From: Artemia franciscana
Taxonomy: Eukaryota > Arthropoda > Branchiopoda > Anostraca > Artemiidae
Reading direction: 5' to 3'
Assembly (NCBI RefSeq): GCF_032884065.1
Contig: NC_088867.1
Location: 58,726,675-58,790,674, forward strand
Length of the DNA: 64,000 nucleotides
Below are positions 1 through 64,000 of the stretch, one piece after another. The notes under the pieces were generated by a model that did no database searches, had not been told where the DNA came from, and was given only the letters and a program-made list of their open reading frames with translations. Both the position numbers and the translations under genes were made by a program. The stretch's first letter is position 1. Every line of letters starts with the position of its first letter.

Positions 1-999
1 CCTGTTGTAAATCTTTTTTTTGGAGGAGAAAAAATTAATATACAACAAAAAGTCCGTTACTTAGGAATTATTTTAGATAGGAAACTTTTATGGACTGATC
101 ATGTCTCTTCCCGAGTTACTGCTGCAAAGCAGTATTCGACGAGACTCCTTTGTGCAGCGAAGATGACATGGGGTCTCAAACCACAAGCTTCAAGAAAATT
201 ATATAAATCAGTTATAGAAAGTACAGTTTTGTATGGGGTATCAGTTTGGTTTTCAGCTCTTAGAAAGAAAAATATTTTACAAATGCTACAGTCTGCTCAA
301 AGAACTTCAATGATAATAATCTCAAAATCTTTCCGTTCTGCCCAAAATGACGTAATTACGGCCATTGCTGGGGTATTGCCAATTTCTTTCCGAGCGACTG
401 AGCTAGCGACATTGCGCTATGCGAAAAAAGGCCGTCCAAGTCACTGGCCAAATTTCACTTCTCCTGAATTCCCCCTTTCTAAACTCTCATCCAATCATAG
501 TACTTTCACTGATGAATCATTAGTAGATATCTTAGGCCTTTCGACAGTACGAGAAATCCATACTTCAACTTTTCATATTAATAGAAAGGCATTGAAAAAT
601 ATACTTTACGGTCGATGGTATGAAGAATTTAAGAATAAAGTTAGTTCTTGGTCAATTCGCTTTTTTGCTTCAACAGAAGATTTATTAGCTGTTTGCAAAG
701 TTCAGCCCTCCTACCATCTAACGCAGATTATTACGGGTCATTGCAGGCTAAATTTCTTTCTTCACCGAATAAACAAAATTGATACGGAGTTGTGCCTTTG
801 CGGTGTAAATGAAACTTGTTCCCATTTTCTTTTTGAGTGCCCTATTTTTGTTCGTGAACGTTTAGAATTAATATTTCACCTTAATACTATCAATGTTCCT
901 TTTCCGTTTAATCTTGATTTGATTTTTAAATTTAGGAATGTTAGAAATATTTTACTGGAATACATAAGAAAAACTAAACGTTTAGATTTGGGGTTATAA
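1..999 (+). pseudogene. Non-LTR retrotransposon reverse transcriptase, C-terminal part (5' end outside window)
   Basis: One reading frame is open from base 1 to the TAA at 997-999 (332 codons), so the ATG at 163 is internal and not a start. The first ~30 residues contain VRYLGIILDRKLLW, the conserved block just after the RT palm. VLYGVSVWFSALRKK follows, the thumb region typical of I/R1/Jockey-type elements. The C-terminus has a Cys/His cluster (CLCGVNETCSHFLFECP, about residues 264-280), as found at the end of ORF2 in these elements. Catalytic palm motifs would lie left of the window. No stop or frameshift is visible in this stretch, so it may be a fairly young copy. The clade (R1-like versus I-like) is inferred from general resemblance only. 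Confidence 0.85.
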
Positions 1000-1290
1000 T
1001 CTTATTTAAAAATATGTGGATTTTTTTTATGTCTGATAACGGAATTCAGTGTGTATTATTTAGTTTGTCTTTTTGTTTTTGTTTTCTCTTGTTTAGTTAG
1101 ATTGTATGTACAAAATTATGTGTTTTGTAGTTTATTTTAGATGTTTAGTTTTGTTTCTTTGTTAGTCGTGAAATGCCGTAAGGCTAATTTTTTTTTTCTT
1201 TTTCTTTTTGTCCATAGTGTTTAGCTTTAGAATAGAAAGTGAAATACTTTTTGTAAGTTGAATCACTAAAAAAAATAAATTCATTATGAG
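1000..1290 (+). mobile_element. Probable 3' UTR of the non-LTR element
   Basis: T-rich non-coding sequence directly after the RT stop codon, with an AATAAA-containing A-rich stretch at about 1268-1282. No clear target-site duplication can be drawn because the 5' end of the element is outside the window. The end coordinate is approximate. Confidence 0.45.
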
Positions 1291-1599
1291 GGGTGGCGAT
1301 TTCCTTATGTATGGTTTAATTTCTTTTTTTTAAGTTATAAAAGAAATCTTTACTTTTTGCTAATATAGGTCCTAAGCTTAGCCCGAGAAATCTCTGTTTG
1401 AAGTTTAACAAAATTTCTTTTTTGAATAATTTTCAATCAATATTACATCAATTTTTTATTCTGTCTAAAATACAAAATAATGAAAAACAACCGAAAAAAA
1501 AATGAACAAATGACAAAAATGAAAGAATAAAAACAAAAGTCACAAATAGCCTATCCATCTTTGGAAGCATTATTCGATTTTCCCAAATGATATAATAAT

Positions 1600-1795
1600 C
1601 ATTCATAATCAAGGTCGAACCTTGGGGAGGGGTTACGGGACTTGAACTATTCCCTTTAAACGTGTGTCTGACTCGTAAAAACGCAATAAAAAGGATATAA
1701 ACAAATTTTTATGCGTTTTTTGTGTAACCCTCCACCGAAAAAAGGAATTCTTGTTTAAAACACCTCCGAAAAAAATCGTGGATACGGCCCTGTTC
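1600..1795. repeat. Short MITE-like repeat, copy 1 (left end decayed)
   Basis: Resembles 49177-49325: both have a G-rich left part with TTTGAACC/CTTGAAC, a central ATAAATTTT...GCGTTTTT stretch, a C-rich TGTAACCC/TGTACCCC block, and a right end reading CGTGGATACGG or CCTGGATACGA. The copy at 49 kb starts with the inverse (CCGTATCCAG), implying short terminal inverted repeats; here the left terminus is lost. Confidence 0.45.
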
Positions 1796-1874
1796 ATACC
1801 ATACTGGTTCAATAGATATAGTTAAATAAATTTGAAATTATTATGTTTGAATTATTTTACCTTAAACTTTGTAG

Positions 1875-2111
1875 GTGACCGTGTTTGACTTTGAGCTTAC
1901 AGAGCAAGGTATCCAAAGTCGCCTTTTATCAGGACTTTGCAGCGTAATTGACCCACGACTTGAAATTAGGCGTCGAGAACTCGAAGATGAGTTGAACGAC
2001 CTAAGAAAAGAAGGCCGAGTAGTAGAAGATAGAATTCTTGATATCCTTCAAGATCCTGACATCAATATATTACAAGATGAAACAGCTATCCGTATGTTGT
2101 ACGCTTCCAAG
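1875..2111 (+). CDS. Dynein heavy chain, exon A (AAA5 / strut coiled-coil start)
   Basis: A 237-nt phase 0-0 exon between a strong acceptor (AAACTTTGTAG) and donor (AAG/GTAAAA). It opens VTVFDFELTEQGIQSRLLSG, matching the dynein block 'VT..nF.vT..GLe.qLL' that follows the AAA5 beta region. It continues with IDPRLEIRRRELEDELNDL and RILDILQDPDINILQDETAI, equivalent to the 'eRPdLE ... lE..iL..Ls...GniLeDe..I' heptads of the strut (buttress) coiled coil. Dynein heavy chains are the AAA+ motor subunits of axonemal and cytoplasmic dynein; this type of sequence is more like axonemal than cytoplasmic family members, but the subtype is unresolved. The next exon joins in phase. Exons encoding the motor N-terminal to this point are not in the window. 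Confidence 0.88.
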
Positions 2112-2139
2112 GTAAAAACTAATTTAGAATAGGTAATAC

Positions 2140-2215
2140 AATTAATACAAACAACTCACTGCAGAACCAAGCCTCCTAAGGCCAACAGAGTTGCAGAAAT
2201 TCCTTAACCACCCCA
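2140..2215 (-). repeat. Decayed 3' end of an RTE-like element
   Basis: Reading the minus strand, this stretch matches the terminal 'rrLG..vS' region and tail seen in better copies at 49740-49925 and 28235-28463 (shared AGTGAGTTG and CAGTCGGC/CCTTAGG-like words). Only the last ~75 bases survive. It sits just inside the intron after dynein exon A. Confidence 0.35.
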
Positions 2216-3015
2216 ATGTTTTCATTCAGTCTTCAAAGTGTGAACATCTCCTTGGATTCATTGGATTTTAAAGCCTGTTTTGAAATTGTATTAGTTAAGT
2301 GCTGTGAACTTGAATTAATTCAGTGTCCGTAGCTAATTCAGTTGTTATTGTATAATATTTGGTATGGTTCAACTTGGCCTTGATTCAGAGTAAAAACATT
2401 TTTTTTTTTTGGATTTTAAATTTGCATAAATTCATTGGTTTAAATTCGAACTATTTCAGTGACCGTAGATAATTTTTGATTTTATATCATTAAGAAATGT
2501 ACTGGGAACAGGCAGAAGAGGGGATAAAACCTCCCACAAGCGACGTATGGTATCCGCTGGTATTAAGTTACCCATAAATTGCGGGGAATAATTGAGGGGG
2601 TCTTTACACTTCCCTTGTTCCTAGGTTCCTTCATTCATCCAACTCAGTCAATCGGCAACGCTGGTGCGTCCACGTGTTTAGCTTTCCTTATGCAATATTT
2701 TTTTTTCATCCGCAAATGCATTTGACTTTGTGTGATTTTGATATCAAGCGACTCCCAAAAAATTAGTGAATTGACCCTGTTAAAAATCCAGATTGAATTC
2801 TTTCCATCTTGCTGCGCAGTATTGCCAAAGCTTGATCTTTTCGCTGTTAAAGGCATGCCAAAAAAGCCCAAAGCCAAAAAAAATTTGACAGTTAACTATC
2901 ACTGTATTCATCCAGCTCTCGAGCAGTGTAGACGCATTGTCTTACGGATAAACCTATTACTGGTTTGAATTGGCCAATGCGCAAGGAAGGGGCATTTTTA
3001 CCATTACACACACAA
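2216..3015. other. Dynein intron, no recognised gene
   Basis: AT-rich intron sequence with T-runs. The short open frames overlapping on both strands at 2644-2968 have no family resemblance and no supporting splice signals. Nothing functional is recognised. Confidence 0.5.
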
Positions 3016-3300
<285 letters not shown>

Positions 3301-3474
3301 TAGCTGTTGGGGTGGCGCTTCGCGCCAACCCAACACCTAGTTGGTTGGGGCGCTTCGCGCCCCCCAAGCCCCCCCCACGCGCGTGTAAGTCGTTACGTGC
3401 CATATTAGTTACGCGCCATTGTAGTTGTGTCCCTTTGTCCCACCTGTGAATATAGATAGATATATATATATTTT

Positions 3475-3665
3475 TAACTACGTAAAACTTGCGAATATAC
3501 AACATTCTTGGCTGTCCCATTGTCTGTGCATATAAATAGATTGTCAGGTTTACCGACTCTTGAACATGCAACATATAATTGTTCATGGTAAAAACAATCT
3601 GTATTCAGATCTATACCTCTTTATTCTAATGATTGCCCTTGAGCTTTGTTGATGGTGATTGCTAA
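3475..3665 (-). pseudogene. Helitron helicase C-terminal relic in H1
   Basis: The minus-strand translation gives fragments of the Pif1-like helicase end: ITINKAQGQSLE, then [17 protein letters not shown], then [10 protein letters not shown], interrupted by a stop. QLYVACSRVG corresponds to helicase motif VI. The same ~190-bp segment is kept next to the 3' hairpin in H2, H3, H4 and H5, so the non-autonomous copies derive from an autonomous Helitron by internal deletion. Confidence 0.75.
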
Positions 3666-4031
3666 TCGAACATTCCCTGTGTCCCCGTCGTCATTTATAT
3701 ATCCCCCTGTGCCCCCCGGCGTCCCCGTTGTTGTTGTTTCCCTGTGTCCCGGTCGTCATTTGTGTCCCGGTGTCCCAGTCTGTAATTTCTCTTTGAGTGT
3801 CGCGGTCGTCATTTATATTCCCTGTGTCCCGGTCGTCATTTTTGTCCCGGTCGTCATTTGTGTTCCGGTGTCCGTGTCTGTAATTTCTCTTTGAGTGTCC
3901 TGGTCGTCATTCCCTGTGTCCCGGTTGTCATTTGTGTCCCGGTGCTTTGTTGATGGTGATTGCTAATCGAACATTTCTTGTGTCCCGGTCGCTTTCTCTT
4001 TGAGCGTCCCGGTCGTCATTTATATCCCCTA

Positions 4032-5270
4032 CTAGCTGTTGGGGTGGCGCTTCGCGCCATCCCAACACCTAGTTGGGCGAATATACAACATTCTTTGCTG
4101 TTCCATTGTCTGTCCATATAAATAGATTGTCAGGTTTACCAACTCTTGAACATGCAACATAATAATTGTCCATGGGAAAACAATTCGTATTCAGATCTAT
4201 ACCGCATTTTTCTAACGATTGCCCTTGAGCTTTGTTGATGGTGATTGCTAATCGAACATTCCCTGTGTCCCCGTCGTCATTTATTTATCCCCCTGTGCCC
4301 CCGGCGTCCCCGTTGTAGTTGTGTCCCTGTGTACACAACTATATATGGTCGTCATTTATATTCTCTGTGTTCCGGTCGTCATTTGTGTCCCGGTATCCCA
4401 GTCTGTAATTTCTCTTTGAGTGTCCCGGTCGTTATTTATATTCCCTCTGTCCCGGTCGTCATTTGTGTCCCGGTGTCCCGGTCTTTAATTTCTCTTTGAG
4501 TATCCCGGTCGTCATTTATATTCCCTGTGTCCCGGTCGTCATTTGTGTCCCGGTGTCCCGGTCTGTAGTGTCACCTTATAATGACGTCATATACAAAGCC
4601 TTATATACTTATAATGACGTCAAATGCAAACCCACAAACAAACAAACATGCATATATACAACTTATTTTTATATATACAGATACAGTTTCTGCTTTAGTT
4701 TTTTTTCTTTTTCTTTTTCTTTCTTCTTTTTTTTCTTTTAGTTTTTTCTTTTTTTTAGTTTCTTCTTTTTATTGATTTGTTTTCTTCAATTTGTCAATGT
4801 TCATTCTAACATTGACACTTGGAAAAATCTTTACGTGCCAAGCATGCTAAAGCTCCAATAATTTATATTAAACCTCAAATTTGGGGTATCTGTTTTAAGG
4901 TTTTCGAATTACTTTTCTTGTCAAAAATATATTGAAATATTTGTGCAATTCCCAGTTTTTTTTTTTTAGTTTTTTTCTTTTTTTTAGTTTTTTAGCTTGT
5001 TTTAGTTTTTTTTTCTTTTTAGTTTTTTATCTTTTTTATTTTTTTTAATTTTTAATTTTTTTTTAGTTTTTCCTTTTTAGTTTTTTACCATTTTTCTTTT
5101 TTCGAATTACTTTAATCTGTTGTCAAAATATTTCGAAATATTTATGCAATTTCCAGTTTTTACATTCTAGTTTGTTTTCTTTTATATATATATATAGAAG
5201 ATATAATCTGGCGTAACAGACAAAGTGTAACAGACATAACAGACAGACAACTTATTTTTATATATATAGA
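4032..5270 (-). mobile_element. Helitron H2 nested in H1 (minus strand)
   Basis: A second hairpin-CTAG 3' end lies at 4032-4075 (plus-strand CTAGCTGTTGGGGTGGCGCT), preceded by A. The 5' end is the family terminus TCTATATATATAAAAATAAG on the minus strand, ending at 5270. The flanking sequence on both sides is H1 minisatellite, showing insertion of H2 into H1. The base after the 5' end is C rather than the expected T, so the insertion site is not a perfect A/T. Inside are a helicase C-terminal relic (about 4077-4260), more GTCCCGG repeats, and T-rich low-complexity DNA (4690-5110). Confidence 0.72.
4690..5110. repeat. T-rich low-complexity tract inside Helitron H2
   Basis: Runs of TTTTTTAG/TTTTTC and similar words. 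A very similar (TTTTTTAG)n tract lies at the same relative position in H5 (17586-18008), so it belongs to the Helitron family rather than to the host intron. Confidence 0.8.
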
Positions 5271-5367
5271 CGTCCCGGTGTCCCAGTCGTCATTTGTGTC
5301 CCGATGTCCCGGTCTGTAATTTTTTCAGTCGACAAACATGACGTCACTCGACAGACACACAGACAAC

Positions 5368-5456
<89 letters not shown>

Positions 5457-5459
<3 letters not shown>

Positions 5460-5806
5460 GTGGCGAAACCCTATATAGGCCAGTGTATTCTCCTGATGAG
5501 CCCTTATGTTGGGTGTTGCCTCTGAATTATTTGTCTATATTATTTTTTCTATTGTTTGGTAAATGACGACTTATACTTATTGACGACATGACTGCCTGTC
5601 CATGGATTATTCTTTATGGTTGATTGTGTGTGGCTATGCTGTTTGACCTATGTGATTGTATGGATGAGTAGGGTTAAGGCCTCATTCAAGTGCTGGTCTA
5701 TATTAATCACTAATTTAGGAAAACGGTCTTCCTTTTCTCCTTCTATCTCTCTTTTTTTCTTTTTTTTTCTGTGTTTGTGCTGTTGCATTGTTGATTTCTC
5801 TTTTCA

Positions 5807-5886
<80 letters not shown>

Positions 5887-6925
5887 GATATGTTTTCTTT
5901 TATGTCATAAATTTATAAAATAAGTCACTTTTATGCTCTTTTATGTCGTTGCGTCCCCGCACATGGGTATTGCGTCCCGATGCATGGGAATGTGTCCTTT
6001 TGGCATAAATTGTATCCAGTTGGCGACCCTGTAAAGGATAGTTCTTGGTATTCATTATGAGTAACATTTGATCAAACAAGAAACTGTACGGAAATCTTTT
6101 TTTGATCTACTAGTTTGATCTTGATTAAAAAACAGCTTAAGATGTTCAGGTCAGGTTAAATTAATACACGGCCAGTATTGTACTTATTGCTAATCAGCTG
6201 GGACCAAATGGAAAAGCTGGAAGTCCTAGAATCGCTTGTGCAGAGCTTTTGAGGAGATGTTTAAAACCCTTGAAAAGGTATTTTGAGAGTAAAGAATGCA
6301 GATAAAATTAAATGTTTTTTTCTTTGAACCTATTGCAATGAATATTAGTCACTTTAAATTATATTCGAGCTTTGGTACTTGTATGATATACCCCTTTGCA
6401 TATCAAGAAGTGAAATTAGATTAATCCTATGATAAATTATGATAAAAACATAATACTTTAGAAACACATTTTGACTATGTTTTTGCACATTAGGGGGGGG
6501 GGGCAAAGTGCAGCGCACCTGCATGCAAAGTGTGTTAGCTACAATAATTTTGATATTATGAAGTAAGAATTGTTTTCTGACTTCACACTGTCCAAATACT
6601 TTACCCCCACCCTCCCTAATGTAGGAATATATAGCCCAAATTATATATTTCCCCTCTATTCTGTCAATTATCTTTGTCTTTTTTTACGCTAAGTTGAAAG
6701 ATACTGGCAACCGGTAAGAAAAGTAACAAAGGTAAGTAAAAGTAAAAGTAAGAAAAGGTAAGTTGAAAGAAAAAGCAACCGGTTTACAGTGTGTCAATGC
6801 ATGAACAACTTGAGATGCAAGGAGTATATTATACAAGTATCCGAACTTTACGTAGGAAAATATTCAGTTGAATTCGTGCATAATCTTGACACGAGCTGCT
6901 AACCATTCATTATAAATAAACCAGT
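5457..6925. other. Dynein intron; (TA)n array and a diverged dispersed repeat
   Basis: No gene recognised. 5810-5881 is a pure TA array with no Helitron end beside it. 6170-6370 resembles 9370-9560 in the next intron (shared CTGGGACCAAAT/CTGGAACCAAAT, then AACxTATTGCAAT and AATATTAGTCACTTTAAA), so it is a dispersed or duplicated sequence. 6710-6770 is a short GTAAGT/AAAAGTA purine-rich tract. Confidence 0.5.
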
Positions 6926-6929
6926 AGGT

Positions 6930-7985
6930 ACTCACGGTTATTGGGAAGTGTACAGACGTTTTCAGGGGGATTTTTTTGGTTTGGGGGTTGGTTTGAGGGG
7001 AGGGGGCTATTTTGGAGGATCTTTCCTTGGAGGAATATGTCACGGGGAAAGAGAAATTCAGTGTGGGATTTTCTAGCATTACTATAAAAAAAACAATGAA
7101 AAATAAACATGAAAAAGTTTTTTCAATTGAAAGTAAAGAGTAGCATTAAAACTTAAAACGAACAGAGATTATTACGCATATGAGGGGTTCTAAAAATTCT
7201 TTAGCATAAAGAGCGAGGTATTTAGGAGGAGATAAATACCTCGATCTTTATGCTAAATTATTTTTAGTAATTTCAATTATTTCTTCTACGGCCTTTCTGA
7301 TTCAGGGGTCATTCTTAAAGAATTGGGACAAAACTTAATATTTAGTGTAAAGAGTGAGATATTAACGAGGGGAAAAACCCCCTCATATACACAATAAAAA
7401 TATAAGGATATAAACTTTTGTTACGTAAGTTAATTCTTAAGTTATGCATATTTTTTACTAATAAAAACCTTCGTTAAAAATTAAAAGTTCTAGTTGCCTT
7501 TTTATGTAACCGAAAAATTGGAGGGCAACTAGGCCTCCTTCCTCACCCCTTATTTCTCAAAATCTTCTGATCAAAACTAAGAGAAAGCCATTTAGCCAAA
7601 AAAAAGAATTAATATGCAAATTTCATTTTAATAGTTTATGTGCGGAGAGCCAAGATCAAACATGCATTAATTCAAAAACGTTCAGAAATTAAATAAAAAA
7701 CTAGTTTTTTTAACTGAAAGTAAGGAGCGACATTGAAACTTAAAACGAACAGAAATTACACCGCATATAAAATGGGTTGTCCCCTCCATAATCCCTCGCT
7801 CTTTACGCTAAAGTTCGACTCTTTGCCACAATTCTATTTTTTTAAACAATTAAAAACTATAGCGTAAAGAGCGAGGGATTGCGGAGGGGCCAACCCATCT
7901 CATATACGGAGTAATTTATGTTCTTTTTAAGTTTTAATGTCGCTCCTTACTTTCAGTTAAAAAAAACTAGTTTTTTTTTATTTAA
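6930..7985. mobile_element. Foldback-type repeat family F1, copy 1
   Basis: A ~1.05-kb non-coding element whose reverse complement recurs at 24312-25672. Shared landmarks in order: GGGAAGTGTAC, an AACAATGAAAAATAAA stretch, CAATTGAAAGTAAAGAG, GTAAAGAGCGAGGTAT hairpins, TTAGTAATTTCAATTATTT, GGAGGGCAACT, and GTGCGGAGAGCCAAGATCAA. The last ~280 bp (7694-7977) form a large imperfect inverted repeat, with arms of ~115 bp around a ~45-bp spacer centred at about 7835; the inner arm ends are CTTTACGCTAAAG and its complement. No transposase is visible, so it is a non-autonomous element; superfamily unknown. Confidence 0.7.
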
Positions 7986-8645
7986 TAACAATCAAGAAAT
8001 GAAGTTATATTAATCATAATGATAAACACCAAATTTGATAAAAATATACGACTTTAGTAACAAAATTATGGAAAATAGAAAAGAGAACCATGGGAAGCAG
8101 GCAACCCAGAACGCATTATATTAAATACCTAACCTAACCAAGCCTATATATTAAATTTTTAATTAAAATATACCTGCATAGTAGTTTATCTCATCCAGGC
8201 TAAGGTGATTGTCATCGAGTGCAGACAGAGAAACCAGTTTTAAACAGATCAAAAACAACAGTGTGGTCGCTATAATATAGAATATTATAGAATATATATA
8301 ATATAGAATAATATAGAATAATATAGAAGCACCAAGCAATATGTAACAATTGACTGTATTAGCAATAATAGACAGCCGAAAGATCAAATAGTGTCAAAAG
8401 CTAATTTTTTAAAAACAGCATTGATGAAAGTGATGATCCAAGTAGGTGTGGTCAGTATTTCTGAATGAGACTTTATGTGTTTCAATAATATTTGCTTTTG
8501 TATTAATAATTTTACGGTTCACAAGATTCTTATTTTGTATCTACATTTGGGGATAAATTTTGAAAACAAACTATTTAAGCTTATGTAAGATGCCAGGTAA
8601 CTTTTATTTCATTCATTTTAAGAGATGTTTCCAATTTATTTGTAG
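7986..8645. other. Dynein intron, AT-rich
   Basis: No gene recognised. 8275-8330 is a short (AATATAG)n-like tract. The end (8620-8645) is the polypyrimidine/acceptor region of dynein exon B. Confidence 0.5.
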
Positions 8646-8837
8646 GTTCTTGCAGAAAGATCTATAGAAAAGCAAAAACTAGCTCTTGAAGAAGAAAAAG
8701 AAATAGAAGAAGAAAGAGAAAAATATCAGCCGATGGCAAGAATGGCTCAGGCATTAATTTCGTCCTTGAAAAGGCTTTCTAATCTGAATCCTATGTACCA
8801 CTGGGGAACAGAATTACTTTTTTCTGTTTTTAGAAAG
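8646..8837 (+). CDS. Dynein heavy chain, exon B (strut coiled coil to AAA5 helices)
   Basis: A 192-nt phase 0-0 exon, acceptor TTTATTTGTAG, donor AAAG/GTAGGC. It encodes VLAERSIEKQKLALEEEKEI and EEREKYQPMARMAQALISSL, then RLSNLNPMYHWGTELLFSVF. The first half is the highly charged second strand of the AAA5 strut coiled coil. The second half matches the dynein signature 'YrP.A....  .L.f.i..L..inpMYq.sL..F..lF'. Joined to exon A it reads ...YASK-VLAERS..., matching 'ssK.l..ei' of other dyneins. The usual phenylalanine-rich stretch (LYF.I) is replaced by LISSLKRL, so this is a divergent family member. It is too short to appear as an isolated long open frame, but splice sites and frame continuity support it. 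Confidence 0.87.
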
Positions 8838-13454
<4,617 letters not shown>

Positions 13455-14128
13455 TATATATATCCGATGAAGATGCTCAAAGAGTCTATGCCAAAAAACT
13501 TGCTGCTGATAGAGAAAGTCAGAAAAGAAAGCGTGCCGAGGAATCAAAAGAACAGCAAGGAAACAGGCTTGAGGCTAAAGAACGCAAAACCGCGCAGTTA
13601 GATGAAGATCCACATGGACAGTGAGAGTCAAAACATATCAAAACTGAAAATGATAGCGATGATTATTGGGTTTGGGATCTTGACTTGGATAAGGTCATCA
13701 ATGCCTACCAGATTTTAGTTAAAAAAAACAAAGGTTCGGCGATATGTATTTCATAGTGAAGCTGAAATATAAAGAAGAAAAAGAAAACTGAAAAAAGAAA
13801 AAATGTAAAAAACTAAAAAATACTAAAAAGAAAAAAACACTCAAAGAGAAATTACAGACCGGGACACAAATGACGACCGGGACAGAGGGAATATAAATAA
13901 CGACCGGGACACTCAAGGAGAAATTACAGACTGGGATACCGGGACACAAATGACGACCGGGACACAGGCAATATAAATGACGACCAGGACATAGGTATTT
14001 AAGAACATCGTTCAAAGACAAATTTTTAATTGTAAGAAGACCGTTGAAAGAGAAATTTCTAATTGTAAAATGACTGAAGAACCTACAATGGCAACACCCG
14101 AGGAAGCTGCTCAAAACGAATGTATTCA

Positions 14129-14210
14129 CGCCGAAGTAGCTGAGTTGGTAAAGCGTTATGTTTCAGGTTCTAGGTCCGAGAGGCTCCAGGTTTGAACCTT
14201 GGTTTTAGCA
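14129..14210 (+). other. tRNA-like segment inside Helitron H4
   Basis: Contains an A-box-like TAGCTGAGTTGG and a B-box-like GGTTTGAACC. The T-arm CCAGG/TTTGAAC/CTTGG pairs over five base pairs with one G-T. Acceptor ends GCCGAAG and TTTTAGC pair partly. The anticodon arm is poor, so this is probably a degraded tRNA copy or a tRNA-derived SINE head, not a working tRNA. Compare 17998-18080. Confidence 0.5.
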
Positions 14211-14267
14211 TTAATACAAAAGAAGAAAAAAACTAAAAAAGGTAAAAACTACAAAAAAACTAAAAAG

Positions 14268-14308
<41 letters not shown>

Positions 14309-14387
14309 CATCTTTTCCACAAAAATAATAATTTAGTGCTTCTGCTTAAAAACAGCAATCGAATTGATGCCTCCTGATACGCAACTA

Positions 14388-14520
14388 TCAACAAAGTGGC
14401 AATCGTTGTGATCGGTGATCAGTTCTTACCTCGAGATAATATTCTTTATAGGCGAAACAATCAGTTGACAAGAATTGCTTAAACTCATCGATGCTACGAT
14501 GCCCTACAATATCCTGACGA
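14388..14520 (+). pseudogene. Helitron Rep-domain fragment in H4
   Basis: Reads AIVVIGDQFLPRDNILYRRN then QLTRIA, a stop, THRCYDALQYPDEYK. The same block occurs in H5 as VAIVMVGDQFLPRDIIL. This is the region between the N-terminal Helitron-like domain and the HUH Rep nuclease in this family. It is cut off by minisatellite at about 14523. Confidence 0.65.
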
Positions 14521-14689
14521 ATATAAATGACGCCCGGGACACTCAAATAGAAATCACAGACTGGGACACCGGGACACAAATGACGACGGGGACACAGGGA
14601 ATATAAATGACGACCCGGACACAGGGACACAACTACAACGGGGACGCCGGGGGGCACAGGGGGATATATAAATGACGACGGCAACAAAG

Positions 14690-15004
<315 letters not shown>

Positions 15005-15084
15005 CAGGTGGGACATAGGGACACAACTACAATGGCGCGTAACTAATATGGCGCGTAACGACTTACGCGCCACCCCAACAGCTA

Positions 15085-15270
<186 letters not shown>

Positions 15271-15611
15271 TAGCTGTTGGGGTGGCGCTTCGCGCCTCCC
15301 CAACACCTAGTTGGTGGGGCGCTTCGCTTCCCCCCCCAAACCCCCCCGCGCGCGTAAGTCGTTACGCGCCATATTAGTTATGCGCCATTGTAGTTGTGTC
15401 CCTGTGTCCCACCTGTGAATATAGATAGATTTATATATGTGTTTCAAACTACGCAAAAATTGCGAATAAACAACATTCTTGGCTTTCCCATTGTCTGTGC
15501 ATATGCAAAGCCGTATGTACTAATAATGACGTCATATACAAACGATCTTTTTACAAACAAACAAACATGCATCCACATAACTCGTTTTTATATAGATAGA
15601 TACAATACAAA

Positions 15612-16455
15612 TTAACTGCGTAAAACTTGCGAATAAACAACATTCTTCGCTGTCCAATTGTCGCTGCATATAAATACATTGTCAGGTTTACCGACCCTCG
15701 AACATGCAACGTACAATTGTCCATGGGAAAAACAATCAGGATTAAGATCTATACCACATTTTTCTAATGATTGACCTTGAGCTTTGTTAATGGTGATTGC
15801 AAATACTAATCGAATTGGGAATTGCAATCTTTCAAATTGAAAAAGCAGATCCGTTGGAATCATGGGAATGCGAGGAATAAGAACAGCCTCACCCTCATAA
15901 GGCCCTGTCAAGATTGTGGCCTCTATTAGGTTTTCCATTGTTTTTTTTTACGGCAAGTCGCGTGCCATTGCAAAGCTTTGGTGGGTTGATATTTCTTAAA
16001 AGTATTATTGGTACGCCTATTTTTAGTTGTAGCACGTGTGGTGGAAACCCTGAAGGATCTATGGAATTTAAAAATTCAGATGGATAATTAACCGCTTCAT
16101 TTGGTTCCAAAACTGTGTCGACTGACTTGTAAAGGACTGCCTGGTCTCGAATCTTGTTCAAAACAATATTGTTGATTTCGTGGACGTCTATATTTTTGGG
16201 TGCGAGAATCGCTCTTTCACTTAGCCATTTATTATTTTTATAATTTTTTAGAATATTCGGAAATACTTTTTCAATCAATTCATTTTTGGACGTCACTAAA
16301 TTACAGAAATCAGCAGGTAGTTGTATACGTCCTGAAATTGAGTCTACTGTTTGACCAGAGTCATCGTTTTGCAATCGGACACGCATATTTGTAGTTAATT
16401 TTAATATTTTTACGTGTGCCTATAAATTAGAATTTTTTAGGCAAGCATTCATTTC
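15612..16455 (-). pseudogene. Helitron Pif1-like helicase, C-terminal half (first copy)
   Basis: Two overlapping minus-strand frames. The upstream one (16455 down to 15895) reads ADEMNACLKNSNL, a stop, then MRVRLQNDDSG...LPADFCNLV..., NNKWLSERAILAPKNIDVHE, and FPPHVLQLKIGVPIILLRNI then NPPKLCNGTRLAVKK. The downstream one (15938 to 15612) reads NLIEATILTG, FPIRLVFAITINKAQGQSLE and [20 protein letters not shown]. These are helicase motifs IV-VI of the Pif1/RecD-like superfamily 1B helicase that Helitrons use for rolling-circle transposition. The two frames are separated by a +1 slip in an A9 run (plus-strand T9 at 15941-15949). Walker A and B motifs are missing, so the product would be inactive. 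Confidence 0.85.
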
Positions 16456-16654
16456 GTCTGCAGGAGTTAAACTACGTAAAAATTGCGAATATACAACATT
16501 CTTGGCTTTCCCATTGTCTCTGCATATACAAAGCCGTATGTACTAATAATGACATCATATGCAAACGCTCTTTTTACAAACAAACAAACATGCATACATA
16601 CAACTCGTTTTTATATAGATAGATAGATAGATAGATAGATAAAATACAAATTAA

Positions 16655-17095
16655 CTGCGTAAAACTTGCGAATATACAACATTCTTCGCTGTCCAATTGT
16701 CGCTGCATATAAATAGATTGTCAGGTTTACCGACCCTCGAACATGCAACGTACAATTGTCAATGGGAAAAACAATCAGTATTAAGATCTATACCACATTT
16801 TTCTAATGATTGACCTTGAGCTTTGTTAATGGTGATTGCAAATGCTAATCGAATTGGGAATTGCAATCTTTTAAATTGAAAAGGCAGATCCGTTGGAATC
16901 TTGGGAATGCGAGGAATAAGAACAGCCTCACCCTCAAAAGGCCCTGTCAAGATTGTGGCCTCTATTAGGTTTTCCATTGTTTTTTTTTACGGCAGGTCGA
17001 GTGCCATAGCAAAGCTTTGGTGGGTTTATATTTCTTAAAAGTATTATTGGTAGGCCTATTTTTAGTTGTAGCACGTGTGGTGGAAACCCTGAGAA
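16655..17095 (-). pseudogene. Helitron helicase C-terminus, duplicated copy
   Basis: Almost identical to the 15612-16060 segment: same FPPHVLQLKIG, LLRNINPPKLC, LIPRIPKIPTDLPFQF, FAITINKAQGQSLEKCG and an A9 frameshift at the same place (T9 at 16981-16989). Upstream it is fused at about 17095 to the N-terminal Helitron domain, so most of the Rep nuclease and the first half of the helicase have been deleted. Confidence 0.82.
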
Positions 17096-17510
17096 TAATA
17101 TCTCGAGGTAAAAACTGATCACCGACCATAACGATGGCCACTTCGTCGATAGTTGGAGCATTGTATCTACGCACATGTTGGCCAGGAGGCGTTTTGTCAG
17201 CGGAAATAACAATTTTATGCGTATAAGTAGGCATCAAATCGATGGCTGTTTTGAACAAACGCACTAAATTATTATTTTCGTGGAAAAGATGTTGTAATTG
17301 GGAAACGATTGTCCTTTCAATGTTGGGAGAAATTTCGCAACGTGCATTCAATTCAGAATTTCTATCACTGATGAAGTACAATTGTAAAAATTTATGACTC
17401 TCGCCTGAGAATGGTAGAAGGGACCCTGGTCTATGATAAATTTGCCCTTTTACTTTGAAAGTAGACATAAATTGATCTGGATTTTCAATTTGGGCTCCAA
17501 AAGACGTCAT
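17096..17510 (-). pseudogene. Helitron N-terminal domain fragment (pre-Rep region)
   Basis: Reads MTSFGAQIENPDQFMSTFKV at its start (20 residues), then IYHRPGSLLPFSGESHKFLQ, LVRLFKTAIDLMPTYTHKIV and YNAPTIDEVAIVMVGDQFLP. This is the conserved region N-terminal to the HUH Rep domain in animal Helitron polyproteins. The HUH motif itself is not present: the reading frame jumps to the helicase end just after FLPRDIIL. The fusion is a deletion junction, not a functional gene. Confidence 0.8.
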
Positions 17511-17997
17511 TTGGAAACATGAGTTGTATTTTCTGATTCATTTATATTCCTTATGTCCCGGTGTCCCGGTCGTCATTTATATCCCCCTGTTTTATATCCC
17601 GCTTATTTTTCAGTTTTTTCCTTTTTTTAGTTTTTTTTTTACTTTTTTTGTTCTTTTAGTTTTTACGTTTTTTAGTTTTTTTTAGTTTTTTAGATGAATT
17701 TTTTTTTTAGTTTTTTACCTTTTTTTCTTTTTAGTTTTTATTGGTTTTTACCTTTTTTTAGCTTTTTATCTTTTTTATTTTTTTTATTTTTATTTTTAAT
17801 TTTATTAGTATTCTTTTTCTCTTCTATTTTTCATTTTTCCTTTTTTTTAGTTTTTAGTTTTTTAAGTTTTTTCCTTTTTTTAGTTTCTTTAGTTTTTTTA
17901 GTTTTTCGGCTTTTTTATTTTTTATTAGTTTTTAGTTTTTTTGTAGTTTTTGCCTTTTTTTAGTTTTTTCAGTTTTTTTTTTAGTTTTTAGTTTTTT

Positions 17998-18080
17998 ACC
18001 TTTTTTAGCCTAACCAGGATTTGAACCTGGGACCTTCATTCTCCGTTCTGACACCCTCTCTCACCGAGTGACTACTCCAG
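17998..18080 (-). other. tRNA-like segment inside Helitron H5
   Basis: On the minus strand: TAGTCACTCGGTGAGAGAGG (A-box-like), then a perfect five-pair T-arm CCAGG/TTCAAAT/CCTGG at 18013-18029. The 3' end TTAGGC runs into the T-rich tract (A-rich on this strand). It is tRNA-sized (~80 nt). The D and anticodon arms are weak, so it is probably a captured tRNA-derived sequence and not an active tRNA. Confidence 0.5.
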
Positions 18081-19101
18081 CATGTTCATTTTGGTGTTTT
18101 AAATGGTATATTATTAACCAAATTAATGTGTTTTACAATATACTAAGCATCGTCATAACAAAAATGACGGCAACTAATTTCATGACGTCAGCCGAAACAT
18201 GACGTCACCTGATCCACAGATCCACAGACCCACAGACAGACAGACAACTTATTTTTATATATATAGATATATATATATATATTTATATATTTGTGTTTGA
18301 CAAGTGATTTCTATTTTCCACTATTTTATTAAGTTTTATTTTATTTTTAATCTTTGTTCATATTTCAGGGGGCTCATTTTATATCTCTCGATAGATCAAG
18401 TGTTTCTGTATGTACCGATTGACAAGCTATTTATAGGTAATGTTCGAATTACCGTTAGCCAAACAGCTGCCAACAGTTTGCCAACTTACAAACTACTTTG
18501 ATTCACAAGAACGATCTATAATATTAAACGACGAAGTAGAAGAAGGTCCTAAAACCTATGATTTTGTGCTATAGGGACTGAAAAATTTCTGCGATTATAT
18601 CTACACATGCTATTTCAAAGAGCGTGATTATAATGTCTACAGTTTTGTAGTTAACTTCTTTTTATTTTAGTTACATGTGAGAAGATAGAACATGTCTTTA
18701 TTTACAAGTCTATTTATTTGGGCACAACAGGATGAATTTCATTCCAGGAGATGAGAAAATGGTGGAAATTGATTTTAAGCGGTTTTGGTTTGATAGTGGT
18801 GTAAATCGAGGGGCCAGAGGGGAACACATGTCCCCTCTATATTTCAAGAAATACCTTTTTTGTATGGGATTATTTTCATTGAAAAATAAATTTTTAGTAT
18901 TTTTATTGACAAAATAGAAAAAAATGACAAAATCGTCGCCCCTCCTATATTTTGAAAAATTCAGCTCACCTCCTCCCTTATTTTTTCGAGTTAATGAAGC
19001 TATGATTTAGTTCATTTCTGAAGTACCAAATGAGGCGGTGTAAGCATGCTTTAGTTACGCTTTTATTTACTTTAAGATTAATATGGCATATTTCATTTCA
19101 G

Positions 19102-19290
19102 GCGATTAGAGAAAGCTGGGAGACGTCACATTCTGTGTTTAATACTATAAAGCATTTCGGTCTTGGACTGAACACATTTATTGGTCATAGCATTGTTGAC
19201 ACACATCAAATGGGGCTTGTTATCATGCTTGCCAAAGAGATACAAGTACTGACTAGCTCAATAGTCCCACGTAATCGGCAGCTGGAAAAG
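19102..19290 (+). CDS. Dynein heavy chain, probable exon C
   Basis: A 189-nt phase 0-0 open exon, acceptor ATATTTCATTTCAG (good), donor AAAAG/GTTTTG (weak). Joined to exon B it gives ELLFSVFRK-AIRESWETSH, which fits the dynein pattern 'F..lFk.aI..S' after the strut. Later residues (FIGHSIVDTHQMGLVIMLAK, EIQVLTSSIVPRNRQLEK) are only loosely similar to the linking helices before AAA6. Phase, order and splice sites support it. Sequence similarity alone would not. The expected ~150 residues between this block and exon D were not found, so a further exon is missing or the protein is shortened here. Confidence 0.55.
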
Positions 19291-19498
19291 GTTTTGGCAA
19301 CTTTTGGTTCTTATATTATATCTTGTGTATCTTATATTATACGTTTGATTTAGTGTTGGTCCTCTATGTTGAATATAATGTGAGCTTTGTAGTTGGTGTT
19401 AGGTGATGTGGAGATAGGTTGTCTTCGTGTGAGGACTCGGTTGTATGAGAAGAACTTCTTATTTATTTTTGTCTAGGCCTAGTTCAGTAACCTGCAAA

Positions 19499-20007
19499 TC
19501 TATATATATAAAAGTAAGTTGTCTGTGTGTCTGTCGAGTGACGTCATGTTTGTGTGTCGACTGAAGTCATGTTTGTCGACTGACGAAATTACAGACCGGG
19601 ACATCGGGACACAAATGACGACCGCGACACTCAAAGAGAAATTACAGACTGGGACACAAATGACTACCGGGACACAGGGAAATAACAACAACGGGGACGC
19701 CGGGAGCACAGGGGGATATATAAATGACGACGGGGACGACCGGGATACTCAAAAAGAAAGTGACCGGGACTATATGCACAGACAATGGGACAGCCAAGAA
19801 TGTTGTATATTCGCAAGTTTTACGTAGTTAAAAATATATATATATATCTATCTATATTCACAGGTGGGACACAGGGACACAACTACAATGGCGCGTATCT
19901 AATATGCCGCGTAACGACTTACGCACACGGGGGAGGGGCTTGGGGGGCGCGAAGTGCCCCCTCCAACTAGGTGTTGGGGTGGCGCGAAGTGCCACCCCAA
20001 CAGCTAG
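19499..20007 (+). mobile_element. Helitron H6 (complete 509-bp non-autonomous copy)
   Basis: Starts TCTATATATATAAAAGTAAG after an A (19498) and ends in the hairpin GGGGTGGCGCGAAGTGCCACCCC plus ...CAGCTAG at 20007, followed by T. This is textbook Helitron structure: 5'-TC, 3' hairpin plus CTRR, insertion between A and T, no target duplication. It contains only the GACGTCA-rich 5' region, the GACCGGGACAC minisatellite (19590-19770) and the last ~60 nt of the helicase gene (to the GTTTTACGTAGTT at about 19826). It lies ~200 bp after dynein exon C. Confidence 0.93.
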
Positions 20008-21360
20008 TGATTGATAAGTTTAAGTCTTTTTTCCCAGTTAACTGGCCTCTGTGCCCTTTGAGATTTTTCGGATTATTTTTTTTATATTTATTGAATTTAA
20101 TTGTATAAAATATAACCAAAAGGCTAAAAATATTGCATTAGTTATCTTAGCTTGCTTTGAAGGAGTCTTTTTTAAAGATCCTCTCTTATCAATTGATTAA
20201 AAGTCAAAGCGGGCTTAATGGCTATTTTGGTCCTCTGCTCATCTTCGTTTTTAAAATAAACTTCGACCAATTTCATAGTATGTGATCACTCTTTTCTGCT
20301 CTTAAACAAGTTTTCACCTTTTCTCTAGAACAATGGCTTCCAACCGATTTTGAGCCATGCCCCACCTAGAAATTTCTAAAATCCTGATACCCCCTTGTGA
20401 TATTTACATTTTTTTTTCAAGTTTTTACACGTATTCACCTGAAAAGAGCTTGTATCGGTCTTCCTCTAGGCATATTTTTTGTTAATGATAAATATCGTCA
20501 GGATATAATGTCTTTTATAGAATGTATAACGTCATTGCAATACTGTCAAATTATATTTTTTGCTCTTAAAAAACATATTAATCAGACGTCATTTATATGA
20601 AAAATATTTTCAAAATTAAGGCTCTAAAGTATAGTTATCCGAATGTGCACTTCCTGCCCATGACCCTTCAAAATACTATCATTTGTCACCGGTGGGGCCT
20701 GCGGCCCATGTTGAGAATCACGGTTGTAGAACCTTATAAGTTATGGAATTGAATTTATTATATTTTATGGCCCGTTTTAAATATAAGTTACAACCGTAAG
20801 ATAATGTTAAAAGAGAAGAAAAAGAAAATGGAACGGCAAAAGGGTGGAAATAAAACAAAACAAAAAAAAATTCATAATGTGACAGACACAATAATAATAC
20901 AATAAGGAAAGTGACAAATAAAACCAAAAAGATATTAATAACATAATACAGGCATAATAATAACACAAGGAATACGATAAATTCAATGAACACCATGGGT
21001 GTCAATTGATTTGGTTATGAATTGCTTCAATGCAGCTCATTATGGCAGCATTAACGTCTATGATGCCGTAAATCCTAGTGGTCCAAGCGTTTTAGCGGCT
21101 CTAAGGGCCTAATATTAAGTGTTTGGTACCAATTTCCTATTGTTATCCTGCTTATAAGCAATAATAGGCATCAATTATTATGTAAGATGACAGCATTACA
21201 CAAAGCAATAGCTTATAGCTTTATTATAATCATGAACCGTGTGACCTAATTTTTGCGATATATAAATTTTGTTGATGAATCAGTTTAAGTCCTTGACCTT
21301 GAAGCAGTGGTTGCTGCTTCAGATTTTTGTTCTGTTGTTTATTTGTTTTTGTTTTGATCC
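20008..21360. other. Dynein intron, no recognised gene
   Basis: AT-rich. 20335-20400 and 20650-20720 contain a repeat-like stretch (GCCCCACCTAG...CCCCCTTGTGATATTTAC). No splice-bounded frame with dynein character was found, although protein continuity suggests one may exist between 19290 and 22733. Confidence 0.45.
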
Positions 21361-21727
21361 TTGTTTTGTGTCTCCTTTTTTAAATACTGACATGCTTATG
21401 TTAGCTCCAGCTATTGTACTAAACAATTTTGTTCTGTTCTATCGTTTAATAGCAACACCTTAGTTAAAAAAAACATGAAAGTAAAAAATAGCGTAAATCT
21501 ATGCTTAAAATAGAAAAACGTTATAATTGGGAAACATAAAGGAAACTCTTGTTTTGTGTTTTTTAAATACTGACATGCTTATTTTTGCTCCAGCTACTGT
21601 AGTGAACAACTTTATTCTGTTCTATCGTTCAATAGCAACACCTTAGTTAAAAAAAAAACCATGAAAGTAAAAAATAGCGTAAATCTATGCTTAAAATAGA
21701 AAAACGTTATAATTAGGAAATATAAAC
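21361..21727. repeat. Two-copy tandem repeat, ~188-bp period
   Basis: TTGTTTTGTGT...CTGACATGCTTAT...CAGCTA(T/C)TGTA...AATAGCAACACCTTAGTTAA...AAAATAGCGTAAATCTATGC occurs at 21361-21548 and again at 21549-21727 with few differences. Non-coding; a local tandem duplication in the intron before dynein exon D. Confidence 0.85.
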
Positions 21728-22732
21728 CCTGGCTACAAATTTGGCTTTCTGAAACTGCTGTCACCCAACATTTGACTTATTTTAGTCACCCAAAATAAGA
21801 AATACTTTATCTTAAACGGATCCAGCAAAACTGACTGTTTAACACATCATGATCTTGGAATCCGTCCTTCTTTCAATTTGCCCATTAAAAATGGAATAAA
21901 TCCGTCTAATAAACTTGTCTAATAAAATTTGTCTATAATATTCACGGAAGAATAATGACTACGTTGGCATACCAGTCTTACTTCTTTAAATAATGTCTAG
22001 CTCTTGCTATGAGATGGCAGCAACTGTTTCGGCTGCTGCAGGAACTAACTTTTGTATTATTTTAGGAAAATGGATGCTACCTCACTTAGTAAGCCTTCAA
22101 TAGCTTCAAGACTGAAATATTCTGCAATTCGTATTTCTTTTGCTACTAAAAAAAACTATTTTTATTCTTGTTTTACCTTCTTCTCACGCTTAATGCCTGG
22201 TCTTAAATTAGTTTTGGCGTAGTCACTGTTGTAAATCACACAAATAGAAGCAAACTTAGTTAGATATTTTTATTTTTAAAATTGTTTTTAGGGAGGGGGT
22301 CAAATATCAATTGGAGGTCCTAATCTCGGATGTGTTCTTGACCAGCGGACTCAACGTGACTAAGAAAACAAAAACAGATCGCTCACGGTAATTTGTATCG
22401 AAATAATAAGACTAAAATAAAACGATGTGAACAATGTCAATGTAAAAAAAAACTATGTCAAAATGAGAATGATCTAGAAATAAGACTTTTTTGTCAACCA
22501 ACGCTTGAACAGAATTTAAAAACCTAATAGCGATGTAACCTAAGATGAATTTAAAATTTTAACTTCACAACTTTAAATAGAATATTTGATTTAATAATTT
22601 TTGACAGACTTATAATTGACGGTAAAGTTGCACAAAATAAAAAAATTCGCCAACATTAAAAGGGGGAGGAATCGTTCTTTTTATAGGCCACTTACCGAAT
22701 ATTATTACCGAATATTATATTTTGTATTTCAG

Positions 22733-22939
22733 GATCCTGTTGCAGCAATATTTGGTCAAGCATTTATTGGCAAAAGAGATAAAACAATACTAAGGTGCTT
22801 TGAATATGCTGGACCTAATACACCTATTTTACTAATTGTCAACGGCAAAGGAAACCCATCTAAATTAGTGAGAGAAGCAGCAAAGTTGCGCAATTTTAAG
22901 TCTACAGATATCCATTTTGTATACCTTGGAGAAAATCAG
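22733..22939 (+). CDS. Dynein heavy chain, exon D (AAA6)
   Basis: A 207-nt phase 0-0 exon, acceptor TTTTGTATTTCAG, donor CAG/GTATGG. It encodes DPVAAIFGQAFIGKRDKTIL, RCFEYAGPNTPILLIVNGKG and ...STDIHFVYLGENQ. TPILLIVNGKGNPSKLVREA corresponds to the dynein AAA6 block 'tPi.f.lspGvDPt..l...A', and HFVYLGENQ to '..siSLGQGQ'. The family glycine/aspartate positions are altered (NGKGNPS versus spGxDPt), so the gene is divergent. AAA5 and AAA6 do not hydrolyse ATP in dyneins, so such changes need not abolish motor function. Confidence 0.85.
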
Positions 22940-23775
22940 GTATGGAAATGAAAACCAAATAACCTAATCAACTTCTTGTTGCTTTGTCGAATTTTGAGCA
23001 AGTACAAAAATTTTAAGACCAGATTGGTTGTTTTGAATAAAATTTAAGCCAATAAAAAGAATGATAGGTCTTTGAGTCACAACATTTTTTTTAACTCTCT
23101 ATTTCGCTATGATTCAACCTTTAGGCCGCTTTTTCTCGGGAGTGAAAACAATTTCACTATATTGTTTTTGCCTTTGTTCTTATTAAACTTCTATTTTTAT
23201 ATCCCAGAACTATTTTTATCGTGAACCGTCTAGAGTACAATTTGACAGTTTGGAGTCAGTTCAAACACAAGATTCGTTGCTGAAATTGAAATTATTGTAT
23301 CAAATTTGAACTGACCAAATATCAAGAATTTGTTTTGTTACATCCTTGACCATGAAGGATTTTCTTAAACTGAATTGGCTTGAAAAATATTGTCCCAAGT
23401 AACCCAGCCTTCTTGTCGTTACTTTGTCAAATTTTGAGCAAGTACATGGATTGTAAGAGCTGATTAGTTCCTTTGTATTAAATTTTAAACCAGCAGGTAA
23501 AGGAACGGAACGTCTTTGAGTCACGAATTTTTTTTAGAAGTAAGCTCTCTGTTTCTCTAAAATTCAACTCTAACATCCCCCTACTCTCAGGTTTGAAAAC
23601 GATTTCACTACGTTATTTTTGCACCTTTTTTTTATCACACTTCAGTTTTCAAGCTCTAAAACTATTTTTTTCTTATCAGTTCAGTTCACTCAGGTGTATT
23701 AAAAAATACAACGGTCATAACATACATAATTTCTCGTCTCTATGCAAAAATGCATGCTGAGTCCCTTATCGCCTC
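22940..23775. other. Dynein intron with an internal diverged duplication
   Basis: No gene recognised. TTGCTTTGTCGAATTTTGAG/CAAGTACAAAAATTTTAAGA at ~22980-23025 recurs at ~23415-23460 (CGTTACTTTGTCAAATTTTG, AGCAAGTACATGGATTGTAA), and the GTCTTTGAGTCAC...TTTTTTT part and CTCTCTATTTC recur at 23070 and 23510. This indicates an old ~435-bp tandem duplication. Confidence 0.55.
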
Positions 23776-23779
23776 AAAA

Positions 23780-23945
23780 CTGTAGTATGGCTCTAGTATG
23801 GCCATACTACTGTAGTATGTAGTACTGTAATACCATACTACTGTTAGTACCACTTCTGTAGTACCACTACTGTAGTACCATACTACTGTGAAAACTGTAG
23901 CATGGCTCTAGTATCAAAACTGTAGTATGGCCGTAGTATGGCTCT
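23780..23945. repeat. Palindromic minisatellite CATACTACTGTAGTATG
   Basis: Irregular tandem copies of GTAGTATGG, CATACTACTGTAGTA and GTAGTACCACTACTGTAGTAC, each nearly self-complementary, over about 165 bp. Confidence 0.85.
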
Positions 23946-24311
23946 CCCTGCACTTCTAGATACAACTATGGCCCCTACCAACAAAACCATACTTACAAAT
24001 CCCCAAGTTTTCATCCGGGAGTAAACCACTCCAATCCCCACACACACAAAAATTACTCTATAATGACTAAAATCTTTAATCAGTTTAAATTCTTTATTCA
24101 ATTTAATTTGTTTCAAAAGAAGATATGTTTATTCTCTTTTTGAAAGAACCAAGGGAGTTCCAACCTCTCAGCTCAACTTGGAGAAAGTTCAAACAGAAGA
24201 ATCATCATTAACATTGACAATAGTGTGTCAACTATAAACTGACAAACAATCTAGAACTTTTTTTTTCTTATATCCTTGACCATGAAAAGTTTTCTTGATC
24301 ATATTAAATAA

Positions 24312-25672
24312 GAAAAACAAGTTTTTTCAACTGCAAGTAAGGAGCGACATTAAAACTTAAAACGAACAGAAATTATTCCGTATATTTAAAGGGTTGTCCC
24401 CTCCTCAACACCCCGCTCTTTTCCTCCTCAACGACTTTTCCTCCTCAACGACCCGCTCTTTACGCTAAAGTTTGACTCTACTTCTTAAAACAGTAAAAAA
24501 CTTTAGCGTAAAGAGCGGGGCGTTGAGGAGGAAAAGCCCCTTTCATATACGGAGTAATTTCTGTCCGTTTTAAAGTTTAATGTCGCTCCTTAATTTCATT
24601 TAAAAAAACTTGTTTTTTTTATTTAATTTCTGGACGTTTTTTTAATTAATGCATGTTTTGATCTTGGCTCTCCGCACATAAATAATTAAAACCAAATTTG
24701 CATATTAATTTTTCTTTTGGCTAAATGGCTTTCTCATAATTTTAATCCAAGTTGCCCTCCAATTTTTTGATTACTTAAAAAGGCGACTAGAACTTTTAAT
24801 TTTTTACGAAAATTTTCATTAGTAAAAAATATACGTAATTATACGAATTAACTTACGTAACGAACTTCTATATTCGTATATTTTTATTACGTATATATGG
24901 GGGCTCGCCCCTCGTCGATACCTCACTCTTTACACTAAAGCTTAAATTCTGTCCCGATTCCTTAAGAATGACCCTTGAATCACAAAGGCCGTAGAATAAA
25001 TAGTTGAAATTACTAAAAATACTTTAGCGTAAAGAGCGAGGTATTACGAGGAGGTAAACCCCTCATATGCGTAATAACTTACAATTTTTTAATTTTTTAC
25101 GAAAAGAGCTTTTTTACGAATTTTAGAACTTTTAATTTTTTACGAAAATTTTCATTAGTAAAAAAATATACGTAATTATACGAATTAACTTACGTAGCGA
25201 ACTTCTATATTCGTATGTTTTTATTATGTATATGTGGGGGTTCACCCCTCGTCGATACCTCGCTCTTTACACTAAAGCTTGAATTCTGTCCCAATTCCTT
25301 AAGAATGACCCTTGAATCACAAAGGCCGTAGAATAAATAGTTGAAATTACTAAAAATACTTTAGCGTAAAGAGCGAGGTATTACGAGGAGGTAAACCCCT
25401 CATATGCGTAATAATTTCTGCTTGTTATAAGTTTTAATGCTGCTCTTCACTTTCAGTAGAAAAAAAAACTTTTCATATTTATTTTTTCATTGTTTTTTTA
25501 AATAATGCTAAAAAAATCCTGCGCCCCTTCATTGAAAGTCTCTTCCCAATTGAGAAGTTTTTCCACAGAAAGATCTTCCCACGTAACCCTCCCCCCCCTA
25601 CCTCAACTCTCCCTCACAAACAAAAAAAATCCCCCTGAACACATCCGTACACTTCCCAGTAACCATTACTAT
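24312..25672. mobile_element. Foldback-type repeat family F1, copy 2 (inverted relative to copy 1)
   Basis: Reverse complement of 6930-7985 with an extra internal tandem duplication: 24790-25125 and 25126-25460 are nearly identical (337-bp period; e.g. CTCGTCGATACCTC at 24911 and 25248). The left end (24312-24617) is a large inverted repeat whose inner ends are the GTAAAGAGCGGG hairpin, with a small local duplication of TTTTCCTCCTCAACGAC. No coding sequence. Confidence 0.72.
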
Positions 25673-25824
25673 ATGTAAACACAGGTAAAAGTTTGTAACT
25701 TGCAACCCCGCCCACAGGGACTGCGGGGGAGTAAGTCGTCCCCAAAGACATAGTTATTAGGTTTTTCGACCATGGTGAATAAAATGGCTATCTCAGAATT
25801 TTGATCTGGTGACTTCGGGGAAAA

Positions 25825-26345
25825 ATGAGCGTGGGAGGGGGCCTAGTTGCCCTCCAATTTTTTTTGGTCACTTAAAAAGGGCGATAGAACTTTTAATTTC
25901 CGTTAGAATGAGCCCTCTCGCGACATTCTAGGACCACTGGGTCGATACGATTACCCCTGGGAAAAAAAAACAAACAAACAAATAAACACGTATCCGTGAT
26001 CTGCCTTCTGGCAAAAAATACAAAATTCCACATTTTTCTAGATAGGAGCTTGAAACTTCTACAATAGGGTTCTCTGAAACGCTGAATTTGATGGTGTGAT
26101 TTTTGGTAAGATTCTATGACTTTTAGGGGGTGTTTCCTCCTATTTTCTAAAATATGGCAAATTTTCTCAGGCTCGTAACTTTTGATGGGTAAGACTAAAC
26201 TTGATGAAACTTAAATGTTTAAAATCAACACTAAAATGCGATTCTTTTGATGTAGCTATTGGTATCAAAATTCCATTCTTTAGAGTTTTGGTTACTATTG
26301 AGCCGGGTCACTCCTTACTACAGTTCGTTACCACGAACTGTTTTA
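25825..26345. mobile_element. Dispersed repeat family F2, copy 1
   Basis: A ~520-bp non-coding repeat matched by 41865-42385 in the same orientation: GGCTAGTTGC-like start, GTCACTTAAAAAGG, GACCACTGG/GATCACTGG, CGTATCCGTGATCT, GGTTCTCTG...GCTGAAT, GGGGGTGTTTCC, TAACTTTTGATGGGTA and an end TTCGTTACCACGAACTGTTT that forms a short hairpin (AGTTCGTTACCACGAACT). A fragment occurs at 60440-60500. Superfamily unknown. Confidence 0.65.
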
Positions 26346-26379
26346 TGCCAGTTCTTCTTGTTTTTGGTGTTTATGATGG

Positions 26380-27455
26380 AAAGGCAGTGTGGTCTTCGTC
26401 GTTATTTATGTATACCAGATAAGTACATGAAAGTGATTAATGCTATGTACGAGAATAATATTGCTGCGGTAGGAATTGTGGTTAGTAGCTGGTTTGGTCT
26501 TTAATCAAGAGTTAAGCAGAGTTGTGTCGTATCCTATTCCGGTTGATTATTTTGATGGACTTTGTCTTAAGGAACAAGGCAAAGGTTGTGAGAGGGCATG
26601 GAATCAAATCAGAATATATAAATTTTCTAGACTTCGATTATGCGGATGATTTGGATGATTTGACATTTTTATGGATTAAAATATTTGAAAAATAAATACA
26701 TTTTGGAGGTTTTGAGATATTAAGAAGACTAAGTCGCTTAATCTAGGAATAAATAAGGCGAAGAGGTGATGTTAGGTGACGAGAAGATCGATCCAGTGGA
26801 TAGCTCCACTTACCTTGGTAGTATTGTTAGTAAGAACCGTGGATACAAAGAAGGGATGCAAAAGTAAATAAACTAGGCCCGGGGTATATTCGCACAGTCG
26901 AAAAAAATTGGAACAATAGAAAATTAAAGTCTGCGACCCAAGAGTAGAAAGTTAGAAGCTATGGTAATGACAGTGGTCGAATATTTTTCTGAAACAGGGG
27001 TGCTTTGGAAGGCAGAAGACGATTGTTAAATGTTTTCCAGGGGAATTATAATATTTCCAGGGGAATTTATATTTCCAGGGGAATGTATAATTTAAGGTAC
27101 CCGTGTCACTGACCGTATGGCAAGAAACATGCTGTACGAAAATCGTCGGTCTATTCCACTTTAGTGGGTTTTATTGAAAGAAAGGTTGAGATTGTTAGGA
27201 CAATTTTACTTATGAAGGATGGCAGATTACCAAAGATTGTCCCTGTCAGCTAACCATCTAGGGCCTAACTAAAAGCATACCGTCCCCAACGGGGCGAAAA
27301 AAAGGTCATAAGGTGGAACTTGAAGGAAACTGCAACTTTTTAGGATGGGTAAACAGAGAACCTATGAACACCTTAATATGGAGGAGGAGCGTGCGGAGTT
27401 CCATCGAACTCTAGAGGCTCGGTGCTGCAGTGAGTTGCTAGTAGTAGCAACATTG
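26380..27455 (+). pseudogene. RTE-like retrotransposon, decayed RT to 3' end
   Basis: Translations in shifting plus-strand frames give RT motifs: IPDKYMKVINAMYENNIAAV, then VSSWFGL, SRVKQSC, LDFDYADDL-equivalent DYADD-like sequence near 26635-26650, then YLGSIVSK-like (about 26815), then LRLLGQFYL, MKDGRLPKIVP and the 3'-terminal RSSIEL block. Many stops and frameshifts. The 3' tail is GCTAGTAGTAGCAAC. The same family is present at 28235, 49740 and 53690. It sits in the intron before dynein exon E. Confidence 0.75.
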
Positions 27456-27661
27456 TACATTTAAGAGTGTTTGGAGCTCTATTAACCTATTGTGGTTAGG
27501 GGTTTCAATGAGTTGCTAGTAAGAGTATATATATGTTTTTATTTTGAATGGGGGGGGGACAAAAAGTATAAAAAAAGATCTGACAAATTTTATTTATGAC
27601 TAATATTTTACGTTTATGATTAAGTGTTTAAGATCAATAACTATGGATATTAAAATTCTAG

Positions 27662-27860
27662 GAGAAGGCAGCAAGTGACACAATTTCAATGTGCAAGGCA
27701 GAAGGAGGTTGGGTGGTCCTAACTGAATGTCATCTGATGCCTCATTGGATTTGTCGAATATTAGACCTTGTTATCAACTGTCAAGATTTCAGTCAAGATT
27801 TCCAACTAATACTTTCTACTCGAGCCACCAACCAAATTCCAAGGACAGTACTACTAAAAA
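27662..27860 (+). CDS. Dynein heavy chain, exon E (AAA6)
   Basis: Acceptor ATTAAAATTCTAG, phase 0. It reads EKAASDTISMCKAEGGWVVL then TECHLMPHWICRILDLVI and FQLILSTRATNQIPRTVLLK. This is the AAA6 signature '...A...G.WV.LqNcHL...W...Le.i........fRLwLts.p...fP..vLq'. Joined to exon D it reads LGENQ-EKAASDTI, matching 'LGQGQ...A'. The donor is uncertain: A/GTTTGT at 27861 is preferred because it keeps the whole IPRTVLLK block; GTACTA at 27848 is the alternative. The next exon (leading to the C-terminal domain) was not found downstream. Confidence 0.85.
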
Positions 27861-28234
27861 GTTTGTAGATTTTTTCTTAGATTAATAAAATTAGGTAATT
27901 AATTAATTAATGAATAATAATAATTAATAAAATAATTAATATTTAATAATTAAATATAAATTAAATATAATTAATGTAAATTAAATATAAACTAAAAATA
28001 ATTATAATTAATTATTAATAAATAATTAATTAGTTAATTAGGCAAAAAGTAATTACGGTAAAAAGCATTACGGTAAAAACCAATCTGCAAGAAACTAAAA
28101 CGTAACATATTCATTGAAAAATGTTTGCTAAAATTGTGTAAATATAGATATCCTATATTAATAGCATCACGGGTTTCACTTCTTTCACTTTTCTTCTTGT
28201 CTCTTTCCCTGTCTTTTCTGTATCTATATTCGTC
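27861..28234. other. AT-rich intron, no gene
   Basis: 27885-28045 is a low-complexity (TTAAT)n/(AATTAATT)n tract. Nothing else recognised. Confidence 0.6.
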
Positions 28235-28465
28235 AAATTGTCAAAAGATTGTCCTTTTCGGCAAACCGTCTAAGACTAAATTAAAATCACATTATCCTGG
28301 GTTGAAGTGGAAGGATGTCGTAAGGAAAGATTTAAGCGAAATAGGAGCTTCATGGGAGGGTGTACAGAGGGAGACTTTGAATAGATTGGGATGGAGGAGG
28401 AATGTCTGTAGCTGTGTGGGCATCAGGCTGCTTGGTGCTTCGTTGAGTTCTTAGTAGTAGTAGTA
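28235..28465 (+). pseudogene. RTE-like retrotransposon 3' fragment
   Basis: Encodes KIVLFGKPSKTKLKSHYPGL, KWKDVVRKDLSEIGASWEGV then RETLNRLGWRRNVCSCVGIR, the extreme C-terminus of the RTE-like ORF, still open, followed by a (TAG)n tail at 28451-28463. Compare the minus-strand copy at 49740-49925. Confidence 0.8.
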
Positions 28466-28865
28466 TAGTTGTAAAATCTAGACAAGTCCATTGTATTGCG
28501 CCTCTAGTTCACAACAAATAATCACAAACACTTTTTAATTTTAGAAACTCATTCGAGTTGGCGCTTTGCAGCCTCTTTTATACAGAGGAACAAAGTGGGA
28601 AACAAAAAAAAATAATATATTCAAGTGCTTAAAATTTGTCCAATCTTAATGTATCCTTCAAAGGTACAGTAAAATACGGCAGATCTAACAACCTTGAAAT
28701 TATTGTCATTATCGTTATCATTTCTTGTAATATTAAATAGAATAATTGGCCTTTCTTTCCATTGTCAAGTGTACAATCTCACATATCAATCTCTTCTTTT
28801 GGTAAATGTTTGTAATAACTCGCAAGTGTATATGTTATAATAAACGTAGTTTATCCAATATTAGC

Positions 28866-28951
<86 letters not shown>

Positions 28952-29570
28952 AATAATTGTGTCACAGCATCTGAGAAGCCATTATTTGAAATTGAGAAAA
29001 GGGCGTAAATGATTGAAATAGTAATGACTTGTTTTGAGCCCATTCAGTGGCATCAATTCATTATAATTTAGATGTATGGGGGGGGGGGTAAATATATTTT
29101 TCAGAATAAAAGGGGACAAAATTTGTCGTCTTTTTTTCAATTTCCAATTGAAAAATTCAAATACCAAGAAAAATACATTTTTCAATGAAACTATCCCCCC
29201 TGAAAGGTATTTTCAAATTCTAAAAGAGGGAATCTAGGGGTTGCAAAAGCCTCCCTAGCTAATGCATATTTTGTAACTAAATTAAATTATGCCTTCAATC
29301 TAGATGGAAAGAAGCTAAAAGTCAGCGACGAAGTTTATATTAAGTAAGCTAAACAAAAAAGTGAATTTAGTGAGCATTGGATTTGCGGTAAGAAGAAACT
29401 AAACGAACAAGGATAAATATTCCCATAACATCCTAAATAGCATCCTAGATAATATTCAGAAACGGTAACCAATGTTAAACAATGTTTAAAAAAATGTTAA
29501 AACGGTTTTTACTAAACCAAAAAAGTGAATTTAGTGAGCACTGAGTTTGCGGCCAAAAGAAACTAAACGA
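28466..29570. other. No recognised gene; (TA)n array
   Basis: 28869-28946 is a pure TA array without Helitron ends. 29060-29230 is a G-rich/T-rich dispersed repeat resembling those at 11000, 18900 and 56500. 29355-29480 and 29515-29610 contain a diverged duplication (AAAAGTGAATTTAGTGAGCA(T/C)TG...GAAACTAAACGAA...ATAAATATTC(C/A)CATAACATCCTA). Confidence 0.55.
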
Positions 29571-29634
29571 AGATGTATAAATATTCACATAACATCCTAG
29601 ATAATATTCAGAAAAGGTAACCATTCCTCCTCCT

Positions 29635-29830
29635 CATGATAGCACTTAGAATTGAAGGAGGAAAAAATCTACCTTTTCTGGATGTTTCGCTGAAAAAAAA
29701 GAAAGGCGATTACTTTTCTCAATGTTCAGAAAACAAACTCATAATGAAATGCATCCGAAGTACCATTCAAAAAAGGAGTAGTTTCATTGCTTGATAGGGA
29801 AAATTTGGAGAAAATGTTCTCCAAAGTCAT
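29635..29830 (+). pseudogene. Penelope-like element RT remnant
   Basis: Translates as EGGKNLPFLDVSLKKKKGDY then, after a frameshift, MFRKQTHNEMHPKYHSKKGV. This resembles the Penelope-like/GIY-YIG retroelement RT block '(n)LPFLDv.i.r.......tvYRKpThtn.Y...  sHp...KkgvV'. Only ~60 residues survive. 31440-31545 may hold the C-terminal endonuclease relic of the same element. Confidence 0.5.
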
Positions 29831-31091
29831 TGCCTTAACGAGAAAAATTTGGGGAGAATTTTCGCCAAATTACCTTGTTTCTAAACTATTGCACGTAAGG
29901 GTATAGCCCTATAGCCCTTCGTGAGGCTTAATTGTATAGCCCTTTGGCTATACAATTAAGTTCACAGATAAAATGACAAAGAAGCGACAAAGTAAATATG
30001 GAAAGAAATAAACAGCCACAACTTTTAGATTCTAATATTTGGTAAAAAATGCCACGGTAAAAAGGTCATTATAGTAAAAGGCCACATCTGTTTTTATCAT
30101 AAACTGGTGTATAACTATAATACAGAATCTTGATGCAAATCGGTTAGACCTGTGGACAAAGCTCTGTCTAAAACCTGGGTGTATAGAACCGAGTGTACAG
30201 CCTTCTTTGCTTTTATGATAAATCTTACACTGGCCGAATTCACCAGCAGTTCGTAGAACGATTTATTGAGAATCAAAAATATTTCCATTAAAAAAATTTC
30301 CAAATTTGAAAAGCCTATTGAAACTTTTATTTATGCTTTGAAAGTTTGAGGAATGTCAAAATTTTTATAATTACTTTGGCAGTTTTGTGTCGTTTAAGGA
30401 ATTGATAGCTATTTCTAATGATAGCAATGGTTTCCCAATGAAAGGTTTTGCGAAATTGGTTGTGGAAGCCGTTGAAAAAAGAAGTAAAATTTTTTTCAGA
30501 TTTGGCAATTAAAAAAGATACCAGCAGATCTGTTCAAAGGGGTGAGGTGGAAACCAGGGCAGTCGTCCTGGGTGCCGTTGCTCGGAATGAGGGGCATCAC
30601 TACTGGGGGTGGGGGCTGCCCACTTTGGTCAAATTTTTCACCTTCAGGTTTTATTCTTATATTTGAGTTGAGAGAGGGTGCTGTAATTAATTTTCCCCCA
30701 GGCACTGCCAACCCTAGGAACGCTTCCGGATACCAGCGGTCTAAACATTGATGCAGTAATAGTAGCTCATTGACTGTAGACTACATTTGTTACTTTGTGT
30801 TTTTGTGGGAGTAAATGTAAGTTTCGAGATTGTTAATGCTTTCTTATGTTTCTGGAATGAAATAGGGCGTTCTCTCTTATTCGTTTGCTCTCTGGATCTA
30901 AAATTTTTCGTCCCATCCTTCAAAATTCCCCTCAACTGAAAAAAAAAGAAAAAAAAATTGTGCCTTGGCCATTCGACTTGTTAAATCTTCACTACATCTT
31001 ACTAATAAAACTACATTATCTCTAGATTCGGTATATTGTCACGCTTGCGAGCATTAATGCACATTGGTAGCCCATAATGAAAAACATAGCC

Positions 31092-31331
31092 AAAGGAGGT
31101 TGCCCACCCAAAAAACCTGCCAAAACAAGCTAAAGGAAGTTTTCTACCCAAAAAACCTACCAAAGCAAGTTAAAGAAGGTTGTCCACCCAAAAACCTACC
31201 AAAACAAGCTAAAGGAAGTTGTCCACCCAAAAAACCTACCAAAACAAGCCGAAGGAGGTTGTCCATCCAAAAAAAACTACCAAACAAGCCAAAGGAGGTT
31301 GTTCACCCAAAAAAACCTACCAAAACAAGCC
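31092..31331. repeat. 40-bp minisatellite, six copies
   Basis: Consensus AAAGGAGGTTGTCCACCCAA plus AAAACCTACCAAAACAAGCC, six units of 39-41 bp, ~85-90% alike by eye. The apparent 91-residue proline/lysine-rich frame across it is a by-product: a 40-bp unit shifts frame at every copy. Confidence 0.93.
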
Positions 31332-31399
31332 GAAACTAGATAAACAAGTCATTAAACAGAATCCAGTGCAATACTGTGTGTTTAAATAGGCTGCAATTT

Positions 31400-31560
31400 C
31401 CACGAGTAGTTCTCTCCTTGAGTTCACAGTGCAAGCAAGTTTGCAGTCTCGGATGAGTGATCACAAACTTGCGTTAGGTCGATCCTGCCATACAATCGGG
31501 ATTCCTCTTTCGGATATAGGAACGAAGATGGAATTCGAGGATAGAAGAAGACAATGGAGA
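31400..31560 (+). pseudogene. Possible Penelope-like C-terminal remnant
   Basis: One frame reads SRMSDHKLALGRSCHTIGIP, LSDIGTKMEFEDRRRQWR, stop. 'R...H..A........' followed by a region centred on an aspartate/glutamate-rich block resembles the end of a GIY-YIG domain as in Penelope elements. No catalytic GIY or YIG residues are visible, so this is a weak assignment resting partly on the RT remnant 1.6 kb upstream. Confidence 0.3.
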
Positions 31561-33640
31561 TAGTAACATGGGACGGAGCCTTTGTTTCATTTAGTCTTCA
31601 CACTTTTAACACTTAAATGCCATATTTAAGAGCCGGTTTTCCAAATTAACGAAACCTGGGTAAATTAGGAAAGTGAAACTAATATTACTATTGGTATCAT
31701 TTAAGCGAAATATATGGAAAAGAAGAAACTCCGCGTCTAACTTGTTTTATTTCCTTTATTTCAATCATGCTTAATTATGAAATTGTTAAATAAAAAATAT
31801 ACTCATCTATTTATTTATATATATTAAATTATACATTAAATTATACAGCCTGTGTTCAAGAACGAGCCTCCTTCCTTTATTTTCGAGATAAGAAATAAAA
31901 AATAATGACAGCAGAAGTAGCTGCAGCCTATTGAAGAGCGATAACAATTAGATATAAAAAGACCTGCAACATGTCTAATTTCCTACAGCTAATAGGGTTT
32001 TTTTTAATTTAGGTGTGAAGTTTTCCATTTAGTTGACCAACTCAACCCAGAATTCACCTAGTGACCTCAACTTCTGGAAATAGAACCACTTTGAATACCT
32101 GCACGGTACTAACAACTTAGATACTTTTTTTTAGCTTTTAAACATGGTAACTAATTCTGTCGTTTATATTTTAAATTATGATATTAAAAGAGTTTCCAAA
32201 ACACACATCAGGTCACCCGTTTTTTTTTCAGTCATACAAGCACTGAAAAAAGATATACTGAGGAAATATCACACAGAGTATCATAAAAAGACCTGAAATT
32301 CGAAGGCACGAAGACCTTCTTCCTGAACCCAGCAATTGCCTATATTAGTATTTTATAAGGTATATTTTCATTATAGACTGAATTCTAATTAATTATTAAA
32401 TTAGCTTTTTCCAATGGTTCCATGAGCTGAGTGGGGGAGGATTGTAGAAATTTTTGATGGTTTTTTCTTTCTTTTTTTATTATGGTGATGCCAATAGTTG
32501 CTCGGGGAAGAAAAATGTGCGCATTGATTTGCTTTATCAATATTAGTTGCGTAGTTGGTTCTTGCGAAAATCCAGCATCGACGACATTTATTTTATTGGC
32601 GCGTTTCTAGGAAAACTTAGTTTTACAAGTTCATGGATAAGCCAGGAGATTCAGTTGAAGACTTCGCGTTTTATCTATACCCTCCCCTGCTAATGACAGA
32701 ATCTACAATCAATCAGTCATTCTTATTATTGATAACTAACAAGCACACTGATTACTTTTATGTCCTTGTTTGGGGCAGGGCTAAAGGACGTGGAACGCCC
32801 TTCTTTATTTGAAGGAGCTCCCTAATTTTCTGTAGTTTTAAGTATCAGACGAGTGGAATCGAAATGCAAGAAATGGTAAGGTTTTGACCGAATTCGTTCA
32901 GAAATTGTTAAAAAGGAGAAGGTTTTTGATTAATAAAAGCACTAATGACATTAGTGTCGTACTTTCAAAATTCTTTCAATTAATTTCTTGTTACTGCGTC
33001 TAATATACAGATTCCTGCAAAAGGTAAGATTTGTATAAATTCCACTACTACGAAAATTGAATATTTCTTTTGGTATTGTGTATTATCTATGTATTTCTTC
33101 AATGCGCAGTTCACAAATACATATAGTAGATTTACTAGATTATATTCTTTGTAAAACTTGGACAGACCTGAGACCCGTTAAAGACTTATGCCTCGAAGAC
33201 ATACTTTTTTTTACTATTTATTTTTCTTCACATACAAAATCAAAACACATCTTCTACAAAATGCCGCCGCGCTAAGAAAATAAATACCGCGAATGTTTGT
33301 CTGAAATACCTCCCACTTTTTTATTTTCTAATGTTAGCCTAATCCAGGTCGTTTCTTTTGAAATTCTTTATTCGTCAGGTCTAGTCAATTCAATTTCAAA
33401 AGTGCAAAGTTTTTTAATTTGTACAAAGCACAGTACAAAACTTTGAGCTGGAGGAACCACTTCCTATAAGTATTACCACTCATTTTTCTTGGCTTCTAGG
33501 TTTAACCAGCACTAGTCATAACAACGGGCGCGTATGCAGGATGTTTTGTTTGGAGGTGGGGACATGTCGGGGAGGAGGGATACAACTTCCGAAATAGCTT
33601 ATAAAAGTGGTTGCCTGCTTTTATTATATAAACTTGAATT
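31561..33640. other. No recognised gene
   Basis: AT-rich unique-looking DNA with T-runs. Short open frames (e.g. 33057-33275) have no family signature and no good splice signals. This interval is a candidate location for the missing 3' exons of the dynein or phosphatase genes, but none was recognised. Confidence 0.45.
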
Positions 33641-33689
33641 TTCCAGAGCTTAGAAAAACAAGTCAATTTTAGAGCATTCTAATATCTTT

Positions 33690-33962
33690 GTGACGGATGG
33701 TACCCCGCAATCGGTCCGAGAAGTTCGAAGGAAATTATTTGCTGTGAGGTTGAAATTACTCAACAGTGGAATTAATCGTGGGGATGTTTGGGTGGCGAAA
33801 TCAATGCCGCCACTTTTGTGTATACGCCAGTGTCCAAACACTGAGCCTCTAAAAGTGACTGTTGACAAAGTAAATAAGGGTTTTATGGATTCAGTTTTGG
33901 CGCATATCCCTCATAGAGTTGATATTCATAGGGGTGGATTTGGAAGTTCTATGGAAAAGTGA
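33690..33962 (+). pseudogene. Unassigned ORF, possible ORF1 remnant of the non-LTR element
   Basis: Open frame from an in-frame GTG to TGA, 91 codons, including VREVRRKLFAVRLKLLNSGI, NRGDVWVAKSMPPLLCIRQC and NKGFMDSVLAHIPHRVDIHR. The stretch is hydrophilic and basic, with no CCHC zinc knuckle and no domain I recognise. It is placed in the element only because it lies just upstream of the endonuclease region on the same strand. Confidence 0.35.
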
Positions 33963-34313
33963 AATTTTTTCCTTTTTTTTCAGTTATTTTCTGTATTTGA
34001 TTTGTTTGAAGGTTGGGTTGGACGCGCGAAGGGATAATTTGAATGAAATGAAGGGTAGTAACAAAATTACAAGTGAAGAAAGTTTTTTGTGTGCTTGTTT
34101 CTTTTTTGTTCATTTAGTTGCAGTTAGAGAGAGTGTTGGCTTGGTTGTTGCATTTTGGTACTTACAGTGTCTATGGATTCCCTTTCTTTCCCTTTCTTTG
34201 TGTTTTTTTTTCTTTCGTATTCCATGTTGAATTATTTGTGAGTTTTAGTGCTTCTATTTTTCAGTGGGAGAGGCATGGGGGGGTACTCCTTGGCGTGAGG
34301 TCAATGCACCATA

Positions 34314-35271
34314 ATGGTTAATCAAGCTCATGGGATCCCTGCATCTAGACTGGAAGAATTTGAAAGAAAATCAGCCCTCTTTAGTAATGTATTCCAAACG
34401 TCCCTAGCCCATGATAATAATGAAATTTTAAACTCTATTTTAGTCCCCCCAAATAAATATTTGTTTTCTCATGAAATAGCTCATAAAAACCAAAATATGA
34501 GGAGAATATCTTTTTGGAACTGTCGTGGTTGGAGGAGTGGGCAAGGTGCGACTGAAATTTTTTTATTTGAATCGGACACGGATATTCTTGGGGTTTGTGA
34601 AACATTTTTAGATGAAAACTCGGCAAATAAAATTAATATTAGCTTAATATTAAAAATAAAAAAAAATTAATATTAATTAATAATTAATATTCTTTCACGT
34701 AAGCAGAAATAAAAAAAAGCAAGGTGGTTTAGCAATACTAGTTAAAAATTATATTCCGGCGCGACTGAGAAAAGAATTTCTATATCTGAATACTGAGATG
34801 GTTTTTGAAAGCTGTATTGTTGAATGTTTTTTACCAAATAATGAAAAAATTTTAATTGCTGTAATTTATCGTCCTCGGCAGACTTTATTGACAAATTTGA
34901 AAATATGTTAAGCGTGATATCAAATCTTCGAATGCCATTTTTTATCCTTGGGGACTTCAATATTGACTAATGGGATGCCTCCCAAGGCTTGATCCCTAAT
35001 GGGATCAAGCCTGCAAAGGATTGACCGACATGTCCTTCAGTTTTTAGAATGTAACCTTTCACATTGTATGAGCCCAGTATGTTTTATTCCGACACGAATT
35101 ACAAATTTATCTTTTTCACTGATTGATAACATTTTTGCACTTTATCCATGTGATGCTAAATTCGTGGTTATGGAAGATACGTCTGATCATTGTATTTTAA
35201 TGTCTGACTTCAGAGCGCAAAAGATAGCCAATAAAGAAAACCCTATGAAAAGGAGAAATTTTTCAAAGTAA
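34314..35271 (+). pseudogene. Non-LTR element endonuclease (EEP/APE-type), frameshifted
   Basis: Fragments in order: RRISFWNCRGWRSGQG (start of the EEP fold), TDILGVCETFLDEN (catalytic glutamate region 'aDIl.l.ETfL'), VKNYIPARLRKEF, LIAVIYRPR, FILGDFNID followed by a stop (GDFN catalytic motif), IPTRITNLSFSLIDNIF, and DTSDHCILMSDF (terminal SDH motif). All diagnostic motifs of the apurinic-like endonuclease are visible but spread over three frames with stops at about 34670, 34970 and 35270, so it is inactive. Confidence 0.8.
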
Positions 35272-35639
35272 ATATGAATGAACTGAAATCTAGTCTTAGC
35301 GATATAGATTGGAGTGAAGTTACTAACGAGAATGATTCAAATACATCCTTGGATGTATTTTATCGAATTCTGAACGAAAAACTGAATCTTCATTGCCCAT
35401 TTAGAGCTACATATCGGAAAAGAAACTCACCCAATAAACCTTGGGTAAGTTAATCGCTTTTAAAATCTATCGTGGAAAAAAATCGACTCTATAAGATAAA
35501 AATGAAATACCCCTCAGCTCATAATGTACAGCGATTCCAAAATTATAAAAATTTGCTGGTTAAAATTGTTAGAACAAGTGAACAAATTTATTATGAAAAT
35601 TCATTTAAAAAATCGGATTCACCTCGGACTACATGAAAA

Positions 35640-37735
35640 TTAATCAAGGAAAAAATTGGAATCAATACTAAGACATCACATCCTGAAGTGATCATAAATG
35701 TAAGTGGTGTTGAATTGAAGAGGAAGGATGTTGTTGCAGATTATTTTTGCAATTACTTTTCCCATTTTAGTGCTACTGCTGATCTGGAATCCCCTGAATC
35801 TTTATTTGGTTCATATAAAGATTATCTACCGTCATCCGAAAATTCTAGTATGTTCCTGGCCCCTGTTACTTTCGGTGAATTCCTGAAAGTAATTACGAAT
35901 TTAAAACGTGGTAAGACGTGGGACGTGATTAAGGAAGTTAGTCGACCGTCCATAAAACCAGAAGGTCTGCCTAAGTCTCTCATTGTAGATGATCAACTTG
36001 TAACAGAAAATGGCCAAATTCGACATCATATGAATAATTTTTTTGCGGAGATAGGGAAAAAAACTGCTAATAGCGTTTCTTATTCCTCTGTGTCACAGTC
36101 TTGGAAGCTATTCTTAGGTCCCTCGTGCTTGAAATCAATGGTTCTTGGGGAGGTTACGGTGCAGGAAATTAGAAATATTGTTCTGTCTTTAAAGAATTCT
36201 TCAGCAGGTTTCGACCAAATTTCTGCTAAAGTAATTAAACATATTCTTCCATCGATTATCATCCCAATTTACCACTTGATTAATAGGTCATTTGAACTAG
36301 GAGTATTTCCCCAACTTCTTAAACTTGCTCGTGTTATAGCTCTCTTTAAAGGAGGTGACAGAAAGGACCCTGGGAACTACAGACCGATCTCTCTTCTGTC
36401 AGTGTTCTCTAAGATATTTGAAAGAGCAATGCTCAAACGTCTGGTGAGATTTCTTGAAGCTAAATTTTTTTTTTCCATCAGCATCAGTTTGGGTTTCGCG
36501 CAAAGTATTCTACAGAACATGCTTGTAATAGACTTCTTCAGTTTATACGACGATCTTTAGATTCTAATCTTATTCCTGCAGCCATTTTTCTTGATGTAAA
36601 GAAAGCTTTTGACAGCCTTACACATAAGATTCTCATTGGTAAACTTTGTCATTTTGGTGTCCGTGGGGAAGCATTGTCTTGGTTCTCGTCATATCTAACT
36701 GACAGATCTATCGCCACAGAAGTTACAGACGAAAAAGTTCCAATTGAATACGGAGTACCCCAAGGTTCTATTCTTGGGCCAACCCTCTTCCTCATATATG
36801 TGAACGATCTCTACCGACTTTTTAACACCCCAATTAACAATGTTTGCTGTGGATTGTGTCACAAATCTTACTCTCAGAGTACGTTGGTGTTCACACCTAA
36901 TAGTCAAGAAGAATTAATAGCATTTGCAGATGACACTACTTTAGGTGCTGCAGCTCCGGATGAATCATCCCTTATTCTAAAGCTTCAAGCAATGACTGAG
37001 AAAATACTCTTTTGGTTTGACATAAATCAACTAACTTTAAATGTAAAAAAGTCCTACCTTCTTATTTTTTCTCGTAAAGGTGTGAGCTGCCCCACAATTA
37101 CTGAGCTTCATACACCAAGAGGCTCCATAAGTCGTCCCCCGGATCGATATGTGCGATTCCTGGGAGTTCTTTTGGATGAAAATTTATCATTTAAGTGGCA
37201 TGTTCAAATAATAAGAGTGAAAATTTCCCATGGACTTGGGATCATCCGAAAATTAAAGCGTTTATTCCCTTTCCCTATCCTCCGTCTTTTATACTTTTCT
37301 CTGATTTACCCTTATATATGTTACTGTTCGTCTGTGTGGATGTCCACATTTTCCTCGGTACTTGCTCCTATTCACAATCTTTATGAGAAAGCGACAAGAA
37401 TTCTCCAGTCGGCTACACACACTCCTCTCGACCTCCTAAAAATTAAAGATATTTATGTTTTATCTCTATCTTCGTTGGCATATCAATATTTCCAGGGAGA
37501 TCTCCCACGTTGTTTTTCGGGATTGCTTAAACTAGTAGGGGAAGTAAATTTATATATCGTTCGTAACCGGGAGGATGTGATGATTCCAGCTAGTCCCTCG
37601 GTTCGTTCAGACTTCGGCCTGGCTATGACTGTGGGACGAGCTTGGAACTTGGTTCCCGCTGAGATCCGGCAGTCACGAACACTTGGCTCCTTTAAGAGAC
37701 AGATGAAAAGTTTCTTATTAAAGGCTTCTTATTAA
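35640..37735 (+). pseudogene. Non-LTR element reverse transcriptase, one frameshift and a duplicated N-terminal segment
   Basis: The first frame (to 36560) includes FDQISAKVIKHILPSIIIPI, FPQLLKLARVIALFKGGDRK and DPGNYRPISLLSVFSKIFER. After a shift in a T-run at 36465-36474 the second frame (from 36476) continues HQFGFRAKYSTEHACNRLLQ, IFLDVKKAFDSLTH (palm aspartate), YGVPQGSILGPTLFLIYVND, AFADDTTLG (catalytic FADD), VRFLGVLLDENLSFKWHVQI and a C-terminal GSFKRQMKSFLL. All RT motifs 1-7 plus thumb are recognisable, and the last 420 codons have no stop. The N-terminal part contains two versions of the pre-RT segment in one frame (see findings). Jockey/CR1 group by the 'DP.NYRPISLL..fsKifEr' and 'GVPQGSILGP' motifs. 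Confidence 0.88.
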
Positions 37736-38189
37736 ATGTTTCCTATGGTTTATTTATTATTATTTTTTTTTCCTTTTTTTGGTTTGTTGTTTTGTTGGTG
37801 TTGTATCCTCGATGACGCGTGAATTCTAATTTGTATTTTATTATCGGGTGATGTGAGGGTCGCTGTTTCGTGGGGACTGCCGGTGAGTTGATTTCTTTTT
37901 CTTACATATTTATATTTAGATGTTGTTTAGTATGTTTATGACAAGTTTTTATGATTCTTTATTTATTGTATGCCGTTCCCCAAATAACGGGCCATTGAGC
38001 CCTTTGGGATATTGTTTTTGTTATTGTTATTTTATGAAAATAAATAGAACTTGAACTTGAACTTGTTTCACAAGTGGATTTTCTTTGAAAAAACATATTT
38101 CAAAAATGATTCTTTGCCTGGATGTCGGGATTGATTAATAATAGATTTTAGTATGTATTTTGCTGTGGTGTTCTTACGCTGGGGTGACC

Positions 38190-38398
38190 TCCTCTATGAT
38201 CTCCTACCTTGTATGTTTTTTTGTCTTAGTTTTTTTTCTCTCTTTTTGGAATTATTAGTATGACGAGACGTTGTGTTTTTTTTTCTATGCATTTGTGCTA
38301 CCCCAGCCTTACGAGCTCTGCTCTCTGTTGGGGCATAATATTGTTTTTGTATATTTTTAATTTGAATTAATAAATATTGATTGATTGATTGATTGATA
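38190..38398 (+). repeat. 3' end of a second non-LTR element with (TTGA)n tail
   Basis: A T-rich 3' UTR-like stretch ending AATTAATAAATATTGATTGA plus TTGATTGATTGATAG (about 38360-38398). A terminal TTGA microsatellite is typical of some non-LTR 3' ends. No coding sequence precedes it. Confidence 0.5.
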
Positions 38399-38429
38399 GA
38401 ATTTACAATTAAAGCCCTTCCCAAATTTA

Positions 38430-38870
38430 TATAACTCTATGCTAATAGGATGACCAATGAAGGCAAGGGGGACTGAGAGACATATTGCTCTTTATTAAGT
38501 CAAAATTATCGTTTTGACTGCGATAAGCCTCTGTAATTTCTACCAATAGATAATGATTTACTAAAGGAATTATTCTCACCTACTTCATATAAAGTGGAAT
38601 TGTGTGCCATTTTCAGGGGCACTAGAGCTCAGAATTTGAGAATAAATCCCTTCCTAAGGCCATAAGGCCATATGCTTATACAACGATCACTGGGGAGAAG
38701 GGAAAGGGAGACATATCACTCTTTACCAAGTCAATGCTTTCATTTTAATTACGATAAACATCCACAAATGCCACCAGTAGATAATGGTTCATTGAGGAAT
38801 TTATCTCATTCATTGCTGAAAAAGTGTCAAATACGCCCTGTCAATTAGGAATATAGCTCTTCACTGCAGG
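38430..38870. repeat. Two diverged tandem copies, ~235 bp
   Basis: GGGGACTGAGAGACATATTG, CTCTTTATTAAGTCAA at 38467-38502 recurs as GGGAGACATATCACTCTTTA, CCAAGTCAA at 38706-38734. The following TAGATAATGATTTACTAAAG recurs as TAGATAATGGTTCATTGAGG. Old tandem duplication, non-coding. Confidence 0.6.
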
Positions 38871-41864
38871 CACATATTGACTGCGAGAATATTGCTGATA
38901 TTTAGTTAAGAGACTCTATAAAGTCAGTTTTCACGCTGCAGTTTTCATTGCAAAACCAAGAAAAACTTCAATGTATCATTAAAAACATACAAAATTTCTT
39001 GCTTTATTCAAACATAAGAAATATTTGTATTTACTGAATCAAATCCCTAACAAATCATTATCTCTTAGTCTTTAAATCAACATTTTTACGGAAAAGGAGT
39101 ATTGTAAAACTTAACTAACGGGTTGATAGTTCAACGTAGCAACACTCAAAAATTTGATACAACTTTCAAAACTCACAATTTTTAAACAAATAAAAGAAGA
39201 ATCACAGGAAATCGCAGTTTTCAGATATGAATAGATCCAAAATGGATCAAGGGTGAGATTTTTTAAATTTTAACTTATCATTTACTTTAAGAAAACTATT
39301 TTTCATAACTTTAATTGCGATTTTTCTATACATTGTGTATGTTTATACCCAACACAATAGTAAAATTGTTTTTTACTTCTTCTGAAGATTTGGTATGTCC
39401 ACGCATAATATGTGCACGGATGGACCTAAAAAAAGAGCATCTTTAATTACGAGTTGGCAACTTTGGAAATAGAGACAGAAGAAAAATTTATTCTCTAAAT
39501 GCCAAAAGTATTACAGAAAAAAATATCTGTACTTAAGTAGTCACAATCACAAGCACATAAATATAAGTACAGAAAACTGTTTTTCCAAAAGATATGTATA
39601 TAAATTTACAGAATAAAGAAAAAAATATTTCTCAAAATAAAACACTCAGAAAGTAAATAATACAACAAACCTACTTAACCCTTTGAGATCAAACACTTTG
39701 AACTGAGAACAAACTTGTAAAAAGCCTCTAAATAAAATGGTTGTTATTCTTTGGATGGAGAGTGTCTCTTTAGCACAGCAAGGACGGCGAAGTCACTAGG
39801 GGATTTGCCGAGTTACCGTCGAAATTCGGGTAGAGGCTTTACTAATCCTTGATTAAACACGTAGACAATACACTTGCAAACAAAGTTGAACTGACTCTGA
39901 AAAAATTAATTAATAATAATTTAAAAAGTAATTTAAAAAAAATTAGATAATTAATGAAAATGACTCTGCAAACAAAGCTGACTATGAAATTAAATATCGC
40001 CAGTTATTAGCAAAAACTTTGTAACTGACACCTAAAGTCGAAATTCAGATACAAATGCTATCTAACGTCATATTTTACAACTATTCTAGTGGTATACTTC
40101 GTTTTTGTCGTATGATGCCTCTCAGATGAAGAAGTCAAATTTATTGCTAAACTGTTAAAACAATGTAGGACCACTTCTTACATTGTTTCTAACTGTTTCT
40201 AATTGTTTCTAACAGATTCTAATTGTGATACAATCTCATTTTGAAATCCAAATTTGATGTACGCCAGATGATAAAATTACCATGACGTGGGCAAATATTC
40301 GACTCATCTCTGATTTTTTTTTTTTTTTTTAAGTAGTTACTTTTGTAACTACATTAACTTTGTAACTACCTTTTTTTAACCTTTTTTCTTAACCTTTTGT
40401 TTCTTAACCTTTTTACATCAGTGATTCCAGTGATTTAATGATCAGTGAATCAGTGATTCCAGTCAATGATAAAACAGTTGATAAAAAAGATAACGATTTA
40501 TAATTGTTAGAAAAAATTGTGAGAAACAGCTCAACCACTTTCACAGAAGTGGTTGAGCTTTTTGAGGTCTCAACCAAGTAGCAAAGCTCTACAAACGGGT
40601 CTCAATAGCGGCTTTAAATTGGCGTTGAATTCGTTGTTCTATCTACAATATCTTTGGCTCCACAAAAATCGATTCTTTCTCGATTACATTTTTTTTTAAA
40701 TATGAAAAAGTGCAGATAAGACCTTTTAGCTATCAAGCAGCAATATATATATGTGAGGGAATCTGTAAAATAGGAGATTAAAGGAGTTGAAAATCGGACT
40801 ATTCGATACGTCACATTAGTGAACAAGAAATTATTTTGGATAATTATCAAATGGTTTAATGATTTTATTCGGTCATTTCATATCTATTTATTTTATATAA
40901 ATTGAAAATTAATTACGTTTATAAATTTATTGACGAGACTATATACATATTTAAGAACAGTTAAAGCTGTATAGTAGCCGAAAACTATTGCTCTGCACAA
41001 GATTTTGACCAAGAACGTATGAGTGAGAGAAGTGGCGCGCCAGAGATGTAGAAACGGGTCAAAATAAGTAAGAGTTGAGAAGAAAAAAATGTCTGAGTGC
41101 CAGGTGTTTTGGCAATTTTGTTTATTTCAAACAATTAAAAAAATTTAATTTTGATTAGGGGGTAGCAAGGGATGGCTTAATTATTATTAGTTAAACCATC
41201 AATAGTTGAACAAGCGAAAACGATACTTAATTCAAGTTCTTCAAGGAATTTGTTTGAGGACAATTTTTAGGAATGAGAATTTTCGAGGAGAAAAACACTA
41301 TTCCTTACGAAAGTAGGGATTTGAATCCAATTAGTATGTATGGTATGAAAGAGCTGTTTAGATAGTTAAAAAGAATTCTCAGAATGCAAGGAAATGGTAC
41401 CTGTAAAGCAAGGTTATTTTGTATATTAGATCGGCTAAATACGGTGGAAAAAAAATACCTAAAGAAAACCAACAACATTAGGCCAATATTGAATACAAAA
41501 TGTGACCAATATTTCGGACCAGTAATCATGGTCCAGTTTCAGCGCGCAATTAAAATAAATGAAAAATAAAACTTACTTGTTAACAAAACACTTAGGAATT
41601 ATAAGAAAAACAACTCACAAGACAAAATTGTGAGATGTGACTTGAAGAAACAAAACAGACCTTTTTAGGTTTCATTTATTTCAATTAGGCATGTAAAATC
41701 ACTGCGATTATCAATCCAAAATATTCGCCTCCTTTTTTTTTTGAACGTTTTTTTGTCTTCTTTTGTTTTTGAATGTAAGACGTTCTTAAGGGATATCCAA
41801 CAAAGAGGAGCAGAAAACGTGGCCTTTTGTATTTATTTTTAACGGAATTGCGCTCTTTGATTGG
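38871..41864. other. No recognised gene
   Basis: AT-rich DNA between the convergent dynein and phosphatase genes. Short TTTCTAA repeats at 40183-40220 and CAGTGATTCCAGTGA at 40423-40465. Open frames on both strands are short and lack family signatures. Confidence 0.45.
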
Positions 41865-42385
41865 CGAAAAAGGAACGTGAGAGGGGGAGAGGGGGGCTAG
41901 TTGCTTTCTAATATTTTTAGTCACTTAAAAAAGGCAATGAAACTTTTGATTTCGATCTAATGATCCCTTTCCCGATCTTTTATGATCACTGGTTGGATAT
42001 GATCACACTTGGAGAAAAAAGCACGCATCCGTGATCTTTGCGCTGACTAACAATGCAAAAATTCTACAATGTTGTACATATATTGTTGAAACCTCTACAT
42101 TATGGTTCTCTGTTATGCTGAATCTGATGGAGCGATTTTCATTAAGATCACTTGATATTTTGGGGGTGTTTCCCTCCTTTTTCAAAATTTGGAAAACTCT
42201 GTAAGGCTTGTAACTACTGATGGGTACCATTAACTTTGATAAATTTTACATATTTCGAATAAGCATCACAATTCGATTTTTTTAAATGTATCTATTGTCA
42301 TCAAGACTCCGTTACTTACAGTTTTGGTTACTCATGAGCCGCATCACTCCTTACTTACAATTCGTTACCACGAACTGTTTGATTA
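41865..42385. mobile_element. Dispersed repeat family F2, copy 2
   Basis: Same orientation and order of landmarks as 25825-26345, ending TTCGTTACCACGAACTGTTT, after which the ~230-bp satellite begins directly. Confidence 0.65.
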
Positions 42386-43135
42386 TCAGGAATTTCAAGA
42401 AAGAAAAAAAAAATCACGAGACTCTGGGAGCTTAGGAAGTAGACTGCAATTCATTGTATCCCAGACTCCCTAATTTTTTGAGCTAACCAAGTAGATGTGG
42501 ATAATAGACAAGTATATCAAAATATTCAAAATGCATTATGATGCACTGCAAATTGGTACATTGTCCAAGTAGCCAAAATAGGCGGAATTGTATTACGAAT
42601 ACCAGGAATTTCGAAAAAAAATGGCGAAAATCATGAGATTTCGGGAGCTGAAGAGGTGGAATGCAATTTTCTTTATTTCTAAGACCTCCCTAATTTTCTG
42701 AGCTAAACTAGAAGATGTAGATAATAGATAAGTAGAATCAAAATATACAAAATTTATCATGATGCACAGCGAATTTATACATTCTCACTGTATTGTCCAA
42801 GTAGCCAAAATAGGTGGAGTTGCATGACAATTGACAGGAATTTCGGAAAAGATCGCAACAATCACGAGATTCTAGGAGGTGAAGAAGTGGAATGCAATTT
42901 TCTAAGAGCTATCTAATTTTCTGAATTAAACAAGTAGTCATGGGGAATATACAAGTAGAATCAAAATATACAAGATTTATCATGACACACAACGAATTGA
43001 TACATTGCCACTGTGATTCACAACTCTGTGATTCACTGTGATTCATTGTCCAAGTAGCCAAAACAAGTGGAATTGTAAGATGATTACCAGGAATTTCGGA
43101 AAAGATCGTAGAAATCATGAGATTTCTGGGAGCTG
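42386..43135. repeat. ~230-bp satellite, about 3.3 copies
   Basis: Units begin (A)CAGGAATTTCG at about 42386, 42601, 42834 and 43085. Each carries ATCA(C/T)GAGATT...GGGAGCT, TGGAATGCAATTTTCT, CTAATTTTCTGAGCTAAAC, GTAGATAATAGA(C/T)AAGTAGA, ATCATGATGCAC and TTGTCCAAGTAGCCAAAATA. Spacing is 215, 233 and 251 bp; the last unit has an extra CTGTGATTCA triplication at 43010-43045. Confidence 0.85.
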
Positions 43136-43149
43136 GCGTAGAATCCCAA

Positions 43150-43495
43150 AAGAAACAACTGATATGGAATCACTCGTAAGAAACAGCTGAAAGCGTTGCC
43201 TCCTACAGAGCTACATTTTGTAAAACATTGTAAGCGTTCTTACTAGCTTGGAATCTGGAATGCCTCATTGATTGCAAGACAATGTATGTCAAGCCCTTTG
43301 AGTTATGGATCGCTATTACCTGGACAAGAAGCTTTTCCCGTTGTTTCGAGCGCTTTTTCGCTTCCATCAGAATATTCAGAACTCTTTTGTGAGTGTAACA
43401 AAAAATGCACCAAGAACTGTAAATGCCTTCTTCGATTTTGTGATGTTTTGTGTGCTTGTGCCGGAAAGTGTGATAATTCCCCTGAAGAAGTATAA
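43150..43495 (+). pseudogene. Decayed ORF with a CXC-type cysteine cluster
   Basis: One plus frame reads KQLKALPPTELHFVKHCKRS, a stop, then WNASLIARQCMSSPLSYGSL and, near the end, LFCECNKKCTKNCKCLLRFC followed by DVLCACAGKCDNS. Nine cysteines in CxC/CxxxC spacing resemble CXC (tesmin/TSO1-like) clusters, and 'LPPT...F..H.KR' upstream is a block I associate with widespread repetitive ORFs in invertebrates. Probably the end of a transposon-borne or multicopy ORF. The function is unknown and the internal stop suggests decay. Not part of the phosphatase (opposite strand). Confidence 0.45.
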
Positions 43496-44908
43496 CATAT
43501 GCGTAATTTGTGGCCATTTCATTTGGATTCTTTTTCTTTCTCTTTTTTTCATCAAAGACTCTATTTCTGCAGTTTATTTTTTTTTTTTACGTACTTCTGT
43601 CAAGGCTAAGATTCAATATATATGCACTTTAATTTATTCCAAGTGGCTCCCGTTTTGAAGCCACAAACGGAATGCAACCGCAACGGTGTTGTCACCTTCC
43701 AATGAGCTTCAATTGCTCTGTTCCTCCCCCTTTGAACATAACTCTAATGCAAGTACAGTAAAGTTGGTTTCTGGTGTCACCACTTCAGTATGTTTTAATG
43801 ATATGCTAGAATCTGACTGTATTCATCATTTTTTCTTTTCTCTCTCGGTACTTGATTCTGTTTATCATTCTAAGTCCAAACCTCTCATCCAGGTCGAAAA
43901 ACAGAGAATATAGCTCATCGAATATGCAAATTAGGTGATATATCCTTTGGCACAAAAAATTTTCGTTGCGCCCGCGTATATTCGTTTTCAGCAACCAATT
44001 CTGCCCCTGGTAAATTTCTCAAACCTTCTTTAGCTCGTTGAAGCCAGTGATGTTAGAATTTCTTTGACTGGTTCCCTGACTAATATGCTATAAAGACAAG
44101 AGAGAGAAAACAATATTTTGCACAAAAAGGTTTTTACGCAAAAAAGAAAAAAATTCATATATCTTATCTTTTATGTATTTATAGTTTTGGTTATAATAAG
44201 GCAAGATAGAATAATATAGGAATAATATTCCTGTTAATTAGAATTTTCTGCGACGCTAAATGCGGTTAGCACTTACGGTAACAATCTATTGGATAAAATT
44301 ACGCTTGAACGGGCCAACAAAAAATTCGGGCCATTTGAACATGTGTTTTGATGCAAATATATTGAAAATCAATTGAAAATTTCAGCTGAAAAAATCAATT
44401 GAAAATCAATTGAAAAATCTTGGTATCCCTAGGGATACCAAGAGTGTCTAGTTTCTAATGGTTCTAGCTTTTATAATGGTTATAATGGTAGCTTTTATAA
44501 ATTAAAAAAAAAAAATTAAGATACATCCTGGAAGTAACAAGCGTAAAAATTAAGAACTGTGCAAACCTCTGAACAAAAATAACCTCCTGAACCTCCTGAA
44601 CAAAAACAAACCTCCTGAAATAGGAATTCTAATACATCAGAAGTTTCGAACTATCTGAAGTCAGAAATTGCCATATTAATTATTACAGGTTAAACATTGC
44701 GAACATATATACTTAAAGATTTATAAATAGAGGATAGATAAAGGTTTATTTAGCATTCAGAGCTATATATAGCCGCGTATCAAAGCTAAAGTAGTCTGAA
44801 TTTGGAGAAGGCTCAGGATTTAGGCAGGAAACACCTTGGGGCCTCTCAGAGCCAAATACAATTTGCACCATAATCATAATCGCACCACAATGCACCAAAG
44901 ATACTCAC
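43496..44908. other. No recognised gene; expected phosphatase 3' exon not seen
   Basis: AT-rich. 44340-44415 contains AATTGAAAATCAATTGAAAA repeats. A PTPN4-type exon beginning SQYxFVCEAI should follow the exon ending at 44909 on the minus strand, but no such frame was recognised here or further left in the window. Confidence 0.45.
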
Positions 44909-45193
44909 AGGAGTTTGCACCATCATCGCTCTTTGATCCCTCATTATTTTGACAATTTCAATTGGATACACAGGTTCATTGGCTTCAATTAAACAGATTG
45001 CTGTCTCCATCAAGATCAGCACACCAGTCCGACCAATTCCTGCAGAGCAATGGACTACAGTTGGTTCGACCATTCCAGCTCGAGCCGCTCGAACACGATT
45101 AACAAAATCTAAAAACTCTTCATTGGACTCTGGGACACCATGATCAGGCCATGCGAGGTACTGCATTTGGGTCACGTGACGCTCTGCCCCGTT
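44909..45193 (-). CDS. Ptpmeg-like: Protein tyrosine phosphatase, PTPN3/PTPN4 (Ptpmeg) type: catalytic exon
   Basis: A 285-nt phase 0-0 exon on the minus strand, acceptor GTGTCATATAG, donor CCT/GTGAGT. It reads [20 protein letters not shown], then [20 protein letters not shown] and [26 protein letters not shown] carries the general-acid aspartate. [10 protein letters not shown] is the complete P-loop with nucleophile cysteine and arginine. QRAMMVQT is the Q-loop with the water-positioning glutamine. The family hydrolyses phosphotyrosine on proteins; the FERM-PDZ members PTPN3/PTPN4 act at the membrane cortex. Assignment to that subfamily rests on [36 protein letters not shown] and the neighbouring exons; FERM and PDZ exons lie outside what was recognised. 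All catalytic residues are present. Confidence 0.93.
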
Positions 45194-46665
45194 CTATATG
45201 ACACAAAGATAAGGTAATCATTTATTACCCACTTCAAATAAAGATAAAAGAAACAGTGAAATCTGCTAAAGAAAAAGACACAATACACTAAATTAAGTTA
45301 TAACAATAGCTAGCAATTAAAAACTACAAAAAACGAAAAATATAATAAAGAGAAAAAAAATAAACAAAAAACAAGGACAGGACAAAAAGAGGTGAAAAGA
45401 CAATTGGTCATTTGTTTAAGTTTTTAGTCTTTATTTAAATAATTGGTCTTAGCTAAGTTATATAAATAATCTTCTCAAGATATTAAGGGTAGCCAATAGC
45501 GCATTAATTAATAGGGATTCAGGAAACACAAAGCACAGATAAATACAGAAACAAAGAGGTGAAGAATCAGGTACCATGAAACCTTTTTCAACCTGTCAAG
45601 TCTCCACTTCTAGAATATTTCATATGAATCTACCAAATAGAATCCAGTTATTGATGGAAAAATCGTTCTTTAGTTCTAGAATAATCAATAGCTTTAGATT
45701 ATTTCAAGAGTTAAGGCGTTCAGTTCTAGATGAATCTACTCTCAGTAAGTTTAAGTAAAGGCTGGGCTCCTCAGAGTAGTATCTAAGGGCCAATACTTTT
45801 CCTGGTGTAAATCAAAAACATAGGGGGCAATTTCATTAACCCTATATGTCATTTTGCTGCCAATATCATGGTCCGTGCAGTTCTCCATAAACATGATCAA
45901 ACTTTAAAGGCTTCCCTATTTATTCTATCGAATCACCTTGAGATGGAAGTGATCTGATACCTATATGCTCATCTTCAATACATTCAAGAGTAATGATCTA
46001 GCAATTATCCAATCGAAGGCCTCACGTAAACATTCAGACTTTATCTTCAAGGGATAAGCTAACCCTTGATTCAGCTAACAGCCATCCCTATCCTAGTTGA
46101 CAAACTTTGTTCGATTTGACTTTATGGAGTACCAAATCTTGGCTTTTTAGAAATTAAAAGTAAATGAGAAGAAGAAAGAAAAAAAAACATTTTTCTAATT
46201 TAAATTATTAGAAGTGAAACTGAGAGGTTAGAAAAGCAAATAATTTTTCTTTTTTTTTATTGGGTTAACAACAAAGAGGGTAAAAATAATTAAAAAAGAC
46301 AAAAAAATAGACAGAGAAAAGAGAATAAAAAGAAGAGTATCTGCTTAATTCTTTGTTTATTTTTTAGACTCTCTAAACCTAAAAATCTCTTTAATTTCTT
46401 TATAAAAAAGAGAATAATCACAATTAAGAAAGAAAAAAAGAAATTAAAAGGCCTTAGAAAAAAAAGAAATGAAAAATTATTTCCTTTCAATAGAAAATGA
46501 CTAACTTATAGTACTTTTGTATCTTTAAACGTATTTTTCCCACCAGTCTTAGAAAGTAGATGATTATGAAATTCTTCGGTCATCAAATCAAAAAAAATTG
46601 AATATCGAAAAAATATTTATTTCAAAATGTATATATTGAACAGCAAAGGTTTCAGCTATGGCTTT
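45194..46665. other. Phosphatase intron, no recognised gene
   Basis: AT-rich, with A-rich/T-rich tracts at 46170-46490. No transposon recognised. Confidence 0.5.
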
Positions 46666-46669
46666 ATTT

Positions 46670-47513
46670 CCAATTAATACTTTGTTTAAACAGAAACAAA
46701 ATATCTACTTAAATCTTTGTTCGTAATTTTAAATTCTCTAAACACAAAACTTTCTTCAAATTACTTCAGCTAAACAGTAAGTCTAATTAATACTTCGTTT
46801 AAACAAAAAAAAAATATCTACTTAAATCTTTGTTTGTAATTTTAAATTCTCTAAACACAAAACTCTCTTCAATTACTTCAGCTAAACATCAGATCTTGAA
46901 TCAATACTTTGTTTAAAAAAAAAAAAAAATCTACTTACATCTTTGTTCGTAATTTTAAATTCTCTAAACACAAAACTCTCTTCAAATTACTTCAGCTAAA
47001 CAGCAAGTCTCTAATTACTCTAATTAATACTTCGTTTAAACAAAAAAAAATATCTACTTAAATCTTTGTTTGTAATTTTAAATTCTCTAAACACAAAACT
47101 CTCTTCAATTACTTCAGCTAAACATCAGATCTTGAATCAATACTTTGTTTAAAAAAAAAAAAAAATCTACTTACATCTTTGTTCGTAATTTTAAATTCTC
47201 TAAACGCAAAACTCTCTTCAATTACTTCAGCTAAACAGCAGATCTTGAATCAATACTTTATTTAAACGAAAACGAAAATCTACTTACATCTTTGTTCGTA
47301 ATTTTAAATGCTCTAAACGCAAAACTCTCTTCAATTACTTCAGCTAAACATCAGATCTTGAATCAATACTTTATTTAAACGAAAACGAAAATCTACTTAC
47401 ATCTTTGTTCGTAATTTTAAATTCTCTAAACGCAAAACTCTCTTCAATTACTTCAGCTAAATATCAGATCTTGAATCAATACTTTATTTAAACGAAAACG
47501 AAAATCTACTTAC
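46670..47513 (-). repeat. 113-bp tandem array copied from the phosphatase exon/intron boundary (7 intronic copies)
   Basis: The plus-strand anchor TCTACTTA(C/A)ATCTTTGTTCG recurs near 46703, 46817, 46930, 47053, 47166, 47279, 47391 and 47504; the last is the real exon end. Spacing is 112-114 bp except one of 123. Each unit holds ~74 nt of the exon's 3' end, the 5' splice site region and ~39 nt of intron. The four copies at 46930, 47166, 47279 and 47391 keep GAT/GTAAGT on the minus strand. Those at 46703, 46817 and 47053 read GATTTAAGT and have lost the GT. Copies 2+3 and 4+5 are near-identical pairs, a higher-order duplication. Copies nearest the exon match it best. Confidence 0.93.
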
Positions 47514-47740
47514 ATCTTTGTTCGTAATTTTAAATTCTCTAAACGCAAAACTCTCTTCAATTACTTCAGCTAAACAGCAGATCTCGAACTGTCCTATCTC
47601 TATGCTTGAATCCACATCTGGCCAATACTTGTGGCACTTTATTCTCCCTCTTTCAAGCAGTGTTGTGAGCATCACAATTAATGTTGATTGAGCCTCCCAG
47701 ATCATGTACCAAAAATCTGTTTGAGTTGTAGGCAATGGTC
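47514..47740 (-). CDS. Ptpmeg-like: Protein tyrosine phosphatase, PTPN3/PTPN4 (Ptpmeg) type: middle catalytic-domain exon
   Basis: A 227-nt minus-strand exon, acceptor CGTTCCTGTTTAG, donor GAT/GTAAGT. It starts in phase 1 (the split glycine of QGPLP) and ends in phase 0. It reads PLPTTQTDFWYMIWEAQSTL, IVMLTTLLERGRIKCHKYWP and FAFREFKITNKD. QGPLP..t..dFW.miWe....iVmLT...E.gr.KC.qYWP is the classic PTP motif series (KC..YWP before the WPD loop). Identity to the PTPN3/4 subfamily is inferred from LTTLLERGR(I)KCHKYWP. The last ~74 nt of this exon are also found seven times in the following intron. Confidence 0.93.
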
Positions 47741-48003
47741 CTAAACAGGAACGGTTGACAGTTTACTTAAGGAAAATGATAAACTAATGCATATCAGTTC
47801 ATACTAAGGCAAACTTCAACACATGAATTAAAACAACAAAGAACAACGAAAATATACACTTCTCAAAAGGAGAAATAAGAAAAAAAAGAGGGAAAAAGAG
47901 GGTAAGCGTAGAAAAAGAGTAAATTTAACACCAAAAGCAATAAAAGCGTGATTGCATGGAATTACTTTAACAAAGACACACAGAATACAAAATATTACAT
48001 CAT

Positions 48004-48198
48004 ACCTTTTTGACAGGGGTGTTTCCATATAAGGTCAACCATGGCATGATAGTCGTTGCGACTGTGCAGAAACACAAAATTTAGCCTTTTTAAGTTCATA
48101 AATATGGACCCTCCTCCTACTTTCAAATAGACAGTTGTAGGACATACTTTGGTAACATAATATTTCGGAAATGTCATTTCAAAAGATACCTGTTCGTG
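48004..48198 (-). other. Orphan exon-like ORF in the phosphatase intron
   Basis: The minus strand has an acceptor-like TATCACGAACAG and an open stretch VSFEMTFPKYYVTKVCPTTV, YLKVGGGSIFMNLKRLNFVF then HAMVDLIWKHPCQK, ending at a donor-like AAAAAG/GTATGATG. It cannot be part of the known phosphatase reading, because the flanking exons join directly in phase (Q|GPLP). It could be a fragment of a repetitive ORF or an exon of an unknown nested gene; no family recognised. Confidence 0.25.
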
Positions 48199-49176
48199 AT
48201 ACTATTTTTATCACGTTTTGACTACGTGTGGCATTTGAAATCATCTCTATTAATTTATGTGATTTTCCTTTGCTATTGTTGAAAACCTTGGCTCATATCC
48301 CACAATTTCGTATCTATGGAATGAGAAGGAAAGGAGGAGGGGTGGTGGTGACCCTGTATCCTCCCATGACCAGATTACTAGAATTATGGGATACTTGAAA
48401 CTGTAGACCTTCCTCATTCGTTCTGTTGAAAGCACGTTCGTTTTTCTAATACTTCTGGTCATCTAGTGCAGGTCTTTAAGCAAACTATTTTTTCATGGAA
48501 ACCTTAAAATGTTTCGATAGGTATGGAAAACACAATAATTGAAAATTAAAAATCCGTGGTTACGACCAAATAAATTGTCCACATACAAACATATATAGAG
48601 TGGGAAGGGTCGATAAAAAAAAAAAAAAAAAAAAAAAAAAAGCCAATCTTTATGATTACAGTTTTCAGTGTAGGGCTTTAACAAAATAAGGCATAAGAAA
48701 AGACAAAACTGAATATAAAGCCCACAAGCAAGATAAAAAAGAAAAACAAGAAAAAACGTGGGTACCCTTTCTCTATATGTATTTACTATACCTACAGTCC
48801 TTCTACACAAAATGAAAAGATTTGCTGCTAAATTCAAAACTAAGTTGAGAACAAGCTACAAGTAAAGCGCAAAGGGAGCCTAATCAAATGACGGAACTTA
48901 TAAGGTTTATTGTTCACACTTCAAATTTGATTTGCACTTCTGCGCACAGAGACATACCAACCAGGTTTGTTCTTTTTGTTGATTATTTTTGCTAACAACA
49001 GCAAACATCACATTTACATTGGTGCAAAAAAAACATACTTTGGTAAAAAATGTTTTTAATTTCGCTAAGCGAATATTTATAAATAAATAGGATTTTCTTT
49101 TATTCGTGTTCTGATGTTGTAACAAAGTGAAGACATTGAATTAAACCATTTCAACTGGCCTAAGCAGACCCGTATC
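48199..49176. other. Phosphatase intron, no recognised gene
   Basis: Includes a poly(A) run of 27 at 48616-48642. No coding or structured element recognised. Confidence 0.5.
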
Positions 49177-49325
49177 CAGAGGGTCAGGGGGTTTGAACCC
49201 CCCACCCAAAATGTTTGTCCGATTCGTAAAACGTAAGAAAAATGAATATAAATAAATTTTGGATGCGTTTTTAATTTTTTTTTGTACCCCCCCCCCCCGA
49301 AAAATCCTGGATACGACTCAGTGCC
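49177..49325. repeat. Short MITE-like repeat, copy 2 (both ends)
   Basis: ~150 bp with inverted ends: left CCCGTATCCAGAGGGTCAGG, right GAAAAATCCTGGATACGACT. A central C-run (CCCCCCCCCCCCC) and GGATGCGTTTTTAATTTTTT. Compare the decayed copy at 1600-1795. Confidence 0.6.
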
Positions 49326-49451
49326 TAAGGCTCTGAGAGGGATTACCAAACTTGTTTAACAGTGTTTGACAAGCAAATCAGGTAAATCTATCGCACGCCT
49401 CGATTTCAACAGAAGTTCTCTTTTAAAAGAAATTTTAGAGGCAAATTACTT

Positions 49452-49738
49452 TTACAATGTAAATATAATGATAATTTAGTATGCATCTAACATGTAGTAT
49501 GTAGAATGTAGTATGTGTATGTAGTATGCGATAATGTAGTATGCATTTAAAATGCAGTATGTAATATGTGGTAATGTAGTATGCATCTAATGTGTAGTAC
49601 GTAGAATGTAGTATATGTGTGTAGTATGTGATAATGTAGTATGCATCTAAAATGTAGTATACAGTATGTAGTATACAGTATGCATCTAATGTAGCATGCA
49701 TTTTAGTATGCATCATTATGTAAATATAATGATACTAT
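49452..49738. repeat. GTAGTATG minisatellite flanked by a direct repeat
   Basis: Higher-order array of GTAGTATG, CATCTAA(C/T)(A/G)TGTAGTA and GATAATGTAGTATGCAT words from ~49480 to 49715, framed by TGTAAATATAATGATA at 49457-49472 and 49721-49736. Sits directly before the 3' tail of the RTE-like fragment at 49740. Confidence 0.85.
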
Positions 49739-49739
49739 T

Positions 49740-49925
49740 ACTACTACTACAACTAATAACTCACCACAGCACCAAGCCGACTGAGGCCAACAGAGCTACG
49801 CAAGCTCCTCCTCCAACCAAATCTATTCAAGGCCTCTCTCTTTACACCCTCCCAGGAAGTTCCCGTTTCCTTTAAATCTTTATTTATGACATCCTCCCAC
49901 CCCAGACGGGGACGACCTGCTTTCC
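49740..49925 (-). pseudogene. RTE-like retrotransposon 3' fragment (minus strand)
   Basis: Encodes AGRPRLGWEDVINKDLKETG, TSWEGVKREALNRFGWRRSL and RSSVGLSRLGAVVSY, the C-terminal end of an RTE-type ORF, still open, followed by a GTAGTAGTAGTAATAGTA tail (plus-strand 49735-49752). Upstream of GRPRLGW the similarity stops, so it is a 5'-truncated copy of under 200 bp. Confidence 0.82.
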
Positions 49926-52080
49926 AACAGAAAAGCGGAATAAGCAAAATTAAGAAGATTAAGTTACAGGCGTAAGGCTCCGCTGTAATTTGACACCACC
50001 TTTCTATCCCCCATGGATCCATAGCTGGAAAGTTGGGTGTATTTCAAAAAGAAAAAATTGAGCTCCCAAGGAATTTTTCGACTAGCCCCACCCCTATCAG
50101 AGATCAAGTAAAACATAGCAGCCTAAGCTTATCGTAAAAATAACAGTAAATGACATTTTAATGTGCCTGCTCATTATGGCACATTTAATAAGCCGAATCA
50201 CGTTTTTCTTTTTTTTTGTGGGTTTAAAATATGTGGACAATTACTTTAGAACCATCTGTCTCAATATTGGAATTCTTGAATATTCCTTTAAGATACTTTT
50301 TCCTAGTGCACAGAAGTTCCATATTTGGGAATACTTTCCTAATTTGTAGCATGGAACGTAGAGAATAATTTCATCGATTTTACGAAAATTAAAGCGAAAA
50401 TGAATGGAGATAGGGATGTTTTTCTGCTAGCTAATCCTATTAGAATATCGCATCCTTAGGCAAACATACAGTTTTTTTTTACCTCTGATTGGAATAAAAG
50501 AAAGATATGGTTAATAAAAAAGAGTTCATTTTCGAAAGTAATGCATAATCACGGATAAGTATCTAAATAATCATTTTAACAATTGAAGAATTTTTTCAAA
50601 TCTTTGAACAAACCTTGTAACGCCTTCTTCCTTGTTGATTGACGACATGAAAACATAATCAAAATGCAGAAGAATGGATGCCCCCAAATAGACAAAAAAA
50701 TTCAAACGAACTTTCCACAACCGCAAGATTCTGACAGCTGTTCACTGGGACCAAAAAGGTGTATTACTCATGGAGTTTTGACTCAATGAGCAGTAGGCTA
50801 AGGAAGGAGTATTCCCAGCTCATATACAGGACAATTCTTAGAGCATGTTCGTCCACCTCTTCAGGTTTAACGTTACTCTTTGCATTTATTTGAAAAAAGA
50901 CGTCTTTTTTCGAAATTTGATCTTACGCAGATATAAGGCTTATGATATGAGATTTTCTTCAATGTAAGTAGGCGAAATATTTCAGAAACTTTTTGTACTA
51001 TAGGACAGGAGTTGACAGCTCCCTTAAGTGATCTCTCGTAAAGTAACTGCTTGTGAACGAGAGTTATTCTCGGGAGTTGGTAACTCCAGACTGTCTGTTG
51101 TATTAATATGGAAACTAAGGAGCAATTAGTGTAGATTCTTAATATAGATAACTTCGAAGACCACATTGCTTTTCCATGACGAAAATATAACAGTTCAAAA
51201 TAGGGATGAAACCTTTTAATTGACGGTGAAACAAAAATAAAATTTATTAACTGAATATTTCGAACACATATACAGTGTCCACCATCAGCAGTAAAACTGC
51301 TGAAAAAAGGTTGCTATGCCCTATGAATTCCAAAATTCATTTATGGGATCATTCTCATAAAAATAGTTCATTCTTAGTTTTAAACCTGTGTGTTTCAGGT
51401 AGAGCAAAATTCGAGTATTCCAAGGTTTAAACAGCTAATGTATACCCCCTTCCCCAAGGAAATCTAACCTCAAGAGATAGCAAACTTTTCTTTTTCAATA
51501 TAACTTACTTTTCGGCCTCAATACTAGTTCCTGAAATGCTCTCTCCATATTAACAGGGTGAACTATGTTTATAACATTTGTTTTTATTAATTTACTGAAT
51601 GACTTACTGGTATGATCGTTATTACCAAGTAAGCACAAAACCTTGACTGATGCCTTTACCCATTGAAAGTTTTATCAAAATTTCAGAATTCTAGAAAAGA
51701 CTTGCAGGAAATTAAGGTTATAAAATATCAAAGTTCGGTGTTAGGAACCTAATAATTATATAAGGTATAAGTATATAACATTAGTGTCAATATTTCAGGG
51801 TCTATAGCATTCCTCCATTTCTTAGCAAATTTTACATTGTTCCAAGAATGCCTTATTAAATTCAGAAATTCTACCGACAGAGCTCATAAATTAAGAAAAT
51901 CCATCAAAACTTTCAACAGTTCTTTGATCAAAGAAATTTCAATTCCTCGAATTACTTCGTTCAGTTTAAAGGACAGTATTTTAGACAAAAAAACAAAAAA
52001 AAAAAACAAAAAAAAAACGAAAAAAAAAACAAAAAAACGAGATAGTAAAAATAAAAGGTAGACATTTTCCCAAACCTGGC
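49926..52080. other. Phosphatase intron, no recognised gene
   Basis: AT-rich. 51985-52040 is an A-rich (AAAAAAAC)n tract. No repeat family seen elsewhere in the window was identified here. Confidence 0.45.
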
Positions 52081-52096
52081 TATACAAGGAAACAAA

Positions 52097-52238
52097 ACCA
52101 AGTTTTTCAAATTTTTTGATTAAACGAAAGCATGTAGTTCGATTAAACGAAATCCAAAGGAATGAAAGCAAGTTTTCCGAGTTTTTCGATTAAAACGAAA
52201 GCGAGTAGCTCCATTAAACGAAATCCAAGGACGAAAGC
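52097..52238. repeat. Two-copy tandem repeat, ~70 bp
   Basis: AAGTTTTTCAAATTTTTTGA, TTAAACGAAAGCATGTAG... and its copy AAGTTTTCCGAGTTTTTCGA, TTAAAACGAAAGCGAGTAG..., each with two ATTAAACGAAATCC-type sub-repeats. Confidence 0.7.
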
Positions 52239-53689
52239 AAGTAGATCATTCAAGAGCAAAAATTAGGCTAATTCTACAATAAATCAAATTCAGATGGTTA
52301 TTTCCCAACAATGTTGGCATTTTATATTTCTTTTTTGATATTTTCTTTTCGTTTGGTTTTCAGTTATGTTCGGTTGCGTTCGCAAATGTGCAGTCTTATA
52401 GCCCTGGAACACCCACAAGCTCTTTAACCCACCTTACGTTTGAATTACTAAAATAGGGTAATCTATTTCCAAAAAAACTTCAGCTGCCATTTACTAAGGC
52501 ATAAAGACAAGGGTCTGAATGGCAGCCTTTGAGAAAAATGTAACCCAAAAATGAAGTTTTGAAGTTGTTCACACCTCGTCCTCCAGCAATATTTTTAAGA
52601 ATACCTGTTTGGTCGGTGTGACTCAATAATAAATTTATTTTGCGTTATTTTGGTTATTTTCTGTATTGCAACTAACCAATTGTTTTGTATAATTCATTCA
52701 AATTAACTTTGGTTATTTCTTGGATTGGACAGGAATACCTTTACTGTATATGTATTTCTTGTTTTCTTTACCTTGGCTTTTATTATATTCTTTCTTTTTC
52801 GGTTATTATATCGTGTTTTATTTTACTCCTTTTACAAATTCTTTTTAGTTTACCAACATTTTTGGACCTCATGCTGACAAACGAAATATCAATAATACAT
52901 TTTATTTTCATCTACGACTGATTCCATTGAATTAATTTTGCTAGTAAGGCTTCTGATAATTTTATTGAAAATTATAAAATTTAATAGGTAACTGAACATT
53001 TAGATATAATTTGTATCACAGAATTGAAGCTAAAATTCCTCTCAAAATAACAATTCATCTGTTTTTTTTTCTTTTTGTTTCCAAGAGTTATTCCAAGTTA
53101 AATTCTAGTCTGCAAGAGTTAGGCCAAGGTTAGCTTGGGAAAATCCTGGCAGATTAAGTAGGCTAGTTAACTTAAAGCTGGTAGGCATAGAGGAGAAAAA
53201 AACTCTTCTCGCTCTAAACTACATTTTAAAGCACCCAAAAAAGATAAGTATGAAGCAGTTAACTGATGGCAATAAAAAAGACATAAGATGCTAAGCTTTA
53301 GTTCGCGCGGTTATTTTCCGTTTCGACGCTGGACGTTGAATGTTACGACTCCTACAGTTTTCCCAGTCTAAGAAATTAGGACATTTTAATAGAAAAAATT
53401 TCCAGGGTTTAAAACATAGCTTTGAGTTTAAATAAACATAGTTTGACTTCATCCTACTAAAATTCATCGTATATAAAATAATATTGCCATCTAGCTTTTA
53501 TCCATCATAGATACCACTGTTAACCGCTTACCAATACCTAGAAGGCTGCGGAAAATTTATTATCTAACGGTATATAGCCCACCAATGATTAAGTATTGGT
53601 GAAAATGTAGATGCTATTAACCGGTATATTATCTTACCCCGACTAACTGACCGAAGAATGTGACTTCCTAACATATACAAAGACACACT
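52239..53689. other. Phosphatase intron; no clear gene
   Basis: 53000-53040 encodes VTEHLDIICITELKLK, which looks like the start of a non-LTR endonuclease ('..aDIicitEtkL'), but nothing around it supports a larger relic. Otherwise AT-rich unannotated DNA. Confidence 0.4.
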
Positions 53690-55650
53690 TTGATCAATGA
53701 GAATATGTCAGCTTTTTGAAACTCTTTAGAAATAAGAAATTCTTAGTGTGGTTGTGAGTAGTGAAGTGTTGACGTGGAAACGTGTCATTTGGAGGTGTGG
53801 AGTGAAAGTCACGGATGAAATTACCGAGGATCTGGAAGATGCAGCCAGACGGCATAATAGTAAAATATGATATTGAAATGTTAAGAAATAGAGAGGAAGT
53901 AATCAGTCTGGACATGTTCCAGTCAATTATTGGGACATGACCTCAATGGATGACAAGTAGAGTGTTAAAAAGAGATGGGCAGAGCATTCTGAGAATGCAT
54001 TAAATTTAATTTATACTGATAAAATTTAAGGATGTGATACCAAAAAGATTGGAATAGATACCGACAAATTGGAAGTGAAGGAAGGATTATTTTCCTAAGA
54101 CGAGTTAGAGGATAGAGGATAAGACGAGTTAATGTTGATAGTTTTCGAAAACTCCCGTGGTTGTGAAGTTAGAGATAAATTACTGTATTAACTTTAAATA
54201 ATAGATAAATAACTTTATTTAACCCCTTTCAAAGAACGGGGACAAGAGTGAGTGGGGTAATTATAGAAGCATTAGCTCAGTTTCTGCAGGGAGCAAACTA
54301 TATAGAATGATGATATTTATGACAGCAAGAACTACTGTAGGTAGAGTTTTAAGAGAGGAACAGTGTGGTTTTAGTAAGGATGCATTACCATATTTCCACT
54401 GCTAGATTAATAATTGTAAAGTACATGAATAATCAGACCCATATAATCAGGAATAAATAGGAATGCTGTGAAGTCCCAAGTCCTCTTCTGTAATTTACAC
54501 GGTAGTTATGTGCCCAATAGTGTCTGTCTAGGTGATAGTGAGGTGGCACCCACCACAGTACTAACATGTTTAGATCTCCTGATTGGGTCTTCGATTAAGA
54601 ATACACGAAAGCTTTTGCTTCGGATGGCTAAACGCAAACTTAGACTTACTTTCGCTACTGTGGTTACATTGCAGCTTAACCTGGAATGGAAAGCTCTTCC
54701 TCGAATATATAATAGTGTGGCTCTCCTGCATATTCTATATTTGACCCCATTTTGGGACATTTTTACTGAATCTGATAGGCGAGTATTGTGAAAGCGCTAT
54801 TTTTAGTACGCGAAGTTTTTGTTTCAGACCCCTCGGTAGTTCAAGAATAGGTATATCGTTAACCGTTTTGGTTTCCTTTTTTTTATTGTACTCTATACTT
54901 AACCATCAGTTTTAAAGATTACTGAACAAGCATTTGATTCAACAGATAGAAGAGCCTTAGTTTGGGCCCTATCCTTGTATGGCGTACCAAATGAGTAGAT
55001 TAAAGAAATTAGGTCTATATAAGCCAACAATATTACTGCGGTTAAGGCAGGAAATTTGGTAAGAAGTCGGTTTTGTGTTGAATCGGGAGTTAAGCAGGGT
55101 TATAACTTATCCCCGTTTATAGGAATTTTTATAGGGAACTTTGTCCTCAGGAAGACGGCAAAGCTTATGGGATATCATGGAATGAGACCGGAAGGTAAAA
55201 CTCTCGAAGACATATCTATTTAGATGATTTAAGTGTCCTAGATAAAACAACAGCAAAATCAATGACTTTTCCAGTTTTTCAGAGCGGGTGCAAAAATGAG
55301 TTTAAAAAATTGATTTAAAATGACTAAGTCATTAAGACTAGGAACAAAAAAAGCTGAAGAGGTGATATTGAGTTACGAGTAGAAATGTTAGAAAGGTCAA
55401 GATTGTTAGGACACGTTTTACGGTTGAAAGATGGCAGATTGCCAAAGATTGTTCATATTGACCATCCATCGGGGGCCAAACAAAAAGCCTGCAATCGGCC
55501 CCCATGGGATTGGAAGAGCTCATAAGAAGGGATTTAAAGGATAATAGAACCTATCGGGAAGGGAATTGAGTGAAGCCTCCAGCAGATTGGGGAGGAGGGA
55601 GGGTGCGCAGCTCTGTTGGCCGCAGGCAACTTGCAGCTGCAACGGGTCGT
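53690..55650 (+). mobile_element. RTE-like retrotransposon, decayed and interrupted
   Basis: Plus-strand fragments: ITEDLEDAARRHNSKI (53815-53865), KKRWAEHSENALNL, GNYRSISSVSAGSKLYRMMI and VLREEQCGFSK (54265-54380), then after an insertion QAFDSTDRRALVWALSLYGV (54925-54985), VESGVKQGYNLSPFIGIFIG, RSRLLGHVLRLKDGRLPKIV (55390-55455) and a 3' end near 55640. It is the same family as 26380-27455. Many stops. Lies in the phosphatase intron on the opposite strand. Confidence 0.75.
54440..54890 (+). pseudogene. Second RT fragment inserted in the RTE-like element
   Basis: The plus-strand frame 54468-54791 is open and ends TGA/TGTG. It contains LTCLDLLIGSSIKNTRKLLL, RMAKRKLRLTFATVVTLQLN and LPRIYNSVALLHILYLTPFW, resembling the post-palm 'yLGl.ig' and thumb region of a non-LTR RT of a different family from the surrounding element. 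No other domain accompanies it. Confidence 0.5.
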
Positions 55651-56059
55651 TAGAAGCAGCATTGACATTAGTGGTATCATTTAAATTTTATTTTAAAATA
55701 AGACCTTCAGAATCGATGAATGGGATATAAATTTTGGGAAAATATGTATAATACAAAAGTTATGAAAATGCATACACTAGCATTTATCAAATTAAAAATA
55801 CAATATCATTTTTCATATTTAGTGCTTTTTAAATATTATACTGAAAATATACCAAAAGTGCATCTTTTTTTCACAAGAATTTATTACCAACAATCACACG
55901 CTTTTAATGTACAATATACCTTTGTTTATAAATTAGCAGAAATTGAGCTATTAATGTAACTGTGATTCACTTGCCAGTAAGTCTAATTTTGCGATATTAA
56001 ATGCCTTTGCTGGAAAAAGTTGCAGAACAATTAAAAAAAATTGAAGAGCATTTATTTAC

Positions 56060-56176
56060 CTTGAGTTGCAACATAGCGGTTGACAATTCCCGACTTGGGT
56101 ATTTCCATTTGAACAAAATCAGCGTTTATGTAATCACCAGTTGAAGAAGACTGAAGAACAAACCTCGTTGAATCGT
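56060..56176 (-). CDS. Ptpmeg-like: Protein tyrosine phosphatase, PTPN3/PTPN4 (Ptpmeg) type: first recognised catalytic-domain exon
   Basis: A 117-nt minus-strand exon, acceptor CGTTTCTTATAG, donor CAAG/GTAAAT, entering in phase 1 and leaving in phase 1. It reads DSTRFVLQSSSTGDYINADF then VQMEIPKSGIVNRYVATQ(G). DYINA is the phosphotyrosine-recognition neighbourhood present in all classical PTPs, and MEIP.s.I.N.YIa.QGPLP is characteristic of PTPN3/PTPN4. The split glycine codon is completed by the exon starting at 47740, across an ~8.3-kb intron containing retroelement debris. Upstream exons (FERM, PDZ and the KNRY part of the PTP domain) were not found to the right. Confidence 0.93.
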
Positions 56177-57254
56177 CTATAAGAAACGGAGAAAATTGAA
56201 CAAATATAAAAATATATAATGTCTAGGATTGCATAAGATTACATTTCATATTACTATAGATTACATATTAAGTTAGAAAATTAATACATTTTCTGCGTCT
56301 AAAGTAACGAAAACTAGTAGTCATTGGAAATGAAAGAACGAGCCGTAAATCTGTTCGGAAGTGAAAACGACTAAATCCACTAGTAGAATTCCTACTCATT
56401 TTACCTATCTATAACCAGGAGATACCCAAAAGTGGCTAATATCGCCGATGATTTGAAGCATACCTTTTTTGAATTTTTCATTCAAAAATGTCATTTTTCA
56501 GTTTTCATTTTACATATTGGAATGATTGCTCCCCCCGTGTATTTTGAAAAATATATTTCGACCCCCCCTTAATTTTTACGGGTTGAAGCATATGAGCTTG
56601 AGAGAAAGGCTATAGAAAGAACAGTTCCAAAGTCACCAGACATTCCATAAACAGAAAATCTGGAGATTTCCCAGAAGATCATCTCAAAGAATCAGTTGAC
56701 CACCACCCTAAAAGCTGGTGGACACCTATCCGATTCTCTATAAACGGTATACCATAACAATATATTTGTTTATAACCTTTATGTGTATTTATGGCTATCA
56801 ATTACATGTTTGTATGTTTAGGGAATTTTTCAATCTGTCAGTAAATCAATCTATCAATCATATGTCTACCAGACGTATGGTACATTGTAACCAAAACTGC
56901 TTCCCTCACCTTTGCCTTTGTCTGTGGCTTTTTTTTGTTCATTTTGGAATTGGGGGAACTGAGCAATGTTTTCCGCTTCTTTATAGTATTTCACGATAAA
57001 ACATAAAATCACGAAGTTAAGAAGAAAACGAGGAAAATAAACAGCCAGTGAAAAAGCTGAAAAATTATACAAATATTTCGGTCAAGACCTCCGCTTGACC
57101 GTCCTCAGTGCAGAATAAAACTAAACAAGACCCAAAACTAAAATATGATGACCCTTTCTTAGAAACTTATGAACACCGTAGCTACACCGTAACACCGTTT
57201 TGAAGATAAGCTCCTCGAAGGCACAAGTCATGGTGTCTGGTATATCAGCTCAAG
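56177..57254. other. No recognised gene; G/C-rich dispersed repeat
   Basis: 56440-56600 resembles the repeats at 10990-11150 and 18830-18985 (CCCCCCGTGTATTTTGAAAA, ATTCATTTTTCAAAAATGTCA-like words). Remaining sequence unassigned. Confidence 0.45.
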
Positions 57255-57955
57255 ACCCCCCAATCTTACTAGAATAGTCACCCATAGACGAGATCACTGA
57301 ATCCAAGTACCTAGGCTCTCTGGTAAACCCAGTAGGAGGATACATATCAGAAACTCAGTCGATAATTGCTTCAGCAGCCGGAGTCTTCGCCCAGCTAAAT
57401 CACCCTCTATGGAACCAGAAAAATGTTCGTCTGAAGACAAGAATAAGAATATATCAGGCCCTTGTTCGGTCTGTCTTTTTATACGGCAGTGAAACGTGGG
57501 CTCTGAAAGCATCCTACATTCAAGCCCTCAACTTATTTGACCATTCATGTCTAAGGAGGATCATTGACATTAAATTCTGTGATTGAGTCAGCAATGACGA
57601 ACTCTGCAAAATCTACCATCAGCAGTTTGACTTGGTCACTATAATTAAACAAAGAAGACTCCGATGGTTCGGCCATATACCTCGCCACGTACACCACACC
57701 TTAGTCAATAAGGCCCTCAGATGTACACCTCTTCCAGGATGGAAATAGCGACATGGGAGACAGAAGAAAACGTGGCTCGCCTGCATCAAGACTGACCTAA
57801 ACACAATCGGTGACTTCAAGAAGTATGGACGAAGATGGGAAAAGCCTTGGCTCAAATTGATCGAACCACTCGTGAACGACCGAGAATCTTGACTTACTAC
57901 AACGAAGGAGCTACTGGACGCCAGGGAGAGCTGAGATGCTTGAGTCATGCTACAA
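57255..57955 (+). pseudogene. Non-LTR retrotransposon RT C-terminal part (second RTE-type family)
   Basis: Plus-strand frame: ESKYLGSLVNPVGGYISETQ, SIIASAAGVFAQLNHPLWNQ, TRIRIYQALVRSVFLYGSET, WALKASYIQALNLFDHSCLR and RRLRWFGHIPRHV then QKKTWLACIKTDLNTIGDFK. This is the post-palm (YLGS), thumb and C-terminal 'RLrW.GHv.R...' region. There is one stop (at 57583) and one missing codon context (GWK, stop), otherwise continuous, so it is younger than the copy at 53690. Confidence 0.82.
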
Positions 57956-59215
57956 GTACAAATTAAAAGTACAACATCATGAAAAACAACAATAGCAAAA
58001 ATCCTTAGGACAAATCAAAAATAAGATCTCTGAAAACCCCATAGAACTGTTTTTATTTTGTCATGGAGCAATTACCTTGTCATACATTATCTGCATGCAG
58101 TGAAACAAGTTAGAAAGAATCCCTCCTGAGGTTAATTCCAAGATAAAACTACTTGGGTTAGAGAGATGCTACCGCACTTCCCTCTTCCTCCACGCCCAAC
58201 TGAGTTCAACCGCAAATGTATCCGCATACGCCCCCCCCCCGGGATGGCCTTTAATATACAAAAAGGATATATTACAGCAATGAAATTCTTACTTTATAAT
58301 ATACAGGCTGTTTCTATTAATCAGGTTAGCGCGTTTCCTTCCGTTATGATACACTTTTCCAAATCAAACACCAGATCGAGAAGATAATCAGTTTAATGTA
58401 GGAACTCTAGCGTATGAATATATTGAAGTAATAGATAACACGTTATTAGGGGTATAATTGGAGCCATAAGAAGGGGAGGGTGCATTTTAAAGTGAATTTA
58501 TTATTATATTTGGAAAGAGTGTAATAGAAAGGATGGAGTAATGTGTTCATCTTGTCCCTATGTCAGTTATGGAATCTCGTATAAGTTTACTCTCTTTTAG
58601 AAACGGTGTCTGAAGCAGGCACACGTGCCGACGGAGTGAGTGGATCTGTGCTCCTTCAGCAACGAATTTCGAGATCTTTTTTTAAATTTCGTATATTTTC
58701 TTTATAGTTCACCAAGTTTTTGTAGGTTTGTTTTCAGTTATACCCCACAGAAATGCTCTTCAACTACAAAAAGGAGCCCCTGCGTCTTCGAGGACTAAGC
58801 CTACCAAATGTTCCTGGATTTTTCTTCGTCATAAATAATACGAAAATACTTAATAATAGCTGCACTTGGAAGGTAGACATTGAGAGATACAAGGGAAAAG
58901 ATAAAAGAGGGACTCCCTTAAAGAGGGACTCCTTTTTTTCTTCCTTATTTCTTTCCAGGCAAGATCATATCGCGCCTGATTTAAAAAGTAAAGGTAAAAA
59001 TAGGACATTGGACTTTAATGTCTCTACTGGCGATGCTGATTTCCGTTTTAAGGCCCTTCAGTCAGGAAATACAATGGAAGGGACGAGCCATTTTGTGCTT
59101 TCACTCATCCTTCCTGTTTTCCTTCCCCAAATTTATCCTTTTACACATTTAGAGCTGGGTCGACTCTGGCGAAGCTTGTAGTCACGCCACTGACCCCTGT
59201 TCAAAACCTAAAAAC
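57956..59215. other. No recognised host gene
   Basis: The plus frame 58753-59181 (142 codons) has no family signature and ends beside a tRNA-derived repeat read from the other strand, so it may be antisense to a SINE or retroelement body. Contains a C-run at 58230-58240. Confidence 0.4.
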
Positions 59216-59216
59216 A

Positions 59217-59297
59217 AGCGACACCAGGACTCAAACCCCTGTCCGCACAGACAAAGGACTTCAAGCCTAGCGTACCAGCCACTCGGCTAGGGCGGTT
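59217..59297 (-). repeat. tRNA-Ser-like repeat (SINE head)
   Basis: On the minus strand: CCGCCCTAGCCGAGTGGCTG, GTACGCTAGGCTTGAAGTCC, a longer variable arm (TTTGTCTGTGCGGAC) and GGGGTTTGAGTCCTGGTGTC. TAGCCGAGTGG is an A-box match, GGTTTGAGTCC a near B-box, and CTTGAAG would be an anticodon loop with TGA (serine). Stems are imperfect, so a tRNA-Ser-derived SINE or pseudogene is more likely than an active tRNA. Confidence 0.6.
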
Positions 59298-60820
59298 CTT
59301 TTGCATCAGGAATAGAATCAGGATAAAAGTGATTTGAATTTATTAGAACAAGCCTAAAATTTTATCATTTAAAATTTTTAACAGGAAGTTGTATAAACGT
59401 CATTATCTAATTCTTCCTAATTATGTTTTTGCTTCTTTTTTTTAATATTTGAGCGTGAGATATATATGAAATGTTAATGATCTTAACGAAGGGTTTAAAA
59501 ATCCCATTAGGAGCCCAAGGTTAAACTAATCGCAAATTACGATATTAGTCAACACATGTAATAGAGCTGTAATCTCTAACTGATAATATAGTATAAGATC
59601 TTTTAAAACAGTGGTTCTGTAAAAATGTCATGAATATTAAACAAACATAGCTTTCAAATAAATTAAATAATATAAGTATCAGTTTATATACATAATTAAT
59701 ACATATGTTGAAAGTCTGACTCAAGACCCGACGGTCCTAAGCCACAGAAAGTTCGACGTGAATTGTATGAAGATAACACACAGAGATTCAATATACATTG
59801 TATAAGTAAAATATATAAATAAAAACAGAAAATTTGGTTTACTGAGCGTTGCATTACCAATTTAATTTTACAGAACCAAATTCATCAAAATTAAAGCTTT
59901 TATGTTCCCTGGAAGCTTCTAAGGTCTAATTACATTCTGAAACCTGTGATTTTCTCAGATTTTTCTTTTGTTTTTAATGCAGTACCACTTTTTTTTCAGT
60001 GTTGCAATGTTGAACCGTGACATTAAATTAGAAAAACTAACTAGCCAAAACTGACAACACTTTCGTATGTTAAAAATCCAAACACTGACAACCTGTTGAT
60101 TCCCAAAATAAACTAATCCTTCAAAGGAAATCTGCACGTTTTTAAGGTCGTCAGTATCTTACGTTTTAAGCGTTTTTTGCTGATTTTTCCCGTACTTTTT
60201 TTCAATTTGGCACCCGCATCTACTAAAAACTATAAAACTGCTCAGAAGGATTTTCTCATTAAAAGTATAATTCCCAATTTTTCAGATATTTCCAAAAATA
60301 TAAATGGCTCTGTAAGTTTCTACTTAACCAATTCAGACAACCAGATTACACTCTCACTATTCTTGTGTTACCACTGTATTGTATATACCAATTTTTTAGT
60401 CAAAATTGACTAGTCAAAATCTCTTGACTTTTCGAGGGTATCCCCCCCCCCGTATTTTTTGAAAATCAGACAAGTTTTTTCAGGCTCGTAACTTTTGATG
60501 AATAGCATTTTTGATGAATGGCTCTGTAAGTTTCCACTTAACCAATTCAGACAACCAGATTACGCTCTCACTATCTTTGGTAATTAAAAGATTTTTAATT
60601 TAAAAATTATCTGTATTTCAAATTGTTAATTCTCTAATTCTCTAATTGTATCCTTCTTGTTTTGATCTGACTCTATTTTTAGAAGTCATGGGTTATTATA
60701 TTTGGGCTATTAATTTATACGGGTTATTATACTAAGTAAACCATAAACTCGTACTAATTATACTAATTATACTTATTATACTAAGTAAACCATAAACAAG
60801 GATCCAGAATTGGATCCTTG
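59298..60820. other. No recognised gene
   Basis: AT-rich. 60300-60360 and 60515-60575 carry a duplicated ATGGCTCTGTAAGTTTC(T/C)AC, TTAACCAATTCAGACAACCA segment (~217-bp spacing). Between them 60440-60500 is a fragment of dispersed family F2. 60799-60820 is a GGATCC hairpin. Confidence 0.5.
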
Positions 60821-60823
60821 AAA

Positions 60824-60890
60824 GCTTACGTGGTGCAGCGGATAGCGTGTTCAAATTTTAATGCGAAAGTTTAATTCCTGCCGCAGGCAA
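60824..60890 (+). repeat. tRNA-like segment
   Basis: GCTTACGTGGTGCAGCGGAT, AGCG (A-box-like, as in Arg/Trp-type tRNAs) followed ~35 nt later by AGTTTAATTCCTG (weak B-box) and GCCGCAGGC. Shorter than a normal tRNA and with poor stems; a tRNA-derived repeat is the likeliest reading. Confidence 0.35.
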
Positions 60891-61948
60891 TTTTTACACA
60901 CTTATCAAGTTAAATTCTAAACAAAACTTCTATTTTTCTAGTTTCAATTAAAAAATTAAAATTATTGCCCAGACACCATAAGTAATTTTTTGTATACTAA
61001 CTTTAGCAATTATGAACTGAAAACTAAAATGAAAAAAAAAATTCCTATGGAAACGTAAGACAATGGTTATACAGATAAGTACTTTAAGAGTTAAACCAAA
61101 AAAAGTTTGGTTCCAGGAGACAATTATAATTTTGAACTGAAAAATGAGACCAGATTATTTTATTTGAAATTTTCAGGAGTTACTCTAGTTTCAATTCACA
61201 AATCAGATTTTTCATTAAAACCCTAAAATACTGCGTTTTACATTACTATTCCATGTTTTTTAGAATGTTAAAAAATACTATTTTTACTTTCACACGCAGT
61301 AAGATGTTAATAACATTTTCTACTGCAGTGCTATAGAAAAACACAGTTTTTCGTAAAACTTTATTCTATTTTAAAAACTTTTTTTTAGTTACTTAGGCAC
61401 GATTAATTAGCTAAACTGATCATTGATACCTGGCCTTTTACCAAGAAGATTCGCTTTGATAATTAGTTATTTTGGAGATTTGAATCAAATGAGAAGGCCA
61501 AATTAATTACAATTCTTAGAAAACAACTGGTCAAATAAGCTTGCCCATTATTTTCGGCTGTCAAATAAAAAAAAAAAAACTTGGAATCCACGAGATAAGG
61601 AAGAGGTTAAATATGTTTATTGTAGCAAAGTGCTTCTGATAGATATATTTCACGTGGAATTTCAACTCAGGGATATTTAAGCTTCAAGATATATCCACAT
61701 TAATATAAGAAAAAAGTTTCGATTATTCCCACTGTACGTTTCAAACACGCATAAGCTTAATATCTTTTAAAAAGCAAATGCAAAAGTATTTTGAACTCAC
61801 ATATTTCAAGAAACTCAAAGAAATAGAATTGCCTTAAAATCAAAATCTGATTTAAAACACAATTTTAACATCAGTAACATATTTGTTGACAACTGATCAC
61901 AGAAATACCAAAGATCATGTACTGTCAAATAAGAATAAAGACAACTTT
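60891..61948. other. Region upstream of the transporter
   Basis: AT-rich, no repeats or exons recognised. The open frame extends upstream of the first ATG to 61883 without an ATG, so either translation starts at 61949 or the frame before it is simply untranslated leader. No TATA/Inr arrangement can be assigned with confidence. Confidence 0.4.
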
Positions 61949-63370
61949 ATGACAAGTACATTATTCTTAATTGTTTTAAGTACAGCCATTGGCTCTGGTT
62001 TTCAGTTTGGCTATAATGTAGGCATAATCAACCCGGCAGCAGAAATAATCAAAGAGTGGATAAGTGACATAGAAACTGAGCGATATAACACAAAACCATC
62101 AACAGATCGGATCGAATTTTTGTGGTCAATAATAGTGGTTCTGCATGTTGTGGGAAGTTTATTTGGAGGTTTGCTAAATCAATCTTTTGCTAGAATAGGA
62201 AGGAAACTTGGCCTGCTGTACAATAATCTATTTGCCCTTTTTGGGATCTTTTTTGAAATGGTAGGTTACTATGTTAATTCATATGAATGCATAATGGTTG
62301 GAAGATTCTTGCTTGGCGTAAATGCTGGAATTGGGATGGGACTCAGTGTCATTTACCTCCAAGAAACTGCACCAAGAAAAAAACGAGGTTTATTTTCAGC
62401 CATAGTAAGAGTAATGTTTGTCTTTTCACAGCTATTTGGAGGAATACTTGGAATGGAGACTATCCTGGGTGTAAAACTCCTTTGGCCTTATTTGTTCTTG
62501 ACTGCCATCGCCTTTATTCTGATACAAGTTCCAGCTTTAATTTTCTCTGAAGAAACTCCAAAGTATCTACTGATAACCAAAAATGATGAAAGAAAGGCAA
62601 GAAAATCACTCGAATGGCTTAGAAGAACTAAGGATATCGAGGATGAATTTCAGGAGCTAAAAAAAGAGCAAAATGACAGTCAAAATGCATCTGCCGTTAC
62701 ACTGACCAATTTGTTTACTGATCCTGTTCTTAAACAACAGACAATGATCGGGGTTCTGCTGACGATATCCCAGCAATTTTCAGGCATTGCTTCTTTCATG
62801 CACTACTCAACATTTATTATTCAGGAAGCTGGCTTTGGGCAATTTGAGTCACAAATCACTACAATAACCTTGTTGGTTATCAACTTAGCTGTAACAATAA
62901 TCTCAGTCTTCCTAATTGATAAAGTCGGCAGAAAGAAACTTCTTCTTTCTGGCATCATCATAATGGCCACAACCACTGCCATGGTAGCACTCTCCTTTTC
63001 CCTGCAGCCTATTTACGAGTGGACAAAGTATTTAGGGATTGTGTCTATTGGAATATTTATAATCGGATTTGCACTAGGCCCTGGTGCTATACCCCTGATA
63101 ATCATTAGCGAAATGGCCCCACAAGAGTATCGATCGCATGCAGTAGGGATAGGCATGGTAACTACATCACTATCAAGAGTAGTGGTTAGCTTGTCTTTTA
63201 TGAAACTGAAAAGCCTACTCGGGCCTTTTGTATTCTTATTGTATACGGCCTCTTTAACAGTGTCAGGAATATTGGCCTCTATTTATGTTCCAGAAACGAA
63301 AGGTAAAAGAGTTGATGAAATTCAGGAAATCTTTAGACAGCGTGCCCACATCCCCCCATCACAAATTTAG
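61949..63370 (+). CDS. GLUT/SLC2-type sugar transporter, intronless, 473 aa
   Basis: Facilitated sugar-transporter fold (major facilitator superfamily) with about 12 hydrophobic segments, acting in a membrane. The start is the first in-frame ATG, giving MTSTLFLIVLSTAIGSGFQF, close to the usual GLUT N-terminus. Family motifs: GYNVGIIN (21-28), ARIGRK (81-86), YLQETAPRKKRG (136-147), EETPKYLL (201-208), QQFSGI (275-280), DKVGRKK (324-330), GPGAIP (377-382), PETKGK (448-453). Length matches GLUT1-4 (~490). It is uninterrupted, and AATAAA follows at 63448. Compared with human GLUT1, several glucose-contact positions differ (see findings): QQ, N312 and E388 equivalents are kept, but the N288, W388, Q161 and N411 equivalents are changed. 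Substrate therefore uncertain. Neighbouring phosphatase exons are on the opposite strand. Confidence 0.94.
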   Translation: MTSTLFLIVLSTAIGSGFQFGYNVGIINPAAEIIKEWISDIETERYNTKPSTDRIEFLWSIIVVLHVVGSLFGGLLNQSFARIGRKLGLLYNNLFALFGIFFEMVGYYVNSYECIMVGRFLLGVNAGIGMGLSVIYLQETAPRKKRGLFSAIVRVMFVFSQLFGGILGMETILGVKLLWPYLFLTAIAFILIQVPALIFSEETPKYLLITKNDERKARKSLEWLRRTKDIEDEFQELKKEQNDSQNASAVTLTNLFTDPVLKQQTMIGVLLTISQQFSGIASFMHYSTFIIQEAGFGQFESQITTITLLVINLAVTIISVFLIDKVGRKKLLLSGIIIMATTTAMVALSFSLQPIYEWTKYLGIVSIGIFIIGFALGPGAIPLIIISEMAPQEYRSHAVGIGMVTTSLSRVVVSLSFMKLKSLLGPFVFLLYTASLTVSGILASIYVPETKGKRVDEIQEIFRQRAHIPPSQI

Positions 63371-63447
63371 CCAGGGTATTTTAAACATGCGTCATTCAGA
63401 ACAAACAAACAGGAAAAATCCACAGCTTTTTCTTCGAAACAGTAAAA

Positions 63448-63453
63448 AATAAA
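63448..63453 (+). terminator. Polyadenylation signal AATAAA of the transporter gene
   Basis: AATAAA 78 nt after the transporter stop codon, the first canonical signal downstream. An A10 run follows at about 63457, which could be a genomic A-tract. Confidence 0.6.
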
Positions 63454-63589
63454 CCTAAAAAAAAAATCAGACATCTACGAAAGTTAAATATGGCACAATA
63501 TCGAAAAAAGGCATTTCTTCAAAAGATACTTGTATTATATTAACTTTTAGTTACTGCATGCCGTGGTTTCTTCTTTACTAGGTTTAATG

Positions 63590-64000
63590 TGTGTCTGCAA
63601 CCATGATACCGATGAAACTTACATAATCCCCGTTTAACTATACAGATTATTTATGTTAAACCGATATCCACATTTACATTGAACTATACAGGACCTTTAT
63701 AAAATTTTAAATACTATATGTCACGATTTTTAACTTACTTGGTTTGAGCGATCGCTCTAACAATGATACCGACGAAACTTCCATAAGCAGAATTTATAAA
63801 GAATTATACCCATTCTTTATGCGGTTAAAAATGAAATCTTGTTTTGTTCTTTGTATGTACATTCGTTACTCCAACGAAAATGCAGTTTTTCGAAAAAAAA
63901 TTTTTTAATTATTTTTGTAATTACAAAGGGTTTCTAAATTCAGCAATTTCCTATAAAATGAGCAATAAAAAGCTCTCTATTATATTCCAGTGCCTTGATA
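63590..64000. other. Downstream region with a diverged ~160-bp duplication
   Basis: CAACCATGATACCGATGAAA, CTTACATAATC at 63598-63628 recurs as AACAATGATACCGACGAAAC, TTCCATAAGC at 63758-63788, each followed by an ACTATACAG/ATTATACCC...TTTATG segment. No gene recognised. Confidence 0.55.

Follow-up and report, generated by a model that had tools for sequence, protein, structure and literature searches.

An intron of a tyrosine phosphatase gene of Artemia franciscana carries a tandem array in which the end of the preceding exon has been copied together with its splice donor. This array is a donor-capturing minisatellite: the repeat extends over an exon-intron border, the donor lies within the repeated unit, and several of the copied donors are equal to the real one. 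We regard the array, at a probability of about 0.72, as a mutational by-product, in which nearly all productive mRNA would come from the real donor at position 47513 and the decoy donors would contribute at most a small, decaying share. Positions refer to the window, i.e., the whole 64-kb stretch of DNA (64,000 nt) that was analysed.

The host gene and the age of its intron

One phosphatase domain can be read on the minus strand over five exons, Z, A, B, C and D, with consistent phases (1, 1, 0, 0) and GT-AG introns. Exon Z lies outside the window, with its last base at window coordinate 80313. Exon A (56060..56176; DSTRFVLQ...NRYVATQG) is the upstream neighbour of exon B (47514..47740; 227 nt; PLPTTQTDFW...FREFKITNKD; matching PF00102 and PTPN4), of which the last 71 nt form the exonic part of the first repeat copy. 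The real donor of exon B, GTAAGT at 47508..47513 (GAT/GTAAGT, phase 0), opens an intron of 2320 nt (45194..47513), near the 5' end of which the seven other copies are situated. Exon C (44909..45193), which includes the WPD loop and the catalytic Cys, ends in MVQTP and has the donor GTGAGT, and exon D (39813..39896), the last coding exon, holds SQFNFVCKCIVYVFNQGLVKPLPEFRR followed by the stop. Exon B joined to exon C gives an uninterrupted domain. The first-pass annotation, which was made from the letters of the window, had placed the array in a tyrosine phosphatase gene and the next acceptor at 45193; both are borne out, and the junction of exons B and C is phase 0.

The joined domain matches PF00102 with 1.9e-67 (209 aa). 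Using a query of 286 aa, the best PDB match is PTPN4 (2i75; 375.8 bits, residues 5-282 of 286), with PTPN3 at up to 355.6 bits and the best two-domain receptor phosphatase at 365.0 over its whole chain; for this query the PTP domain is closest to PTPN3/4. For the 209-aa query, five two-domain receptor chains (up to 316, likewise whole-chain) ranked above PTPN4 (280), the single domains of the top receptor chain reaching, as printed, 157 each. Judged by sequence similarity, the host gene is a PTPN3/4-like tyrosine phosphatase. PTPN3 and PTPN4 are FERM-PDZ-PTP proteins, and a candidate FERM_M piece (C5:58912680-58912955, minus strand; 37.4 bits, three stops within the match) is found on the same strand as the PTP exons, beyond the window end by about 122 kb in the upstream direction. 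This piece, one of 18 genome matches, has the placement expected of a PTPN3/4 gene and may belong to the phosphatase gene.

The 24-kb intron between exons Z and A harbours, on the opposite strand, a sugar transporter ORF in a single exon (61856-63370, plus strand; PF00083, 6.8e-89), whose closest named relative, from Tribolium, shares 36 % identity. Since this ORF has no introns, it could be a retrocopy.

The position of the intron between exons B and C was compared in four related ORFs (P0180-P0183). P0181 and P0182, which are nearly alike, and P0183 depart from the conserved sequence at the end of exon B, within one residue, and go on with VK or VR, as a read-through of GTR would. P0180 shows no break at this point and runs on into the sequence of the next exon. 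The common point of departure in P0181-P0183 suggests, as far as protein letters can tell, that the intron probably occupied this position before the array arose.

Structure and history of the array

Tandem Repeats Finder reports an array at 46672-47588 (period 113 bp, 8.0 copies, score 1400). On the minus strand, with the copies numbered as they are transcribed, the real exon end counts as copy 1 and seven intronic copies follow it, the number given in the first-pass annotation. The unit consists of 71 exonic and 42 intronic nt; an earlier division into about 74 and about 39 nt was right in that the unit combines the exon end with its donor and the intron start, and only the lengths have to be corrected. 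Likewise, TTTAG had been taken for extra sequence ahead of the exon-like part of each copy. It belongs to the copied exon, as the real exon has TTTAG at 47570-47574.

Copy 1 (47472..47584; 113 nt) comprises the real exon end, with the first base of its donor at 47513, and the first 42 nt of the intron. Copies 2 (47359..47471), 3 (47246..47358) and 4 (47133..47245) are also 113 nt long, with live donors at 47400, 47287 and 47174 and with 56-nt pseudo-exons at 47401-47456, 47288-47343 and 47175-47230, respectively; one change in copy 3 turns E into A when read in the exon frame. Copy 5 (47011..47132; 122 nt) has its donor GT changed to TT at 47061. Copy 6 (46897..47010; 114 nt) possesses a live donor at 46938 and a pseudo-exon of 57 nt (46939-46995), and its donor, like that of copy 4, is soon followed by a tract of 15 T. 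Copy 7 (46785..46896; 112 nt; donor TT at 46825) equals copy 5 except for indels, and copy 8 (46672..46784; donor TT at 46712), with an exon-like part of 57 nt, borders the unique intron sequence. Copies 6 and 8 have 1-nt insertions; the length of 56 nt originally given for all pseudo-exons applies to copies 2, 3, 4, 5 and 7, but not to these two, in which it is 57 nt.

The exon-intron junction reads GAT/GTAAGT in copies 1, 2, 3, 4 and 6 and GAT/TTAAGT in copies 5, 7 and 8. A live donor, GATGTAAGT, is present in four of the seven intronic copies and the remaining three have in common a G-to-T change in the donor GT, exactly as first described, and the five donor positions listed at that time are correct within one base. 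In the whole window GATGTAAGT occurs five times on the minus strand, i.e., at the five live sites, and not at all on the plus strand.

Comparison of the copies provides insight into how the array grew. Copies 5 and 7 are identical, indels aside, in their exonic (0/71 differences) and intronic (0/40) parts. Copies 4 and 6 have identical intronic halves (0/42), while their exonic halves differ at 3/71 positions and in one gap column, and the exonic half of copy 6 is nearest to that of copy 8 (2/72). Copy 6 looks like a chimera of a copy 8-like exonic half and a copy 4-like intronic half. A paired order of the copies had been proposed (2+3 = 4+5, which corresponds to copies 7+6 = 5+4 in our numbering); it holds for the pair 5/7 and, in the pair 4/6, for the intronic halves, but not for the exonic half of copy 6. 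Copies 1, 2 and 3 share identical intronic halves (0/42), with exonic halves 2/71 apart in each pair, and the exonic half of copy 4 equals that of copy 1 (0/71).

This pattern fits the expansion by unequal exchange that the first-pass annotation had suggested. Repeated unequal exchange would explain it, with the newest copies adjoining the exon. The dead donors of copies 5, 7 and 8 carry the identical change and are therefore most simply seen as one loss that was copied, not as three. The sequence around copy 8 points to a first duplication in which intron ...GTATTAATT came to adjoin exon AGATCTG..., the two having at most 2-3 nt in common. We envisage an initial tandem duplication that extended from within exon B to a point about 42 nt into the intron, by which the exon end and the donor would have been copied; unequal exchange would subsequently have expanded the array to its eight units, three of which would have received the same donor loss.

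Raw divergence over all 28 pairs of copies is lower in the exonic part (96/1989, 4.8 %) than in the intronic part (161/1168, 13.8 %), which alone would favour constraint on the exonic sequence and counts against a by-product. The T-tract and the junction account for much of the intronic variation. With T-tract and junctions left out, 4/61 exonic and 4/29 intronic columns are variable (Fisher p = 0.27, not significant), and with the junction-side exonic columns retained the figures are 9/71 and 4/29 (p = 1.0); the columns of this test were chosen by hand, and they represent few independent events and give little power. The copies thus display no significant sign of constraint in what is a weak test.

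Donor choice and the fate of transcripts

The 11-mer GAUGUAAGUAG is identical at all five live donors. Energies of the duplex with U1 are -7.0 kcal/mol at each of these donors and -4.2 kcal/mol at the three TT copies, and among 134 GT sites in exon B and the intron just one (46543, -7.3) outscores the live donors. Mean predicted unpairedness ranges from 0.37 to 0.50 over the eight donor sites, and with so little contrast in the fold prediction an RNA structure that hides particular donors was rejected. The real donor is predicted to be slightly less open (0.38) than the live decoys (0.43-0.48), which is a point against the array being a by-product.

The T15 tracts lie at 47151-47165 (copy 4) and 46915-46929 (copy 6) on the minus strand, after GTAAGTAGA, where the real donor has TTTTCGTTTTCGTTT. 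U-rich stretches shortly past a donor can strengthen its use, and among the decoys those of copies 4 and 6 may therefore be the strongest. Duplicated 5' splice sites compete by proximity and exon context, and in some settings of the classical work intron-proximal copies can win. The latter outcome would make decoy use frequent and likewise counts against a by-product. We expect most transcripts to use 47513, because it is the proximal donor, at which exon B is complete, and the remainder of the exon has no second copy. In such transcripts 47513 would be joined to 45193, and the seven copies would be lost along with the intron. In a minority, splicing may instead start from one of the four decoys that are identical to the real donor or, more rarely, take in a pseudo-exon.

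Use of a decoy donor lengthens exon B by 113, 226, 339 or 575 nt, and all four extended products stop after nine codons (NKD-VSRFSFSFK-stop). Pseudo-exons, which were run singly from TTTAG to the live donor, all start with CTG AAG TAA and consequently have a stop as their third codon, and all four products with a single live pseudo-exon end in NKD-LK-stop. With several pseudo-exons, the first one included would end translation. Each of the eight mis-spliced products tested ends ahead of the WPD loop, and inactivation before this loop, as anticipated in the first-pass annotation, is possible in principle. The frame shift to which inactivation had been attributed does not hold as its mechanism: every pseudo-exon has the in-frame stop at codon 3, and the 57-nt pseudo-exon of the live copy 6, being a multiple of three, keeps the frame and still leads to an immediate stop. 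As the stops lie upstream of the C/D junction, nonsense-mediated decay of these products is expected if the species has junction-dependent decay.

The four real acceptors have a pyrimidine share of 0.71-0.82 over the 17 nt preceding the final TAG/CAG, followed by A or G. In the eight TTTAG pseudo-acceptors this share is 0.53-0.59, with an AG within 15 nt upstream and a C at +1. The real acceptor of exon B also ends in TGTTTAG, which indicates that the motif as such works in this gene. Inclusion of pseudo-exons seems less likely than use of decoy donors.

The copies could alternatively act as a working brake, in which decoys and poison pseudo-exons send transcripts to decay in a regulated proportion and so set the phosphatase dose, with copy number as the dial. 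This is unlikely: the four decoys match the real donor in sequence and U1 pairing, all eight tested products meet an early stop and the T15 tracts of copies 4 and 6 are placed shortly past the donors, where U-rich enhancers lie, but the pseudo-acceptors are poorer than the four real ones, three of the seven intronic donors are dead and significant constraint on the copies is lacking. The regulatory role that the first-pass annotation thought possible is further weakened by the amino-acid change of copy 3, the 1-nt insertions of copies 6 and 8 and the donor loss in copies 5, 7 and 8, as well as by an exonic divergence that does not differ significantly from the intronic one after the exclusions above and by the commonness of arrays in this genome; the evidence supports the reading of the first-pass annotation that a tyrosine phosphatase gene contains a splice-donor minisatellite. 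We are slightly more doubtful still of a heritable, copy-number-tunable element of poison splicing, in which the share of productive mRNA would depend on how many live and dead donors there are and in what order, and single exchanges would switch between functional, reduced and null alleles.

We also have to consider that the array or its copy number is an artefact of assembly. Near-identical 113-bp units are hard for short reads and no second haplotype was found in the assembly search, but the variation among the copies is ordered (32/124 alignment columns, including indels and the flank of copy 8) and the contig of 60.9 Mb points to long-range assembly, which makes an artefact very improbable. 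In the 1.27-Gb assembly the whole array had at least one match, the one found being itself, and a single unit had at least eight, those found all lying within the array, so that no second allele or paralogous array was found there.

There is marginally less to be said for decoy donors that serve as U1 sites and shield the transcript from premature polyadenylation. AATAAA starts 25 nt past the first base of donors 1, 2 and 3 (47488, 47375 and 47262), and the intron contains 10 AATAAA compared to about 5 expected from the strand density. However, the hexamer is common on the minus strand (135 in 64 kb) and is replaced by AACAAA or AACGAA in copies 4-8, so that the relation between donor and AATAAA is not kept. 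Alternative coding exons yielding phosphatase variants, to which the 71 coding nt in each copy might point, are next to impossible, as 8/8 copies entered at TTTAG in phase 0 have a stop at the third codon and any extension stops after nine codons; for the TTTAG acceptor they are ruled out by frame.

The array would in our interpretation be a neutral or slightly costly by-product whose main consequence is mutational. Exchange of copy 1 with copy 5, 7 or 8 upstream of the donor would place a TT donor on exon B. Exchange with copy 3 could import one amino-acid change and exchange with copy 6 or 8 a 1-nt insertion, whereas exchange with copy 2 or 4 would leave exon B unchanged from TTTAG onward.

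Known relatives and genomic background

With ABCA7 and IFI6 as precedents, a donor minisatellite is of a kind already known. Distinct in the phosphatase array are the long coding part per unit and the mix of live and dead donors. The minisatellite of human IFI6 (6-16), which Turri et al. reportedly recognised as a source of splice donors in 1995, has a 12-bp unit and makes small, in-frame additions, whereas the tested alternative products of the phosphatase array are truncated. As in the latter, downstream units of the IFI6 minisatellite carry donors, and they are described as alternative splice donors giving three mRNA species (PMC4526556).

Another precedent is the VNTR in intron 18 of human ABCA7, with 25-bp units that each repeat the exon-18 donor (De Roeck et al. 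2018, PMC5954066). Like the phosphatase array, this repeat at the intron start includes and repeats the real donor. De Roeck et al. report that the decoy one unit on is used, adding one unit and giving an out-of-frame, decay-prone product, and that cycloheximide increases early-stop transcripts (PMC5954066). The isoform retaining one unit amounts there to about 2 +/- 1 % and is unchanged by VNTR length, which argues against a brake in the phosphatase gene; the length-dependent effect described is skipping of the next exon, not use of decoy donors (PMC5954066). In contrast to the phosphatase array, with 113 bp including 71 coding nt and eight copies, the ABCA7 unit is given as beginning at the donor GT without exon, with about 12 to 427 units. 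Their number is polymorphic in people (PMC5954066).

Partial duplication of exons that puts splice motifs in tandem is likewise known from Drosophila, where intron gain via tandem duplication of an exonic proto-splice site has been described (PMC2891723; also PMC4974935). The phosphatase array differs in that its intron seems older than the array and the acceptor is outside the copies. An intron born from the array was rejected as a candidate, as the acceptor of exon C lies outside the array and the intron position is apparently shared (with P0181-P0183, not with P0180). Neither this array nor a donor minisatellite with so much exon in its unit turned up in a literature search, which is no proof of absence from print. 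We consider it unusual that each unit has a 71-nt coding part and that broken donors are one unequal exchange from the real exon; owing to the long coding part, each unit is a potential poison exon.

Arrays are abundant in this genome. A survey of 20 stretches of 10 kb spread over the same contig (period of at least 60, at least 1.8 copies) found 28 arrays in 199.9 kb without N, i.e., 140 per Mb with 9.8 % of the sequence covered. The 64-kb window holds 9 arrays (141 per Mb), and 60 kb of its flanks hold 7, with 32 % covered. Such an array-rich genome counts in favour of a by-product, as a genome that forms arrays so often should occasionally capture the end of an exon. With an assumed 150,000 introns, a target of 71 nt and no selection, 140 arrays per Mb would lead one to guess, very roughly, at some 1,500 arrays across donors in the genome.

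The window itself is bordered by large arrays, which comprise about 13 kb of 74-bp units on one side (L006:1500-6396 and L007:1-8568) and about 4 kb of units of about 102 bp on the other (L003:7629-10000 and L004:80-1971). Scattered minisatellites of a TGTCCCGGTCGTCATTTAT-like motif occur in both orientations at 3737-5322, 12402-12773 and 13868-14645. Reverse-transcriptase ORFs at 35637-37735 (plus strand), the second with RVT_1, have relatives of up to 94 % identity among the best 120 of 3483. A piece of a Pif1-type helicase (15895-17537, minus strand; Pif1_2B_dom), next to an ORF without Pfam match, is possibly a Helitron remnant.

The phosphatase intron amounts to a natural experiment on splice choice, in which a single acceptor is open to five donors that agree over at least 11 nt and lie in similar contexts of 112-122 nt. 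With competing donors identical and their contexts similar, position should weigh heavily. The array also illustrates how a repeat-rich genome can endanger an exon, as the functional donor belongs to an array whose units apparently exchange and of which three already have a dead donor. Should captures of this kind be as common as the density of arrays suggests, such genomes would repeatedly acquire splice-null alleles from arrays that contain donors.
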